A stretch of DNA of 64,000 nucleotides from Algisphaera agarilytica (GTDB taxonomy: Bacteria > Planctomycetota > Phycisphaerae > Phycisphaerales > Phycisphaeraceae): the NCBI RefSeq assembly GCF_014207595.1, contig NZ_JACHGY010000001.1, positions 2,796,836 through 2,860,835 on the forward strand, in the 5' to 3' direction. Both the position numbers and the translations under genes were made by a program. The notes beneath the pieces were generated by a model that saw only the letters and a list, made by a program, of their open reading frames with translations, had not been told where the DNA came from and did no database searches. Of this stretch, positions 1-64,000 are shown piece after piece (within the stretch, counting starts at the first letter, position 1; the number at the start of each line of letters is the position of its first letter).

Positions 1-59
1 GGGCAGATGGACGGCTGGACGAAGCGAAAGATAGGCAACGGTTCCGGAACACATGGCTT

Positions 60-1487
60 GTGCCGGGGATGACGGCGGCGTTGTTGGCCGCTCCCGCCAC
101 GGTCACGGTCGGCCAGGATGTGGTTCTGGATTGGAACTCGCTGGCCAGCGGCGTGCTGGTCGATAACGAATCGCTGCAGAACCCCGGGATGGCCTCACGT
201 TCGATGGCCATGATGAACCTGGCGATCTACGACAGCATGGCGATGACCGGCGGTTGGATGGACGCTACCGCGTTCTACAACTACAGCGGGATCGACGCCG
301 GCTTGATTTCGGGTGCGTCCAGCGAAGCCGCCGCGGCCCAGGCCGCTTACACCGTGCTGAGCGGGATCTACGGCGATCAACAAACCACCCTCGACACGGG
401 GCTGGCCACGACCCTCGCCGGCATCTCCGACGGCGCCGCCAAGACCTCGGGCGTCGCTCTCGGGACGCAGATCGGCCAGGCCATCCTCGCCAAGCGCTCC
501 AACGACGGCTACGACACCAGCGTCCAATACACCCCGACCTACGAGATCGGCCACTGGCAGCCCGATCCGGTGAACCCCGACCAGGAAGCCTGGGGCCCGG
601 CCTGGGGCGAGGTGGATACGTTCGCCCTGAACTCGGTCAACCCGTTCCTCCCCGACGCGATGCCCGCGCTGTCGAGCCAGGAATATGCCGACGCCTACAA
701 CGAAGTGAAAGCCCTCGGCTCGGTCGACAGCGCAACCCGCACCGACGAGCAAACCGAGATCGGTGTGTTCTGGGCCTACGACCGCGTGGGCATGGGCACG
801 CCGATGACGCTATTCAACGATGTGCTGCAGACCATCGCGGTGCAGGAAGGCAACACCACCGCAGAAAACGCTCAGCTGTTTGCCAAGGCGACCGTGGCGA
901 TGGCCGACGCCGGCATCGTCGCGTGGAACTCAAAATTTGAGTACGACTTCTGGCGGCCGGTCACCGGCATCCGTGACGGCGACATCGACGGCAACGCGAT
1001 GACCGAAGGCGTGTCCGACTGGACGCCGCTGGGCGCGCCCGACGGCGAAAGCCTGACCGGCTTCACCCCGCCGTTCCCCACCTACCTCTCCGGCCACGCC
1101 ACCTTCGGCGGCGCACTCTTCGGGGCGCTCCAAGAGTTCTACGGCACCGACGACATCACCTTCAGTCTCACCTCGGCTGAGTTGGAGGCGTTGCTGGCGG
1201 ACCAAGAGCTCGCGGAGCTGTACGGCCTCGGCGATTTGGACGACGCGGAACGCACGTTCACCTCGCTCAGCGAAGCCATGGCCGAGAACGGCCGCAGCCG
1301 GGTCTACCTGGGCATCCACTGGAACTTCGACGACATCGAGGGCCAACTCACCGGCCAACAGATCGCCCAGGCGATGTTCGCCAACCCCTTCACCGCAGGC
1401 GCGGTCCCGGAACCCACCGCGGCGCTGGCCCTTTCGGCGTTGGGTCTGGTGCTTCACCTGCCCGCCCGGCGTCGCCGAACCCACTAA
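60..1487 (+). CDS. Vanadium-dependent haloperoxidase-like PAP2-family protein with PEP-CTERM tail
   Basis: Secreted enzyme of the vanadium chloroperoxidase/type 2 phosphatidic acid phosphatase superfamily. The vanadate-binding set is complete and correctly spaced: Lys292 and Arg299 (K-x6-R, followed by Pro), Ser344-Gly345-His346 in a YLSGHA motif, and Arg414 with His420 in SRVYLGIHWNFD. The family oxidises halides with peroxide; some relatives are phosphatases, so the substrate is inferred. The C-terminus has a VPEP motif, a hydrophobic stretch and a basic RRRR end, which is a PEP-CTERM sorting signal. The frame stays open upstream of the GTG at 60 to the window edge, and residues 1-18 look like the end of a signal peptide, so the true start is probably upstream of this window. 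A strong terminator follows. Confidence 0.82.
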   Translation: MPGMTAALLAAPATVTVGQDVVLDWNSLASGVLVDNESLQNPGMASRSMAMMNLAIYDSMAMTGGWMDATAFYNYSGIDAGLISGASSEAAAAQAAYTVLSGIYGDQQTTLDTGLATTLAGISDGAAKTSGVALGTQIGQAILAKRSNDGYDTSVQYTPTYEIGHWQPDPVNPDQEAWGPAWGEVDTFALNSVNPFLPDAMPALSSQEYADAYNEVKALGSVDSATRTDEQTEIGVFWAYDRVGMGTPMTLFNDVLQTIAVQEGNTTAENAQLFAKATVAMADAGIVAWNSKFEYDFWRPVTGIRDGDIDGNAMTEGVSDWTPLGAPDGESLTGFTPPFPTYLSGHATFGGALFGALQEFYGTDDITFSLTSAELEALLADQELAELYGLGDLDDAERTFTSLSEAMAENGRSRVYLGIHWNFDDIEGQLTGQQIAQAMFANPFTAGAVPEPTAALALSALGLVLHLPARRRRTH

Positions 1488-1514
1488 CCGCCAGTTCATT
1501 GCTACAAATCAGGG

Positions 1515-1546
1515 CGAACCCGCCATCGGTGGGTTCGTCCTTTTTC
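1515..1546 (+). terminator. Rho-independent terminator of the haloperoxidase-like gene
   Basis: A 10-bp stem (CGAACCCGCC paired with GGTGGGTTCG, one G-U pair) with a 3-nt loop is followed by TCCTTTTT, 28 bases after the stop codon. Confidence 0.85.
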
Positions 1547-1739
1547 GTTGTCGCGTTTCCGGGAATCGGGCTGACGGTTTTCTTTCTAACTCATGGGGGG
1601 TTGTGTTATCTTCTGAAAATCAGTTGGGTCATCTCACTGGCTTACGGTGTCTAGGCCTTGGCGTAGCGTGGCTGTGTGATCGGGTTTTTCTTTTCCAGGC
1701 GTGTTGCATTCGTGACTGTTGCTTTCCGGAGTTTGAATC

Positions 1740-2807
1740 ATGATGGATTGGCGTGGTGTCGCTCTTTGTGGCTTTGGGTTGAGCGGTTTGCTGCTGGGTG
1801 GCGTTCCGGCCGTTGATGCCCAGGAACTCATCGGTGCCGAGGCGGCGTTGAAGCAGTGGCTGGAGCCGCAGGAAGAAGAGGCCACGCCCGAGCAAGAGCC
1901 GGCGGAGGACCCGCTGCGGGCGGACCTAAAGAAGTTCACCGAGGCGTGGCCGGCGATGTCGCCGGAAGACGCGGCGACGGGATGGATTGCGTTGTACGAC
2001 CGCTGGGCCGAGGCGCCGAAAAATGAAGCGGGCGGTTTCGGCGACCCCTACGGTTTCGGCGGGGGCTTCGGCGGTTACCGGGGGCAGTTCGGCGATGACG
2101 ACGAGTCGGGGCCGTTGACGCTGCCCGATGTGGTGCGGGCGATCCCCGGCCCCGATGCCTGGCCGGCGTTGATGGATCAGGTCGATGCCCGCGAAGCCGA
2201 GGAAGGAAAACTCACCGAGAGCGCTCTCCGCCTGCTGGTGTCTTATCTCGACGACGACATGGACAAGTTCCTCGCCGAGGCGGAGCAGACCATCAAGACC
2301 GCCCAGAAAGCCGGTTCGCACTACAGCGAGTACCTGGTCGAAGCCATCGCGCCCCTGACCGATATCCGGGGCGAACAAAAAGAAGGCGTGGACGAGATCC
2401 GTGCGCGGATCCAGCGGGCAAAGGCCAACCCGGATGCGTTCTACGAATTCGAGGTGCCGGACTTGGTCACGCTGTACGGCGAAGATGAAGCCCGGGCGCT
2501 GCTCGAAGAAATCGTCGTGCTCTCGGTCGAAGGGATCGGGATCGAAGTGGGCGACGCGACCCGCCAGCTGGCGACCCGCATCGCCACCGAGAAGATCGAT
2601 GATCTCGCGGTGCCGCGTTGGGGGCTGGTCTGGGCGGTCGACGAGGACAACATGGCGTTGTACGAGGCCCTCGATAAGAAGTACGGCCAGAAGAAAAAGC
2701 CCCAGGCCGAGGGCGGCGACGAGGGCTTGGTCGACATGATCAAGCAGCTCGGCGGATTTGGGCAGTCGCGGGGCTTCGACCCCTATTACGACAACTACGA
2801 GCCCTGA
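1740..2807 (+). CDS. N-terminal part of a large exported repeat protein split by an in-frame TGA
   Basis: Encodes 355 residues with a signal peptide (about residues 1-28, ending in DAQ), an acidic Glu/Pro-rich stretch, a Gly/Phe-rich linker (about residues 98-118) and helical sequence. ATG is preceded by GGAG at 8 bases. The stop at 2805-2807 is followed, with no frame change, by open reading frame through 4871 that encodes TPR helices. This is therefore probably the front of one gene of about 1043 residues that is either broken or read through. The role is not recognised. An exported TPR scaffold of planctomycete type is the best guess. Confidence 0.6.
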   Translation: MMDWRGVALCGFGLSGLLLGGVPAVDAQELIGAEAALKQWLEPQEEEATPEQEPAEDPLRADLKKFTEAWPAMSPEDAATGWIALYDRWAEAPKNEAGGFGDPYGFGGGFGGYRGQFGDDDESGPLTLPDVVRAIPGPDAWPALMDQVDAREAEEGKLTESALRLLVSYLDDDMDKFLAEAEQTIKTAQKAGSHYSEYLVEAIAPLTDIRGEQKEGVDEIRARIQRAKANPDAFYEFEVPDLVTLYGEDEARALLEEIVVLSVEGIGIEVGDATRQLATRIATEKIDDLAVPRWGLVWAVDEDNMALYEALDKKYGQKKKPQAEGGDEGLVDMIKQLGGFGQSRGFDPYYDNYEP

Positions 2808-2849
2808 GAGCAACGCCAGGCACGCACGATTTATCTGCTGGGCCTGATC

Positions 2850-4871
2850 GTGCATGAACGCATCGACGACGCCACCGCGTTGGTGCAGGAGCACTACACG
2901 TCGGGCGAAAACGAGGTGAGCCTGCCCTGGGGCTTGATGGAGACCCTGCAGAAGGCCGGCGCGGTGCAGCCGTTGTTTGAATTCACCGAAAAGATGATCG
3001 ACACCGAAGTCGGCGACGCGTTCTGGTCTGTGTACATCGAACTCGGCGCACAGCTCGAGCAGAGCGACCGGGTTTTGGCGAAGGTCGAGCAGGCCCTGGA
3101 GAACGCCGAGGGCCAGCAGCGCGTGGACCTACTGGATCAACTCATCGACGCCCGCTTCGCCGCCGGCGAAGTGGAACAAGGCGTCGAATCCCTGCGTGAG
3201 AAGATCAAGATCGCCCAGGAAAACCCATCGTCCGACAGCAACAACACGCTAAACGCCTACGTGCAGCTAGCGAAGATCGGCTGGCTCATGCAGCGAGAAG
3301 ACTGGCTGGACGAAGGCCTGGAACAAGCCCTCGCCGAGCTGGCGAAGGCCCCCGATCCCGAAGGAAACGACCGCTGGTATCGCGCTTCGGCGCGGCAGCA
3401 GGCGGTGGGTGTCTTGATGAAAGCGGAACGTTTCGCGGAGGTCGAGAAGCTGCTGATCGACGGGGTTTCCGACGCCGTGCGGAACCACGAACAGGAGAGC
3501 CGCGGCGGCTACGGCGGCGACGTCGACTCGATCCGGGATGCCATGGTCGAGGTGGCGGTATTCTACGGCGAGGTCGAGCGCTGGGCGGATGTGCGGCTGA
3601 TGCTTGAGAAGTCGCCCTACTGGGGGACGAGCGATCTCAAAGAGATTCTCACCCAGAAGGGGGCGAGCGGTTCCTCGCCGCTCGCGGTGTACGTGGCCAG
3701 CGCGTTGGCGGACAACGGCCAATCCCAGGACGCCTTGGCGATGGTGAACCACGCCCTGGATCAAGAGCCCGGCGAAGATTCGCTCTACGCCCTGTTGGCC
3801 GAACTCGATCCGAACGGCGCGCCCGCCCGGCTCGACGAATTGTTTGCCCGCGATCAGTTCGAGGAACGACCGCTGATTTGGAAAGCGAAGTTGGCCTTGG
3901 ACGCCGGTGACGTCGATGCGGCGGATCAGATCATCCGCCAGGCCATCAGCATCGACCCGTCCGACGGGGAGCAGGGTGCTGGCGACCGGATGCGGGCTTA
4001 TGCGATCCTCGCGGAGGTGCTCCGCGCTCAGGGTGACGACGACACCGCCGAGATCATGGAGGGTGCCGTCCGGGCGATCCGCATCTCTGAAGACGCGGAC
4101 GAGTTCGACCGTGCGGGCCTGCTGTCGCACGGCGTAACGGGATACAAGGAAGCGCTGACGCACTTCGCCGACGCTTACTGCATCCAGTCCCGGCTGGCGA
4201 TCCAGCTGGCCAACCTGGGACGTTACGACGAGGCGGCCGAGCACTACCAGCGGGCCTTCGAGTTGATGCCTTCCAGCTTCGGCCGGGTCGAGAGCCACTG
4301 CTTCGGGTGTGAAGACGCGTTTTCGGGTGAACGGGCGCAGACGATCGCCGCGCGTGTGTTCGACGAGTTGGTGATCGCTCAGCCGCTGACGCCCCAGGTG
4401 CACTACCTGCGGGGGTACCTCTACACCTCGATGAACAAGCACCAGGACGCACTGGCCAACTACCAACAGGCCACCACGCTCGACCCCGACTACCTCAACG
4501 CGTGGAAGCGTATCCAGGGTCTGGCCCGCCACATGCAGCTCGAGCAGGAGAAGCAGGACGAAGCGGCCCTGGCGATTTTCCGCCTCGACCCGTTGGGCCG
4601 ACACGCATCCTCGGATCTGTCGACCGTGTCGGACCTCGCCGCCGCGTGGCGAGCGATGGAAGCCGCCCAGCCGCTGCGCATCGAGCCGCCCGAGTCCGTA
4701 CTGGTGTTGCCCGCCAGCGCCGCCTGGATCGAAGAGAACACGACTTCCGACGATTTCCGCTGGCGTTACCGGTACAACTCCCGAGAGCAACTGGAAACCC
4801 CCGGCGGCTTCCTGGCTAGCCACGGCATCACGAATCTGGCGAGCACCGTCGCTACGCTCGGCATGCATTGA
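2850..4871 (+). CDS. C-terminal TPR-repeat part of the split exported protein
   Basis: The 673 residues from a GTG at 2850 are helical and end in several tetratricopeptide repeats. The clearest are near residues 450-473 (NLGRYDEAAEHYQRAFELMP) and 517-550 (a YLRGYLYTS unit followed by ALANYQQATTLDPDY). TPRs bind other proteins. No Shine-Dalgarno sequence precedes the GTG, and codons 2808-2849 in the same frame read as plausible protein (EQRQARTIYLLGLI), which argues that this is not an independent gene but the rest of the 1740-2807 frame. A two-gene arrangement with an unusual internal start is the alternative. Confidence 0.6.
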   Translation: MHERIDDATALVQEHYTSGENEVSLPWGLMETLQKAGAVQPLFEFTEKMIDTEVGDAFWSVYIELGAQLEQSDRVLAKVEQALENAEGQQRVDLLDQLIDARFAAGEVEQGVESLREKIKIAQENPSSDSNNTLNAYVQLAKIGWLMQREDWLDEGLEQALAELAKAPDPEGNDRWYRASARQQAVGVLMKAERFAEVEKLLIDGVSDAVRNHEQESRGGYGGDVDSIRDAMVEVAVFYGEVERWADVRLMLEKSPYWGTSDLKEILTQKGASGSSPLAVYVASALADNGQSQDALAMVNHALDQEPGEDSLYALLAELDPNGAPARLDELFARDQFEERPLIWKAKLALDAGDVDAADQIIRQAISIDPSDGEQGAGDRMRAYAILAEVLRAQGDDDTAEIMEGAVRAIRISEDADEFDRAGLLSHGVTGYKEALTHFADAYCIQSRLAIQLANLGRYDEAAEHYQRAFELMPSSFGRVESHCFGCEDAFSGERAQTIAARVFDELVIAQPLTPQVHYLRGYLYTSMNKHQDALANYQQATTLDPDYLNAWKRIQGLARHMQLEQEKQDEAALAIFRLDPLGRHASSDLSTVSDLAAAWRAMEAAQPLRIEPPESVLVLPASAAWIEENTTSDDFRWRYRYNSREQLETPGGFLASHGITNLASTVATLGMH

Positions 4872-4916
4872 GGCGTTGCCGCCAGCCGGCCGCGTCGAAC
4901 GGGCTAAGATGCGGGC

Positions 4917-5498
4917 ATGCATGACCTGCACCCCGAGACCGAGATTGTGCACCAGGGCGTCCGCGTGACCGTTCGGGGCATCGATCTGCCCAAGCGGGGC
5001 GGGGGCACGCACCGGCGGGAGATCGTCGAGGCCGCCGATGCGGTGGTGGTGCTGCCGTGGATCGCGGATGGGCAGGCCGAGGGTTTTGAGTTTGTCGGGC
5101 CGGGCGTGGTGCTGATCCGTAACGAGCGTTTTGCGGTGCAGGACACGCTCTGGGAGCTGCCGGCCGGGACGGTGGAGCGGGGCGAGTCGCCCGACGACTG
5201 CGCGCCGCGGGAGCTGATCGAAGAAACCGGGTACCGGGCCGACCGGGTGGAGAAGCTGGCCGAGTTTTTCCCGACGCCGGGCTTCTGCACGGAGCTGCTG
5301 CACGCTTATCGGGCTGCGGGGCTGACGTATGTCGGGCAGGACCTGGACGAGACCGAAAAGATCACCGCTCAAGCGGTGGCGTGGGACGAGGCGATGAAGA
5401 TGGTGCGGGACAACACGATCCGCGACGCGAAGTCGATCGCGACGCTGTTGTACCACCAGACGTTTGGCATCCCCCACGACCCCGAGAAGCAGAGCTGA
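4917..5498 (+). CDS. Nudix hydrolase, ADP-ribose pyrophosphatase-like
   Basis: A 193-residue hydrolase of nucleoside diphosphate derivatives. The Nudix box is perfect at residues 84-106: G-x5-E-x7-RELIEETGY. The glutamates of this helix bind the catalytic metal. An N-terminal beta-rich segment, the phrase ELPAGTVERGE and the length fit the NudF/ADP-ribose pyrophosphatase branch rather than MutT. The substrate is inferred from that resemblance. The rhomboid gene begins 13 bases after its stop, so the two are probably co-transcribed. Confidence 0.88.
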   Translation: MHDLHPETEIVHQGVRVTVRGIDLPKRGGGTHRREIVEAADAVVVLPWIADGQAEGFEFVGPGVVLIRNERFAVQDTLWELPAGTVERGESPDDCAPRELIEETGYRADRVEKLAEFFPTPGFCTELLHAYRAAGLTYVGQDLDETEKITAQAVAWDEAMKMVRDNTIRDAKSIATLLYHQTFGIPHDPEKQS

Positions 5499-5511
5499 GG
5501 AATCAACGAGC

Positions 5512-6429
5512 ATGGGCGCAGGCGACCGTGACTATTTAAAAGAAGAAGCGCGACGCTGGGGCGGCGGCGGTGGTGGCATGGGCGGTGGTGGCTTCGGCAT
5601 CGCGATGCCGGGGCGGCGATCGGTCGTGTTTTGGCTGCTTGTGATCAATATCGGGGTGTTTTTCGCAGATGGGATTTTGGGCCGGGTGCTCCTCGGTAAT
5701 CATGGTGGGATGAATCCGCTCGAGGGATGGGGCTATTTCTCGGCCGAGAAAGGCCTCCTGGGATTTCAGGTTTGGCGACTGCTGACTTTTCAGTTTCTTC
5801 ATGCTGGGTTGGGCCACATCCTCGGAAATATGCTGGGGCTGTTTTTCTTCGGCCCCATGATCGAGCAGCACTTCGGGTCTAAACGCTTTTTGGCGTTTTA
5901 TCTGTTGTCGGGTGCGGTGGCGGCTTTGGTTTATGTTCTGCTGTGGCTGTCGGGTATTTTTGTGAGCAACGCGGCGGCGCCACTGGTTGGAGCATCTGGC
6001 GGGGTGTTTGCGATCCTTGCGGCTGCAACCCTTCTTGCTCCCAACATGCGGGTCTTGCTTTTCTTCCTCATCCCGATTCCGATCAAGGTTCTGGTTTGGG
6101 GTTTATTGTTGGTTGCCGCATATGTGGTCTTGGCTCAGGGGGCAACACCTGGCACGAATGCGGGGGGGCAGGCGGCACACCTGGGTGGCGCTTTGGCCGG
6201 TTTTATCCTGGTAAAGCGAGCAAATTGGCTTAACTGGGCCGACCGCGTCTCACCCTCGTCTATTCAGGACGGCATCAACGAAGGACGCTTCCAGAAAAAG
6301 CTCGAGCGGGAGCGCGCGACCGAGGCGGAGATCGACCGCATCCTCGCCAAGGTGAGCGAAAAAGGCCTTGCGAGCCTGACCAAGAAAGAAAAGAAAACCC
6401 TGAATCAGGCGAGCGAGTCGAAGCAGTAA
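5512..6429 (+). CDS. Rhomboid-family intramembrane serine protease
   Basis: A 305-residue polytopic membrane protein that cleaves substrates within the bilayer. The catalytic serine is Ser162 in GASGG and the catalytic histidine is His223 in HLGGALAG. The family H-x3-N motif is present in GHILGNMLGLFFFG. The ATG at 5512 is chosen over the longer frame from 5464 because that frame would run into the Nudix gene, and GAGGA lies about 10 bases upstream of 5512. A Gly-rich cytosolic N-terminus precedes the first membrane segment and a charged, Lys/Glu-rich tail follows the last. The substrate is unknown. Confidence 0.9.
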   Translation: MGAGDRDYLKEEARRWGGGGGGMGGGGFGIAMPGRRSVVFWLLVINIGVFFADGILGRVLLGNHGGMNPLEGWGYFSAEKGLLGFQVWRLLTFQFLHAGLGHILGNMLGLFFFGPMIEQHFGSKRFLAFYLLSGAVAALVYVLLWLSGIFVSNAAAPLVGASGGVFAILAAATLLAPNMRVLLFFLIPIPIKVLVWGLLLVAAYVVLAQGATPGTNAGGQAAHLGGALAGFILVKRANWLNWADRVSPSSIQDGINEGRFQKKLERERATEAEIDRILAKVSEKGLASLTKKEKKTLNQASESKQ

Positions 6430-6453
6430 CCTGCAGTGTTTGATGTGGCTGTA

Positions 6454-6585
6454 ACCCCTCCCCCCCGGGGGAGGTGGCCGGCGAAGCCGGTCGGAGGGGG
6501 AAGGTGAGTTCGGAGATAATTTCATCCGCGACATGATGCGTAGTGCCCTCACCCCAATCCTCTCCCGGAGGGAGAGGGAGTAAGG
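6454..6585. repeat. Compound palindromic intergenic element
   Basis: The gap between the rhomboid gene and tgt is packed with inverted repeats. A C-run/G-run hairpin lies at 6456-6474, CCGGC-gaa-GCCGG at about 6478-6490, and CCTCTCCC paired with GGGAGAGG at about 6559-6577. The layout looks like a dispersed intergenic palindromic repeat, and it may also end rhomboid transcription. Copy number in the genome cannot be judged here. Confidence 0.5.
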
Positions 6586-6614
6586 CAGAGTCTTCCCGCT
6601 AAACTGTGCGGCCT

Positions 6615-7841
6615 ATGTCCGCGATCTCCTACGAGCTGCTCCAGCAAGACGAAACCTCGAACGCCCGCCTCGGCCGGGTGACGACGCCGCACGGCTCGTT
6701 CGACACCCCCGCGTTCATGCCCGTGGGCACGCAGGGCACGATCAAGGGCCTGCTGCCCCAGTCCGTGGCCGACACCGGAGCCCAGATCGTCCTGGGCAAC
6801 ACGTATCACCTGCTGCTGCGACCGGGCAGCGAGCTCATCGCAAAGATGGGCGGGCTGCAGGACTGGACGGGCTGGCGGGGCCCGATGCTGACCGACTCGG
6901 GTGGGTTTCAGGTGTTTAGTCTCGGCAACCTCAACAAGATCGACGACGACGGCGTCAAATTTAAAAGCCACCTCGATGGCGCGGAGTTCCACCTCACGCC
7001 CGAGCGGTCGATGCTCGTGCAGGAGCAGCTCGGGGCCGACATCATCATGGCGTTCGACGACTGCCCGCCCGCCGCGGTCGAGAAGCTGAATCCCCGGAAC
7101 GTGGCCGACTCGCCGGTGCGGTCCGACTCGGCGCGAACCCAAACCGCCGAGCCCGCGGTGATGACTCCGGCCGAGTACGCCAAGCGGGTCGAGATCGCCA
7201 ACGAACGCACGCTCCGCTGGCTGGATCGCTGCGTGAAAGCCCACCGGGCGAGCGGCCGGTGGGACGAGCAGGGCCTGTTCGGCATCGTGCAGGGCGGCAC
7301 GGACCTGGATCAGCGGACGTTCTGTGCCGAGCAGGTCACCCAGCACGACCTGCCGGGCTTCGCCATCGGCGGGGTGGCGGTCGGCGAGGGCAGCGACGAG
7401 ATCCGCAGCGTGGTCGAGCACACGGCTCCGCTGCTGCCGTCCGATAAGCCGCGGTACCTCATGGGCGTGGGCTACGAGCGGGACATCGTAGCCGCGGTCC
7501 GGGCGGGGGTGGACATGTTTGACTGCGTGCTGCCGACCCGCAACGGCCGAAACGCCAGCGCCTTCACCTCGACGGGCCTGATCCGCCTCAAAAACGCGAA
7601 ATTCGCCGAGGACCCCCGGCCGATCGAGGAGGGCTGCGACTGCGTGACCTGCACGGGGTTCTCCCGCTCCTATATCCGCCACCTCTTCCAGGCCAACGAG
7701 ATGCTGGGCGGGATCCTCGTGAGCCTGCACAACCTGCGGCACTTTCAACGCCTGCTATTGGACATCCGCGGGGCGATCCGTGACAATGCGTGGTCCTCGC
7801 TAGCCGAGCGCTGGCCGGTCGCATTCCCGGCTGGCGCATGA
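6615..7841 (+). CDS. tgt: Queuine tRNA-ribosyltransferase
   Basis: Exchanges guanine-34 for the queuine precursor in tRNAs for Asp, Asn, His and Tyr. Family landmarks are GTQGTIKG near the start, DSGGFQVFSLG with the first catalytic aspartate, FGIVQGG, the nucleophile region FDCVLPTRNGRNA, and the zinc site CDCVTC with a downstream His. ATG 6615 is preferred to the GTG nine bases earlier. After FDDCPP there is an extra stretch of roughly 25-30 residues (from about residue 158) compared with typical Tgt. It starts a tgt-yajC-secDF gene string, a common bacterial order. Confidence 0.95.
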   Translation: MSAISYELLQQDETSNARLGRVTTPHGSFDTPAFMPVGTQGTIKGLLPQSVADTGAQIVLGNTYHLLLRPGSELIAKMGGLQDWTGWRGPMLTDSGGFQVFSLGNLNKIDDDGVKFKSHLDGAEFHLTPERSMLVQEQLGADIIMAFDDCPPAAVEKLNPRNVADSPVRSDSARTQTAEPAVMTPAEYAKRVEIANERTLRWLDRCVKAHRASGRWDEQGLFGIVQGGTDLDQRTFCAEQVTQHDLPGFAIGGVAVGEGSDEIRSVVEHTAPLLPSDKPRYLMGVGYERDIVAAVRAGVDMFDCVLPTRNGRNASAFTSTGLIRLKNAKFAEDPRPIEEGCDCVTCTGFSRSYIRHLFQANEMLGGILVSLHNLRHFQRLLLDIRGAIRDNAWSSLAERWPVAFPAGA

Positions 7842-7926
7842 CGCTGGCGGCTGTTCTATAGACCCGATCCCCGGGGCTTGGCTCGCCTGTAGGCCCGGCC
7901 CCAACACGACAAAGAAGACCCTCCCG

Positions 7927-8361
7927 ATGAACCCGTTTATTGATTCGACCTGGCCCGTAACCCTGGCCCAAGCTGACGACTCCGTGGCCCCTGCGAGTGC
8001 TGAATTGAACAGCGCGGTGGAGGGTGCGCCCGGCGCCGCCGGCACCCAGGCTCCAGGGGGTACCCAGGACGGTGAAGCAACTCCCTCCGCCAGCCCGCTC
8101 TCGGCCCTGTTGTTCCCGATGATCTTGGTCATCGGCTTGTTGTTCATCTTCTCGATGAGCGGCAACCGCAAGGAAAAGAAACGCCGGGCCGAGCTGATGG
8201 CCAACCTCAGCAAGGGCGCTAAGGTTCAGACCGTCGGCGGTGTGATCGGCAAGGTCGTCGAAGTCCGCGACGACGAAGTCCTGGTCAAAGTCGACGAGAA
8301 CACCAACACCAGCTTGCGTTTCGCCAAGTCTGCGATCAGCAGCGTCACGTCAGAAGACTGA
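7927..8361 (+). CDS. yajC: Preprotein translocase accessory subunit YajC
   Basis: A 144-residue single-pass inner-membrane partner of SecDF. An N-terminal Ala/Gly/Pro-rich region of about 57 residues precedes the membrane segment (about residues 58-77, LLFPMILVIGLLFIFSM), followed by the conserved basic turn and the KGAKVQTVGGVIGKVVEV core, which is diagnostic for YajC. The N-terminal extension is longer than in E. coli. It lies between tgt and secDF, as in many genomes. A hairpin-rich gap separates it from secDF. Confidence 0.93.
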   Translation: MNPFIDSTWPVTLAQADDSVAPASAELNSAVEGAPGAAGTQAPGGTQDGEATPSASPLSALLFPMILVIGLLFIFSMSGNRKEKKRRAELMANLSKGAKVQTVGGVIGKVVEVRDDEVLVKVDENTNTSLRFAKSAISSVTSED

Positions 8362-8372
8362 TGTGATTTTTT

Positions 8373-8507
8373 GATTTTTGATTGAAGATTGGCGAGTTAC
8401 CGAACGCCATTGATGGTGTTCGGATTTGAAACAATCTCAACTCAATCAGGAATCGACCCGAACGCGATCCGCCTTTGATTCAATCATTAAATCTTCAATC
8501 ATAAATC
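8373..8507. repeat. Inverted-repeat element between yajC and secDF
   Basis: Arms at 8373-8390 (GATTTTTGATTGAAGATT) and 8490-8507 (AATCTTCAATCATAAATC) match in 17 of 18 positions. A small hairpin, CGAACGCC paired with GGTGTTCG, lies inside at about 8401-8422. The region is far more AT-rich than its neighbours and ends 8 bases before the secDF start. It could be a mobile palindromic element or a leader structure. Confidence 0.55.
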
Positions 8508-8515
8508 TGATATCC

Positions 8516-11500
8516 ATGAAATACCCCATCTGGAAACCCCTGCTGATTCTGGCCGTCCTCGCGGGCTGTGCGGCGCTGCTGCTGCTCAAAGACGGCGACC
8601 CGAAGACCATCGACCTCAAGCCGGGCATCGACCTGGCCGGTGGTACCACGCTGGTCTACGACGTGCTCGTTCCCGATGGAAAAGACGCCAAGAGCGTCAT
8701 CGATCAGACCATCATGGTGCAGCGCGACCGGGTCGACCCCACCGGGGTGAAGAACCTGATCTGGCGTCCGGAGATCGGCAACCGCGTCTCGATCACCATG
8801 GCCCAGCCCGACCCGCGGGTGAAGATCACCCAGGAAGCATACGAGGCCGAGCTCAAGAAGCTGCGTGAAAATACGCTGGACGTCACGGCGATCGACTCGG
8901 CGGTGCTCATCGAAGACCCCGAAGCCCGCCAGCAAGAATTCCAAACGCTGGCCAACAGCAGCGAGGCGATGGTCGAGCAGCTCAATGAGCTCGCCGAGCT
9001 CGCCGCCAAGCGGGACGCGCTGCGTGCGCCCTACGAAGCGGTCAACAAGTCCTGGCGTAATGCCCAGGACGAGTTTGGTGCGTCGCCCACCGACGCGCAG
9101 CAGACTCAGCTTGATGCGCTGTTTGCCGAACTGAACTCCACCGCGAGCGCCTTCAGTGCCGCCCGTGACGCCTACACCGATGCCCGGGCTGAGGTGTTGT
9201 CCAACGCCATCGACCCGGCCGAGGTCGACCGCATCTTCGCGCTGTCCAACGAGGTGCGTCGCGGTCAGGACGTCTCGCCCCGTCAGGAAGCCTTGGAGAG
9301 CTTCAAAGCGACCCGGCCCGGTTTGGTGGATCAGATCGATGCGACCGCCGCCGCTTGGGAAGCCTTCGAAGCGGTGAAGGGGCCGCTAGACGACCCCGAA
9401 GACCTCAAGCGTCTGCTCCGCGGGGCAGGTGTTCTGGAATTCCGTATCTCCGCATCTCCCGGTGGCGGCGGGGTGCCCGCTCAGCCGTTGGACCTGTCGA
9501 CTTACATGCAGCGCCTCGACGAGAAGGGCCCGCGTGCGGGTCTGACCGAGGACTGGCGCTGGTTCAAGGTGCAGTCGCTCGAGAAGTTCTTTGAGAACCG
9601 CGAAGCCCGCGAGGCGCTCATCGAGAACCCGGCCTCGGCGGGCGGGGCCTTCCTCTCGCGCGGCCTCGTGGCCCGTGCCTACGGCGGCGACTTCTACGTC
9701 CTGCTCTCCAACACCCCGGGCACCGCGATGACCGGCGAAGACGACTGGGCGCTCAACGGTACCACGCGGGTCAGCGACGAACTCGGCCGACCCGCGGTGG
9801 GCTTCTCGCTCGACGCCAAGGGCGCCAAGCTCATGGGACAACTCACCGGCGGCAACGTCGGCCGGCAGATGGCCATCGTGCTCGACGGCGAACTGATGTC
9901 CGCCCCGACCCTGCAGGCCCAGCTCACCTCCGGCGGCACCATCACCGGCGAGTTCTCCACCGCCGAGTACCAATACCTGCTCAACACCCTCGACGCGGGT
10001 TCGCTGGAGGGCCAACTCTCCTACGACCCGATCAAAGAGGTCACCGTTGGGTCTTCTTTGGGTGCTGACAACCTTCGCAAAGGCCTGAACGCCTGCATCA
10101 TCGCGATGATCGTGGTGGCTATCTTCATGGCGTTCTACTACCTGTTCTCCGGCCTTGTCGCCGACTTCGCGCTGATCGCCAACATGGTGATCATCCTCGG
10201 CATCCTGTCGCTGATCGAGGCGACCTTCACCCTGCCCGGTATCGCGGGACTGGTGCTGACCATTGGTATGGCGGTCGACGCCAACGTGCTGATCTTCGAA
10301 CGGATCCGCGAAGAGCTCGACGCGAAGGCCGATCTGCCCACCGCGGTGCGTCTGGGTTTCGATAAGGCGTTGTCCACCATTCTGGACGCCAACATCACCA
10401 CGCTGATCACCTGTGTTGTGCTGGGCTACACCGCCACGGCCGAAGTCAAGGGCTTCGCGGTCGTGCTGGGCGTGGGTATCCTCGCCACGCTGTTCACCGC
10501 GTTGTTCTCGACGCGGGTGATCATCGAACTCTACCTGCTGCTGACCAAGGCCAAGAGCCTGCCGATGCTGCCCACGATCGTGCCGGCGTTGGCCAAGCTG
10601 TTGTCGCCCAAAGTGAACTGGATCGGGTTGCGGAAGCTGTTCCTGCCCGTGAGCGTGATCCTGATCGTGGCCGGCCTCTCCATGGCGTTTACCCGCGGCG
10701 AAGACATGCTCGACATCGAGTTCCGCTCCGGCACCGAGGTGACGTTCACGCTGTCCGACGGGGCGCAGCTGCCGATTGAAGAAGTGCGCACCCGTCTGGC
10801 GGAGTTCGGCGATCGCCCCGAGGCCGCCGAGATCGACGCCAAACTCCAGGAACAGATCGAACAGGTCGAGGCCCAGAACGCCGACCGTCGGGAAGACAAG
10901 CAATTGGACCTTCCCACCAAGGCCGACTGGTCGCTGCTGGAAAATGCTCAGGTCGTCACGCTCGAGAGCGATGGCAGCCAGGGCTTCAGCGTCGCCACCC
11001 TGATCGAAAACTCCTCGGCCCTGAGTGACGCGATCAAGATCATCTTCCGCGATGTCTTGGATGTCACCGAAACCGTTCAGTTCGACGGCCTGGGGCTGTC
11101 GGTTGATGAAGCCAAGGGTGTCGTCGAGCCGATCGTGTCCGCCTCGCTGTACGGCAGCCTCGGCCGAGAGTTCACCGAGCAGTCGCCGGACGTCCAGAGC
11201 TTTGTGGGCGGTGTGTCGATCGTCCTGGAAGACCTCAGCCCCGCGGTGAGCGTCGAAGACGTCACCGAGCGGATCTCGCGGATGCGTCGTCAGCCGGGCT
11301 ACGACCTGCTGGGTTCGCGCCCGTTCAAGGTCTACGGCCTCGAGCGTGCGGGCAACGACAAGAACGGCAACCCGAGCTACTCGACGATGGCCGTGGTCGT
11401 GAAAGACAACGAGACCAACTACGCCGAGGACCGCAGCCAATTCACCGAACGGCTGGGTCTGGCCGCGACCGAGTGGTCGCTGGTCCAGGACGCGCTGCAG

Positions 11501-12178
11501 CGCGACACCAGCCTCGCCAGCGTGAGTAACTTCTCGAGCCAGGTCTCGGGCACGATGAAGCAGCAGGCGATCGTCGCCATGGTGCTGTCGCTGCTCGCGG
11601 TCGTCGGCTACATCTGGCTCCGCTTCGGCAGCCTCCGGTACGGCCTGGCCGCCATCGCCGCGCTGGTCCACGACGTGTCGATCACCATGGGTATCCTCGC
11701 GATCTGCGGTTACCTCTCGGCCGTGCCCGGCTTCCAGGCGTTGCTGCTGGACGACTTCAAGATCAACCTGACGCTGATCGCGGCGCTGCTGACGATCGTC
11801 GGTTATTCGTTGAACGACACCATCGTCGTCTTCGACCGCATCCGCGAGAACCGCGGCCGGCTGAGCCGGGCGACCCCGCAGATCATCAACGACTCGATCA
11901 ACCAGACGGTCAGCCGTACGGTTCTGACCTCGGGCACCACGTTGATCGCGGTGCTGACGCTGTATGTCCTGGGTGGCCCGGGCGTGCACGGCTTCGCTTT
12001 CGCCATGCTCGTGGGTGTGCTCGTGGGTACCTACTCGTCGATCGCCATCGCCGCCCCGATCCTGCTCATCGGCGACAAGTCCGGCGGTGCGGGCTCGGGC
12101 GTCGCGGTCACCGATAACCGCCCCGACCCGGACGGCAGCACCGCGGCGATCCCCTCAGCGGCCGCGACCACGAGCTGA
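8516..12178 (+). CDS. secDF: Fused protein-export membrane protein SecDF
   Basis: A single 1220-residue chain joins SecD and SecF, the proton-driven helpers of Sec export. SecD marks are GIDLAGGTTLVYDV near residue 40, the P1-head LDGELMSAPTLQA, and the six-helix block with AVDANVLIFERIREEL. SecF follows with LDIEFRSGTEV, FGSLRYGLAAIAALVHD and the helix pair containing YSLNDTIVVFDRIREN. Between SecD strands, about residues 115-285 form a charged, probably coiled-coil insertion not found in E. coli SecD. ATG 8516 opens with the usual short cytosolic MKYPIWKP before helix 1; a TTG at 8426 would add 30 unlikely residues. No clear Shine-Dalgarno is visible. A terminator follows. Confidence 0.94.
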   Translation: MKYPIWKPLLILAVLAGCAALLLLKDGDPKTIDLKPGIDLAGGTTLVYDVLVPDGKDAKSVIDQTIMVQRDRVDPTGVKNLIWRPEIGNRVSITMAQPDPRVKITQEAYEAELKKLRENTLDVTAIDSAVLIEDPEARQQEFQTLANSSEAMVEQLNELAELAAKRDALRAPYEAVNKSWRNAQDEFGASPTDAQQTQLDALFAELNSTASAFSAARDAYTDARAEVLSNAIDPAEVDRIFALSNEVRRGQDVSPRQEALESFKATRPGLVDQIDATAAAWEAFEAVKGPLDDPEDLKRLLRGAGVLEFRISASPGGGGVPAQPLDLSTYMQRLDEKGPRAGLTEDWRWFKVQSLEKFFENREAREALIENPASAGGAFLSRGLVARAYGGDFYVLLSNTPGTAMTGEDDWALNGTTRVSDELGRPAVGFSLDAKGAKLMGQLTGGNVGRQMAIVLDGELMSAPTLQAQLTSGGTITGEFSTAEYQYLLNTLDAGSLEGQLSYDPIKEVTVGSSLGADNLRKGLNACIIAMIVVAIFMAFYYLFSGLVADFALIANMVIILGILSLIEATFTLPGIAGLVLTIGMAVDANVLIFERIREELDAKADLPTAVRLGFDKALSTILDANITTLITCVVLGYTATAEVKGFAVVLGVGILATLFTALFSTRVIIELYLLLTKAKSLPMLPTIVPALAKLLSPKVNWIGLRKLFLPVSVILIVAGLSMAFTRGEDMLDIEFRSGTEVTFTLSDGAQLPIEEVRTRLAEFGDRPEAAEIDAKLQEQIEQVEAQNADRREDKQLDLPTKADWSLLENAQVVTLESDGSQGFSVATLIENSSALSDAIKIIFRDVLDVTETVQFDGLGLSVDEAKGVVEPIVSASLYGSLGREFTEQSPDVQSFVGGVSIVLEDLSPAVSVEDVTERISRMRRQPGYDLLGSRPFKVYGLERAGNDKNGNPSYSTMAVVVKDNETNYAEDRSQFTERLGLAATEWSLVQDALQRDTSLASVSNFSSQVSGTMKQQAIVAMVLSLLAVVGYIWLRFGSLRYGLAAIAALVHDVSITMGILAICGYLSAVPGFQALLLDDFKINLTLIAALLTIVGYSLNDTIVVFDRIRENRGRLSRATPQIINDSINQTVSRTVLTSGTTLIAVLTLYVLGGPGVHGFAFAMLVGVLVGTYSSIAIAAPILLIGDKSGGAGSGVAVTDNRPDPDGSTAAIPSAAATTS

Positions 12179-12207
12179 GTTTCTCGCGGATTAACCACCA
12201 TTGATAA

Positions 12208-12240
12208 AGCCCAGGGATGGCCATCCCTGGGCTTTTCTTT
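12208..12240 (+). terminator. Terminator of the tgt-yajC-secDF transcript
   Basis: A perfect palindrome of 13 bp per arm (AGCCCAGGGATGG and its complement) is followed by TTTTCTTT, 29 bases after the secDF stop. The tail suits plus-strand transcription. Confidence 0.9.
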
Positions 12241-12264
12241 TGTTCGTTTGTCGGTGTGGAAGCT

Positions 12265-12663
12265 TCAGTACATCGAGCAGGCGTTACCCGTGCCCGCGAT
12301 GAATTCGTTCCAGGTCGAGATGCTCCAGTCCACGCCGGGCATCGGCGAGACGGGGAAGTGGTGCGGTGTCGCGGGGATGGGCGGGAAGTCCAAAGCCGGG
12401 GGAAGCGGCACGGGGTCGCAGATCGGCCGAACGGGGCCCTCGTCGTTGGCGTGTTCGGTGAAGCCCAGCGCGTCGCCACGCTGGTCGCGGAACCAGCCGT
12501 CCTCGAAGAAACCCAGCAATCGGCCACGGAAGCTGTACACGCCTTCATCGTCGAAGAACGCCACCCAGCGGCCGCAGAGGTCGTAGAGGATGTCTTCCTG
12601 GATCCACGCGATCACGGTGCCGCAGCGGCCGAAGACAGGTTGCATATCGGTGGGTGAGTTCAC
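12265..12663 (-). CDS. 4-fold beta flower domain protein
   Basis: A 132-residue protein. The first 75 residues hold four repeated short beta units (VIAWIQEDILYDLCGR, WVAFFDDEGVYSFRGR, LLGFFEDGWFRDQRG, and a degenerate last unit), then a Pro-rich linker and a final W-x-S-x5-F motif. This is the layout of the 4-fold beta flower family. Its function is not known. GTG 12663 is chosen because an AGGGA lies 8 bases upstream; an in-frame ATG at 12645 is the alternative. It lies downstream of rsmJ on the same strand, across a gap of 147 bases with two hairpins. Confidence 0.75.
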   Translation of the reverse strand: MNSPTDMQPVFGRCGTVIAWIQEDILYDLCGRWVAFFDDEGVYSFRGRLLGFFEDGWFRDQRGDALGFTEHANDEGPVRPICDPVPLPPALDFPPIPATPHHFPVSPMPGVDWSISTWNEFIAGTGNACSMY

Positions 12664-12697
12664 GGTGCGTCCCTAATCGAAATACCTAGTACGCGGA

Positions 12698-12746
12698 AGG
12701 ATCAGAAAAACTGATCCGACGCCTGGAGGCAGGAAGCTTGCCCTGC
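12698..12746. other. Two hairpins between rsmJ and the beta flower gene
   Basis: GGATCAG-aaaaa-CTGATCC at 12698-12716 and GGCAGG paired with CCTGCC at about 12727-12746. Neither has a T-run on either strand, so they look more like a leader or mRNA-stability element for the minus-strand beta flower gene than a terminator. Confidence 0.35.
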
Positions 12747-12810
12747 CAGCCCCGTAAAACATGCCCCGCTTTCGTCCATCGGCTGAATGGCGGGTACGTT
12801 TGAGCGAAAA

Positions 12811-13620
12811 TCACGAGGTCGGGATCACCTCAAACCGCAAGCCTTTCCCAGAGTGAACCGCCACGGGCTCGACCCCCGCTAGGTGCGGGGCGTGCTTCGG
12901 GCGTTTGACCACGACCCGCCGAGACGCAGCTTTCATCGCGCTTTCCAGCAGCCCGTCGGCGTCCGCATCCTCGCCCACCAGCCAACGCAGCACCCGCATC
13001 GGCTTGCGTTCGGTGGTCTTCCGCCTCGGCGAACCCGGGAACATCGGATCGATCAGCACCACATCAAACCGCGAAGTTTCCGCCGCCTCACGAAGCGCGT
13101 CTGTGGCGTCGGTGCGGTCTGCGAGGGTGATGCGGTCTGTGATGTCTGGCTCGGTAAGCCGGGCCCGCTGCAAGGCGTCGGCGAGCAGGGCGTGGACGAT
13201 GGGGTGACGCTCGACCGCGGTCACCGTGCAGCCCGCCGCGGCCAGCAGCCAGGTGTCTTCACCCAGTCCGGCGGTGGCGTCGAGAACACGCGGCCGAGTC
13301 GCGCCGCTGCGTTTGTTGATCCCTACGGCTTTGAGCAGCGGGGTTTTCAGGGAACGGCCCGCGGGGCTGGTCGTGTCGAGTTGAGGCAGGTCGGCGAACA
13401 CGCCGTGCCCGCCCGCCAAGGGGTGGCCCGCTTCAACCACCCGCAGCTCCAACCGTTCGGCTTGGCCGACCGGAACCTCCGCGACGGCCAGGTGCATCGG
13501 GTGGGGGTCGTTGAATTTCCGGGCGATCGGCAAGCCGAGCTGTGCCGCTACCGCTTCGGCCCAAGCCTGCTGATGGGGCTGGTCGTACGACACCGCGATG
13601 CTCGGCGGGGTGTGGGGCAT
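12811..13620 (-). CDS. rsmJ: 16S rRNA (guanine-1516-N2)-methyltransferase RsmJ-like
   Basis: A class I S-adenosylmethionine methyltransferase of 269 residues. The SAM motif is VLDATAGLGEDTWLLAAAG, followed by AVERHP. The catalytic IDPMFPGSPRRKTTERKPMR segment and RRVVVKRPKHAPHLAG are characteristic of RsmJ, which methylates G1516 of 16S rRNA. The substrate-side N-terminal 100 residues are less conserved. It starts 40 bases after the tRNase Z gene on the same strand, and the two form an RNA-modification and RNA-processing pair. Confidence 0.85.
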   Translation of the reverse strand: MPHTPPSIAVSYDQPHQQAWAEAVAAQLGLPIARKFNDPHPMHLAVAEVPVGQAERLELRVVEAGHPLAGGHGVFADLPQLDTTSPAGRSLKTPLLKAVGINKRSGATRPRVLDATAGLGEDTWLLAAAGCTVTAVERHPIVHALLADALQRARLTEPDITDRITLADRTDATDALREAAETSRFDVVLIDPMFPGSPRRKTTERKPMRVLRWLVGEDADADGLLESAMKAASRRVVVKRPKHAPHLAGVEPVAVHSGKGLRFEVIPTS

Positions 13621-13660
13621 GGGGAATTGTCGATCTGGCGACGATCTTGGACCGACGCCG

Positions 13661-14572
13661 TTAACCCTTGGCGGAGGCCTCGGCGACCTGGCGTTCGTAG
13701 CGCTCGCGGTTGGCCCGGTTGTCCATCAACACCAGCACGCGGTCGCGGTGCTCGGCGGGGATGTTCTGGTCCAGCGCCTTGCGGACCATGCCGATGTGCG
13801 TCCGGCGGGACAGGTGCGTCAGAATCACCTTCTCGGCGGTGCTGCGTTCGAGCAGGTCGATGATGTGATCGAGGTGCAGGTGCTTGCCGATGCCCGCGCG
13901 TTTGCGGTGGCCCTTCTCCATGAAGGTGCATTCGGTGATCAGGATCTTGGCCCCGAGGACATCGTCGCGGTCGAAGTGCTTGCCCCAGGCGGTGTCGCCG
14001 GTGTAGCACACCAGCGGGATCATCAGCGTCTGGGTGATCTCTTCGCCCTTCTTCTTGAGCTCAACCAGCCGTTCCTGCGGGAGCCCGGCAAATTCTTCCT
14101 TGAGTTTGGTGCGCTTCTCGATCAGCGTGTAGCCCAGCGAAGGCACGGTGTGGACGGTTTCGAACGCACGCAGGTAGTGGTTGTTCTTCACCTCCTGCTC
14201 TTGGTCGGATTCCATCGCGATGACGTTGTAGGGCGTACGCTGCTGTTCGATATCCACCCAGGCTTCCATGAGCCGGTGGATCGGCATGGCCAGTTCCTTG
14301 GGGCAGAGCACAGTGCCGGTGCCCATGCCCTGGAAGCTGCGCTGCGAGAAGTAGTAGGACAGAGCCGCGGCGTGGTCCATGTGGCCGTGGGTCAGGGCGA
14401 CGTAATTGGAGGGCAACGCGGCACGTGGGCACAGGCCGATGTCGAACGCGATGTCGAACTCGGGCAGGTGGATGCAGGACTCTTCACCCGCGATGGACAG
14501 GCCTTCGATGCGGAACGGAGGCACGTACAAAAACCCCAACTGGGGACGGCGGGGGGGCTCTTTGGGCAGCAT
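13661..14572 (-). CDS. tRNase Z-like metallo-beta-lactamase-fold nuclease (plant TRZ type)
   Basis: A 303-residue MBL-fold hydrolase. The dinuclear zinc motif is T-H62-G-H64-M-D66-H67. Further ligands fit YTGDT and the HLHLDHI segment. The N-terminus RIEGLSIAGEESC and the stretch FDIGLCPR resemble the short cytosolic tRNase Z of plants more than the E. coli enzyme. tRNase Z removes 3' trailers from tRNA precursors. ATG 14572 is chosen because the conserved block begins soon after it; the 60 extra residues of the longer frame look non-coding. No Shine-Dalgarno sequence is visible, so the exact start is uncertain. Confidence 0.8.
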   Translation of the reverse strand: MLPKEPPRRPQLGFLYVPPFRIEGLSIAGEESCIHLPEFDIAFDIGLCPRAALPSNYVALTHGHMDHAAALSYYFSQRSFQGMGTGTVLCPKELAMPIHRLMEAWVDIEQQRTPYNVIAMESDQEQEVKNNHYLRAFETVHTVPSLGYTLIEKRTKLKEEFAGLPQERLVELKKKGEEITQTLMIPLVCYTGDTAWGKHFDRDDVLGAKILITECTFMEKGHRKRAGIGKHLHLDHIIDLLERSTAEKVILTHLSRRTHIGMVRKALDQNIPAEHRDRVLVLMDNRANRERYERQVAEASAKG

Positions 14573-14921
14573 GACAGGAGGACTCTCTGGGCGATCAGGT
14601 ACGGAACCGGGGCCCGGCACTGATCGCCTCGTCTCCCTCAGGAAAACGCGTCTCAGGCACCCGGTGGGGGGAAACGGTCTGGTCCGGGCGATAACCCGGC
14701 CGACCAACACCAGCCTCGCTTTCGAGGCCATGGCAAGCATTATCGGGGGCATGAGCCGATCTGTAAACCTGGGGAGATCGTGAATTCTTCAATAAACCTC
14801 GCTGCTGACAATCGCATCAGGCGACTGTTTTTTCGGCGTCCGCCCAAGGAAATCCATTTTTCTTGCCGATGAAATAGTCAGGAAAGCAGCTTTTCATGTC
14901 TTTGTTTCGGCTTTCCTGGGG
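14573..14921. other. Intergenic region between divergent tRNase Z and DUF5658 genes
   Basis: No convincing gene. It must carry the promoter of the minus-strand tRNase Z gene. At its right end there is a perfect 9-bp inverted repeat, CAGGAAAGC (14879-14887) and GCTTTCCTG (14910-14918), four bases upstream of the sigma-54 promoter. Confidence 0.5.
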
Positions 14922-14938
14922 TTGGCACCCCGTTTGCA
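14922..14938 (+). promoter_or_regulatory. Sigma-54 (-24/-12) promoter of the DUF5658 gene
   Basis: The sequence TTGGCAC-N5-TTGCA has the GG at 14924-14925 and the GC at 14936-14937, exactly 10 bases apart, matching the RpoN consensus. It would start transcription near 14950, 40 bases before the ATG at 14990. Such promoters need an AAA+ enhancer-binding protein; none is encoded in this window. Confidence 0.7.
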
Positions 14939-14989
14939 AATTTGAAGTACGGACCTGCGGACACGCTCGTGTTTGATGAAAGGGACGGC

Positions 14990-15403
14990 ATGACCACGGC
15001 GTTTGGATTCGGGACACTTCCGGGTGTCAGGACGACTCGGCTGGCTTCGTGGTGGAGGAACACCCTCAACCCCGCGTTGCACAAGACGCTGCAACTCCCG
15101 CGGGCATACCTGAGTTATGTGGGGCTCTCGGCGATGGACGGGCTGTGCACCGGCGCGATCCTGGCTTTGGGTGGATGGGAGGTCAACCCGATCGCCAACG
15201 CGGTGCTGGCGCGATTCGGCTTCCCGGGGATGATCGTGTTCAAGTTCTTCATCGTGGCGATGGTGATCCTGATGTGCGAGAAGATTGTGCGTGAGAAGCC
15301 GCGCGCGGGGCGGGCGGTGATGGCGATCGCGATCGCCGCGACGATGGTGCCGGTGCTGGTCGCCGCGTTGGAGTTTGCTTGTTACGTGTTCTGGCCGGGT
15401 TAA
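14990..15403 (+). CDS. DUF5658-like integral membrane protein
   Basis: A 137-residue protein with about three hydrophobic segments. The pattern LSAMDGLCTGAILALGGWEVNPIANAVL, followed by a membrane helix starting near VFKFF, resembles the DUF5658 family of small membrane proteins. No function is known. ATG 14990 is preferred over an upstream TTG because AGGGA lies just before it. It lies behind a sigma-54-type promoter, so it may respond to nitrogen, envelope or similar signals. The BtpA-like gene begins 10 bases after its stop and is probably co-transcribed. Confidence 0.6.
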   Translation: MTTAFGFGTLPGVRTTRLASWWRNTLNPALHKTLQLPRAYLSYVGLSAMDGLCTGAILALGGWEVNPIANAVLARFGFPGMIVFKFFIVAMVILMCEKIVREKPRAGRAVMAIAIAATMVPVLVAALEFACYVFWPG

Positions 15404-15413
15404 ACTGCCGGGC

Positions 15414-16241
15414 ATGACCGCAAAGCAAAAAGATCGTACGGCGATGAAGATCGTGGGGATGCTGCACGCTCCGGCGTTGCCCGGCGCTCCGGGGTATGCA
15501 GGGGATTGGTCGGCGCTGCGCGACTTTGTGTTGCGTGACGCGGCGGCGTTGGTGGAGGGCGGGGTCCACGGCCTGATGCTGGAGAACTTCGGGGATGTGC
15601 CGTTCTTTTCGGGGCGGGTACCCGCGGAGGTGGTGGCGTGTCTGACACGTTTGGCCTGCGATGTGAAGCGTGAGGTAGGCGAGGAGGTGCCGCTTGGGAT
15701 CAACGTGCTGCGCAACGACGGCGAGAGTGCGCTGGCGGTGGCGTCGGCGTGCGGGGCGGCGTATGTGCGCGTGAACGTGCTCAGCGGGGCGGTGGTGACC
15801 GATCAGGGGGTGATCCAGGGTGACGCCGCGCGGATGCTACGTCGGCGCCGGGAGATGGGGGCAGAGGGTGTCGCGGTGTGGGCGGATGTGCGGGTGAAGC
15901 ACGCGGCTCCGATGGGGCAGGGCTGGCGGCCTCTGGAAGAAGAGGTGGAAGAGCTGGTGCTGCGTGCCGGGGCCTCAGGCGTGATCGTCTCGGGCAGCGG
16001 GACCGGCAAGGCGACGGATGCGGATGAGCTCCGCGGGGTGCGTGAGGTGATGGATGGATTGGGCGATCAGGCGGTGCCGATCTGGGTCGGCAGCGGCGCC
16101 ACGGCCGATACCGCGGCGGGCCTGCTCGAACACGCGGATGGCCTAATCGTCGGCACCTGGGTGAAGGCAGGGGGGCAGCTCGGCCGGCCCGTGGAAACTG
16201 AGCGAGTTAAACGGCTGATGGCCGAGGTCCCCGGCTCGTGA
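15414..16241 (+). CDS. BtpA/SgcQ family protein (TIM-barrel fold)
   Basis: A 275-residue protein. The opening KIVGMLHAPALPGAPGY, the VHGLMLENFGDVPF segment, INVLRNDG, and the C-terminal VSGSGTGKATD plus VGSGATADTAAGLLEHADGLIVGTW are hallmarks of the BtpA family. In cyanobacteria BtpA helps photosystem I accumulate, but relatives occur in non-photosynthetic bacteria with no settled reaction and look like phosphate-binding TIM barrels. The role here is unknown. It shares a likely transcript with the DUF5658 gene. Confidence 0.85.
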   Translation: MTAKQKDRTAMKIVGMLHAPALPGAPGYAGDWSALRDFVLRDAAALVEGGVHGLMLENFGDVPFFSGRVPAEVVACLTRLACDVKREVGEEVPLGINVLRNDGESALAVASACGAAYVRVNVLSGAVVTDQGVIQGDAARMLRRRREMGAEGVAVWADVRVKHAAPMGQGWRPLEEEVEELVLRAGASGVIVSGSGTGKATDADELRGVREVMDGLGDQAVPIWVGSGATADTAAGLLEHADGLIVGTWVKAGGQLGRPVETERVKRLMAEVPGS

Positions 16242-16559
16242 TGGCCTCGTGGCGGCTGTGCATCTGAGCCGAGAACGGCCTTGCATCTGATTGACCGTTT
16301 TGATCCCACGACCTGCTTTTTTGGAGCCGCCATCAGCAAATCTGCGCGGGCTTTCGTGTAATGATTTAGTACTGCATAAGTACGAAAAGCTCGAAAAATA
16401 TTACGGTTATGAGTGTAATCCCTGATTAGGTTTGGTCCATTTGGGGTATTCCTTAAACTACACTTACAGTTAGCTGTATTTTGAGTGCAGCCGTTTTGAG
16501 CGGTTTTCTTTTTCATGTAAGAGCTAGAGCGGCGCGTCGCTCGATGGGGTCCATTTCCA
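16242..16559. other. AT-rich intergenic region before the FixJ-type regulator
   Basis: No gene is seen. It is clearly more AT-rich than its flanks and probably carries the regulator's promoter, though no firm -35/-10 pair stands out. A 5-bp hairpin TACAG-ttag-CTGTA lies at about 16466-16479. Confidence 0.4.
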
Positions 16560-17180
16560 ATGTCTACACAAGCGACCGTTTTCATCGTCGACGATGACCC
16601 GGGGGTCCGGGATTCGTTGAAGTACATGATTGAGTCTGGGGGGTATCGGGTGGAAGCGTTTGAGAACGCTCGCCAGATGATCGACCGGGCTCGGGCCATG
16701 GTTTCGGGCTGCCTGGTGGCCGACCTCCGGCTGCCGGGCATGTCGGGGCTGGACATGTTCGACAAGCTCCGGGAGATCGGCGTCAACCTGCCCACCATCG
16801 TCATCACCGGGCACGGCGACGTGACCGCCGCAGTCCGCGCCATGAAGGCCGGGGCCTTGGACTTCATCGAGAAGCCCTTCTCCGACCAGGCGCTGCTCGA
16901 TCGGATCGGCACCGCGATGCAGATCAACTCCGCGAATCAGGTCGCCGCGCAAGAGATCGCGCAGGTCGACCACTGCTACCAGCGTCTCACCCCGAGGGAA
17001 CGCCAGGTCATGGCCGCGGTGGTCGAGGGGCGTCTGAACAAGCAGATCGCTTCAGACCTGAGGCTGTCGCACAAGACCATCGAGGTGCACCGCGCCCACG
17101 TGATGGAAAAGATGAGCGCCAAGTCTCTCGCGGAGTTGGTGCGTATGGCGGTTCTTCTCGAACAGCACTGCCACGTCTGA
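16560..17180 (+). CDS. FixJ/NarL-type two-component response regulator
   Basis: A 206-residue regulator. The receiver domain (residues 1-120) has the acidic pocket at Asp11-Asp12, the phosphoacceptor Asp55 in VADLRLPG, Thr83 and Lys105 in IEKPFS. The LuxR-type DNA-binding domain (about residues 140-200) contains LTPRERQVMAAVVEG and the recognition helix SHKTIEVHRAHVMEKM, typical of the FixJ/TtrR group. No partner histidine kinase is adjacent, so the signal is unknown. Confidence 0.92.
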   Translation: MSTQATVFIVDDDPGVRDSLKYMIESGGYRVEAFENARQMIDRARAMVSGCLVADLRLPGMSGLDMFDKLREIGVNLPTIVITGHGDVTAAVRAMKAGALDFIEKPFSDQALLDRIGTAMQINSANQVAAQEIAQVDHCYQRLTPRERQVMAAVVEGRLNKQIASDLRLSHKTIEVHRAHVMEKMSAKSLAELVRMAVLLEQHCHV

Positions 17181-17328
17181 ATCGGCCTTCGGTTTATCCC
17201 GCCCAGCCCGCACAACCCGAACACCGCAGCGGAAATTGACGCGGCCCCCGCGTTTTGGGGTGCGTTGTCGCGATCCAAATCTTTTGATCTGGATCGAACG
17301 ACATCCTCTTTCCAGGAGTAGACCCGCT

Positions 17329-17640
17329 GTGAGTGATCCGAATACCCCAACCCTCGGCAAGAAAATCGACGAGCTCCTCGCTCCTTTTCTGCAAGACGAG
17401 TCCGAGCTCCAGAACCGCTTGGCTGAATTGAAGTCTGAGCTCGAGCAGCTGCAGACCGAAATGGAGCAAGTCAGCGAAGACTTGGCGGTGGTGCAGTCCG
17501 CGAAGATCGACGCGTTCCGCCAGGCCGCGCAGGACGACCCGGTGCTGAGTGCGGTGTTTATGGCCGACCAGGCCGGGCCGAAGCTGGTGGACGACGATTC
17601 GGAAAACGACGGCCATCCGCTGCTTTCCCACGCTTCCTGA
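17329..17640 (+). CDS. Small coiled-coil protein
   Basis: Predicted 103 residues from GTG 17329, with AGGAG 10 bases upstream. Residues about 20-55 form a heptad-rich coiled coil (LQNRLAELKSELEQLQTEM). The tail is acidic (VDDDSENDGH). The longer frame from 17236 lacks a ribosome site. No family is recognised. It stands alone between the response regulator and a bidirectional terminator. Confidence 0.6.
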   Translation: MSDPNTPTLGKKIDELLAPFLQDESELQNRLAELKSELEQLQTEMEQVSEDLAVVQSAKIDAFRQAAQDDPVLSAVFMADQAGPKLVDDDSENDGHPLLSHAS

Positions 17641-17681
17641 GCCTGCGGGCAACATTGAACCGGGCTGTATAAACCAATTAA

Positions 17682-17713
17682 AAAACCCACGGAGTTCAAT
17701 CCGTGGGTTTTTC
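17682..17713. terminator. Bidirectional terminator
   Basis: A 12-bp stem (AAAACCCACGGA and its complement) around the loop gttcaa, with A-run and T-run flanks on both sides. It serves the coiled-coil gene on the plus strand and glnII on the minus strand. Confidence 0.9.
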
Positions 17714-17737
17714 TTTGGATGTGGTTTTGAGGCCGGC

Positions 17738-18766
17738 TTAGAGGGCAGCGCAGGCGCCCTTGACGGTCTTGACGATCTCGGCGGCGACCTTGTAGGGGTC
17801 GGCCGAGGAGTTGGGGCGACGGTCTTCCAGCCAGCCCTTGTAGCCCGACTCGACGGTGGCGACCGGGATACGGATCGAAGCGCCGCGGTCCGAGATGCCG
17901 TAGGAGAACTTGTCGATCGACTGCGTTTCGTGCAGGCCGGTCAGACGCAGGTGGTTGTCGGCGCCGTAGGCGTCGATGTGGCGCTTGATGGCTTCGGGGG
18001 TACCGAAGGCTTCGCAGATCTTGTCGTAGACAGCCTTGTCGCCCGCGGTGCGGAGCGTGGTGTTCGAGAAGTTGGCGTGCATGCCGCTGCCGTTCCAGTC
18101 GCCGGCGACGGGCTTGCAGTGGTATTCGATCGACCAGCCGTACTTCTCGCCGATGCGCTCGAGCAGGTAGCGGGCGACCCACATCTCGTCACCGGCTTGG
18201 GTGGCGGACTCGGCGAAGCCTTGGAATTCCCACTGGCCGCACATCACTTCGGCGTTGATGCCTTCGACCTTGAGGCCGGCCTCGAGGCAGGCGTCGAGGT
18301 GCTCTTCGATGAACTCACGGCCGATGGCGTTCTGGGCGCCGACCGAGCAGTAGTACTGGCCCTGGGGAGCGGGGTAGCCGCCCTTGGGGAAGCCGATGGG
18401 GCGGTTGGTGTCGGGGTCGATGATGGCGTATTCCTGCTCGAAGCCGAACCAGAAATCGTTGTCGTCGTCGTCGATGGTCGCGCGGCCGTTCGACTCGTGC
18501 GGGGTGCCGTCGGCGTTGAGGACTTCGGTCATAACCAGGTAGGCGTTCTTACGGCCGGGGTCTTTGCAGATGAAGACAGGCTTGAGCAGGCAGTCGGAGC
18601 TGCCGCCTTCGGCCTGTTCGGTGGACGAGCCGTCAAACGACCACATGGGGCACTCTTCGAGGGTTCCGCCGAAGTCCTTGAAAAGGACCTTGGTCTTGCT
18701 GCGGAGGCTTTGGGTGGGCTTGTAGCCGTCGAGCCAGATGTATTCGAGTTTGGTGGGGGTGCTCAT
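17738..18766 (-). CDS. glnII: Glutamine synthetase type II
   Basis: Makes glutamine from glutamate, ammonia and ATP. At 342 residues it has the short, eukaryote-like GSII form rather than the ~470-residue GSI. Motifs are the beta-grasp start LEYIWLDGY, WSFDGSSTEQA, FGFEQEYAI with metal-binding glutamates, GINAEVMCGQWEFQ, the ATP loop KPVAGDWNGSGMHANFS and the C-terminal RGASIRIP. It lacks the GSI adenylylation tyrosine region. It appears to be monocistronic. Confidence 0.95.
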   Translation of the reverse strand: MSTPTKLEYIWLDGYKPTQSLRSKTKVLFKDFGGTLEECPMWSFDGSSTEQAEGGSSDCLLKPVFICKDPGRKNAYLVMTEVLNADGTPHESNGRATIDDDDNDFWFGFEQEYAIIDPDTNRPIGFPKGGYPAPQGQYYCSVGAQNAIGREFIEEHLDACLEAGLKVEGINAEVMCGQWEFQGFAESATQAGDEMWVARYLLERIGEKYGWSIEYHCKPVAGDWNGSGMHANFSNTTLRTAGDKAVYDKICEAFGTPEAIKRHIDAYGADNHLRLTGLHETQSIDKFSYGISDRGASIRIPVATVESGYKGWLEDRRPNSSADPYKVAAEIVKTVKGACAAL

Positions 18767-19099
18767 ATGCGTTGATCCTCAAACAGTAAAAGAAGCGAAG
18801 TTTCTTATTTCTGACGCGACGGTGAATAGCGTTCTACGTCTACGGTCGGAGGTTTATAGAGCATTTTTTGGAGTTTATCAAGGCCCTCCCGGAGAAAAAG
18901 TAGAAATTCTAGGCGAGATACCGGATCAAAAATTTGAAATTGAAGCACGATTTAGGATGTGTGCTTAAAATTTAGGCAATTGACTCTGTGCGCAAGCAAT
19001 CTCCTCAGTGCGGTCATAACCGCTGAGGATCTGGTGTTGTGAGTGATTGGGCTATGAAGAGCGTGCCAGGTGGCTAACGCTCGGCATGATGGAGGTGAA
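18767..19099. other. Intergenic region between glnII and tRNA-Cys
   Basis: No gene is supported; a short plus-strand frame here mostly overlaps glnII antisense. A 12-13-bp hairpin with one bulged T (TCCTCAG-t-GCGGT paired with AACCGCTGAGGA) at 19002-19029 lies 70 bases downstream of tRNA-Cys and may terminate or protect its transcript. The rest should hold the glnII promoter. Confidence 0.45.
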
Positions 19100-19182
19100 A
19101 GGCCGGAATGGGATTCGAACCCATGACTGCTTACGCAAGCGGATTTGCAATCCGCCCCCTTGGTCCACTCGGGCACCCGGCC
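19100..19182 (-). tRNA. tRNA-Cys (anticodon GCA) with long variable arm
   Basis: Acceptor arms GGCCGGG and TCCGGCC pair fully (one G-U). The anticodon stem GCGGA/TCCGC encloses TTGCAAA, giving anticodon GCA. The T arm is ATGGG-TTCGAAT-CCCAT and the discriminator base is U, the Cys identity base. The variable region is 14 nt and can form a hairpin (TTGC-gtaa-GCAG), and the D stem has only three pairs. These are features of class II tRNAs such as tRNA-Ser. Normal tRNA-Cys has a 4-5-nt variable loop. CCA is not encoded. Confidence 0.93.
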
Positions 19183-19271
19183 GTTAGGTGTAGCTCAACA
19201 TTCTAGGCTCACGCTGCCGTGACGCAAACGGCTTCCATCAGGCAGCCTTCATGTGCGGATTTCTGCAGCGA

Positions 19272-21113
19272 TCAGCCGGTGAGTTGGTTGTGCACCAGCG
19301 TCTGGTAGATCGGGCAGCGCTCCAGCAGTTGGTCGTGTTTGCCTTGGTCGACGATCTGGCCGTCGTCCATCACCACGATGTTGTCGCAGTCCACCACGGT
19401 CGACAGGCGGTGGGCGATGATCAGCGTCGTTCGGCCCGCGCGGGCTTCGTTGATCGCCGCGGTGATCCGGGCTTCGCTCTCGGCATCGATCTGGCTGGTG
19501 GCTTCGTCCAGGATAAGGATCGCGGGGTCGCGCAGGATGGCCCGGGCGATGCACAGCCGCTGGCGTTGCCCGCCCGAAAGCCCGGAACCGCCCTCGCCCA
19601 GCACGGTGTCGTACCCGTCGGGCAGCTCGTTCACGAACTCGTCGGCAAACGAGGCCTGCGCCGCGGCGATGATGTCTTCGCGTGGGGTGTCGCGTCGCCC
19701 GTAGGCGATGTTGTCGGCGATGGTCCCGGCGAACATCACGCTGTGCTGGGTCACCGCCGAGATCTGATGACGTAGAGACCGGAGCGAGACGGTCGCGATG
19801 TCGGTGCCGTCGATCAGGACACGGCCCTGGGTGGGGTTGGTCAGCCGGGGCACGAGGTTGAGCAGCGTGGACTTGCCCGAGCCGTTGGTCCCGACGATCG
19901 CGACAGACTGGCCGTGCACCACGCGGAGGTCCAGGTGGCTGACGGCAAACTCTTCGCTGCCGGGGTAGCGGTACGACACGGACTCAAACACGATGTCCTG
20001 GTGGTGGCGGGGCAGGACGGGGTTGGTCTCGGCCTTGTGGTACTCACGGGTATTGGGCTCGGGCTCGGCGTCCAGCACCTCTTTGATCCGCACCGCGGCG
20101 GCTCCCGCTTCCTGCAGGTCGTTGTTCAGATTGGCCAGCGGCCGGACCGAATTACCCGCCATTCCCAGCAAAACCAGCACTTTGACCATGTCGGTGGGGT
20201 TGCCTTGGCCGTTGAAGACGTACCAGGCCGCCGCCAGCGATACGCCCATCACGCCCACCAGCGAGATCAGCTCGATCACCGGCGAACTGAGCGCCTTGGC
20301 GGTCCGTGCTCGGAAAATCTGTTTTTCCAGCGAGCGGTTGATGGTGTTGAATCGCCGGCGTTCGTAGCCTTCGGCGTTGTGCAGGCGGACCACGGACGGG
20401 TGCTGGATCGACTCCTGCACCGCACCGATCATGTTGGCGTATTCACGCAGGGTGTACTTCGTGGCCCGCCGGATGCGCTTGCCGAACTTCTTGATCGCGA
20501 CGCCGATGATCGGCAGCCCGATCAGGAAGATGCCGGTGAGCTTCCAATCGACGTACAGGGCGAACAGCAGGAACGCGAAGCCCATCAGCACGTCGCGGAC
20601 CGCTTTGCCCATCAGGGTGTTGAAGCCTTTACCGAGTTGGCCCGTGTCGCCGACGAGTCGACTGAGACTGTCGGCCGAACGCAGGTCTTCCGAGGTCTCG
20701 ATGGGCAGGTGCAGGATGTTGAAAAACGCCTGCTGGCGGATGCGGGTGACGACGCGGACACCGACGGTGATCGCCAGGGCCTGGTGGGTGTATCGCATGG
20801 TCGAGCCGAAGAGCGCTAGCGGCAGGATGAACAGGATCGCGTAGAGGAAGCTCTTGAACCCGTCCGAGGGGAGGCGGTCGGCCCAGTGGCTGTAGTCGCC
20901 GCCCAGCCGCCTGATGGTGTCGGGGGCTTGTAAGAATTCCCGGGCCGCTTCCTGGAGGCCTTGCTGGTTGCCGATCAGCAGATCGATGATCTGCATCAGC
21001 ATTGCAAAGCCCGCGGTGGCGCTGGCCGTATCCAGCAGCGCGGCGATCATGGCGATCACCAGCAGCTTGCGGTACCTCAGCATTTGGCGGGCAAATAGCC
21101 AGAAGGTTTTCAC
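19272..21113 (-). CDS. ABC transporter, fused permease-ATPase (MsbA-like exporter)
   Basis: A 613-residue half-transporter. Six membrane helices fill residues 1-340 and the ATPase follows: Walker A GTNGSGKST, signature LSGGQRQR, Walker B ILILDEATS and H-loop IIAHRLST. The layout fits MsbA-type lipid or drug exporters working as homodimers. The substrate is not evident. GTG 21113 gives the usual short leader (VKTFWLFARQMLRYRK) before helix 1. A longer frame to 21239 would overlap the divergent Spx/ArsC gene. Confidence 0.9.
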   Translation of the reverse strand: MKTFWLFARQMLRYRKLLVIAMIAALLDTASATAGFAMLMQIIDLLIGNQQGLQEAAREFLQAPDTIRRLGGDYSHWADRLPSDGFKSFLYAILFILPLALFGSTMRYTHQALAITVGVRVVTRIRQQAFFNILHLPIETSEDLRSADSLSRLVGDTGQLGKGFNTLMGKAVRDVLMGFAFLLFALYVDWKLTGIFLIGLPIIGVAIKKFGKRIRRATKYTLREYANMIGAVQESIQHPSVVRLHNAEGYERRRFNTINRSLEKQIFRARTAKALSSPVIELISLVGVMGVSLAAAWYVFNGQGNPTDMVKVLVLLGMAGNSVRPLANLNNDLQEAGAAAVRIKEVLDAEPEPNTREYHKAETNPVLPRHHQDIVFESVSYRYPGSEEFAVSHLDLRVVHGQSVAIVGTNGSGKSTLLNLVPRLTNPTQGRVLIDGTDIATVSLRSLRHQISAVTQHSVMFAGTIADNIAYGRRDTPREDIIAAAQASFADEFVNELPDGYDTVLGEGGSGLSGGQRQRLCIARAILRDPAILILDEATSQIDAESEARITAAINEARAGRTTLIIAHRLSTVVDCDNIVVMDDGQIVDQGKHDQLLERCPIYQTLVHNQLTG

Positions 21114-21213
21114 AGCGTCGGCTCGGGGGCGGGCACCGGCGTCGGCCGGGCAATAGGACCCGATAGTGTAAAGCACCTCACGCAGCGAGGCGCAGCCGCG
21201 ATACACTCCGGTC

Positions 21214-21585
21214 ATGTCCAAGAACTCCACCCGTCTCACTGTCTACGGCTACATGAAGTGCGATTCCTGCCGAAAAGCCCTGAAATGGCTCGACGCCGCC
21301 GGGCTCGAACACACCTTCGTCAACATCACCGAAAACCCGCCCGCCGCGAAAACGCTGAAGGCGGTGTTAGCTGACAGGCGGTACGAGCTGAAGCATCTGT
21401 TCAACACCTCCGGCCAGCTCTACCGCTCGATGAACATTAAAGCGAAGCTGCCGGAGATGACGCAGGCCGAGGCGTTGGCGCTTCTCGCCGGGCATGGCAA
21501 ACTGATCAAGCGCCCGATCATTACCGACGGAACGCGATTCACGGTTGGCTTCAAGCCGCCGGTTCTCGAAGAAGTCTGGGCCTGA
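21214..21585 (+). CDS. Spx/ArsC-family thioredoxin-fold protein
   Basis: A 123-residue protein beginning with the redox motif VYGYMKCDSCRKALKWL (CxxC), followed by DRRYELKHLFNTSGQLYR and IKRPIITDG, the pattern of ArsC/Spx/MgsR/YffB proteins. Members are either arsenate reductases or RNA polymerase-binding regulators. The context does not decide between them, and no arsenic genes are nearby. It is divergent from the ABC exporter, with the two starts about 100 bases apart. Confidence 0.85.
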   Translation: MSKNSTRLTVYGYMKCDSCRKALKWLDAAGLEHTFVNITENPPAAKTLKAVLADRRYELKHLFNTSGQLYRSMNIKAKLPEMTQAEALALLAGHGKLIKRPIITDGTRFTVGFKPPVLEEVWA

Positions 21586-21627
21586 CGCGGCGACCCCGCA
21601 TCGCGCTACGGGTATACTCCGAGGCTG

Positions 21628-22581
21628 ATGAGCACGGCTGTTTTACCGTCAAATCCGAGCAGGGCGAACCCACGATGGCGACTCTCGCCGGGGTGGGTCG
21701 GGGCGGTGCTTCTGGCGGTGATCGCCTTGCCGTGTTTCTTGACGCTGCCCTGGTCTCTGTCGCGCTACGACGATCAGCGCAGCGATCAGGTCGAGATGAT
21801 TCACGCGGCCCCGAGCTGGTCCGAGCCGATGGGCACGGATGGTTTGGGGCGGAGCCTGCTTTGGCGCAGCTTGCTGGGCGGGGCGATCAGTCTCACGATC
21901 GGGATCAGTGCTGCGCTCATTGCCGTGCTGATCGGCGTGACGTGGGGCGCGGCGTCCGGCTACGCCGGCGGCAAAACCGACGCCACGATGATGCGGGCGG
22001 TGGATGTGCTCTACGGCCTGCCATACATCCTACTGGTGGTCATGGTCTCCATCGCATTGCAGCCCGCGATCGAACATCTCACGGGCCCCATCCTCGGCTT
22101 CTCCGAGACCGTGGCGGGCAATGTCTCGGGCATCCTGACACTCCTGCTCGCCATCGGCGGGGTGAGCTGGCTGACCATGTCGCGGGTGATCCGCGGGCAG
22201 GTACTGAGCCTGCGCAGCCAACCGTTCATCGAGGCGACCAAAGCCGTGGGCATGGGCCCGGTCCGCGTGTTTCGGCTGCACCTCTTGCCGAACCTGATCG
22301 GCGTGATCGTGGTCTACGCGACCCTGGCGGTGCCTCTGGCGATCCTGCAGGAGTCGTTCCTGAGCTTCCTGGGCATCGGCGTGCGTCTGCCGCTGCCGAG
22401 CTGGGGGAACCTGGCGTCCACGGGCGTGAAAGAATTGCCTGCACTCACCAGCCCGGACCTGCCGATGCGTTGGTGGCTCTTGGTATTCCCCTGCACGCTG
22501 CTGGGTTTGACCCTGATGGCGCTAAACTTTTTGGGTGACGCGTTGCGGGACCGTTTCAACCCCAAGCGCAGCCCGCGTTGA
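21628..22581 (+). CDS. Peptide ABC importer permease, OppC/DppC-like (first copy)
   Basis: A 317-residue inner-membrane permease. It has the OppC entry GTDGLGRSLLWRSLLGG, six helices and the EAA loop (EATKAVGMGPVRVFRLHLLPN), which docks the ATPase. It starts a five-gene string: permease, binding protein, OppB-like, second OppC-like, OppD-like. Two OppC-type permeases with a single OppB-type partner is unusual; either this one replaces the other in alternate complexes or it is a relict duplicate. Confidence 0.88.
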   Translation: MSTAVLPSNPSRANPRWRLSPGWVGAVLLAVIALPCFLTLPWSLSRYDDQRSDQVEMIHAAPSWSEPMGTDGLGRSLLWRSLLGGAISLTIGISAALIAVLIGVTWGAASGYAGGKTDATMMRAVDVLYGLPYILLVVMVSIALQPAIEHLTGPILGFSETVAGNVSGILTLLLAIGGVSWLTMSRVIRGQVLSLRSQPFIEATKAVGMGPVRVFRLHLLPNLIGVIVVYATLAVPLAILQESFLSFLGIGVRLPLPSWGNLASTGVKELPALTSPDLPMRWWLLVFPCTLLGLTLMALNFLGDALRDRFNPKRSPR

Positions 22582-22634
22582 TGCTTGTTGCGAGTTACGG
22601 GCTTGATGTCCGCCTCTGTTTTTGAAAGTTGGCT

Positions 22635-24479
22635 ATGGAAAACCGCTTCGGCTTCAAAGACCTCGTCCTGACCGTGCTCCTCGTGGCGATCCTGGCCAGC
22701 ATCTGGCTGGCGATGAAGCAGTACGACCGCCAGTGGGAAGTGATGCAACGCATCGATGACCGCTTGGCCGAGCAGGCCGAGGTGCTGCGTCAGCTCAACA
22801 CGACGCTGAGTCAGGGTGTCCGCGTGAGCGGCGATGGCGACGGTGGGCCGACCACGGTGTCGTCCGCGCCGCCGCTGCCGCACTACCGCTGGGAAGCCGC
22901 ACGCGAACAAGAGGGCTATGCCCAGGGCGACTGGTTTGTCGATGCGTTCGCCCAGCAGGTCGGCAAGCTCACGCCGCTGATCTCGACGGATGCGTACCAG
23001 AGCACGATCGAGAGCTATGTGCTCGAGTCGCTCATCACCCGGGACCCCGAAACGCTGGACTGGATCCCGTGGATCGCTCATTCATGGGAGGTTTCCGAAG
23101 ACGGCCTGACGATCGCTTTCAATCTCCGCGATGACGTGGTGTTTTCTGATGGGGTGCCGCTGACTTCGGAAGATGTACTGTTCACACTGGATCTGATCCG
23201 CAACCCTGAAATCAACGCGCCGCGTCTGGTGCCGTACTACGAGTCGATCGAATCGCTCGTGGCCGAGGGCCCGCATCGCGTGGTGTTCACACTCAGCGAA
23301 CCGTACTTCCAGTCGCTGACCATCACCGGCGGGATGGACATCCTTGCCAAACACTATTACGAGCAGTTCAGCCCCGAAGAGTTCAACACTTCGACCGGGT
23401 TGCTGTTCGGTTCGGGGCCGTACAAGCTGCCGATCAACCCCGAGGACTGGCAGCCCGGGAGTGGGCAGGTTGAGCTGGTGCGTAACGATGAGTACTGGGG
23501 GCCCCGGCCGACATTCGATCGCCTACGTTGGCAAGAGATCACCGATGAGCAGGCTCAGCTCGTCTCGCTCCGCAACGGTGATATCGACCGCTACAGCGTC
23601 CGTCCCGAGCAGTATGTGAAGCTCAAAGACGACAAAGCCCTCAATGAGACCGCAGACCTTTATGAATACAGCGCGGTGTCGGCGGGCTACCGCTACATCG
23701 GCTGGAACCAAGTGAAGGACGGCAAGCCCACGCCGTTCGCCGATGTCCGCGTCCGCCGGGCGATGACCATGCTGCTGAATCGTCAGGAGATGTGCGAGCA
23801 GCTGATGGCGGGGTTGGCGACGGTGGCCACCGGACCGTTCAACCCGCTGAGCCCGCAATACGACCCGACGGTCGATCCGATCGCCTACGACCCCGATGCG
23901 GCCAAGGCCCTGCTACGCGAAGCGGGCTTCGCCGACACCGACGGCGACGGCGTGCTCGAAGGGCCGGACGGCAAGCCGTTTCGGTTCAAGCTCATCTACC
24001 CCAGCGGCAGCACGAATTACCAGCAGATGGCGGCCTATTGCAAAGACGCTTACGCCCGTGCGGGCATCACGATGGAGCTCGATCCCACCGAGTTCAACAC
24101 CATGATCGACCGCATCCAGGACCGGAATTTCGAAGCGATCACGCTTGGGTGGGGCGGCGTGATTGAATCTGACCCCAAGCAGATTTTCCACTCGGAGATG
24201 ATCGAGGGCGGTGGCGACAACTATGTGGGCTATCGCAACGCCGAGTTGGACGCGTTGATCGACGAGGCTCGCATGACCGTGGACGCCGATGAACGCACCG
24301 CGTTGTGGCACCGGGTCCACCGCATCCTGCAAGAAGATCAGCCCTACACCTTTATGTTTAACCGCAAGTCGGTGATCTTCCTGGATGACCGATTTGGGAA
24401 CGTGAAAGTCACCAAGGTCGGGATCAGCGACCCGGTGGAGATGTTCGTACCCCGCAGCGATCAGCGCTGGACGCAGTAG
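22635..24479 (+). CDS. Peptide ABC transporter substrate-binding protein (OppA/DppA family)
   Basis: 614 residues. The SBP_bac_5 fold shows in LTPLISTDAYQSTIESYVLESL, the DGLTIAFNLRDDVVFSDGVPLTSEDV block and ILQEDQPYTFMFN. Instead of a lipobox it has an uncleaved-looking N-terminal membrane helix (about residues 11-27) followed by a coiled coil (QRIDDRLAEQAEVLRQL), so it is probably membrane-anchored on a stalk. It lies between the two permease blocks of the operon. Peptide specificity is inferred from family only. Confidence 0.9.
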   Translation: MENRFGFKDLVLTVLLVAILASIWLAMKQYDRQWEVMQRIDDRLAEQAEVLRQLNTTLSQGVRVSGDGDGGPTTVSSAPPLPHYRWEAAREQEGYAQGDWFVDAFAQQVGKLTPLISTDAYQSTIESYVLESLITRDPETLDWIPWIAHSWEVSEDGLTIAFNLRDDVVFSDGVPLTSEDVLFTLDLIRNPEINAPRLVPYYESIESLVAEGPHRVVFTLSEPYFQSLTITGGMDILAKHYYEQFSPEEFNTSTGLLFGSGPYKLPINPEDWQPGSGQVELVRNDEYWGPRPTFDRLRWQEITDEQAQLVSLRNGDIDRYSVRPEQYVKLKDDKALNETADLYEYSAVSAGYRYIGWNQVKDGKPTPFADVRVRRAMTMLLNRQEMCEQLMAGLATVATGPFNPLSPQYDPTVDPIAYDPDAAKALLREAGFADTDGDGVLEGPDGKPFRFKLIYPSGSTNYQQMAAYCKDAYARAGITMELDPTEFNTMIDRIQDRNFEAITLGWGGVIESDPKQIFHSEMIEGGGDNYVGYRNAELDALIDEARMTVDADERTALWHRVHRILQEDQPYTFMFNRKSVIFLDDRFGNVKVTKVGISDPVEMFVPRSDQRWTQ

Positions 24480-24553
24480 TCGGCTTGCAGGCCGTAGGCG
24501 ACAGGGCCAGCCCATACCCCCGGCACACCGCCATCGCTTGCGTCCGACCCATT

Positions 24554-24581
24554 CCCTACTGCCTACTCCCTATTCCCTGCC
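24554..24581. repeat. Four degenerate 7-bp direct repeats upstream of the OppB-like gene
   Basis: CCCTACT, GCCTACT, CCCTATT and CCCTGCC stand in tandem and end 3 bases before the ATG at 24585, in the place where a ribosome-binding site would be. The function is unknown; it may be a small dispersed repeat. Confidence 0.5.
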
Positions 24582-24584
24582 CTC

Positions 24585-26006
24585 ATGCTCAGCTATATCA
24601 TCCGACGAATCCTGCTGCTGTTCCCCACGCTTCTGGGCGTGTTGGCGGTGGTGTTTTTCGTGATGGCTTTTTCGCCCGGTGGGTTTGGGGGCACGGGATT
24701 GAATGCCGACGGTGCGCAAACCGAAGGTGAAGACGCCAAGCGTGCCCGTAAGGCGTTGGAGCGTCGTTATGGATTGGACTTGCCCAAGGTGGCTCAGTTT
24801 GGTCGGTGGTTGAACCAGGTCTCGCCGGTGGGCTTTCGGATGTCCGGCGATGTGAAGTTCACCGAGGAAGAGCGGGATACGGTTCAGCAGATGTTGGCCG
24901 AAGAGCCGTTCAACACCCGGCCGACGCGTCTTGACCGGGCGGTGAACATGACGCAAACCCTCGCGGCCTATACGGGCCTCGAGCCCGAGGAGGCGGCGCA
25001 ACGCGTCAAAGACGGGCTGAAAAAGCCCAGCGAAAACCTGGCGATTCTTGAGTTGATCGATGCGTCGATGGAGCCCGTGGAGCTTGAGCGTTTGGAGGCC
25101 AAGCTTGTTGAACTGGAGTCCGCCGATTCGCGGGCGCTAGAGCGGGCGCAGAACGAGTACCTGCAGGTGTTGGCGTTCGAGGCCTCGGGCCGATCACGTA
25201 TCCGCTTCGATCGGCCCGCGTTCAAGGCACCGGACCTGGGCCAGACGCTTCGTGGCCGAAACGTGGGCGAGCTGCTGCTCGAGCGTGTTCCCGTGACGCT
25301 GCTCCTGAACCTGCTGGCGATCCCGCTCATCTATGTCATCGCGATCACCAGCGGTATCTACGCCGCTCGGCACAAAGGCGGAGCGTTCGACCTCGGCAGC
25401 GGGGCGGCGTTTCTGGGCTTGTGGTCGGTCCCGCAGATCTGGGCGGGCGTACTGCTGATCACCTACTTCGCCAACCAGCAATACTTCCGCTGGTTCCCCG
25501 CGGCGGGCCTGCACGACCTGCAGGCGGCGAGCATGGCGTTCTTCCCGTCGTGGGGCGAAGCAGGCTTCCAGCGCGGCTGGCTGCTCGACTCGCTCTGGCA
25601 CCTAGTGTTGCCGGTGGCGTGCATGGCCTACGGCGGGTTCGCGGTGATGAGCAAGGTCATGCGCGGCGCGATGCTCGAAAACCTCTCGGCCGACTTTGTA
25701 CGGACCGCCCGCGCTAAGGGCGTGGCCGAGGGTGTGATCCTGTGGCGGCACGCGTTCCGCAACAGCGTGCTGCCGCTCATCACCATGGTGTCGGGCGTGC
25801 TGCCCGCGTTGTTCGTCGGCGCATTTGTGGTCGAGACGATCTTCTCGATCAACGGCCTGGGTAAGCTCGGCGTCGAGGCCGCCTTCCAGAAAGACCGCGA
25901 ACTCGTCATGGCCACCACGCTCATTGGTGGCCTGCTCGGATTGACCAGCGAACTGGTCCGTGACATCTGCTATGCCATCGCCGACCCGAGGGTGAGCTAT
26001 GACTAA
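24585..26006 (+). CDS. Peptide ABC importer permease, OppB/DppB-like
   Basis: 473 residues, about 150 longer than usual. The N-terminal helix YIIRRILLLFPTLLGVLAVVFFVM is standard for OppB. Then comes a large, charged insertion (about residues 35-215) probably outside the membrane. The conserved permease core follows, with the EAA loop TARAKGVAEGVILWRHAFRN and FVVETIFSINGLGKL. The gene overlaps the next permease by 8 bases (ATGACTAA), so translation is probably coupled. No Shine-Dalgarno sequence precedes its start, only short direct repeats. Confidence 0.9.
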   Translation: MLSYIIRRILLLFPTLLGVLAVVFFVMAFSPGGFGGTGLNADGAQTEGEDAKRARKALERRYGLDLPKVAQFGRWLNQVSPVGFRMSGDVKFTEEERDTVQQMLAEEPFNTRPTRLDRAVNMTQTLAAYTGLEPEEAAQRVKDGLKKPSENLAILELIDASMEPVELERLEAKLVELESADSRALERAQNEYLQVLAFEASGRSRIRFDRPAFKAPDLGQTLRGRNVGELLLERVPVTLLLNLLAIPLIYVIAITSGIYAARHKGGAFDLGSGAAFLGLWSVPQIWAGVLLITYFANQQYFRWFPAAGLHDLQAASMAFFPSWGEAGFQRGWLLDSLWHLVLPVACMAYGGFAVMSKVMRGAMLENLSADFVRTARAKGVAEGVILWRHAFRNSVLPLITMVSGVLPALFVGAFVVETIFSINGLGKLGVEAAFQKDRELVMATTLIGGLLGLTSELVRDICYAIADPRVSYD

Positions 26007-27399
26007 GGCTGTCACCCCGACTGCGACCGAAGAGGAGGCCGTCGAGAAGGCGCCGCTGCCACGCAGCTTGTCGGGGCAGGTTGGCTTGCGCCTGATCGGG
26101 CAGTGGGGGGCTCGCATCGGGTTGGCCTGGATCGCCACCCTGATCCTGTTGGCGGTTTTCGCCCCGGTGCTCGCCAGCAGCCACCCGTTTGTATGGAAGG
26201 TTGATGGCAAAGTGAGTAGCCCGTGGCTGGAGCACCTCTCGGCGGTGGACGTGGTGCTGCTGCTGAGCTTGTTCTTGGCGGTGGTCTTGTTGGCGCTGCG
26301 TAAATTTGCAGTGGGCACTCGGCTGGCCGTTTGGGCGTGGATCACCACGCTCCTGGCGGGCGTCGCGGCGGGGCGTTCGGCGATGACCCTCTGGTCACGG
26401 CAACAAGACGACGGCCCGGGCTTGGTCTTCGTGCTCGTGATCATCATGCTCGTCGGCCTCATGGGGCTCTTGGTCGCCATCCCTTGGCTTTCCTCGGCGA
26501 CCAAACGGCTGAAACTCGCCGTCGGGGTGATTGGCGTCGTCGTCGCGGGGGGATTCTGGTTTGCCGACGTCAGCCCGCCCGCCAACATCGTCTACTCCCA
26601 GTACCGCGAAGCGACCGTCGCGGGGCAAGTCGAGTGGCAAGTGCTTCCACCTTTGGCGTTTTCGCCCAACGACTACCAGCGCGACACCATGTCGGCCACG
26701 GGGGTCGATCCCCGTTTGGCCAAGCCCACCCTCGCCCACCCGCTGGGCACCGACGAGAGCGGCGCGGACGTCCTGTCTCGCATGATCCACGCCACGCGCA
26801 TCGCGCTGGCCATCGGCCTGATCGCCACCGGCATCGCCGTCGCCCTGGGCATCCTCGTCGGCGGCCTCATGGGCTATTTCGCGGGCTGGGTAGATCTCCT
26901 GGGCATGCGGCTGGTCGAAATCTTTTCCGCGATCCCCGTGATCTTCCTGCTCATCATGATCGTGGCGTTCTACGGGCGCAACCTCTACCTCATGATGGTC
27001 ATTATCGGCGTCACCGGTTGGGTGGGCTACGCGATCTTCATCCGAGCCGAGTTCCTCAAGCTCCGCAAGATGGACTACGTCCAGGCCGCCCACGCTTGCG
27101 GCACCCCACTCTGGTCGATCCTGTTCCGGCACATGCTGCCCAACGGCGTGACGCCCGTTCTGGTCCTCGCCAGCTTCGGCATCGCCTCGGCGATCCTCAC
27201 CGAATCCACCCTCAGCTTCCTCGGGCTGGGGCTCGTCGAAGAGCCGAGCTGGGGCCAACTGCTCAATCAGGCCCGCCGGGCCGACGGGCAGTGGGGGCTG
27301 ACTTGGTTCCCGGGTTTGGCCATCTTCCTGACCGTGTTTGCCTACAACCTCGTCGGCGAGGCGATGCGCGATGCGCTCGACCCGCGCTCGGCCGACTAA
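25999..27399 (+). CDS. Peptide ABC importer permease, OppC/DppC-like (second copy)
   Basis: 466 residues, again longer than the usual ~300. Four hydrophobic segments in the first 190 residues form an added membrane region. The OppC core starts at HPLGTDESGADVLSRMIHATR and contains EAA loop QAAHACGTPLWSILFRHMLPN and TESTLSFLGLGLVEEPSWG. It is likely to pair with the OppB-like protein encoded just upstream. The ATPase gene follows after 18 bases. Confidence 0.9.
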   Translation: MTKAVTPTATEEEAVEKAPLPRSLSGQVGLRLIGQWGARIGLAWIATLILLAVFAPVLASSHPFVWKVDGKVSSPWLEHLSAVDVVLLLSLFLAVVLLALRKFAVGTRLAVWAWITTLLAGVAAGRSAMTLWSRQQDDGPGLVFVLVIIMLVGLMGLLVAIPWLSSATKRLKLAVGVIGVVVAGGFWFADVSPPANIVYSQYREATVAGQVEWQVLPPLAFSPNDYQRDTMSATGVDPRLAKPTLAHPLGTDESGADVLSRMIHATRIALAIGLIATGIAVALGILVGGLMGYFAGWVDLLGMRLVEIFSAIPVIFLLIMIVAFYGRNLYLMMVIIGVTGWVGYAIFIRAEFLKLRKMDYVQAAHACGTPLWSILFRHMLPNGVTPVLVLASFGIASAILTESTLSFLGLGLVEEPSWGQLLNQARRADGQWGLTWFPGLAIFLTVFAYNLVGEAMRDALDPRSAD

Positions 27400-27417
27400 C
27401 GTTTGATCGAGAGACCC

Positions 27418-28509
27418 ATGGACCAGCCCAACACGCCCGATCCTCTGCTGCAGATCCAAGACCTGTCGGTGAGTTTCCCGGCTCAGGGCGGCCAGCGTCT
27501 GCAGGCGGCGAACGGGGTGAACCTTTCGATCTTTCCCAAGCAAACCCTCGCGGTGGTGGGCGAGTCGGGCTCGGGCAAATCGGTCTCGGCGATGTCGATC
27601 CTGCAGTTGATCCCCACGCCGCCGGGCAAGTACGACACCGGCAAAATCCTCTGGCGGGGCGGCGGCGAGGCGGAGCGGGACCTGCTGGCGTTCAACGACA
27701 AACAGATGCGACAGGTCCGCGGCAACCAGATCGCGATGATCTTTCAGGAGCCGATGACCAGCCTCAACCCGGTGTACACCATCGGCCAGCAGATCATGGA
27801 GGCGGTCCTCCTGCACCAAACGGTCGATCGCGGCCAGGCGGTGGCGATCGCTGAGCAGGCGCTGCGTGACGTCGGGATCGCCGACCCGTCCTCCCGGCTG
27901 AAGGAATACCCCCACCAGCTCTCCGGCGGGATGCGGCAGCGGGTCATGATCGCCATGGCCTTGGCGTGTCAGCCCGAGTTGCTGTTGGCCGACGAACCCA
28001 CGACCGCGCTGGACGTGACGATCCAGGCCCAGATCCTCGAGCTGCTGCGGAAGCTTCAGCGCGAGAAGGGGATGTCGATCCTGCTGATCACGCACGACCT
28101 GGGCGTGGTCGCGGAAAACGCGGATGTGGTCGCCGTGATGTTTGCCGGGCGGATCGTGGAGTACGGAAGCGTGCAGGCGATCTTCAACAATCCCATGCAC
28201 CCCTACACCCGCGGGCTCCTGCGATCCATGCCCGTGCTCGGCCGAAAGGTCGATCGCCTGGACACCGTGATGGACGGCGCCACGATCCCTGAAGACTTCC
28301 CCGAAGGTTTTGTGGTGCAGCCCCACGACCCGGAGTTCAAGCCCGTTGCGGGAGGCGAGAAATACGGCGGCAACGACGCCCAGCTCCACGAAATCCAGCC
28401 CGAACACTGGGTGCTCTGTGCAGCGGTGTCGGACGCAGCCAAAGCCAAAGCGACTCGGCCCGAACTCGCCTACCGCCGGGCGTCGGACACGATCGCTGCG
28501 ACGAGTTGA
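27418..28509 (+). CDS. Peptide ABC importer ATP-binding protein, OppD/DppD-like
   Basis: 363 residues. It has Walker A GESGSGKS, Q-loop FQEPMTSLNPVYTI, signature LSGGMRQRV, Walker B LLLADEPTTALD and switch His in LITHDLGVVAE. The typical oligopeptide-transporter C-terminal extension begins at NPMHPYTRGLLRSMP, but the Cys cluster usual for iron-sulfur-carrying members is reduced to one Cys. No OppF partner is encoded next to it, so the protein may act as a homodimer. Its last 40 bases overlap the convergent gluconokinase gene. Confidence 0.9.
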   Translation: MDQPNTPDPLLQIQDLSVSFPAQGGQRLQAANGVNLSIFPKQTLAVVGESGSGKSVSAMSILQLIPTPPGKYDTGKILWRGGGEAERDLLAFNDKQMRQVRGNQIAMIFQEPMTSLNPVYTIGQQIMEAVLLHQTVDRGQAVAIAEQALRDVGIADPSSRLKEYPHQLSGGMRQRVMIAMALACQPELLLADEPTTALDVTIQAQILELLRKLQREKGMSILLITHDLGVVAENADVVAVMFAGRIVEYGSVQAIFNNPMHPYTRGLLRSMPVLGRKVDRLDTVMDGATIPEDFPEGFVVQPHDPEFKPVAGGEKYGGNDAQLHEIQPEHWVLCAAVSDAAKAKATRPELAYRRASDTIAATS

Positions 28510-28973
28510 TCCACGGGCAGCGTGCCGTCGAGGATCAGGGCGTCGTCTTCGCTGGGGGGTTCCATCGCATCAAATTGGGTCTGGAGAAGCGACACGGGCA
28601 TGAAGTGCTCGCGTGATTCCATGCGTTGCCGAAGCGTCTGGATGTCGGTGTGCAGGTACACGAAACGGATCGCGGCGCCGTGCTGTGCCAGCCGCGTGCG
28701 GTGCGATTGCTTGTGGGCGGAACACGCCAATACGCAAGGCGATTCCTCGACCAGCCAACGGCTGAGCGTGTCCAGCCAGGGCCATCGGTCGACATCTTCC
28801 AACGGCACCCCGCTACGCATCTTGGCCACGTTTTCAGGGGGATGGAAGTCGTCCGCGTCGGCGTACGCCACCTGCATGGCGTTGGCCAAGGCCTCTGCGA
28901 CCGTGGATTTGCCGCTGCCGCTGACCCCCATCACGATCCAAGCGGAGTACGGGGCGGGGGGAGAATCAGGCAT
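28470..28973 (-). CDS. Gluconokinase
   Basis: Phosphorylates gluconate to 6-phosphogluconate with ATP. The 167 residues hold Walker A GVSGSGKST near residues 16-24, ADADDFHPPENVAKMRSG, PLEDVDRWPWL, and the C-terminal EHFMPVSLLQTQFDAMEPP, all typical of the GntK family. No gluconate transporter or other hexonate genes are adjacent. The 3' end overlaps the end of the convergent OppD-like gene. Confidence 0.93.
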   Translation of the reverse strand: MPDSPPAPYSAWIVMGVSGSGKSTVAEALANAMQVAYADADDFHPPENVAKMRSGVPLEDVDRWPWLDTLSRWLVEESPCVLACSAHKQSHRTRLAQHGAAIRFVYLHTDIQTLRQRMESREHFMPVSLLQTQFDAMEPPSEDDALILDGTLPVDQLVAAIVSDARR

Positions 28974-29055
28974 GGCGGTGAAAGCCGGTCGAGTTGGTAA
29001 GGGATTGGAACAAGCCCGAGAAGGGGGTTGTTGCTGGGAAAACAGCGGGAGAAAG

Positions 29056-29142
29056 CGGTGGGGGTGGGATTCGAACCCACGGTGACCCGAAGGCCACGCC
29101 GGTTTTCAAAACCGGTCCATTCGACCACTCTGGCACCCCACC
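29056..29142 (-). tRNA. tRNA-Ser (anticodon UGA)
   Basis: 87-nt class II tRNA: acceptor GGTGGGG/CCCCACC, anticodon stem CCGGT/ACCGG around TTTGAAA, a long variable arm (GTGGCC-ttcg-GGTCAC), T arm GTGGG-TTCGAAT-CCCAC and discriminator G. CCA is not encoded. Confidence 0.96.
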
Positions 29143-29263
29143 GGGGGCGTCCCGCCGGGCGGGGCGGGGTGAATCGAGGGGATAGCATAAGTCCTTTACG
29201 GGACGTGGGGTAGGCCCGGTAATGTGAGCGGGTGGATATTTTGTGGAATGTGCCCCGATGAGG

Positions 29264-29292
29264 TTGACAAGCGTTAACGCTTCCTGCATAAT
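29264..29292 (+). promoter_or_regulatory. Strong housekeeping promoter of the 23S-5S operon
   Basis: Consensus -35 TTGACA at 29264-29269 and -10 CATAAT at 29287-29292, separated by 17 bases. The spacer contains the perfect 12-bp palindrome AGCGTTAACGCT (29270-29281). It lies about 535 bases upstream of the mature 23S start. Confidence 0.85.
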
Positions 29293-29827
29293 GCTCGGCC
29301 CGCCAGTGATTGGCGGCATTGAAAGGCCTAAGTGACTCAAAGCAAAGTCATCCAAAGCTAGACCCCGCAGGCCGATATCCGACCTGCCCCCAAGGGTCGG
29401 ATCAGGGGCTACTTGACAAGCCAAAACTGATCGCTACATTGTCCCGCCCGCTACGAGCGGCTAAGCCGGTACCACCGACTTTCCCGCCCGCAGCCGTGGG
29501 GATTCAAGACGCTCCCGAGCGAAACTGAATCGAGTTCTTTGAAAAGTGGATAGGTTAGGTGTTGCATAAGGTTGCGTCTCTCTTCCCAGCGAGGCGCAAG
29601 CAACAATTGTGTGACACCGAGTAACAATCGAAAGTGCTGATTGAGGTGCTTGCCCGCGTAGTCCCTTCGCAAGGGGGCTGGACGAATCGACCCTGCCTAG
29701 TTGGGTCGCCGAGTTCAGCGGGTTGCTGTGGCTAATCGTCCACGGCAGGTGATTCTGATCAATGGTCGGATCAAAGTTCGTTGTGCCAGTTTGGGCAGCG
29801 GAGTGAGATTCGGTTCCAGGTCGGAGT
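29293..29827 (+). other. rRNA leader with boxA and 5' processing arm
   Basis: The leader of the 23S rRNA holds no gene. GTTCTTTGAAAA at about 29534-29545 is a boxA-type antitermination site as seen in other rRNA leaders. Three blocks (29553-29562, 29609-29620, 29639-29652) are complementary to blocks 3' of 23S, forming the RNase III-type precursor stem. A local hairpin ATCCGACC/GGTCGGAT lies near 29378-29402. Confidence 0.75.
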
Positions 29828-32584
<2,757 letters not shown>

Positions 32585-33052
32585 TCCGACCCGTAACCGA
32601 ATCAACCACAAACACACCCGTGTTTGCGGCAACCGATTCGACCGGGTCACACCAAGCACTTCAATCAACAAACAACTTTTGATTCTGCTTCGGTGTCACA
32701 CCACACCTAACCGTCCACCGCCGAAGGCGGCTGGCCGATGAAACTCGCTCTCCTCACTGAAGCTGGAATTATCGGCTTAGGCCAGGATAAAACCTCGCCA
32801 CGCCGCCCGAGGTTGCAAGTGGCCGCCGATCGCTAACCCGATCGACGCTGGCCCTTTGGACTGTGCTTCGCTACCGCGATTCACAGCCCTTTGCTTGAGT
32901 GATCGGCACCCCCGCCACCGCCGGTCATTCGCAGGCGACCACCCGGGCAACCGGGTGATAGCTTTTCCTTGGAAGTCTTGACGCAACACGCGTCGAGGTT
33001 AAACTTCCTACAAGTTTCGGTTTCGCTTCCCTTGATCGGGAATCAAACCTTT
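32585..33052 (+). other. 23S-5S internal transcribed spacer
   Basis: A 468-base spacer, long for this position, with no tRNA gene found. It contains the 3' arm of the 23S processing stem (32653-32666, 32690-32701, 32703-32712), hairpins CACCCGG-gcaa-CCGGGTG (about 32940-32957) and CTTGACGC/GCGTCGAG (about 32976-32996), and a stem GGTTT...TTCCC/GGGAA...AAACC just before 5S. Confidence 0.7.
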
Positions 33053-33159
33053 CTCGGTGACCATAGTGCTGGGGTCACACCCGTTCCCATCCCGAACACG
33101 GCCGTTAAGCCCAGCATGCCGATGATACTGCCACCGCGGGAAAGTAGGTCATCGCCGAG
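33053..33159 (+). rRNA. rrf: 5S ribosomal RNA
   Basis: The segment GGTGACCATAGTGCTGGGG, the conserved CACACCCGTTCCCATCCCGA and the 3' arm AGTAGGTCATCGCCGAG fold into the standard 5S shape, with CTCGGTGA pairing with TCGCCGAG at the ends. End positions are accurate to a few bases. Confidence 0.95.
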
Positions 33160-33163
33160 TTAT

Positions 33164-33200
33164 GAGCCCCACAAGCCTAAAGCTTGTGGGGCTCTTTTTT
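33164..33200 (+). terminator. Terminator of the 23S-5S operon
   Basis: A perfect 13-bp stem (GAGCCCCACAAGC with its complement), 5-nt loop and a run of eight T residues, directly after 5S. Confidence 0.95.
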
Positions 33201-33345
33201 TTGCGCGTCGGTTCTGAGTGCGATGAAACCCCATCATCTAAGCGGGCCGAACTTTATGGATCATTGGGGATGGCAGGGCGGTGGGGCGGTTTGCGAGGAT
33301 AGGACATAACGTGGATACTGCTGCGGTACTGTCACGGATGAAGGT

Positions 33346-33918
33346 ATGGCCAAGAAGCGAACGAAGAAGAAAACTACCTCAAAGCGTAAAAACGTGGAAT
33401 TGTTCGTGCAGACGGTGCAGGAACGCGAAATTCCTGAGGGCACCCCGAACGCGGCACTGATCGAAGCAGCTCCGTTAATCGGGGAGGATCCGTCAAAAGA
33501 GGGGTACATCACCGATTTCATCTCGGGCAAGTCAGTCCGCGACACGCCCGAGGAACGGGAAGCCGTCCAGGTATTTTCGATGGCTCTGGTGCAAGACTAC
33601 GGATATCCGAAGTCACATATCCAAACTCGACCTCAACACCGGGTCCGCAAAAAGCCATCGGACAAGAGCGGCAAGTATCCCGTCGATATCGCGGTGTTTG
33701 GCACCGAGGACCGCAAGGATGATGAGGCCTATATCATCGTCGAATGCAAAAAGAAGAACCGCAAGGACGGGCAGAACCAGCTCGAAGACTACTTGCGTTT
33801 TTCGGCAGCCCGCCTGGGGGTCTGGTTTAACGGCGAAGAGCGGCTCTTTCTCGAAAAAATCGAGGGTCAAGGCAAGGTCACTTTCCGTGAACTGCCGAAC
33901 ATCCCCCGGTACGGGTAA
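33346..33918 (+). CDS. Fragment 1: HsdR_N/PD-(D/E)xK nuclease domain
   Basis: 190 residues with a Lys-rich start and the phrase EGYITDFISGKSVRDTPEER. The candidate nuclease active site is Asp in YPVDIAVF with E-C-K in IIVECKKKN. It stops at TAA directly before RVEDIG, the point where the intact family continues. It could be translated alone, but the methyltransferase would then lack its nuclease partner in cis. Confidence 0.6.
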   Translation: MAKKRTKKKTTSKRKNVELFVQTVQEREIPEGTPNAALIEAAPLIGEDPSKEGYITDFISGKSVRDTPEEREAVQVFSMALVQDYGYPKSHIQTRPQHRVRKKPSDKSGKYPVDIAVFGTEDRKDDEAYIIVECKKKNRKDGQNQLEDYLRFSAARLGVWFNGEERLFLEKIEGQGKVTFRELPNIPRYG

Positions 33919-34113
33919 AGAGTTGAGGATATCGGCCAGTTCCGCCGCCGCGACCTCCGACCGGTCGAGAACCTCAAGCCCATTTTCCGGGCCGTTCGTA
34001 ATTACTTAGCGGCGAACGCTGTAGGGATCACTCGTGATGAAGTTTTCGCCCAACAACTTATCAACCTGATCTTCTGCAAAATCTACGACGAGAGATATAC
34101 CCGGCCGGACCTG

Positions 34114-34500
34114 GTGGTGAAATTCAGGGCCGGGGTGGAAGAGTCGGGCAAAGAGGTGAAGAAGCGTCTGGTCGAACTGTTCGACGAGGTGAAGGCCCAC
34201 TACAAGGACGTGATGGAGGTGGCCGACAAGATCGAACTCGATCCGAAGTCGCTTCGATACATCGTCGGCGAGCTCCAAAACATCTGCTTGACCGAGTGCA
34301 GCCGAGACGCGGTAGGAGACGCCTTCGAGATTTTCATCGGCCCGTCGTTGAAAGGGGGGCAGGGTCAATTCTTCACGCCGCGAAACGTCGTGAAGATGGT
34401 CGTCGATATGGTGGACCCCAAGCGTGGTGAGCGGGTCATCGATCCCGCATGCGGCAGCGGCGGATTCCTAGTCGAAGCCCTCCGTCATGTCTGGAAATAA
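34114..34500 (+). CDS. Fragment 2: HsdM helical domain and SAM motif
   Basis: 128 residues from a possible internal GTG. In-frame coding sequence continues upstream to 33919, so the start is artificial. It includes the helical HsdM region, GGQGQFFTPRNVVKMVVDM and the SAM-binding DPACGSGGFLVEAL, and ends at TAA inside the methyltransferase domain. It would not be active by itself because the catalytic NPPF lies beyond the stop. Confidence 0.5.
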   Translation: MVKFRAGVEESGKEVKKRLVELFDEVKAHYKDVMEVADKIELDPKSLRYIVGELQNICLTECSRDAVGDAFEIFIGPSLKGGQGQFFTPRNVVKMVVDMVDPKRGERVIDPACGSGGFLVEALRHVWK

Positions 34501-34545
34501 GTTGAAGAGTACGGCGATACGTCCGGCTGGCCCACCGAAACCATC

Positions 34546-35262
34546 GTGACCGAAAAGCAGAAGGTAGCCATCGACAACTTCCGTGGTATCGACAAGGATG
34601 ATTTCCTTTCCAAGGTCGCCAAGGCGTACATGGCGATCTTGGGCGACGGACGCGGCGGGGTCTACTGCGGCAACTCCCTGGACTTGCACAAGAACTGGGA
34701 ATCGAAAATGCGGAACTCGATCGGCCTGGGGTCGTTCGATGTGGTAATTACCAACCCGCCTTTCGGTAAGAAGCTCAAGATCGATTCGGAAGAGCTGCTC
34801 GAAGATTACGACCTCGGCCATGCCTGGAAGGAAGGGGATAACGGGGAATTTGAAAAGGGCAAGGTTCTCGACAGCCAACCGCCGCAGATTCTGTTCATCG
34901 AGCGTTGCTTGGACTTGCTCGTGGACGGGGGACGCTTGGGGATCGTTCTGCTCGAAAGCACGTTCGGCATGCCGAAATACCGATACGTCGTCGATTACCT
35001 GACCCGGAATGCCAAGCTGCTGGCAATCGTCACACTACCGGAAGACACGTTTCAGCCGCACACACATGCGAAAACCTGCGTCATCATTGCGGAAAAAACC
35101 AAGCCCTCCAAGCGGCATCCGATTTTCATGTGTGACGTGAAGTGGTGCGGGCACGATTCACGTGGCAACCCGACGATCCGGGTAAACGAAAACGGTGAGC
35201 GTGAGCTGCTCGACGATGTGCCTAATGTCACGGCCATCTACAAAAAGGGGCCGCGTAAGTGA
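34546..35262 (+). CDS. Fragment 3: catalytic half of the N6-adenine methyltransferase
   Basis: 238 residues beginning at a GTG inside the frame. It carries FRGIDKDDFLSKVAKAYMAI, the catalytic motif VVITNPPFGKKL, QILFIERCLDLLVDGGRLGIVL and the end of the Rossmann fold. It ends by overlapping the start of the specificity gene (GTGA, 35259-35262), the usual coupling in such operons. It lacks the SAM-binding motif, which is before the second stop. Confidence 0.55.
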   Translation: MTEKQKVAIDNFRGIDKDDFLSKVAKAYMAILGDGRGGVYCGNSLDLHKNWESKMRNSIGLGSFDVVITNPPFGKKLKIDSEELLEDYDLGHAWKEGDNGEFEKGKVLDSQPPQILFIERCLDLLVDGGRLGIVLLESTFGMPKYRYVVDYLTRNAKLLAIVTLPEDTFQPHTHAKTCVIIAEKTKPSKRHPIFMCDVKWCGHDSRGNPTIRVNENGERELLDDVPNVTAIYKKGPRK

Positions 35263-36734
35263 TCCGCTTCTGGATGAACTCCGACCGGGTACAGGACCGG
35301 GTATTTATCCCGAAGTTCTACGACCCGGAGATCGACACTCATCTCGATCGCTTGCGGCTGACGATGGATTGCCGTTCACTTTCGAACCTAATCGAAGATG
35401 GTTTGGTTTCGGTAGGCACGGGTGATGAAGTCGGAAAGATGGCATACGGCACCGGCGACATCCCGTTTGTGCGGACCTCGGACATCTCGAATTGGGAGCT
35501 GAAAACTGCACCGAAGCAAGGGGTCTCCGAGGACATCTACGACGAGTATGCTGCCAAACAAGACGTACGCACCGGCGACATCTTGATCGTTCGGGACGGG
35601 ACGTACCTGATCGGCACCAACTGTCTGGTTAGCCGAATCGATACCCCGCTCCTGTATCAATCTCACATCGTGAAAATTCGTGTCGAGCGCCCCGACGAAC
35701 TCGATCCAGAGGTGTTGTTTCTGGCGATCAACTCGTCGATCGTACAGCGGCAGTTCCGTTCATTCCAGTTCACGGCAGACATCATCGATACGATGGGCCG
35801 CCGGGTGTACGACACGATCATTCCACTCCCAAAAAATCAATCAAAGGCCAATCGTCTAGGCCGATCGGTTCGTGCGGCGTTGCGGAAGCGGGTTAACGGT
35901 AAGGCGTTCGTGAAGCACTGTGCCCATCTAATCGAGGAAGCCTTGGAGTCGGGCACCACGGAAGCTCTCGAACATTTTGAGGCAATGGATGATGAAGAGG
36001 TGGAAGAGGTTCTCACCCATGAAACCGTGACTTCAGAGTTTGGTGAGTTCGAGGCCTACTGGCGGTATTCGGACAATATCACAAACCACATCTACATCCC
36101 TAGGTATTACGAGCCTTCCATCCAACGCGAACTCGACATACTTGCGGCGACCTGTGATCTAGCCTCAATCGCCGAGTTGGAAGACGCCGGGGCTTTAACG
36201 ATGCAAACTGGCGATGAGATAGGAAAAATGGCCTACGGTACCGGTGATATCCCCTTTATCCGTACGAGCGACTTCGCCAACTGGGAAATCAAGCACAATC
36301 GCAAACAAGGGATATCACCGGCGATTTATCGAGAATACGCTGATAAGCAAGACGTGGCGGCTGGTGACATTTTTTTAGTAAGAGACGGAACGTACTTGAT
36401 CGGAGCGTCCTGCATTATCACCAACGAGGACTCGACGTGCTTGTACAGCGGCGGACTTATCAAACTACGGGCTCTCGATCGGAACCGGCTTGATCCGTAT
36501 CTGCTCTTGGGCTTGCTCAACAGCTACATCGTAAAGCGGCAAATACGAACAAAGCAGTTCACCCGTGATGTGATCGACACTCTAGGACCGCGTTTGGGGG
36601 AAGTGATTCTGCCTATCCCCAAATCGGCCGACCTACGTCACGCAATTACCAAGGCAGTCCGTAAGGTTGTCTCTGAGCGAATTAATGGACGTATTGAGCT
36701 CGTCAAACTCGCAGGTTCTTATGATGACGTTTAG
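35259..36734 (+). CDS. HsdS-like DNA specificity subunit with internal tandem duplication
   Basis: 491 residues in two homologous halves (about 1-195 and 265-460). Each half carries a near-identical signature: TGDEVGKMAYGTGDIPFVRT in the first, TGDEIGKMAYGTGDIPFIRT in the second, followed by a TSD...NWE motif, then KQDV, GDI, RDGTYLIG and an IID/VID-T segment. This is the arrangement of two target-recognition domains in type I and IIB specificity subunits. Because the halves are so alike, a symmetric target is plausible (inference). It is translationally coupled to the broken nuclease-methyltransferase gene. No HsdR translocase gene follows. Confidence 0.75.
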   Translation: MIRFWMNSDRVQDRVFIPKFYDPEIDTHLDRLRLTMDCRSLSNLIEDGLVSVGTGDEVGKMAYGTGDIPFVRTSDISNWELKTAPKQGVSEDIYDEYAAKQDVRTGDILIVRDGTYLIGTNCLVSRIDTPLLYQSHIVKIRVERPDELDPEVLFLAINSSIVQRQFRSFQFTADIIDTMGRRVYDTIIPLPKNQSKANRLGRSVRAALRKRVNGKAFVKHCAHLIEEALESGTTEALEHFEAMDDEEVEEVLTHETVTSEFGEFEAYWRYSDNITNHIYIPRYYEPSIQRELDILAATCDLASIAELEDAGALTMQTGDEIGKMAYGTGDIPFIRTSDFANWEIKHNRKQGISPAIYREYADKQDVAAGDIFLVRDGTYLIGASCIITNEDSTCLYSGGLIKLRALDRNRLDPYLLLGLLNSYIVKRQIRTKQFTRDVIDTLGPRLGEVILPIPKSADLRHAITKAVRKVVSERINGRIELVKLAGSYDDV

Positions 36735-36800
36735 GTGGTAACTAACCAGATAGGGACGCGAACTTGGTTGAATTTGTTTGGTGGAAGGTGGCTTGTCGTG

Positions 36801-37934
36801 TTAAAGATGATTGGTGCGTAGGACTTCGTCGCCGTGGAGCATACCCATGCTCAGGCGTTGGATGAAGCGGTGCCAGGTGTTTTTGGGGTGGGTGCCGGTG
36901 GCGTGGCCGTGGTGGGCGGTGAATTCGGTGGACTCGTAGGTGAGGCCTTGGCCGCCGAATTGTTGTTTGAGGCATTGGCGGCAGGTGAAGCCCTTCGTGA
37001 AAGGCAGGTGTTGATGTTCGATCTGCGAGGTGAGATGTGCGATGTGCTGCGGCGGGAGTTCGGGGGCGAGTTGGTGGAAGTCGAATCTGAGGTAGGCGGG
37101 GAGGGTCATCGGGCGGAAGGGCCAGTAGAGGCGTTGGGCGTGTTGACCGCAGTCGGGGCATTGCCATTCGAAGCGTTCGTATTTTTTGCGGGAGTTGGGG
37201 GGTAGGGATTCGGGGTTGGGGTGGAGCTGGCGGACGGTGCGGTGGAGGGTTTGGGACCAAGCCCCGCCCCCGGAAGTATCTTCGGAAGCGTCTTCTGAAT
37301 TAGCCCCGGAGGTTTTGGGTGTGGGGCATGCGGACTGAGGTCCGCACGCCTGGAGGTGTTGGGGGCGTTGGTGCAGGGATTGGGTGAGGGTGCCCCAGTC
37401 GGCGGACTGGACTTCGGGGATGGGGTGGATGAGGTGTGTGGGCGGCGGGGCGTAGAAGTAGGCGTGGGACCGCGGTGGGTCGCCGGGGTATTTGCCCGAG
37501 CGGGTGGAGGGGCGGGAGAAGGGGTGGTGTTTGATGAGGTGGCCTTGCTTGATGCGGGCGGAGAGGGCTTGGGGGGAGACGCCCAGGCGTCGGGCGATGG
37601 AGGCGCGGGGGAGGCCGGGCGGTTCGAGGGGGATCGGGGCGCAGAGGCGTTGGATTTCGTCGGGGTCGAGGGGAACGGCGCCGGCGGTGTTGTTGTCGTG
37701 GAGGCGGCGGTCGTTGGCGCGGAGGACGAGGGTGAAGGAGCGGAGGGGGCGGGAGGTGGAAGGCGTGGTTTGGTTGTTGACGTGTGTGGGGGACGCGGGG
37801 CCCTTCGGGCCGCCCGCTAAACGGTTGTGTTTGGTGAAGCGGCGGGTGAGTTCGGCGCGGCCTGCGGGCGTGGTGAGGCACGGGGTGATGTGGGTGTCCC
37901 AGGCTTGGAGCAGGGCGGCGTCGAGGGTGTTCAC
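36801..37934 (-). CDS. Zinc-ribbon protein with helix-turn-helix, unknown function
   Basis: 377 residues, rich in Pro, His and Arg. Residues about 109-130 look like a helix-turn-helix (SIARRLGVSPQALSARIKQG). Later a zinc ribbon is formed by CPDCGQHAQRLYWPF and CRQCLKQQF, ending in LTYES. The zinc ribbon/LTYES pattern resembles uncharacterised proteins found near mobile DNA in many bacteria. Codons near residue 40 come from half of a palindromic repeat (37793-37822), adding LAGGPKGPAS in frame. The function is unknown. It converges on the specificity gene. Confidence 0.55.
   Translation of the reverse strand: MNTLDAALLQAWDTHITPCLTTPAGRAELTRRFTKHNRLAGGPKGPASPTHVNNQTTPSTSRPLRSFTLVLRANDRRLHDNNTAGAVPLDPDEIQRLCAPIPLEPPGLPRASIARRLGVSPQALSARIKQGHLIKHHPFSRPSTRSGKYPGDPPRSHAYFYAPPPTHLIHPIPEVQSADWGTLTQSLHQRPQHLQACGPQSACPTPKTSGANSEDASEDTSGGGAWSQTLHRTVRQLHPNPESLPPNSRKKYERFEWQCPDCGQHAQRLYWPFRPMTLPAYLRFDFHQLAPELPPQHIAHLTSQIEHQHLPFTKGFTCRQCLKQQFGGQGLTYESTEFTAHHGHATGTHPKNTWHRFIQRLSMGMLHGDEVLRTNHL
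37793..37822 (-). repeat. Half copy of the GTTTAGCGGGCG palindromic repeat, inside a gene
   Basis: On the minus strand it reads GTTTAGCGGGCG, a small hairpin GCCCG-a-AGGGC, then CCCGCGT: the same layout as one arm of the complete elements at 51478-51564 and 61174-61251. The second arm is absent. It is translated in frame. Confidence 0.7.
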
Positions 37935-38038
37935 GTGGGGGCCCGGAAGAGGATGGTGGGGTGCGCGAGCGCGTGGGTTCGCGCGGACGTGCGCTTTGGG
38001 TAATGGGAGTATAGGTGCGCGGCGCGGGGCCGCTGCGG

Positions 38039-38059
38039 CCCCCGGTCATTGACCGGGGG
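38039..38059. terminator. Hairpin downstream of the P450 operon
   Basis: A 9-bp stem CCCCCGGTC/GACCGGGGG with a 3-nt loop lies 39 bases beyond the P450 stop on the minus strand. There is no T-run, so it may slow decay or act with Rho instead of terminating by itself. Confidence 0.4.
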
Positions 38060-38097
38060 TTAATGTTGAGGCAGGCCACGCGGAAGGAACTTTGTGG

Positions 38098-39252
38098 CTA
38101 CTTGGCGACGAATTTGAGCCGGACGGATTTGTAGCCGACTTGGCGGGTGTAGCTGGATTCTTCTTCGACTTCGGGGACGGCTTCGACCAGGTCGAGGCGG
38201 TCGACCTTGTCGCAGAGTTCCTGCAGTAGGGCGCGGATGATGAGGCGGGCCTGGTGTTGGCCGAGGCAGTTGTGGATGCCGAAGCCGAAGCCGACGTGGG
38301 GGTTGGGGGCGCGGTCGAGGACGACGTCGTCGGGGTTTTGGAAGACGGATTCGTCGCGGTTGGCTGAGGGCCAGCAGATCCCGACGCGGTCGCCGGCTTT
38401 CACTTCGACACCCTTCACGTCGGTGGTGACCGGACAGGTGCGGGAGATCGCGGTGAGGGGGCTGACCCAGCGGACGAATTCTTCGGTGGCGGTGGTGATG
38501 TTGTCGGGGTGCTCGCGGAGGAAGCCTAAAGCGTCCTGGTGCTCGGCGAGGTAGGCCATGATGCTGGAGACGGTTTGGATGACGGTGTCGCGTCCGCCGG
38601 CGAAGGCCATGTTGGCGAAGCCGTGCTTTTCTTCGAGGGTGAGCTTGCGGCCGCGGAAATCGATGCGGTTGAGCGCACTGAAGAAGTCGTCGGCGTCGGA
38701 GCCTTCCATCGCGGCGAACTTGTCGAGGATGTAGGTGTCGAGCTCGTTGCTCTTGGAGCCCTGTTCGCTGTCGCGGAAGACGTGGACGCCCCAGCCGATC
38801 CACTGGTCAGCCTCGGAGTCGGCGACGCCGAGCAAGCGGGTCAGGCCACGCGACTGGATCGGCAACGCAAAGCCGCGCACCACTTCAACTTCCTCGGCGG
38901 CGAGGGCTTTGTCGACTTCCTCGGCGATCATCACGCGCATGTCGGCCTGGTATTCCGGATCGTCTTTCGGGCGGCGGAACGTGGGCTCGACCAGCTTGCG
39001 GTAGTCGGTGTGGTCCGGGGGATCGGTTTCGATGGGCAGCTGACGGACGTCGCGGACGTGGGCTTCGGAGTGGAGCACGATCATCAGCGGGTTGTCGTTG
39101 CTGAAGGTCTTCCAGTCTTTGGCGGTGCGGCGGGCGTCCTGCATGCGGAGGATCAGCGGGACGTCCTGGCCCTCGGCCTTGACGGTTTTGACGCCGGTGT
39201 CCTGGCGGTCTTGACGGAACGGGTCGCGCATGGGGCATTTGGATTCGGACAT
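38098..39252 (-). CDS. Cytochrome P450
   Basis: A 384-residue soluble bacterial P450 monooxygenase. The haem-binding loop FGFGIHNCLGQ puts the ligand at Cys329. The ExxR motif is in EEFVRWVSP, and the I-helix oxygen-activation site reads AGGRDTV. Together with the adjacent reductase and [2Fe-2S] ferredoxin it forms a full class I electron-transfer chain, as in P450cam-like systems. The substrate is not predictable; terpenoids or other small hydrophobic molecules are typical for such clusters. It is the last gene of the operon, 3 bases after the reductase gene. Confidence 0.92.
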   Translation of the reverse strand: MSESKCPMRDPFRQDRQDTGVKTVKAEGQDVPLILRMQDARRTAKDWKTFSNDNPLMIVLHSEAHVRDVRQLPIETDPPDHTDYRKLVEPTFRRPKDDPEYQADMRVMIAEEVDKALAAEEVEVVRGFALPIQSRGLTRLLGVADSEADQWIGWGVHVFRDSEQGSKSNELDTYILDKFAAMEGSDADDFFSALNRIDFRGRKLTLEEKHGFANMAFAGGRDTVIQTVSSIMAYLAEHQDALGFLREHPDNITTATEEFVRWVSPLTAISRTCPVTTDVKGVEVKAGDRVGICWPSANRDESVFQNPDDVVLDRAPNPHVGFGFGIHNCLGQHQARLIIRALLQELCDKVDRLDLVEAVPEVEEESSYTRQVGYKSVRLKFVAK

Positions 39253-39255
39253 GGT

Positions 39256-40509
39256 TCAAGACTCCTTGGCGGACTGGAGGATGGCTTTGAGTTCGGAAGA
39301 CGCGTCGGCGACGAGGGCCTGGTTGGGTTTGCCCTGCATCGGGATGATCTTGCCGGCGACGGCGTAGGCCCGCGGGTCGTTGATCGCGTCGACGGCGATG
39401 AGTTGTTTGTCTTTGAAGTACCAGGCGGAAAAGGGCTGCCCGGGTTCGGGGGTGCCGCGGACGATGCACTGGTCGTAGCCGGTGGAGATGCCGACGATCT
39501 GGAACTTGACGTCGTATTGGTCGGACCAGAACCACGGCAGGGCGGTGTGGGCTTTGGGTTGGCCGGCGATGGCGGCGGCGGCGGTCTTCGCTTGGTCGTT
39601 GGCGTTCTGCACCGACTCGAGACGCATACGGGTGTCGTAGAGCGGGTGGTGCTGGTTGGCACAGTCGCCCACGGCGTAGATCGAGGCGTCGGCGGTCTGG
39701 TTGAACTCGTTGACGTGGATGCCGTTGTCGGTGGGGAGGTCGGCGGCGGCGGCGAGTTGGTCGTTTGGCGCGGCGCCCACGCCCATCAGCACGAAGTCGG
39801 CCGGGAAGGTGTCGCCGGCTTTGGTGTGGACGGTGAGCTTGCCGTCTTGTTCCTCGATCGCGGTGGCTTGGGCGCTGGTGCGTAGGTCGATGCCGTTGTT
39901 TTTGTGCAGCGATTCGAAGAACGCTGAGACGGGTGGCGAGGTCACGCGCGACAACACGCGGTCAGCGAACTCGAGCACGGTGACGTTGAGCCCGAGTTTA
40001 CTGAGCGAGGACGCGGCTTCGAGACCGATGAAGCCGGCGCCGATGATGACGACGGACTTAGCGTTGGGCACCTGGTTACGGACGGCCTCGGCTTGAGCGG
40101 CGGTTTGCAGAGTGGACACACGTGGGTGGTCGACGCCGGGGATCGGCAGCTTGCGGTGCGTCGAGCCCGTGGCGAGGACGAGGGTGTCGTAGCTGAGCGA
40201 CTGTGTGTCGGGGCCGTCGAGGGTGAGCGTCTTGGCATTACGATCGATCTCGGTGACACGATGCCCGGTGAGCAGCTCGATGTTGTTGTCGGTGTAGAAC
40301 GCAGCGGGGCGGATCCACTGCAATTCGGGGTTATCTGCCGGGTTGAGCTGCGTCTTGGACAGCGGCGGGCGGTGATACGGCGCATGGGGCTCATCGCCCA
40401 CGACAGTGAGCTTGCCGTCCCAGTCGCTCTGGATCAGGGACGCACACAGCTGCGCCGCGGCGTGGCCCGCCCCGACGATCACACAATGTTGCTGGGATTC
40501 GCTGCTCAT
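39256..40509 (-). CDS. FAD-dependent ferredoxin reductase (putidaredoxin reductase-like)
   Basis: 417 residues. An FAD-binding GAGHAAAQLCASL motif lies near the start, an NAD(P)H-binding GAGFIGLEAASSLSKLG in the middle, and a second FAD segment IYAVGDCANQ follows. This is the putidaredoxin/rhodocoxin reductase family, which passes electrons from NAD(P)H to the [2Fe-2S] ferredoxin encoded immediately upstream. It overlaps that gene by 4 bases, indicating coupled translation, and precedes the P450 gene it probably serves. Confidence 0.92.
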   Translation of the reverse strand: MSSESQQHCVIVGAGHAAAQLCASLIQSDWDGKLTVVGDEPHAPYHRPPLSKTQLNPADNPELQWIRPAAFYTDNNIELLTGHRVTEIDRNAKTLTLDGPDTQSLSYDTLVLATGSTHRKLPIPGVDHPRVSTLQTAAQAEAVRNQVPNAKSVVIIGAGFIGLEAASSLSKLGLNVTVLEFADRVLSRVTSPPVSAFFESLHKNNGIDLRTSAQATAIEEQDGKLTVHTKAGDTFPADFVLMGVGAAPNDQLAAAADLPTDNGIHVNEFNQTADASIYAVGDCANQHHPLYDTRMRLESVQNANDQAKTAAAAIAGQPKAHTALPWFWSDQYDVKFQIVGISTGYDQCIVRGTPEPGQPFSAWYFKDKQLIAVDAINDPRAYAVAGKIIPMQGKPNQALVADASSELKAILQSAKES

Positions 40510-40817
40510 CGGCCGACGACCCGCACGACCAAGCCGTCGAGTTCGCTTGTCAGCTTGACTTGGCAGCCCAGGCGGCTGTTGTCTTCGACGCCGTCTTCAA
40601 ACTCGAGCATGCCTTGCTCCGCTTCGGTGGCGGGGCCGACCTTGTCGGTCCAGGCGGGGTCGACGTGGACGTGGCAGGTCGCGCAAGAGCACACGCCGCC
40701 GCAGTCGCCGTCGATGCCGGTGACCTGGTTCTCGACCGCAGCGGTCATGAGGTTGCCTTCGGCGTTTTCGACAACAACTTCGTCGCCAGCGGGGGTGATG
40801 TAGGTGACTTTGGGCAT
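40506..40817 (-). CDS. [2Fe-2S] ferredoxin (adrenodoxin/putidaredoxin type)
   Basis: 103 residues. Cluster ligands Cys39, Cys45, Cys48 and Cys85 have the C-x5-C-x2-C-x36-C spacing of vertebrate/putidaredoxin-type ferredoxins; Cys43 is extra. It carries single electrons from the reductase to the P450. ATG 40817 (MPKVTYITPAG) is the natural start. The longer frame adds a Pro-rich, non-conserved leader. First gene of the operon. Confidence 0.93.
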   Translation of the reverse strand: MPKVTYITPAGDEVVVENAEGNLMTAAVENQVTGIDGDCGGVCSCATCHVHVDPAWTDKVGPATEAEQGMLEFEDGVEDNSRLGCQVKLTSELDGLVVRVVGR

Positions 40818-40953
40818 GGGTGGGGTCCTGAGATGAGGGGTGATGAACGGTGGGCGGGTGCTCGCCGACTTCATTCGTCGGCAATCACCCAGGCCAAGAA
40901 TTAGAACCGACTCGGTGTCATATGTCTTCGCATTTATGACCTTTTAATAATAC

Positions 40954-40969
40954 AATATTGACTAATATT
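40954..40969. promoter_or_regulatory. Inverted repeat in the P450/AraC divergent promoter
   Basis: AATATT-gact-AATATT lies 36 bases upstream of the AraC-type gene in a markedly AT-rich 100-base segment between the divergent genes. It is a candidate operator for the adjacent regulator. Confidence 0.45.
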
Positions 40970-41004
40970 TTGGATTCCTAGAGTTTTTACGCAAAAATAA
41001 GTCC

Positions 41005-41865
41005 ATGAAGGCCGTTCTCGAGGACATCCCGACGTCGGAGCACGCCGCGTTCGCCACGCGTCGCTTTTTCCAAGCGGGTTGGCCTTTCAACTGGCACCTG
41101 CATCCCGAGCACGAACTGACGCTGGTCCGCCAGGGGACGGGGCGTCGCTACGTCGGCGACCACATCGAAGACTTCGGGCCCGGCGATCTGGTGCTGCTCG
41201 CCTCGAACGTCCCGCACACCTGGCAGGCGGATGTGAAAGCGGAGCCGTGGTGCGAGTCGATCGTGGCGCAGTTCCGGGACGATGCGCTGGGGCCGGGCTT
41301 CTTCGACCTGCCCGAGTTGGCCAAGGTGCGCGATCTGCTCAAAGCGGCGCAGCGTGGGCTGCGCTTCCCCGAGGCGCAGGCGGTCGCCTCGACGCTGGAG
41401 ACGCTGCCCGATCAGTCGCCGCCGCGGAGGTTGCTGGTGCTGCTGGATTGTTTGTACGAGTTGGCGGATCGGCCGTGGGTGAGTCTGGCCAGCGAGCCGG
41501 CGTCGCCCCGCTTGCGTCCGCGTGACCGGTCGCGCATCGATACGGTTTCGGCCTACGTTCAGAGTCACTATGCCGAGCCGATCAGCCTGGACGAGGTGGC
41601 AGGTTTGGTGCACATGAGCCGGACCGCGTTTTGCCGTTTCTTTCAGCGGGTGATGGGGCGCACGTTTATTCAGTACCTCCACGAGCTGCGTGTGAGCCAG
41701 GCGTGTCGGCTGTTGGTCGAGACCGACCTGCCCATCGCAGACGTGGGGTTCCGTGTCGGCTTCGGGAACCTGGCGAACTTCAATCGTGTGTTCAAACGCC
41801 TGCGCGGGGTGACGCCCTCGGTGGTCCGCCGCGGGGGCGTAGGCGCAGCGGCAGGCCGAGCGTGA
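41005..41865 (+). CDS. AraC-family transcriptional regulator
   Basis: 286 residues. The N-terminal cupin sensor includes WHLHPEHELTLVRQGTGRRYVGDH and PGDLVLLASNVPHTW. The C-terminal pair of helix-turn-helices includes ISLDEVAGLVHMSRTAFCRFFQRVMG and ADVGFRVGFGNLANFNRVFKR. It is divergent from the ferredoxin-reductase-P450 operon, so control of that operon, probably in response to a substrate, is the simplest inference. Confidence 0.9.
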   Translation: MKAVLEDIPTSEHAAFATRRFFQAGWPFNWHLHPEHELTLVRQGTGRRYVGDHIEDFGPGDLVLLASNVPHTWQADVKAEPWCESIVAQFRDDALGPGFFDLPELAKVRDLLKAAQRGLRFPEAQAVASTLETLPDQSPPRRLLVLLDCLYELADRPWVSLASEPASPRLRPRDRSRIDTVSAYVQSHYAEPISLDEVAGLVHMSRTAFCRFFQRVMGRTFIQYLHELRVSQACRLLVETDLPIADVGFRVGFGNLANFNRVFKRLRGVTPSVVRRGGVGAAAGRA

Positions 41866-41877
41866 CGGGGCGTACGC

Positions 41878-42069
41878 TCACTTGCCCATGCGCTGACGGC
41901 GTTCACGCTGCAAGTCGCGCGGCGGTTCGGCCTTCTCATCGGCGGCCACGTTGGGCGTTTGAACACCTTCCGTCTCAACGGACTGACAGCCGGATAGCGC
42001 GGCGAACGCCACGAGCGTGATTCCGCCGATCAGGAGCCATCGCAGCAATTGGAACAAGCGGGACATCAT
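41878..42069 (-). CDS. Small lipoprotein
   Basis: 63 residues. The N-terminal helix LLRWLLIGGITLVAFAALSGC ends in a lipobox (LSGC), and the mature part is short, polar and charged (PPRDLQRERRQRMGK). No family is recognised. It ends 12 bases from the convergent AraC-type gene. Confidence 0.55.
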   Translation of the reverse strand: MMSRLFQLLRWLLIGGITLVAFAALSGCQSVETEGVQTPNVAADEKAEPPRDLQRERRQRMGK

Positions 42070-42117
42070 TGCATGCTAGGGCTGGGCGAACGGCTTGGGG
42101 CGGCGTAAAATGCCGTA

Positions 42118-42336
42118 ATGAGCCATGCAACCGATCGGAAAAACAGGCGACTCAAGCGAAAACGTTGGCAGCACCGCGGCGGCGGCGGCATGCAGCAGAA
42201 GGGCGGCGTCCGCGGCGGCGGCCGCAGCGCCATCAGCAAGGCCTCGCCGTTCTGGCAGGCGGTGATCGGCATCGCCACGATCGCGATCGTGGTCATCGCG
42301 GTGGTGATCATCGTCCTGGGCATCTTCGGCGGGTAA
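42118..42336 (+). CDS. Small basic single-pass membrane protein
   Basis: 72 residues: a strongly basic, Gly-rich cytosolic part (residues 1-40, with KNRRLKRKRWQHRGGGG) and one membrane helix (about residues 46-70, VIGIATIAIVVIAVVIIVLG). No homolog is recognised. It starts 48 bases from the divergent lipoprotein gene and precedes the halogenase-like gene by 48 bases. Confidence 0.5.
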   Translation: MSHATDRKNRRLKRKRWQHRGGGGMQQKGGVRGGGRSAISKASPFWQAVIGIATIAIVVIAVVIIVLGIFGG

Positions 42337-42384
42337 GCCACGGGACCGAAAAAAACCCTCTCGGCGGAAGCAGTCACACAGTTG

Positions 42385-44031
42385 ATGGAAGACACGCAAA
42401 GACCTGAGTACGACGTTGTGGTGATCGGCGGATCGATTGCGGGAGCCGCGACCGCGCTCCAGCTGCTGCGCGGAAGCCGCGGCTGTGGCTGCGGGATGGG
42501 CGACGGCTGTGGTTGTGCCGAGCTGGACAAGCCGCTCCGCGTGCTGGTCATCGAACGCCAGGTCGAGTTCGGCCGACGCGTAGGCGAGTCGACCGTCGAG
42601 CTGAGCACCTACATGCTCACCCGCATCCTCGGGCTCACGCGACACCTCAACGAAAACCACATCGTCAAGCAGGGCTTCCGCTACTGGTTCACCAACCCGG
42701 ACGCCCGGGACATGGGCAAGAGCACCGAGATGGGCGGACGCTACCTCACGCGTGTCGGCTCGTTTCAGGTCGACCGCGCTGAACTCGACAAGGAAGTTCT
42801 CCGCCGGGTCGAAGCGCTGGGCGGCGAGATCTGGAAGCCCGCGAACGTGCGGTCGTTGACCCTGGAAGAGGGCGGCACGCAGACGCTGACGGTGAAGGTC
42901 GGCGACGAAGAGCGCACCGTGACGTCACGCTGGGTCGTCGATGCGTCGGGTCGACAGGCGATGATTGCTCGTCAGCGCGGCGAGGTCGAGCCGATCAAAG
43001 GCCACCCCAGCGCCGCGGTGTGGGCGCGGTGGAAGAACACGCTGGACTTCGACAGCCCCGACACGATCGCACGCTTCCCGGAGCTGGGCAAAGGCATGTT
43101 CGGCACACGCCACACCGCGACGAATCACATCATGGGCGACGGCTGGTGGGCGTGGGTCATCCCGCTCAAGAACGGCCACACCTCGGTCGGCGTGACGTGG
43201 GACCAGCGCATCTTCAAGTGGCCCCGCACGCAGGGCAGCACGCTCGCCGAGCAACTCCGCAGTGTTTTGGAGACCCACCCCGTGGGCCGAGCGCTTTTGG
43301 AAGACGCCGAGCTCATCGAGAGCGATGTCCACGTTCGGCGGAACTTGCCATACCAATGCAAGACCGCCGCGGGCGACGGCTTCCTTCTCGTGGGTGACGC
43401 GGCGGGGTTTGTCGATCCGTTCTACAGCATGGGCCTGGATTTCCTCTCGATGACCTCCACCTCGGGGGTGGACATGATCCTGACCGAGCGTCGCGGAGAT
43501 TGCATCAAAGCGAAGTTGGCCCGGCACAACGACATGGTCGGCAAGAGCATCCCCCGCTGGTTCGAAGCGATCTTCCGGGACAAGTACTTCTACATGGGCG
43601 ATTTCGAGTTGATGCGGATCGCGTTCCTGGTGGACATCGGATTGTATTACCTGGGCATCGTCCGCCCGCCGTACAAGAACGGCAAGATGGCTATCAAGGA
43701 CGGCATGTTCTACGCCAAGGCGGCGAAGCCGTTCTACCTGTACATGCGTTTTGTTAACCATCGGCTCGCGGCACTCGGTGCGGAGCGACGCAAACGCGGG
43801 ACGTTCGGCCGGCGTAACGCGGGGCAACGCATGCTCGTGCCGGGCTTTGCGTTCGATTCATCGATCGTCAAAGCAACCGCGCGGGCGATGATCTACTTGC
43901 TCAAACTCGAGCTATCCGAGGGCTGGCGATGCTGGCGTCCGAAGCGTGGAGCGGACGGCTCGATCGTGCTTCGGGACAAGGACAAGCCCGACGAGATGAA
44001 GACGCCGACGTCATTGCAAACGGCCGGTTGA
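42385..44031 (+). CDS. Flavin-dependent halogenase-like monooxygenase
   Basis: 548 residues. The FAD site is VVVIGGSIAGAATALQL (residues 12-28), and GDAAGFVDPFYSMGLDF binds FAD further on. Between them W255-A-W257-V-I-P260 is the WxWxIP motif that marks flavin-dependent halogenases and keeps them from acting as ordinary monooxygenases. A Cys/Gly-rich insertion of about 12 residues (GCGCGMGDGCGC, from about residue 34) interrupts the first Rossmann unit. Halogenation is inferred from the motif; the related geranylgeranyl reductase-type oxidoreductases are the alternative. ATG 42385 is chosen over TTG 42382. Confidence 0.75.
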   Translation: MEDTQRPEYDVVVIGGSIAGAATALQLLRGSRGCGCGMGDGCGCAELDKPLRVLVIERQVEFGRRVGESTVELSTYMLTRILGLTRHLNENHIVKQGFRYWFTNPDARDMGKSTEMGGRYLTRVGSFQVDRAELDKEVLRRVEALGGEIWKPANVRSLTLEEGGTQTLTVKVGDEERTVTSRWVVDASGRQAMIARQRGEVEPIKGHPSAAVWARWKNTLDFDSPDTIARFPELGKGMFGTRHTATNHIMGDGWWAWVIPLKNGHTSVGVTWDQRIFKWPRTQGSTLAEQLRSVLETHPVGRALLEDAELIESDVHVRRNLPYQCKTAAGDGFLLVGDAAGFVDPFYSMGLDFLSMTSTSGVDMILTERRGDCIKAKLARHNDMVGKSIPRWFEAIFRDKYFYMGDFELMRIAFLVDIGLYYLGIVRPPYKNGKMAIKDGMFYAKAAKPFYLYMRFVNHRLAALGAERRKRGTFGRRNAGQRMLVPGFAFDSSIVKATARAMIYLLKLELSEGWRCWRPKRGADGSIVLRDKDKPDEMKTPTSLQTAG

Positions 44032-44346
44032 GACGATTGCTCGGGGCGAATGGCCCGGGATTCTCGAAAAACTTACGCATCCAAGCAATTTCTAGCGCAG
44101 CGAAGTCCTATCATCTGGTAGACTCAGGTGTCGGCTACGTGTTTGATTTGTTTGGATTATTCCGTCGGACTTACTGATTTGCTCCCTCCCCGAGACCTTG
44201 CGGCCCGCACCTCAGCTTCGTGTTGATCGACTGACGGCCCGCCCCCACCCTCCATCCATCCGCGATACGCAACTCGCCCCGGCTCAGCGCCCGGGGTCTT
44301 TGAGTACCCCGATCATGGGCAGCGCTGTTCCCGAGCTTTCCCCTCA
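44032..44346 (+). other. Long leader region before the first RRM gene
   Basis: No gene is seen on either strand. A stem CCCCGG/CCGGGG with an 8-nt loop at 44277-44296, followed by TCTTTGAG, lies 50 bases before the start codon and could act as an attenuator or thermosensitive leader structure. Direct evidence is lacking. Confidence 0.4.
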
Positions 44347-44817
44347 ATGAAATTTTACGTCGGCAACCTCAACTTCCGCGTCACCGAAGACGAACTCCGG
44401 GCACTGTTTGAGCCTTACGGCCCAATCAACGATCTGATCATCCTGACCGATCGCGAGACCGGACGCTCACGCGGCTTCGGCTTCATCACGCTCGCCGACG
44501 ACGAGAAGGCCAAGCAGGCCTACGACGATTTGAACCAGAAAGACTTCGAGGGCCGTACGCTCGTGATGAACGAAGCGCGCGACCGCAACGACCGTCCCAC
44601 GGGCGGCGGCTACGCGGGCGGCGGCCAACAGCCGGCCCGCGGCGCGGCCGGCGACGCGGGCTACACCACCCGCAGCGAAGGCGGCTACTCGAACCGCACT
44701 TACACCAACAACCACACCGACCCGGCGTCGGAAGTTGTCGACTCCAGCGGAGACGACGACGAAGTGCCGGAAAGCGGTGGCTATTCAGGGGGATACTCCC
44801 GAGGCGGCGACGCCTGA
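44347..44817 (+). CDS. RRM-domain RNA-binding protein, long form
   Basis: 156 residues. The single RNA recognition motif (residues 1-80) has RNP2 FYVGNLNF and RNP1 SRGFGFITL with the aromatic residues that stack on RNA. The tail is Gly/Tyr/Ser-rich and then acidic (SSGDDDEVPES). Such single-RRM proteins in cyanobacteria and planctomycetes are often cold-induced RNA chaperones. First of three RRM genes in tandem. Confidence 0.92.
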   Translation: MKFYVGNLNFRVTEDELRALFEPYGPINDLIILTDRETGRSRGFGFITLADDEKAKQAYDDLNQKDFEGRTLVMNEARDRNDRPTGGGYAGGGQQPARGAAGDAGYTTRSEGGYSNRTYTNNHTDPASEVVDSSGDDDEVPESGGYSGGYSRGGDA

Positions 44818-45006
44818 CCCCTGTGTAACGTACTCGCGTCGAGCGTCTGTGTAGGCGTTTGAAACTCACGCGTTTTTTGAACCGGCCGGGCAATGTCGCC
44901 CCGTCACCCACAACTTGTGATGCCCGATCGACCTGCCTTGCTGACCACGACCGTGTTCCGAGCAGTCCCCAGACCGTGAGCCTCACTCTGCTTTTGGAGC
45001 TTTGCT

Positions 45007-45351
45007 ATGAAGATTTACGTCGGCAACATGAACTTCCGCACGACCGAAGAGTCGCTGCACGCCCTGTTCTCGAACTACGGTGAAGTCACCGAAGTCGCGA
45101 TCATCAACGACCGTGAGACCGGCCGCCCCCGCGGCTTTGCGTTTGTCACCATGGCCGATGACGAAGCGGGCAAGAAGGCGATCGAAGACCTCAACGGCAA
45201 CGAGTTCGAAGGCCGTAACCTCAACGTCAACGAAGCTCGACCCAAGAGCCCCGGCGGCGGTGGCGGCTACGGCGGTGGCGGTGGCAACCGCGGCGGCGGT
45301 GGTGGTGGCTACGGCGGTGGTGGCGGCGGTGGCCGTCGCGACAGCTGGTAA
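45007..45351 (+). CDS. Glycine-rich RRM RNA-binding protein, copy A
   Basis: 114 residues. RRM with RNP2 IYVGNMNF and RNP1 PRGFAFVTM, then a Gly-rich tail of Tyr- and Asn/Arg-spaced glycine runs ending GRRDSW, the pattern of glycine-rich RNA-binding proteins. It is almost identical to copy B at 45574. A 190-base leader precedes it, and just before the start lies a stretch (CTCACTCTGCTT then TTGGAG) also found before copy B. Confidence 0.93.
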
Positions 45352-45573
45352 GCCAGCCTTCGGCTACTCGTCCCCGACGAGTGAGCGGAACAAACCCGGG
45401 CGGCTGCTTTAAACAGCATCCGTTCGATTTCCGGCCGAGCCATGTGGCCCGGCCATTACATCCTGTGAGTTCCCGTTCCCGCTATCTGCCTTTGCGGCGC
45501 GCCCTTCAAACCGGTGCCTCTCCACTGCAGCCCATTGACCGCGATTCTCACTCTGCTTTGGAAGGTTTCGAAT

Positions 45574-45918
45574 ATGAAAATTTACGTCGGCAACATGAGC
45601 TTTAAATCGACCGAAGAGTCGCTGCACGCCCTATTCTCGAACTACGGTGAAGTCTCCGAAGTCGCGATCATCAACGACCGTGAGACCGGCCGCCCCCGCG
45701 GCTTCGCGTTTGTCACCATGGCCGACGATGAAGCGGGCAAGAAGGCGATCGAAGACCTCAACGGCAACGAGTTCGAAGGCCGTAACCTCAACGTCAACGA
45801 AGCCCGTCCCAAGACCCCCGGCGGCGGTGGCGGCTACGGCGGCGGCGGTGGCAACCGCGGCGGCGGCGGTGGTGGCTACGGCGGTGGTGGCGGCGGTGGC
45901 CGTCGCGACAGCTGGTAA
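45574..45918 (+). CDS. Glycine-rich RRM RNA-binding protein, copy B
   Basis: 114 residues, differing from copy A at only a few positions (for example MSFKSTEES in place of MNFRTTEES). It is a recent tandem duplicate or a pair kept alike by gene conversion. ATG 45574 is chosen because TTTGGAAGG lies just upstream; a longer frame from 45514 is leader sequence. A strong terminator follows. Confidence 0.93.
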   Translation: MKIYVGNMSFKSTEESLHALFSNYGEVSEVAIINDRETGRPRGFAFVTMADDEAGKKAIEDLNGNEFEGRNLNVNEARPKTPGGGGGYGGGGGNRGGGGGGYGGGGGGGRRDSW

Positions 45919-45951
45919 GCCCTAGGCTTGCCCAACGCAATACCAATCCTC

Positions 45952-45985
45952 AGCACCCCGCCGAAAGGCGGGGTGTTGTCTTTTT
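45952..45985 (+). terminator. Terminator after the RRM genes
   Basis: A 9-bp stem CACCCCGCC-gaaa-GGCGGGGTG with a stable GNRA-type loop, followed by TTGTCTTTTT. Confidence 0.92.
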
Positions 45986-46075
45986 CGGAGTCCGCATGCG
46001 GTGGGGGCTTGCGATCCGCGCATGAAATCGGTGAGCGCGGAGCCGTTCTCCGATCCAGAGGCTAAGGTCGGGATA

Positions 46076-46128
46076 GAAAAAGGCCCCTGGCCGCTTGGGG
46101 GGGTCCTGAGAAGGGGCGACCAGGGACC
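46076..46128 (-). terminator. Minus-strand terminator with no gene upstream
   Basis: On the minus strand, GGTCCCTGGTCGC (46128-46116) pairs over 13 bp, including two G-U pairs, with GCGGCCAGGGGCC (46094-46082), and TTTTTCT follows at once. No minus-strand gene ends here, which suggests an unannotated transcript from about 46130-46330. Confidence 0.5.
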
Positions 46129-46312
46129 ATACTTGTGACACGCACGTGGCGGAGCACTGCGTGGGAGTGCGATGCATCGATGCCCGGAAAAAAAGCTGAT
46201 TGGCCGGAAGTCAGTAACGTATTGAAAACCGCCCATCACGGGCAAACCTTCGATTTGTTGATTTTAGGCGATGTCGAGGTGTCCGGCCAGACTTTCTACG
46301 ACAAATCGATAT

Positions 46313-46326
46313 AAATGACGTCATTT
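46313..46326. promoter_or_regulatory. Palindromic operator candidate of the amino-acid permease
   Basis: The perfect 14-bp palindrome AAATGACGTCATTT ends 11 bases before the permease ATG. A second inverted repeat, TCGATTTGTTG (46250-46260) with CGACAAATCGA (46299-46309), differs at one position. Together they suggest repressor binding. Confidence 0.5.
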
Positions 46327-46337
46327 TGAAAGAAAGC

Positions 46338-47642
46338 ATGTCAAACAAGTCACTGAAGCGCGAACTGGGCCTGGGGTCAGCCGTGATGCTGGGCCTGGGG
46401 TCGATGGTCGGGGCGGGGGTGTTTGTCAGCCTGGGCCTTGGCGCGGGGCTGGTGGGCCCGGCTGTGCTCGCGGCGATCGTGCTGGCGGGCGGGCTGGCGA
46501 TGTGCAACGGCATGTCATCCGCGCAGCTCGCGGCGTATCACCCCGTCGCGGGCGGGACGTATGAGTACGGCCACCGCGTGGGCTGGCCGGCGCTCGGTAC
46601 AGTGGCGGGCTTCATGTTTTTGGTGGCCAAGTCGGCATCGTGTGCGACCGCGGCGCTGGGCCTGGCGGGCTACGTGCTCCACCGCTTCGACGCCCCGCAG
46701 CTCATGATCCCCGGGGCGCTCGCGGTGATCGTCATGCTCACGGTCATGGTGCTCGAAGGCATCCGACGGACCAACACGATCAACACAATTGTCGTCACCA
46801 TCACGCTGATCGGGCTGGCGGTGTTTGTGTTGGGCGGCATCGGGAAAGTGGATGGCGAGAACTTTTCGCCCTGGATTTATGTGGAGGGCGGAGACCTCAT
46901 CAATGTCAATCACGCGAGCTGGCCCAACTTTGCCTACGCCACCGCGTTGATGTTCGTGGCTTACACCGGCTACGGCCGAATCGCGACGATGGGTGAAGAA
47001 ATCAAAGAGCCGCGTAAGTCGATCCCTAGAGCGATCGTCGCCACGGTCATGGTCTGCATTGTTGTGTACACCTCGGTGGCTGCGGTCGGGATTGGACTGG
47101 TGAGCGCGGAAGGTTTTACCCTTCTCTCGGAAAGCGGCGCGCCGCTCGAAGCGATCGTGGAAAACGTCGGCCTGCCCGTATGGATCGGCTGGGCCGTGAC
47201 GATCGCCGCGGTCACGGCGATGCTGGGCGTCATCCTCAACCTCATCCTCGGCTTGTCACGTGTCGCCCTGGCCATGGGGCGGCGGGGCCATCTGCCCAAG
47301 CTCTTTGTGAAGATCGACGACGCGGGAACCACGCCCGGCCCGGCGGTGATCCTGGTCGCATTGATCGTCGCGGGCTTGGCGTGCCTGGGCTCGATCAAGG
47401 CGGCGTGGTCACTCTCGGCGGTCACGGTGCTGGTCTACTACGCCATCACCAACGCCTCGGCCCTCCGCCTGCCCCCGGAAGCGCGGCTGTACCCACGCAT
47501 GTTTTCCTGGATGGGCTTGCTGGGGTGCCTGGGACTGTCGGTGTTTGTCGAGCCGATTTACTGGGCGTTTGCCGGCGGAGTGATTTTGGCTGCTCTCGTC
47601 TGGCACGTGATCTCCACCAAAAACAACCCCCCGGCCGAGTGA
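46338..47642 (+). CDS. APC-superfamily amino-acid permease
   Basis: 434 residues with about 12 membrane helices. The first helix carries GLGSMVGAGVFVSLG, the substrate-binding turn of APC transporters, and the signature region MGEEIKEPRKSIPRAI follows helix 6. It probably exchanges or takes up amino acids or amines with protons. ATG 46338 is chosen over a TTG at 46326. Palindromes just upstream suggest regulation. Confidence 0.88.
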   Translation: MSNKSLKRELGLGSAVMLGLGSMVGAGVFVSLGLGAGLVGPAVLAAIVLAGGLAMCNGMSSAQLAAYHPVAGGTYEYGHRVGWPALGTVAGFMFLVAKSASCATAALGLAGYVLHRFDAPQLMIPGALAVIVMLTVMVLEGIRRTNTINTIVVTITLIGLAVFVLGGIGKVDGENFSPWIYVEGGDLINVNHASWPNFAYATALMFVAYTGYGRIATMGEEIKEPRKSIPRAIVATVMVCIVVYTSVAAVGIGLVSAEGFTLLSESGAPLEAIVENVGLPVWIGWAVTIAAVTAMLGVILNLILGLSRVALAMGRRGHLPKLFVKIDDAGTTPGPAVILVALIVAGLACLGSIKAAWSLSAVTVLVYYAITNASALRLPPEARLYPRMFSWMGLLGCLGLSVFVEPIYWAFAGGVILAALVWHVISTKNNPPAE

Positions 47643-47695
47643 CGGCGGGGCGTTGGGGATTTGTCATCCGATACAAGCTCGGCTTTGGGGCAACC

Positions 47696-48118
47696 TCACT
47701 TAATCAGGCGGAGGGTAAACGGGTAGCGGTAGTGCTCGCCGGCGTTGGCTTTCACGGCGCCCAGGATGGTGAAAACCAGCGTGGCGATACTGACCACCGG
47801 GAGCAGAAGCAGGCCGACCAGCACGAACATCAGTGGGATGCAGCAGAGGATCGCGATCGTGGCGGTGATCTGGAAGTTGAGGGCTTCCTTGGCCTGATCA
47901 TCAACGAAAGGCATCGTGTCTCGCTTCATCAGCCAGACCACCAGCGGGCCCGCGATGTTGGCAAACGGAATGCCGGTCAGGCCCGCAAAGGCGACGAGGT
48001 GGGCGATCATGCCGAACTTGCGTTCCTCGGCGTCTTGTTCGATCGGGCGTTCGGCCGGAACGTTTTGGGTCAGGGGGTTGGCGATCTGAGCGAGCGGGTT
48101 GGCTTGGGATTGGGACAT
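47696..48118 (-). CDS. DUF4870 (Tic20-like) membrane protein
   Basis: 140 residues. A polar Gln/Pro-rich N-terminus (about residues 1-33) precedes three to four membrane helices. The conserved phrases are ERKFGMIAHLVAFAGLTGIPFANIAGPLVVWLMKR (residues 32-66 region), VDDQAKEALNFQI and a C-terminal GAVKANAGEHYRYPF. Function unknown. AAGGTG lies 7 bases before ATG 48118, which decides the start. Confidence 0.88.
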   Translation of the reverse strand: MSQSQANPLAQIANPLTQNVPAERPIEQDAEERKFGMIAHLVAFAGLTGIPFANIAGPLVVWLMKRDTMPFVDDQAKEALNFQITATIAILCCIPLMFVLVGLLLLPVVSIATLVFTILGAVKANAGEHYRYPFTLRLIK

Positions 48119-48214
48119 GGGTTTCACCTTGTGAGTTGTGGGTTAACGGTCTCACCATGCGATACCCCGCGACCGGGGGCGGTCTGCGCGGCGGTGAAAT
48201 TTTTTTTGCAGCGA

Positions 48215-49276
48215 TCAGCTTTCGGGCAGGCCGTAGGTCTTCGCGGCGGTGTTGACCAGGTGCGAGGGCGGGGGGGAGCCGGTGATGGCCTCGATGATCT
48301 TGGTGACGTGGGGGTGCGAGTTTTCGATGTAGAGCTTGAACGCGTTCTGCGTGCCCGCGGCGGCGGTGCCCGCGACGAAGAGGTTCGGCACGTTGGTCAT
48401 CATCGTGGCGGGGTCGTGCTGCGGGGCGCGGTTGTCGCCCTCGAGTATGACCCCGGCGGATTCAAACAGCGTCTTGTCCTGGGTGTACCCCGTGAGGAGC
48501 AAGACGAAGTCTGCCTCGACCGAGTGCGTCTGTGCGGGGTTGTCCACCGAGGCCAGCGTCACGGAGTCGGGCGTGATTGCCGTCGGCACGGTGCGCGGGC
48601 GGAACGCGACCTGGCCATGCTTGATGAGCGCTTGAATCTCGGGCATCAGCCAGTACTTGATGGAGTCGGCGTCGAACGCCTCGCCGCGGTAGCTCATCGT
48701 GACCTTCGCCCCGGCCCGATCGCAGCGCAGCGCCGTCTCGACCGCGGAGTTCTTCCCGCCGACGATCAGGAGCCGTTGCCGGAAGTACATCTGCGGTTCA
48801 TCGAGGAAGTGCGAGACGTGCGGGAGGTCTTCGCCGAGGATATCGAGCAGCCGTGGGTGGTGCATGTCGCCGATGGCCAGCACGGCACGGGCGGCGTCGT
48901 AGCTAGCCTTGGATGTCACGACCGTGAAACGCTCGGCCTCGTCGTCGCGTGTCACACTTTGGACACGCTCGAAGGTCTGGATCGGCAGGTCGAATTGCTC
49001 GACTACGCCATGCAGGTAGGCGAGGTACTGCTCACGGCTGGCTTTGGTCTGGTCGGGGATCGACAGCGGCACCCCGGCGATGGCGATACGGTCGGGGCTG
49101 GAGAAGTACTGCGTCTGTTTCGGGTAGTCCGCGACGGTCTGGCCGACCTGCCCCGCGTCCAGGTGCACGTAATCCACCCCGGCGTGTTGCAGGTTCACCG
49201 CCAACTCGAGGCCGATCGGTCCGGCGCCAATCAGCACGACATCGGTTTTGCGGGTTGGAGGTGGGGCACTGGTCAC
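48215..49276 (-). CDS. YpdA-like FAD/NAD(P)-dependent reductase
   Basis: 353 residues. It has an FAD motif VVLIGAGPIGLELAVNLQHAG, a central NAD(P) motif LIVGGKNSAVETALRCDRAG, and the C-terminal NLFVAGTAAAGTQNAFKLYIENSHPH. This matches the YpdA (bacillithiol disulfide reductase) family. Whether this organism makes bacillithiol cannot be seen here, so the low-molecular-weight thiol substrate is inferred. Confidence 0.85.
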   Translation of the reverse strand: MTSAPPPTRKTDVVLIGAGPIGLELAVNLQHAGVDYVHLDAGQVGQTVADYPKQTQYFSSPDRIAIAGVPLSIPDQTKASREQYLAYLHGVVEQFDLPIQTFERVQSVTRDDEAERFTVVTSKASYDAARAVLAIGDMHHPRLLDILGEDLPHVSHFLDEPQMYFRQRLLIVGGKNSAVETALRCDRAGAKVTMSYRGEAFDADSIKYWLMPEIQALIKHGQVAFRPRTVPTAITPDSVTLASVDNPAQTHSVEADFVLLLTGYTQDKTLFESAGVILEGDNRAPQHDPATMMTNVPNLFVAGTAAAGTQNAFKLYIENSHPHVTKIIEAITGSPPPSHLVNTAAKTYGLPES

Positions 49277-49313
49277 AAGGCGATTCTAGCGAACCGCTTG
49301 CTCGCGTTCCGAC

Positions 49314-49742
49314 TCAGGCCGCACGTCGGATCGGGATCGGCGGCGGGGCGGGGGCCTCGGCGGCCTGCTTCTCGTCTTGTTCATCCAAGCAGGCTTGTAG
49401 ATCGTCGTCGATGAGCGACTCCACCCTGGCGATGCGTCGGCGGAGGCCGGACAGGTGCACGTGTCGGATGTACTTCAGACGCCGACAGATCAGCGCTGAG
49501 GTCAACAGCTCCCGCAGCGACGCCAACGCCGCCTCGTAGTTTTTGATTGCATCCCCCACCTCGGCCCGCCCGTCGGCGTCCGCACACTTCTGGGCCACGG
49601 CGGTGGCAGCGCGACGCATCGCGGCGCTGAGCCCGGACTTCTCCTCGGCGGGCAGCCGGGCGCTCAGCCGATAGACCCACACCGTCAGCGACATCGCCTT
49701 ACGCCAGCACTTCGAAGACTCATGCGGTGCACGTGTCATCAC
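49314..49742 (-). CDS. Four-helix-bundle protein (23S intervening-sequence-protein-like)
   Basis: 142 residues. The central region KAMSLTVWVYRLSARLPAEEKSGLSAAMRRAATAVAQ (residues 15-51) and the following helix with NYEAALASLRELL match the four-helix-bundle proteins first noted as ORFs inside 23S rRNA intervening sequences. Here the gene stands alone in the chromosome, and the tail is Ala/Pro-rich. The biochemical role is unknown. A later start near 49694 is possible. Confidence 0.7.
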   Translation of the reverse strand: MMTRAPHESSKCWRKAMSLTVWVYRLSARLPAEEKSGLSAAMRRAATAVAQKCADADGRAEVGDAIKNYEAALASLRELLTSALICRRLKYIRHVHLSGLRRRIARVESLIDDDLQACLDEQDEKQAAEAPAPPPIPIRRAA

Positions 49743-49873
49743 CTCTCAATATCGACGCAATGCTTGATGCCGCGCGGCGGCTCGCTTGGTTATCGGCTTC
49801 TCGAGCCCGCTCACAGCCGCGTCAGCCACGTCCAACGCGTTACACCCCGGCTCTTCCGGGGATCGAGTACAAC

Positions 49874-50350
49874 ATGCCCATGCCGCAGCTCCGGCCCGCC
49901 GACCTGGATGACCCGCGTGTTTTATCGATGCTCCGCGACCATGTGTCGCGTGCGATCACCGAGACGGCGCGGGGATGCGCACACGCGCTGGACGCGGAGG
50001 CGCTACGCACCCCCGACATCGCGCTGTGGTCGATCTGGGAGGGCGAGACCTTGCTGGGCCTGGGCGCACTCAAGCGGTTGTCGGCGGACCACGGCGAACT
50101 CAAATCCATGTACACCGCGCCCACGACGCGTCGTTCGGGCGTCGGCAGTACTCTGCTGCAACACCTGATCGCCGAAGCCAAGGCCGCGGGCATGACGCGG
50201 CTGAGCCTGGAGACCGGGTCCTGGCCGTACTTCGACGCGGCCCGTGCGTTTTACCGCCGGCACGGATTTGAGGAGTGCTCGGCCTTCGGTGGCTACGAGC
50301 CGGGCGACCACAGCGTGTTCATGACGATGCGGCTCTCACCGCCAGAGTAG
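49874..50350 (+). CDS. GNAT-family N-acetyltransferase
   Basis: 158 residues. Acetyl-CoA is bound by GELKSMYTAPTTRRSGVGSTLL (motif A, R-x-x-G-x-G/S), and the C-terminal SWPYFDAARAFYRRHGFEE is the usual GNAT motif B. The substrate is unknown. The resemblance is to the YsnE/PhnO-like small-molecule acetyltransferases. ATG 49874 starts the conserved domain; the frame further upstream would overlap the divergent helical-bundle gene. Confidence 0.85.
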   Translation: MPMPQLRPADLDDPRVLSMLRDHVSRAITETARGCAHALDAEALRTPDIALWSIWEGETLLGLGALKRLSADHGELKSMYTAPTTRRSGVGSTLLQHLIAEAKAAGMTRLSLETGSWPYFDAARAFYRRHGFEECSAFGGYEPGDHSVFMTMRLSPPE

Positions 50351-50359
50351 ACAAGCGTC

Positions 50360-51412
50360 TTACTCGGCCTCGGCATCGCCCGAGGGGTTCCACTCGGAAT
50401 ACACCCAGCCGTGCGCGGGATGGAACGTCAGCCGGAAATGTTGGAGCAGGCTGTTGCCGATCCGGCCGATCAGTTTCTCTCCACGCATCGTGGGCGGGGG
50501 CGTCTCGAAGTTGACCGGGATGTGCTGGAGGTTCAGCCCGAAGACGCGGAAGTTTTCGACCCAGGTCTGCGTGCTCGATACCGACCCGCCCACGCCGCGG
50601 GTGGTGCCCGAGCCCGAAGCGTTCACCGACACCACGCCGGGGTAGCGGTCGAGCACCGCGCGCGGCAGGGTCAACGCGTTGTCGGCCCCGAAGTCGATGA
50701 TCAGCCACACCTCGACCCGCTGGTTGCCGTCGTCCAACTCGGCCCGGACCATCGGCAGGCGGCGGAAGCTGTGCAGGCGGTGGCGGCTGGCGTCGGCGGG
50801 GGGGCGGAACGCGCGGGGCTCGTAGACGGTGAGCTGTTTGTTCGATGCGTCCAGGGCGAACGGCACGTCGCCGAAGTCGGTGAAGGCGACGATCCCGCCG
50901 AGGCTGACGCCCAGCGCCTCGCCGAACCCGAGCATCCGCAGGCTCGCCATCTTTTCCCGCTCCAGCTGGAGCACGCCACGCGTGGTGTTCCGCTTGCCGT
51001 TGAGGGCGGAGGCGGGCTGGCCGATCGAGAAGTGATCCGCCCGGCGGTAATCGAAGTCCTCAAACCCACCGATGCCCAGCGTTCGCCCCGTCCCGTCTTT
51101 GGGCAGGTTCAAACTCCCCGCGACGCCCTGGGCGACCACGCTCAACGAAGCGCCGGTGTCGATCATCATCAGCCCCGCCGATTCGCCGTTGATGAAAGCG
51201 GGCACCAGCAGGTAGCCGCCACTGCGGGCGAGCGGGATATCCAGTCGCGTGGGCAACGCGCCCGGCTCGGCGAGGGTGTAGGGCCCGGCCTGTTCGGCAG
51301 CGCCCGACGAATGATCGGCCACCAGCACCGTTTCGTCGACCGACGTCCCCGCGCATCCGATCAGAGACAGCGCGAATGCCGTAACGGCCAGGGCAAAGAG
51401 CGGAGGTTTCAT
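50360..51412 (-). CDS. Retropepsin-like aspartic protease lipoprotein
   Basis: 350 residues. The signal peptide ends in lipobox SLIGC (Cys20). The catalytic motif of a first aspartic half-domain is MMIDTGASLSVV (Asp85), and a second domain contains WLIIDFGADNALTLP, where DFGAD replaces DTGAS. The protein therefore looks like a two-lobed, membrane-anchored, retropepsin-like protease exposed outside the cytoplasm, with an altered second active site. Substrate unknown. ATG 51412 gives the proper signal peptide. Confidence 0.75.
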   Translation of the reverse strand: MKPPLFALAVTAFALSLIGCAGTSVDETVLVADHSSGAAEQAGPYTLAEPGALPTRLDIPLARSGGYLLVPAFINGESAGLMMIDTGASLSVVAQGVAGSLNLPKDGTGRTLGIGGFEDFDYRRADHFSIGQPASALNGKRNTTRGVLQLEREKMASLRMLGFGEALGVSLGGIVAFTDFGDVPFALDASNKQLTVYEPRAFRPPADASRHRLHSFRRLPMVRAELDDGNQRVEVWLIIDFGADNALTLPRAVLDRYPGVVSVNASGSGTTRGVGGSVSSTQTWVENFRVFGLNLQHIPVNFETPPPTMRGEKLIGRIGNSLLQHFRLTFHPAHGWVYSEWNPSGDAEAE

Positions 51413-51477
51413 GCGGGTAGTGTATGCCCAACCGACATTCGGGAGACGCTTGGGCTGAGTCGGCGTATCGCCATTTC

Positions 51478-51564
51478 GTTTAGCGGGCGGCACGGAGTGC
51501 CCCGCGTGGGATACACCGGCGTAAGACAGACAAGACGCGGGACGCTTCGCGTCGCCCGCTAAAC
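51478..51564. repeat. Complete palindromic repeat, GTTTAGCGGGCG family (copy 1)
   Basis: Arms start and end with the perfect inverted repeat GTTTAGCGGGCG (51478-51489) and CGCCCGCTAAAC (51553-51564). Each arm continues through its own small hairpin (GCAC-gga-GTGC and ACGC-ttc-GCGT) to complementary CCCGCGT and ACGCGGG. The RNA or cruciform would be a long branched stem. It lies between the protease and HAD genes. Confidence 0.8.
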
Positions 51565-51604
51565 ACGGGGTTGTCTGATCGGGACCGCATACCGCGGATG
51601 CATA

Positions 51605-52582
51605 TCACTCGGGAACGTAGACCGTCTTCCAGTCCTCGGCCATGTCCACCACGGTCCAGCCTTTCTTGCCCGCCTCATCCAGGGCCTTGTCGAGCTTGCC
51701 GATGTGCGAGTCGCGGTCGTAGGCCCATTCGCGTTCGGCGTCGGTGTGGCGGACGAGCAGGCCGAAGCGTCGGCCCTCGCCGGCGGTGGTCCACTGCAGC
51801 ATCTGCAGGTCGCCGTCGGAGTTGCCGAAGGCGGCGATGGGGCGGCGGCCGATGTGCTGGTGGATGCCCACGGGCTTGCCTTCCTTGTCGTCGATGAAGT
51901 TCATCTCGGGCTGTTTGACGATCACCGGCACGCCGTCACGCATCTCGAAGGACGCCTTGATGCTGCTGCCGATGACCTGCTCCGGGGGGATGCCGTAGGC
52001 CTCTTCTGCGAAGACACGCAGGAAGTCGATGCCGCCGCCCGAGACGATGAAGGTCTTGAAGCCGTTGTCGCGGAGGTATTCGAGCAGCTCGACCATGGGC
52101 AGGAACGTCAGCTCGTGATACGGGCGGTCGAAGCGTGGGTGCTTGGCGGTGTCGAGCCATTCACGGGCGACCTGATCGAACTCTTCGGTGGTCAGCCCGG
52201 CGTGAGAGGCCATCACCAGCGTCAGCACGCCTTCCACGCCCGACGCGGCGAGGGCTTCGTGGTCGTCTTCCAGCACCGCCTGAAACGGCTGGGTGGTATT
52301 CCATTCCGGGTGCTGCGGCGCGAGTTCTTTCACACGATCCATTGCGAAGATCAGCTGGAAATACAGCGGCTGTTCCGACCACAGGCAGCCGTCGTTGTCG
52401 AACGTGGCGATACGCTCGGCCACGGGCACAAAGTCGGGTGAGCCTTCGGTCGTCACCGCTTCGACAAACTCGATGATCGACTGCTTAGCCGGGCCATCGT
52501 TCCAAGAGGCCAAGGGCTCCGCGGCAACGCTATGGACCACACAGAAGGCAAAAGCGACAAGCAAGACCGATCGTGTTTTCAT
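51605..52582 (-). CDS. Exported HAD-family phosphatase-like protein
   Basis: 325 residues with a signal peptide (about residues 1-21). HAD motif I is FDNDGCLW with nucleophile Asp62 and acid/base Asp64. Motif II is FIVSGGGIDFL, and a later GNSDGDLQML supplies the metal-binding aspartate. It resembles the phosphoserine phosphatase-like HAD proteins often found next to sulfatases. A phosphatase role in the cell envelope is inferred. It is the last gene of a sulfatase gene string, 64 bases after the first sulfatase. Confidence 0.85.
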   Translation of the reverse strand: MKTRSVLLVAFAFCVVHSVAAEPLASWNDGPAKQSIIEFVEAVTTEGSPDFVPVAERIATFDNDGCLWSEQPLYFQLIFAMDRVKELAPQHPEWNTTQPFQAVLEDDHEALAASGVEGVLTLVMASHAGLTTEEFDQVAREWLDTAKHPRFDRPYHELTFLPMVELLEYLRDNGFKTFIVSGGGIDFLRVFAEEAYGIPPEQVIGSSIKASFEMRDGVPVIVKQPEMNFIDDKEGKPVGIHQHIGRRPIAAFGNSDGDLQMLQWTTAGEGRRFGLLVRHTDAEREWAYDRDSHIGKLDKALDEAGKKGWTVVDMAEDWKTVYVPE

Positions 52583-52646
52583 GGTGAACCCTTTGGAAAA
52601 GAAAAAGCCCGCCTCTCGGTTAGGAGAAGCGGGCTGCATCAGGTGA

Positions 52647-54251
52647 TTACTTGCCGGTCGCGGCGTTTTCGATCTGTTCCTGCACCTTCTCGAGGTTGAA
52701 CGAGCCGGGCGTTTGGCTCGGGGGGAACTCCTGCAGCGTGGCGAAGAACTTGCCGGCGATCTGCTGCATCGGCACGATCACGTACGGCCGATCGAGGAAC
52801 CAGTCGTGATAGGTGTTCGCATCGATCTGAGCCTTCTCGAACGGGTCGCGTCGCAGGTTGAACAGCAGCGGGATACGCAGCTCGGTGAAGGGCTCACGCC
52901 AGATCTGGAACGCGTCCGCCCGGTTTTCGAGGAAGACCCCCTTCCAGTCGCCCAGCCGCATCGCGACCATCTGGGCGTCGTCGTTCACGTAGTAGAACTC
53001 TTTGCGGGGAGAGGCGGAGATGTTTTCGTCGAAGGTCTCAAACGAGTCGGCTTTCGAGAAATACTCGTTCATGTCGTAGCCGTCGAGGTGCTGTTTGTAG
53101 GTCCGGCCGATGGCTTCGTAGCCGTCGAGCAGGTCTTCCTTGAGGTCGTTCTTTCCGGCGGCGGTGGCGAAGGTGACCATCCAGTCTTCGTGGGCGACCA
53201 GGCCGTTGAGCGTCGCGCCGGCGGGCCACTTGCCGGGCCAGCGGGCGAAAGCGGGGACGCGATACGCGCCTTCCCAGTTGGAGTTCTTTTCCTTGCGGAA
53301 GGGGGTGTAACCCGCATCGGGCCAGGTGTTGAAGTGGGGACCGTTGTCGGTGGAGTACATCACGATGGTGTTGTCGGTGATGCCGAGCTCGTCGAGCAGG
53401 TTGAGCAGTTGGCCGACGTGTCCGTCGTGTTCGATCATGCCGTCGTGGTATTCGTCGCCGCGGGGTGCGGAGAGGCCGACGCTTTCTTCCTTGAGGTGGG
53501 TGCGGAAGTGCATGCGGGTGCCGTTCCACCAGCAGAAGAACGGCTCGCCGGACTCGACGGTCGTCTTGATGAAAGCGATGGCTTCGGCGACGGTTTCGTC
53601 GTCCACGGTTTCCATCCGTTTCTTGGTGAGTTGGCCGGTGTCTTCGACCGAGTGCGTGCCGTCTTTCATGGACGAGCGGATGACGCCACGCGGGCCGTAC
53701 TGCTCCATGAAGGTCTTGCCGTTGGGCAGGACCATGTCGCCGGGGTAGTCGCGGTTCTCGGGTTCTTCCGACGCGTTGAGGTGGTAGAGCGGGCCGAAGA
53801 ACTCGTCGAAGCCGTGGTTGGTCGGCAGGTGCTCGTCGCGGTCGCCGAAGTGGTTCTTACCGAACTGGCCGGTGGCGTAGCCCAGTTCTTTGAGCACGCC
53901 GGCGATGGTGATGTCGACTTCCTGCCAACCCTCAGCCGCGCCGGGCAGGCCGACCTTGGTCATGCCGGTACGCAGCGGCACGGTGCCGCCGATGAACGCG
54001 GCGCGTCCGGCGGTGCAGGATTGCTGGGCGTAGTAGTCGGTGAAAGACAGACCTTCCCGCGCGATGCGATCGATGTTGGGGGTCTTGTAGCCCATCATGC
54101 CGCGATTGTTGTGGCTGATGTTCCACGTGCCGATGTCGTCGCCCCAGATCACGAGGATGTTGGGTTTCTCGGCGTGATTGTCGGCGTATGCGGGAAGTCC
54201 CGATAGCAACAGGCACGCGACAGCTGCGGCAAGCAAGGCGAAGGTTTTCAT
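52647..54251 (-). CDS. Exported arylsulfatase-family sulfatase
   Basis: 534 residues with a signal peptide (about residues 1-23). The formylglycine site is Cys79 in SCTAGRAAF, the C-x-A-x-R variant of C-x-P-x-R. Metal ligands fit WGDDIGTW near the start and YSTDNGPHFNTWPD later. Such sulfatases hydrolyse sulfate esters of polysaccharides or small molecules; planctomycetes use many on marine glycans. The substrate is not predictable. The formylglycine-generating enzyme needed to activate it is encoded next door. Confidence 0.92.
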   Translation of the reverse strand: MKTFALLAAAVACLLLSGLPAYADNHAEKPNILVIWGDDIGTWNISHNNRGMMGYKTPNIDRIAREGLSFTDYYAQQSCTAGRAAFIGGTVPLRTGMTKVGLPGAAEGWQEVDITIAGVLKELGYATGQFGKNHFGDRDEHLPTNHGFDEFFGPLYHLNASEEPENRDYPGDMVLPNGKTFMEQYGPRGVIRSSMKDGTHSVEDTGQLTKKRMETVDDETVAEAIAFIKTTVESGEPFFCWWNGTRMHFRTHLKEESVGLSAPRGDEYHDGMIEHDGHVGQLLNLLDELGITDNTIVMYSTDNGPHFNTWPDAGYTPFRKEKNSNWEGAYRVPAFARWPGKWPAGATLNGLVAHEDWMVTFATAAGKNDLKEDLLDGYEAIGRTYKQHLDGYDMNEYFSKADSFETFDENISASPRKEFYYVNDDAQMVAMRLGDWKGVFLENRADAFQIWREPFTELRIPLLFNLRRDPFEKAQIDANTYHDWFLDRPYVIVPMQQIAGKFFATLQEFPPSQTPGSFNLEKVQEQIENAATGK

Positions 54252-54345
54252 GCGTTATAATCCCTGAATAAGAAAACGTGTGACAAGAGATGAACGACTA
54301 TAGGCTAGTGTTTCACCTCTGTTTCACACAAGAATTATTCAAATT

Positions 54346-55503
54346 TTATTCAGGGACGATGATGCAGCGGATGCCGGTGTGTTGCAGGCCGGTGTCTTCG
54401 GGGGTGCCGCGGCGGGCGGGGGGGCGGTAGCTCTCGCAGTAGTCGACGTGGCAGAGGAACGAGCCGCCCTTGATCACGCGCGACTTGGCGTGGGGGTTCA
54501 TCGCGTCGGCGGGGACGTCGGGGCCTTGGGGATTGACGGCGAGTTCCTGCTTGGCCAGCGCGACGTGGCGGTCGTCGCGGTAGTAGTCGGCGGTCCACTC
54601 CCAGACGTTGCCGGCCGTGTCGTAGAGGCCGTAGCCGTTGGGCGGGAACGACTTCACCGGTGCCGCGAGGCGGTAGCCGTCTTCCTGGGTGTTCTTGTGC
54701 GGGAAGGTGCCGTCCCAGGTGTTGGCCATGGACTTGCCGCCGGGTTTGAAGGTGTCGCCCCAGGCGAAACGGGTGTTGTCGCCGCCGCCCCGTGCGGCGT
54801 ACTCCCACTGCGCTTCGGTGGGCAGTTGCTTGCCTGCCCACTCGGCGTAGGCCACGGCGTCTTCCCAGGCGATCTGCACGACAGGGTAGTTCTCACGGCC
54901 CTCGATCGAGCTATTGGGGCCCTTGGGGTGCTTCCAACTCGCGCCCGTCGTCCAGCTCCACCACGCGCCGACGTTGCGCAGGTCCACCGCGTGGTTCGGC
55001 GGGGTGAACACCAGCGAGCCGGGCTCGAGCATCGCGTCCGGCGGCTTGGGCGAGCCGGGCGGGAGCTGCTTCTTCATCTCGTCCCAGTCGATGGGGCGCT
55101 CGGCGACGGTGACGTAGCCGGTGGCCTCAACGAACTCGGCGAACTGGGCGTTGGTGACTTCGGTTTCATCCATCCAGAACCCGTCGACCTTCACACGGTG
55201 GGCGGGGTGTTCGTTGTTCCAGGTGTTGGGCGCATCGGTGCCCATGATGAACTCGCCGCCGGGGATCCAGACCATGCCTTCAGGGGCGTCGGCGGGCACG
55301 GCGTTGGCCCCGGCGGCCTGGGCGTCGGCGGTCTCTTCGGATGCCGCGGCCGCCAGCCAGGCATTGATCTGAGCGGTGCGCCCGGGGGGCGTGCCGCAGC
55401 AGCTGCCGTCGCCCTTGGCGGGCGTGGTTTCTTCGGCGTGAAGGGCGACAGAACCGGAGAGCAGAATCGTGGCGGCCAGAGTGAAACGATGGAAATACGA
55501 CAT
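54346..55503 (-). CDS. Formylglycine-generating enzyme (sulfatase-modifying factor)
   Basis: 385 residues with a signal peptide. The FGE-sulfatase domain runs from MVWIPGGEFIMGTD to the end, with TNAQFAEFVEATGY, QLPTEAQWEYAARGG and NVWEWTADYY. The copper-binding cysteines are Cys351 and Cys356 in GGSFLCHVDYCESYR, with the same five-residue spacing as human FGE Cys336/Cys341, so it should be active, unlike many Cys-less relatives. It converts the active-site Cys of sulfatases to formylglycine. It lies between two sulfatase genes, with the upstream one lacking a signal peptide. Confidence 0.93.
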   Translation of the reverse strand: MSYFHRFTLAATILLSGSVALHAEETTPAKGDGSCCGTPPGRTAQINAWLAAAASEETADAQAAGANAVPADAPEGMVWIPGGEFIMGTDAPNTWNNEHPAHRVKVDGFWMDETEVTNAQFAEFVEATGYVTVAERPIDWDEMKKQLPPGSPKPPDAMLEPGSLVFTPPNHAVDLRNVGAWWSWTTGASWKHPKGPNSSIEGRENYPVVQIAWEDAVAYAEWAGKQLPTEAQWEYAARGGGDNTRFAWGDTFKPGGKSMANTWDGTFPHKNTQEDGYRLAAPVKSFPPNGYGLYDTAGNVWEWTADYYRDDRHVALAKQELAVNPQGPDVPADAMNPHAKSRVIKGGSFLCHVDYCESYRPPARRGTPEDTGLQHTGIRCIIVPE

Positions 55504-55550
55504 ACCTGATTGTACGTCGGATCGGTTTCAGGGGATCGCCGAAATGGGGC

Positions 55551-57131
55551 TCAGGCCCCGGCGACCCGCGGCTGGGGCGCGGGCTCACGTTCGAGGTCCG
55601 CCTGGATGAGTTTCATCATCATCGCGCTTCGGGCCTCGGCGTAGGCGGGGTCGTCGTAGCGGTTGTGCAGCTCGTGGGGGTCTTCCTGCATGTCGAACAG
55701 CTCGCCCCAGTCCCGGCCGCGATACACGGTGAGTTTGTAACGGTCTGTAACGAGCGTGCGCAGGTGCACCGCGTCGCTGGCGTTGTGGTGGTTCTCGACG
55801 ATCGCGTGGTCGCGGGTCGGCTCGGCGGTGCCACGCCAGGAGTCGAGCTGCGAGACGCCCTGCATCTCTCGTGCCGGGCCCAGGCCCGCTGCTTCGAGGA
55901 AGGTCGGGGCGAGGTCAACGAGCGTCTGGATGTCGGCCGAGGTGTTACCGGTTTTTTGTTGGCCGGGCACTGCGGCGAGGAAGGGCACGCGGATGACGTC
56001 GTCGTAGTGGAACGGCCCTTTGGCGACGAGGCCGTGCTCGCCGACGAAGTGGCCGTGGTCGGAGGTGAAGACGATCAGGGTCTGGTCGGTGAGGCCCATC
56101 TCGTCGAGGGCGTCGAGGGTTTGGCCGATCCAGTGGTCCATGAACGAGATCATGCCGTAGTAGATCGCCTGGGCTTCCTTGAGCTCTTGCTCGGAGACGC
56201 CGACGTGGGGGTGGTAGCCGTGGTTGCCTTTGCCGTCCTGGTTGTAGGGGCCGAAGTCGCCGTTGGCGTCGCGGGTGAGTTGGTGGGGCGGCGGCATGTG
56301 GTCGAACTCGCCGTCGACGAACTTCCCGACTTCCATGTCTTCGGGGTTGTACATCGACGCCCAGGGCTCGGGCACGCAGTAGGGCGGGTGCGGGTCGTGG
56401 TAGCTCGACCAGACGAAGAACGGCTTGCCCGCGGCGTGCGCGTCACGCATCGCCGCGATGGTGCGCTGCCCGGTCCACGCGGTGTAGTGGAACTCTTCGG
56501 GGAGCTTCCAGGTCATGTCTTTTCGCCAGCCGTAGCCCGGGCCGTCGACCAGGGGCGGGGCGAGGGTGCCGTCGGTCTCGGTGTCCTTGATGCCATCGTG
56601 GCGGGGCTGGAAGTAGTCGCGCCAGTTGGGCAGGCCGTTCTCTTCCATCCACACGGCGTACTGCTGGCCGACGTGGCCCTCGTCGGCGTGGTTGCGTGCG
56701 AGTTCGACGCGATCGAAGCCGTACCACGGGGTGTGCTCGTCGTTGAACGTCTTCCAGAAATCCAGATCGCGCAGCATCGGGTAGCACTCGACCGACTCGC
56801 AGTCGTCGGTGGACAAGAGCGGCTGGAAGTGGGCCTTGCCGACAAGCGTGGTGGCATAGCCCGCTTTGCGGAGGTGGTCGCCGATGGTGGGGACGTTCTC
56901 GTCGAGCTTGGTGCCGAGGGTGAACGCGCCGTGGGTCGAGGGGTACTGCCCGGTGATGATCGAGGCCCGCGTCGGCGTGCAGGTCGGGTTGGGGCAGTAG
57001 CCGCGGGTGAAGTTCGTGCCCATCGCCGCGAGGCGGTCGAGGTTGGGGGTTTTGATCTTGTCGTTGAGGACGCCGAGCGTCGTCCAGTGCTGCTGGTCGG
57101 AGGTGATGAGCAGGATATTCATGGGCGGCAT
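55551..57131 (-). CDS. Sulfatase without signal peptide
   Basis: 526 residues. The core begins at once (NILLITSDQQHWTTLGV), so no export signal is seen. The modification motif is Cys51 in TCTPTRASI (C-x-P-x-R). VGKAHFQPL and FTSDHGHFVGEHGL supply metal and sulfate contacts, and the C-terminal GELFDMQEDPHELHNRYDD is typical of choline-sulfatase/arylsulfatase-like enzymes. Substrate unknown. It leads the gene string sulfatase, FGE, sulfatase, HAD. Confidence 0.92.
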   Translation of the reverse strand: MPPMNILLITSDQQHWTTLGVLNDKIKTPNLDRLAAMGTNFTRGYCPNPTCTPTRASIITGQYPSTHGAFTLGTKLDENVPTIGDHLRKAGYATTLVGKAHFQPLLSTDDCESVECYPMLRDLDFWKTFNDEHTPWYGFDRVELARNHADEGHVGQQYAVWMEENGLPNWRDYFQPRHDGIKDTETDGTLAPPLVDGPGYGWRKDMTWKLPEEFHYTAWTGQRTIAAMRDAHAAGKPFFVWSSYHDPHPPYCVPEPWASMYNPEDMEVGKFVDGEFDHMPPPHQLTRDANGDFGPYNQDGKGNHGYHPHVGVSEQELKEAQAIYYGMISFMDHWIGQTLDALDEMGLTDQTLIVFTSDHGHFVGEHGLVAKGPFHYDDVIRVPFLAAVPGQQKTGNTSADIQTLVDLAPTFLEAAGLGPAREMQGVSQLDSWRGTAEPTRDHAIVENHHNASDAVHLRTLVTDRYKLTVYRGRDWGELFDMQEDPHELHNRYDDPAYAEARSAMMMKLIQADLEREPAPQPRVAGA

Positions 57132-57212
57132 GGTGATCTCGAAAAAAAGGAGACAGGATTACGGGCCCCGCAAGATACCGCGCCGCCTCGTCCCGCGTTG
57201 TTAACACCAGGC

Positions 57213-58610
57213 CTAATCGGCCAAGGACAGCAGCGCCTTGCGGAACGCCGTCTGCAACGCGCTGCTCACCGAGGGGTAGGTGAGCGTGGCGTTGAAGAGC
57301 GGGTGTGTCTCGCCGGGCTGGTTTAACGCCAGGCCCAGGAGGTTGATCACTTCGTCGGCGCTCTCGCCGGTGTAGTGAGCGCCCACGAGGTAGCGGTCGG
57401 CGTTGAAGATGAACTTGTAGGCAGCTTGGGGCTGGCCCAACTCGCGGTAGAACTTCTTGGTCGCCAGGTTGCCGCCCACCACGTGCACCTCGCCATAGGT
57501 CGCGCGGGCTTCTTCTTCGGTCAGTCCGGCACTCGCGACGGGCGGCGTGGTAAAAGCGACTGAAGCGTGCGGCGCGGCCGAGCGGGTACGCAGGTCGGCT
57601 TCGCTTTCGGCTTTGAAGAGGTTGTGGGCCAGCACCCGCGCGTCGTCCACCGCCGTCGGGATCAGGGCGGGCCGGCCGTTGTCCGCCACGTCGCCACCCG
57701 CCCAGAACCGCGGGTTCCCCGGACACCGCAGGTGCTCGTCCACCGCGATGCCGCGTGACGTCACTTCGATCCCCGCCGCATCGAGGTTCAGCCCGGCGAC
57801 GGATGCCACGCGTCCCGAGGTGTTCACCACCAGGTCGGCGGTGACCAGTGCGGTCGCCTCGTCGTCGTTGGCGTGAACGGTCAGCCCGTCGTCGCTCTGG
57901 GTGACTGAGCCGACACGGCGGTTGGGGATGACGCGGACGCCGTGAGCGCCCAGGTCCGGCAGGGCGGCTTCCATCACTGCCACCACCTCGGGCTCGAAGC
58001 CCGCCAGCACGTGGTCGCGGGTCGCGATGATGGTGACCTCGTGCCCCGCCATCGCCGCAGCACAGGCGAACTCCATGCCGACGTAACCGCCGCCCACGAA
58101 AGCGACCCGTGGGGGCAGGTCGTCGAGGTCCAGGAGCTGGTCGGAATTGATCGTGAGTTCGCCGCCGGGGACGTCGAGCGGCCGCGGGGTCTGCCCGGTC
58201 GCCAGAACGAATCGCTCAGCGGTGATCGGCTGCCCGTGGATCTCAACCGTATCGGGCCCCAAGAAAGCGGGCGGGCCCTGGATGAGCTCCACCCCGGCCT
58301 TGAGCAGGTCGCGGGTGGTGAGTTCGCCGACGGGGTTGGTGAAGGTCTTGGTGTACGCCGCGATGTCGCGCCAGCTGATCGACGCAGCGTCTATGCCGCC
58401 GCCCGCCGCGTTCAATTTGCCGGCCCGGTACATCATGCCCGCCGCATTGACGTAGGGCTTCTTCGCGTCGCATCCGCGGTTCGGACAGGTCCCGCCCGGT
58501 GCCTGGGTTTCGAGGACGACGACCGAGAGGCCGGCTTTGCGTCCGCCGTAAGCCACGGTTTGGCCCACGGCACCCGATCCCAATACACATAAATCAAAGG
58601 AAGTCGTCAT
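57213..58610 (-). CDS. Class I pyridine nucleotide-disulfide oxidoreductase-like flavoprotein
   Basis: 465 residues of the glutathione/mercuric/dihydrolipoamide reductase family. The FAD site is LGSGAVGQTVAYGGRKAG, the redox pair is Cys42 and Cys47 in GGTCPNRGCDAKK, the NAD(P) site is VAFVGGGYVGMEFACAAAMAG, and a second FAD motif is FWAGGDVAD. The usual C-terminal H-P-x4-E dyad, which protonates the thiolate, is not seen; that region reads THPLFNATLTYPSVSS. The disulfide substrate is unknown, and activity may differ from standard members. Confidence 0.85.
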   Translation of the reverse strand: MTTSFDLCVLGSGAVGQTVAYGGRKAGLSVVVLETQAPGGTCPNRGCDAKKPYVNAAGMMYRAGKLNAAGGGIDAASISWRDIAAYTKTFTNPVGELTTRDLLKAGVELIQGPPAFLGPDTVEIHGQPITAERFVLATGQTPRPLDVPGGELTINSDQLLDLDDLPPRVAFVGGGYVGMEFACAAAMAGHEVTIIATRDHVLAGFEPEVVAVMEAALPDLGAHGVRVIPNRRVGSVTQSDDGLTVHANDDEATALVTADLVVNTSGRVASVAGLNLDAAGIEVTSRGIAVDEHLRCPGNPRFWAGGDVADNGRPALIPTAVDDARVLAHNLFKAESEADLRTRSAAPHASVAFTTPPVASAGLTEEEARATYGEVHVVGGNLATKKFYRELGQPQAAYKFIFNADRYLVGAHYTGESADEVINLLGLALNQPGETHPLFNATLTYPSVSSALQTAFRKALLSLAD

Positions 58611-58658
58611 GCGGCCATGATAGGCGGCCGCTCGACCTCGCGGTGATGATGAATGGTC

Positions 58659-60299
58659 TTATTCCCACTCGATCGTCGCCGGCGGCTTCGACGAGATGTC
58701 GTAGCACACGCGGTTCACGCCGCGGACTTCGTTGATGATGCGGTTGCTGATCGTCGCGAGTACATCGAACGGGATGCGGGCCCAGTCGGCGGTCATGAAG
58801 TCTTGAGACTCCACCGCGCGGATCGCGACGACTTGTTCGTGCGTTCGGCCATCACCCATGACACCCACCGCCTTCACCGGCAATAGCACGGCGAAGACCT
58901 GCGCGGTCTTTCGGTAGAGGCCGTTGGAGACGATCTCTTCGAGCAGGATCTCATCCGCTTCGCGCACCAAGTCGAGCTGCGGCTTGGTGACTTCGCCGAG
59001 GACGCGGACCGCGAGCCCCGGGCCGGGGAACGGGTGGCGCCAGACCATGTTCTCGGGCAGGCCGAGCACGGTGCCGAGGGCGCGGACTTCGTCTTTGAAC
59101 AGCGAACGCAGCGGCTCGATGAGGTCGAAGCCGAGTTGCTCAGGCAGGCCGCCGACGTTGTGGTGGAGTTTGATGTTCGCCGCGGTGCCGGCGTAGCCGT
59201 GGCCGGACTCGATCACGTCGGGGTACAGCGTGCCCTGGGCGAGGTACTTGATCTGGGTGTTCTGGTCTTCGAACTCCGCCTTGATCTGAGCGGCGGTGTC
59301 CTTGAACACGTCGATAAACCGGTGGCCGATGCGGGTGCGTTTTTCCTGCGGGTCTTCGATGCCCGCAAGGTCGTCGAGGAACTGCTTCTCGGCGTCGATG
59401 ACGCGTAGGTCGAGGTCGAAGTGGCCGCGGAAGGTTTGTTCGACGAGGTCGCGTTCGCCTTTGCGCAGCAGGCCGTTGTCGACGAAGATGCAGGTGAGCT
59501 GCTTGCCGATGGACTTGGCGAGCATGGCCGCGACGACGGACGAATCGACACCGCCCGACAGGCCGAGGATCACGTGGTCGTCCCCGACGAGTTCTTTGAT
59601 GCGTTTCGACTCGCTCTCCATGAAGTCGGCCATGGTCCAGTCGCCGCGGCAGCCGCAGGCGCTGAACAGGAAGTTGGAAAGGATGTCGCCGCCGTGGGGC
59701 GTGTGGGTGACTTCGGGGTGGAACTGCACGCCGTAGAACGGCTTGTCCTTGTGGCGGACCGCGGCGAAGGGGCAGGTCGGTGTGGTCGCGGTGGCGACGA
59801 ACTCATCGGGCAGGGTATTGACCTGGTCGCCGTGGGACATCCAGACGCTGGTGTGGTCGGGCACGCCCTTGAACAGGTCGGACTTCTCGTTGACGCGGAG
59901 CTCGGCCCGGCCGTACTCACGCGACGCGGCGTTCTTCACTTCCGCGCCGAGCAGTTCGCAGCCGACCTGCATGCCGTAGCAGATGCCCAGCACGGGGACG
60001 CAGAGCTCAAAGAGGCGCGGGTCAGGTTTGGGGGCGTTTTCGTCGTAGACCGAGGACGGCCCGCCGGAGAGGATGATCCCGGTGGGGTTGAGCTTCTTGA
60101 GCTGCTCGACGGTGACCTGCGGGCCCAGCAGCATGGAGTAGACGCCGGCGTCACGCACCCGGCGGGCGATGAGCTGGACGTACTGGCTGCCGAAGTCGAG
60201 GATCGGGATGACCTGCTTCACACCCGCGGGCAGGGTGAAGACGTCGTCGGGGATCGTGTCGGTCGGGGTGCTTCCGGGGGCGGTGGGGGTGGCGGTCAT
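58659..60299 (-). CDS. guaA: GMP synthase (glutamine-hydrolysing)
   Basis: 546 residues. Converts XMP to GMP with glutamine and ATP in purine synthesis. The N-terminal glutaminase has the nucleophile Cys107 in GICYGMQ and the His-Glu pair in FHPEVTHT. The ATP-pyrophosphatase domain has [15 protein letters not shown]. The C-terminal dimerisation domain ends with the typical [10 protein letters not shown]. The N-terminus has about 25 extra residues before the conserved [10 protein letters not shown]. Confidence 0.97.
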
Positions 60300-60408
60300 G
60301 GCGTCACGGCTGGTGGTGGTGGGTAGGGGGAATCCGACAGTTTACCGGAAGATCGGGCCTTCGGTGGCGGGGCGGTATGGGCGGAAAAATAGGCGGTAGG
60401 ATGAAGCG

Positions 60409-61179
60409 ATGCTGAGTGTTTGCGTGCTGCTGACGACGATGGGCTTGGGGGCGATCCCCGAGCTGACCGAGCCCCAGCAGATCCAGTTGGACACGGCTCA
60501 GGACGGGTATCTGCCCGACGAACCGGCTTGGACCGGGTTGCTGACCAGTGTGTCGGGCTGGGACCCGGCGGAGGCGGTGCGAAACGATATCCCCGGGTCC
60601 ACGATCCCCCAGTACAGCCGACTGCTGGAGACGCCCGCGGCGTACCGCGGCGGGTTGTTTCATATCAAAGGCTTTTATGCGGGCCGCCAGCGCGAACTGC
60701 GGACGATGAGATCGGGGCCTTGGGGTGAGTCGCTGGTGGAGTGGGGGGTTGCGGTTGATTCGGACACGGTCGCGATGGTCTATCTGGTGAGTCCGGATTC
60801 GGAAATCCAGCCGCCACGCGAAGGCCAGACCGTTCGGCTGACGGCACGGTTCTACAAGCTCTGGACGGACACCGACGCGGACGGGGTCGAGCGGACCTAC
60901 CCCGTGTTTGTCGGGCGGTCGGCGGCGGTGGTGGATTCGGGGCGGGCGGGCGGTCGCGGACACGTGGTCGTGGTCGGCGGGGTGGTGGTGCTGACCGGGT
61001 TGCTGTTTCTGGTGATGCTCGGCCGAAAGCGGTGGGGCGGGGGTGCGTCGAAGCGGGAGAGGGTGTTGGAACGGCTGCGAGATCACGCCGGGGAAGCCGA
61101 AATGGACGAGGAGTTGAACGGGCTGCCCGACGACCCGGCCGAGGCGTTGGAGCAGCTTGATCGGGGGCGTGACGTTTAG
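60409..61179 (+). CDS. Exported single-pass membrane protein of unknown function
   Basis: 256 residues. A short hydrophobic start (probably a signal peptide), a beta-rich domain of about 165 residues (for example YRGGLFHIKGFYAGRQREL and GQTVRLTARFYKLW, suggestive of an OB-like fold), one membrane helix (about 184-205) and an acidic C-terminus with a predicted coiled region. No family is recognised. The stop codon TAG is supplied by the first bases of a palindromic repeat (61174-61251). Confidence 0.6.
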   Translation: MLSVCVLLTTMGLGAIPELTEPQQIQLDTAQDGYLPDEPAWTGLLTSVSGWDPAEAVRNDIPGSTIPQYSRLLETPAAYRGGLFHIKGFYAGRQRELRTMRSGPWGESLVEWGVAVDSDTVAMVYLVSPDSEIQPPREGQTVRLTARFYKLWTDTDADGVERTYPVFVGRSAAVVDSGRAGGRGHVVVVGGVVVLTGLLFLVMLGRKRWGGGASKRERVLERLRDHAGEAEMDEELNGLPDDPAEALEQLDRGRDV

Positions 61180-61251
61180 CGGGCGAAGCGAAGCGTCCCG
61201 CGTCGGCGGGTTCAAAGTAAACAACGGGACGCTTCGCGTCGCCCGCTAAAC
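61174..61251. repeat. Complete palindromic repeat, GTTTAGCGGGCG family (copy 2)
   Basis: GTTTAGCGGGCG (61174-61185) and CGCCCGCTAAAC (61240-61251) are perfect inverted repeats. Pairing continues inward to a 27-base arm with two mismatches and includes GCGAAGCG/CGCTTCGC. It overlaps the 3' end of the preceding gene and supplies its stop codon, and ends 44 bases before aroB. Confidence 0.8.
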
Positions 61252-61295
61252 GGGAAATGTGCCGAGTTCTGCCGTTCCGCTATCCTTGTCGCACC

Positions 61296-62390
61296 ATGCC
61301 CACCGTTGATCTCACGCTGCCCCATCACCGTTACGACATCGTCATCGAGCCCGGCTGCCTCATGCAGATGGGCGATCTGGTCCGTGGGGCGATCCCCTCG
61401 GCGACCAAGGCGGTCCTCGTCACCGACGAGGGCGTCGAGCCGCACCACGCCCGCCCCGTGGCCAAGGCGATGGAGGCCCAGGGTGTCGAGACCATCGTCG
61501 CGGTGATCCCCGTCAGCGAGAAAAAGAAGAACCTCGGCACGGTGCGGACGCTCTACGACATCATGCTCGAGAACAAGCTCGAACGCGGCCACGCCCTGGT
61601 CACCCTCGGCGGGGGCATCTGCGGCGACGTCGCGGGCTTCGCGGCGGCGACTTATTTAAGAGGTATCCCGTTCGTTCAGTGCCCGACCAGCCTGCTGGCC
61701 ATGGTCGACGCGTCGGTCGGCGGGAAGACCGGCGTCAACGTGCCCCAGGGCAAAAACCTCATCGGCGCGTTCCACCAGCCGTCGCGGGTGGTGATCGACC
61801 CCGAGGTGTTAACCACGCTCAGCGAGCGTGAGCTGCGGTGCGGACTGGCGGAATGCCTGAAGCACGGCGTGATCCGCGACGCGTCGTTATTCGACTGGAT
61901 TGTGGATAACGCCGACCCGATCCTTTCGCTGGATATGCCCACGCTGGTCGAGCTGGTCAGACGCAACGTGGAGATCAAAGCGTCGGTGGTCATGGAAGAC
62001 GAGAAGGAAGCCGGCGTACGGGCGCACCTGAACTTCGGTCACACCTTCGCCCACGCCATCGAAGCGACCTCGCAATACGGCACGAAGTACAAGCACGGCG
62101 AGGCGGTCTCACTGGGTATGGTCGCGGCGACCGCCTTCGCGGTGAACCGTAAGCTCTGCCCAGCCAGTCTGTTGGATCGGGTGATCGCGGGTTGCGAAGC
62201 GGTGGGGCTGCCCACGTCGTCGGATTACCTTGCCCCGGACATCATGCTGCTCAAGACCATGTCGATGGACAAGAAAGTCCGCGGGGGCAAGATCCGCCTG
62301 GTCCTGCCGGTGCAGATGGGACAGATCGAGATCATCGGCGACGCCACGGCCGACGAGGTGATCGCGGCGTGGGATGTTGTGCGCAAGTGA
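61296..62390 (+). CDS. aroB: 3-dehydroquinate synthase
   Basis: 364 residues. Second step of the shikimate pathway: DAHP to 3-dehydroquinate, with NAD and zinc. NAD is bound by LGGGICGDVAGFAAATYLRG, and substrate contacts lie in VDASVGGKTGVN and FHQPSRVVIDPEVL. The zinc ligands are Glu in GLAECLKHG, His in NFGHTFAHAIE and His in KHGEAVSLGM. ATG 61296 matches the family start; the frame upstream is the repeat region. Confidence 0.96.
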   Translation: MPTVDLTLPHHRYDIVIEPGCLMQMGDLVRGAIPSATKAVLVTDEGVEPHHARPVAKAMEAQGVETIVAVIPVSEKKKNLGTVRTLYDIMLENKLERGHALVTLGGGICGDVAGFAAATYLRGIPFVQCPTSLLAMVDASVGGKTGVNVPQGKNLIGAFHQPSRVVIDPEVLTTLSERELRCGLAECLKHGVIRDASLFDWIVDNADPILSLDMPTLVELVRRNVEIKASVVMEDEKEAGVRAHLNFGHTFAHAIEATSQYGTKYKHGEAVSLGMVAATAFAVNRKLCPASLLDRVIAGCEAVGLPTSSDYLAPDIMLLKTMSMDKKVRGGKIRLVLPVQMGQIEIIGDATADEVIAAWDVVRK

Positions 62391-62403
62391 AAATGCCGTT
62401 GGC

Positions 62404-62429
62404 TTCAGGTAAACCCTGATATTTTTTGC
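62404..62429 (+). terminator. Weak terminator after aroB
   Basis: A 5-bp stem TCAGG/CCTGA followed by TATTTTTTG, 13 bases after the aroB stop. The short stem makes it a weak candidate. Confidence 0.45.
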
Positions 62430-62560
62430 TGGTATCCCTAGGGCGTATCGGTATGATGCTTTGAACCACAAGGATGATGGTTCGGAGTGTTTCTGAGAAT
62501 CATATTTTCACGGGGCTGGGCAGCGGAGAGCTGCCCCCAAACAGTAGCGAGGAGTCAGGG

Positions 62561-64000
62561 ATGAGATTGGAGCATGGGTTGAAGTCTTCCACTGCGGTGT
62601 TGGCGGCGGGTATTGCTTTGAGTTGTTTGGGCGGGCAAGCCCAGGCGGCGGGCCCACTCGAATATTCCGTTGATGAAAGCTACAGCATCCAAGCCCGGGC
62701 GCAGACTTCGACTTCAGCGTCGGGTGCGGTGACCTACACGGTGGATGAAAACTACACCGTCCAAGCCAGCAGCAACTTTGTGACGAGCGTGGGCGGCACG
62801 TTCTCGGGTTCTGCGGTGAACAACCTGATCGGCGCAAACCGGTTCTATAACGCTGGGTACACCGGCGGGGGCACCATCGCGTCGAACATCGAAGCGGGCC
62901 ACGTCTGGGGCACGGGGGCGGGCCACACCTCGCTGACCCACGTCACCCAATACGTCGACGCCGGGCTCGGCGGACAGAACGGCGACTTCGATCGCCACGC
63001 CACCTGGGTCGGGCAAGCCATCGGCGGACGCCCCGCAGGAGACAACGTCGCCAGCGGCATCGCCACGGGCACCGACCTGCGCTCGGGCGCGATCGCGACC
63101 AGCTGGACAGGTTCGCCTTATTCGCTGGGCTTCAGCATCAACGCCACGAGCTTCTACACCCCGTTTGCTTCCGGCGTGACCGGCTTCGGCACCGCGGATG
63201 TGATCAACAGTTCCTGGGGGTTCACCGACCCCGAGGGCGACAGCTTCTTTACCGTGCAGATCGACGGACTGGCCAACGCCAACCCGAATAGCACCATGGT
63301 CTTCTCGGCGGGCAATGCCGGGCCGACCGCCAACACCGTCGGCGGCGCGGGCTCGGGCTACAACTCGATCACCGTCGGTGCCTTGGCCAACGACGGCAGC
63401 GACAACTACGACCAGATGGCGGCGTTCTCCAGCCGAGGCCCGCAGGACTACGACGACCCGTCCCAATCGGTCTCGCCCGGCGTCCGTGCTCCCGTGGATA
63501 TCGCCGCCCCCGGCGACACCCTGACGCTCGCGTTCTACGGCGGCACTACCGGCGGCAACACCGGGGGCACCGCATCCGCAGGGAACAGCCTCTACAGCCC
63601 GTTTGTCGCCGGCACCAGCTTCGCTGCCCCGACCACCGCCGGTGCGATCGCACTGATGCACGACGCGGCCAACGTCGCCACCGGCAGCGCCAGCGGCTCG
63701 GCGCTGCCCAGCGCCGCCCACGACACCCGCGTGATTAAAGCCACCCTGCTCAACGCGGCCGACAAGGTCCGTCAGAACGATGGCTCGGCGTGGGACAACG
63801 GACAGGCCGACGTGGCCGGCGTCGTGACCACCACCCAGTCACTGGACTTCGAGTCCGGCGCAGGCGGCTTGAACATGGACGCCACCTTCGACCAGTACCT
63901 GACCGGTGAAACCGACATCGTCGGGATTTCCGGCGGCACCAGCGCCTTCGGTCACGGTTGGGACTTTGCCTCGGTCACTGGCGGGGCGGGCAACTCCACC
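62561..64000 (+). CDS. Subtilisin-like (S8) serine peptidase, cut off by the window end
   Basis: At least 480 residues; the frame is open at the right edge. A signal peptide (about residues 1-29, ending QAQA) is followed by a short repeat (YSVDESYSIQA then YTVDENYTVQA). The peptidase fold shows catalytic His in FDRHATWVG, the oxyanion region VINSSWG with FSAGNAGP, and catalytic Ser in GTSFAAPTTAG. Where subtilases usually have Asp (V-x-D-T/S-G), the sequence reads ASNIEAGHVWG, with Glu. GAGGAG lies about 9 bases before ATG 62561. As a secreted protein it may end in a PEP-CTERM signal outside the window. Confidence 0.85.
   Translation, partial: MRLEHGLKSSTAVLAAGIALSCLGGQAQAAGPLEYSVDESYSIQARAQTSTSASGAVTYTVDENYTVQASSNFVTSVGGTFSGSAVNNLIGANRFYNAGYTGGGTIASNIEAGHVWGTGAGHTSLTHVTQYVDAGLGGQNGDFDRHATWVGQAIGGRPAGDNVASGIATGTDLRSGAIATSWTGSPYSLGFSINATSFYTPFASGVTGFGTADVINSSWGFTDPEGDSFFTVQIDGLANANPNSTMVFSAGNAGPTANTVGGAGSGYNSITVGALANDGSDNYDQMAAFSSRGPQDYDDPSQSVSPGVRAPVDIAAPGDTLTLAFYGGTTGGNTGGTASAGNSLYSPFVAGTSFAAPTTAGAIALMHDAANVATGSASGSALPSAAHDTRVIKATLLNAADKVRQNDGSAWDNGQADVAGVVTTTQSLDFESGAGGLNMDATFDQYLTGETDIVGISGGTSAFGHGWDFASVTGGAGNST

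Follow-up and report, generated by a model that had tools for sequence, protein, structure and literature searches.

The question raised by this locus is whether a restriction-modification (R-M) gene with two in-frame stop codons belongs to a system that has been lost, or whether the stops are suppressed in the cell or were introduced in the assembly. The gene lies in the window, by which we mean the whole 64,000-nucleotide stretch of the Algisphaera agarilytica genome that was analysed. It occupies positions 33346-35262 of the forward strand, a frame of 638 codons in which a nuclease domain, a helical domain and an N6-adenine methyltransferase are fused (RM). Exactly two internal stops were found, both TAA, at codon 191 (33916-33918) and codon 385 (34498-34500), and there are no frameshifts. 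The stops divide the gene into a first piece of 190 amino acids containing the PD-(D/E)xK nuclease domain (33346-33918), a second containing the helical domain and the start of the methyltransferase (33919-34500), and a third containing the catalytic half of the methyltransferase (34501-35262). The specificity (S) gene (35259-36734, forward strand) is intact and encodes 491 amino acids with two target-recognition halves; its GTG start overlaps the RM stop codon in the sequence GTGA. No translocase gene adjoins the S gene. The single frame of about 638 codons, the overlapping HsdS-like gene and the lack of a translocase had all been proposed in a first-pass annotation, and are borne out here.

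The R-M locus lies downstream of an rRNA operon, with the 23S rRNA gene at 29828-32584 (Rfam RF02541) and the 5S rRNA gene immediately 5′ of the locus at 33053-33160 on the forward strand (Rfam RF00001, 81.7 bits). A strong intrinsic terminator of the rRNA operon, with a 13-bp stem and a run of eight T residues, sets the R-M locus apart (33164-33202, forward strand). At the same site in relatives the 23S and 5S genes are conserved, and the next downstream gene is not. A search for a sigma-70-like promoter at the locus found none, and no repeats of the kind expected for phase variation or island ends were present beside the stops or flanking the locus. On the other side of the S gene, a protein of 377 amino acids is encoded on the reverse strand (36801-37934 of the window); it has no Pfam match and, among 60 related genomes, matches only a few, and those weakly.

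When the RM frame was translated through both stops, Pfam assigned residues 75-187 to HSDR_N_2 and residues 319-599 to N6_Mtase. Taken singly, the three pieces matched HSDR_N_2, the motif I half of N6_Mtase and the motif IV half of N6_Mtase respectively. The nuclease active-site region (P112-V-D114 ... E133-C-K135; 33679-33750), methyltransferase motif I (D366-PACGSGG, codons 366-373; 34441-34464) and motif IV (N470-PPF, codons 470-473; 34753-34764) all fall at invariant or nearly invariant columns of the RM alignment, so the motifs are indeed kept across the interrupted frame, as first described. Over the whole read-through protein, two of 110 invariant positions are altered, compared with a mean of 0.7 in the other homologues.

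To place the system, RM and S were compared with known enzymes. By sequence, the best match of RM in the PDB was RM.BsaXI (E 6e-25; 2.5e-43 with a profile). RM.BsaXI was also the best match of the predicted RM fold (mean pLDDT 81.7), over 658 columns with an E value of 6.8e-26 and a TM-score of only 0.39-0.48. The top fold matches of the predicted S model (mean pLDDT 78.6) were Type I HsdS proteins and S.BsaXI. Sequence, fold and colinear relatives thus back the BcgI-like RM+S architecture suggested by the first-pass annotation, and support the assignment of the locus as a decayed member, by descent, of the Type IIB/IIG BcgI-like kind. With two internal TAA codons the locus lacks the uninterrupted coding sequence that a functioning system would have, and membership is therefore by descent only. 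The locus is a decayed member of a kind that is already known, and loss is an ordinary fate for such genes.

Like BcgI, the Type IIB archetype, which was compared by description only, the window system has a fused nuclease-methyltransferase chain, a separate S gene and no translocase; unlike BcgI, the window copy is broken. The BcgI nuclease domain has been reported to differ from those of other RM+S members in an AlphaFold overlay (PMC11997821). With BsaXI, a Type IIB enzyme of known structure (8w0p, 8w2p and 8w2q), the window system shares the nuclease-helical-methyltransferase order and a separate S subunit with an HsdS fold. The significant sequence match to the BsaXI RM is, however, limited to the helical and methyltransferase part (profile positions 181-548), and BsaXI RM has 916 amino acids with a knob and a paddle (PMC11997821), compared with 638 codons in the window. 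Membership of the BsaXI subgroup (knob and paddle, RM of about 900 amino acids) was rejected on this length and on the model, which is without the long C-terminal antiparallel helix pair. HpyUM032XIII of Helicobacter pylori, a BcgI-like enzyme set beside the window system by description, also combines an RM fusion with S, but in that system a homopolymeric G tract marks a split in S, whereas in the window S is one intact gene, RM carries the stops and there is no repeat tract (PMC4450513). A Type I R-M system was rejected since the genome has no HSDR_N gene (PF04313). A MADS system was rejected on the NCBIfam cut-offs, with scores of 385.9 bits for MAD2 (cut-off 720) and 71.4 bits for MAD5 (cut-off 400).

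A family scan using one genome per species yielded 65 related loci, of which 49 encode full-length intact proteins that are 47-72% identical to the window RM, indicating homology far beyond chance. In all 49 the nuclease and the methyltransferase share one uninterrupted frame. The position of codon 191 is occupied by Gln in 38 of these proteins and by Glu in 11, and that of codon 385 by Lys in 33, Arg in four, His in three and other residues in nine. The residues named in the first-pass annotation, Gln at the first stop and Lys or Gln at the second, agree with these counts. None of the 49 intact homologues is split or stopped at either position, so that the outcome which the annotation had named as contrary to its reading, intact homologues ending there as separate genes, was not encountered. 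In the 11 closest genome loci and in three loci from viral contigs, RM is followed directly by a full-length S gene (about 490 amino acids), and a Pfam scan of 15 open reading frames flanking the relatives revealed no HsdR or other helicase.

We consider that the locus is a horizontally acquired BcgI-like RM+S operon in which nonsense mutation has inactivated RM, with a probability of about 0.78. In BcgI-like enzymes an RM fusion and a separate S assemble as 2RM:1S, and both are needed for cutting and for marking (PMC3874165, PMC4027205). The intact enzyme would accordingly have acted as (RM)2S, with S seating a pair of RM subunits at a bipartite target. Each RM subunit would methylate an adenine, and at unmodified sites the N-terminal PD-(D/E)xK domain would cut the DNA to both sides of the target. 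The first TAA would leave a free nuclease domain only, lacking the methyltransferase and the contacts to S, and the second would separate motif I of the methyltransferase from motif IV. Given these effects of the two stops, neither cutting nor marking would be expected, and the R-M system is most likely dead. Rescue from elsewhere in the genome would not be expected either: this RM gene is the only one with an N6_Mtase domain and no HSDR_N gene is present, which leaves S with no partner. As restriction and modification reside in one polypeptide acting through S, a stop would remove both and leave no unprotected nuclease, and the host should come to no harm from it. The locus would in that case be a clean example of a fused R-M enzyme lost by one stop, presumably harmlessly, with cutting and protective marking going together. 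There is a precedent in H. pylori, where the Type IIB system Hpy99XXII is listed as found only after repair of a frameshift (PMC3936762).

An error in the assembly or consensus, with the real gene intact and the system active, is an unlikely explanation, though the chief uncertainty about the locus. It would account for the good preservation of the rest of RM, with few invariant positions altered and no insertion or deletion, and for the intact S gene. However, both faults are pure substitutions, and errors in long-read consensus sequences are typically insertions or deletions. The genome is assembled in six contigs and is 99.75% complete. Nor would an assembly error raise the divergence of RM relative to S: the ratio of RM to S distance is 0.683 in the window, the highest of 12 systems, the 11 relatives having ratios of 0.54-0.65. 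This ratio is a modest sign that selection on RM has been relaxed.

The first-pass annotation also raised the possibility that the stops are read through. Low-level readthrough, or the use of TAA as a sense codon, could yield a little full-length enzyme, and the frame does continue beyond the stops with all its motifs. Such an explanation is very improbable. No tRNA with a stop-reading anticodon, UUA included, was present among 72 tRNA matches in the genome, and TAA terminates 43 of 133 long open reading frames sampled, showing that it is a normal stop in this host. Because the 49 intact homologues are all free of stops at these two points, TAA is not a conserved recoding signal. A class-II tRNA (L129; G000:C1:320837-320920) was tried as a suppressor and rejected, as it reads CCA rather than a stop; it is 84 nucleotides long and has a long variable arm, and its anticodon loop, TCTGGGA, gives the anticodon UGG for the Pro codon CCA on a Leu/Ser-like body. 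Elsewhere in the same genome, 28 tRNA genes are arrayed within 8.6 kb (L092; G000:C1:2039855-2048439), largely duplicating the dispersed tRNA set. A codon-bias scan of 464 kb for other interrupted genes flagged 115 of 2471 stops, many of them probably in frames that are antisense or open by chance. The scan was set aside, and its count of terminators alone was used.

Equally doubtful is a functionally split gene, in which the pieces would be translated separately by re-initiation and then assemble. The first stop does lie near the boundary between the nuclease and helical domains, in-frame GTG codons follow at 34114 and 34546, and naturally split methyltransferases exist. However, a start at 34114 would forfeit 65 residues of the helical region, no purine-rich ribosome-binding site is evident by inspection at either GTG, the second stop lies inside the methyltransferase, after motif I and before motif IV, and no homologue is divided at these points. 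That the two TAA codons serve as a gate, with rare readthrough or re-initiation supplying traces of enzyme, or the three pieces reassembling, so that restriction is off but recoverable and S is maintained, is a conjecture to which we attach very little weight.

Returning to inactivation by nonsense mutation, three features count against it: S is fully intact, RM has no insertion or deletion, and the decay is below the average expected under neutrality for two stops. In a neutral model that awaits two stops, about 5-7 hits at invariant positions are expected, and two or fewer occur with a probability of about 0.22-0.30. If the absence of any insertion or deletion is also required, at an assumed indel rate of 10%, the probability falls to about 0.04-0.06. 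The small number of altered invariant positions, together with the RM to S ratio, would fit a gene that was inactivated fairly recently, if not in the immediate past. Very recent silencing had been one of the three alternatives offered by the first-pass annotation; recent silencing is the best supported of these, but 'very' goes too far, as RM is already somewhat more divergent than expected.

The composition of the locus differs from that of its surroundings. GC content is about 55% (0.52-0.56), compared with about 63% (0.58-0.68) for neighbouring protein-coding DNA; GC3, at 0.72/0.63, is likewise lower than the 0.81-0.91 of the surroundings. A search of 150 related genomes turned up no close homologue, its best match being 41% identical, and much closer homologues occur in distant phyla. 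The hosts of the closest 11 loci include Clostridiaceae, Lachnospiraceae, Chloroflexi, Rhodobacter, Paracoccus, Palleronia and Thalassolituus, among others. Low GC and GC3, the lack of a close homologue in kin and the presence of closer ones in distant phyla make horizontal acquisition the simple reading of the sequence data.

The two halves of the window S subunit are 47% identical to each other, and the corresponding values in relatives are 42-55%. In an alignment of S from the window and 11 related loci the mean column identity was 68%, recognition halves included. The S subunits of this clade are thus conserved across phyla even in their recognition halves, unlike those of usual HsdS proteins, suggesting that they may share a target. 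Two relatives (L049 and L065) resemble HaeIV-type single-chain RMS enzymes; in each, RM is fused to a single half-S in a chain of 830-855 amino acids. This half-S matches the first and the second half of the window S alike, whereas the window S is a separate gene with two halves. In HpyUM032XIII a single half-S gives the palindromic bipartite motif CYAN7TRG (PMC4450513), and the single-chain enzyme HaeIV has the symmetric site GAYN5RTC (PMC3874165). From the likeness of the S halves, the half-S relatives and these two precedents, we predict that the bipartite target of the window system was symmetric or near-symmetric, in contrast to the asymmetric BcgI site CGAN6TGC. The prediction is testable for the clade on its intact relatives.

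The locus also marks out an RM+S clade that extends across several phyla and is carried by phages, with S subunits that are conserved and internally repeated. A scan of viral contigs yielded three relatives of the R-M pair, none of them the same allele, and some family members are located in phage regions. Two close relatives lie in phage morphogenesis regions, one adjoining a large terminase gene (L027, 4304-9299) and the other preceding a portal gene (L152, 2778-7610). Broken copies are common in the family: at least nine of the 65 related loci are disrupted by frameshifts or stops, each elsewhere in the gene. Relatives on Spiroplasma citri plasmids (including L179) are annotated as separate short pieces, an N-6 DNA methylase and a hypothetical protein, and are possibly broken copies.
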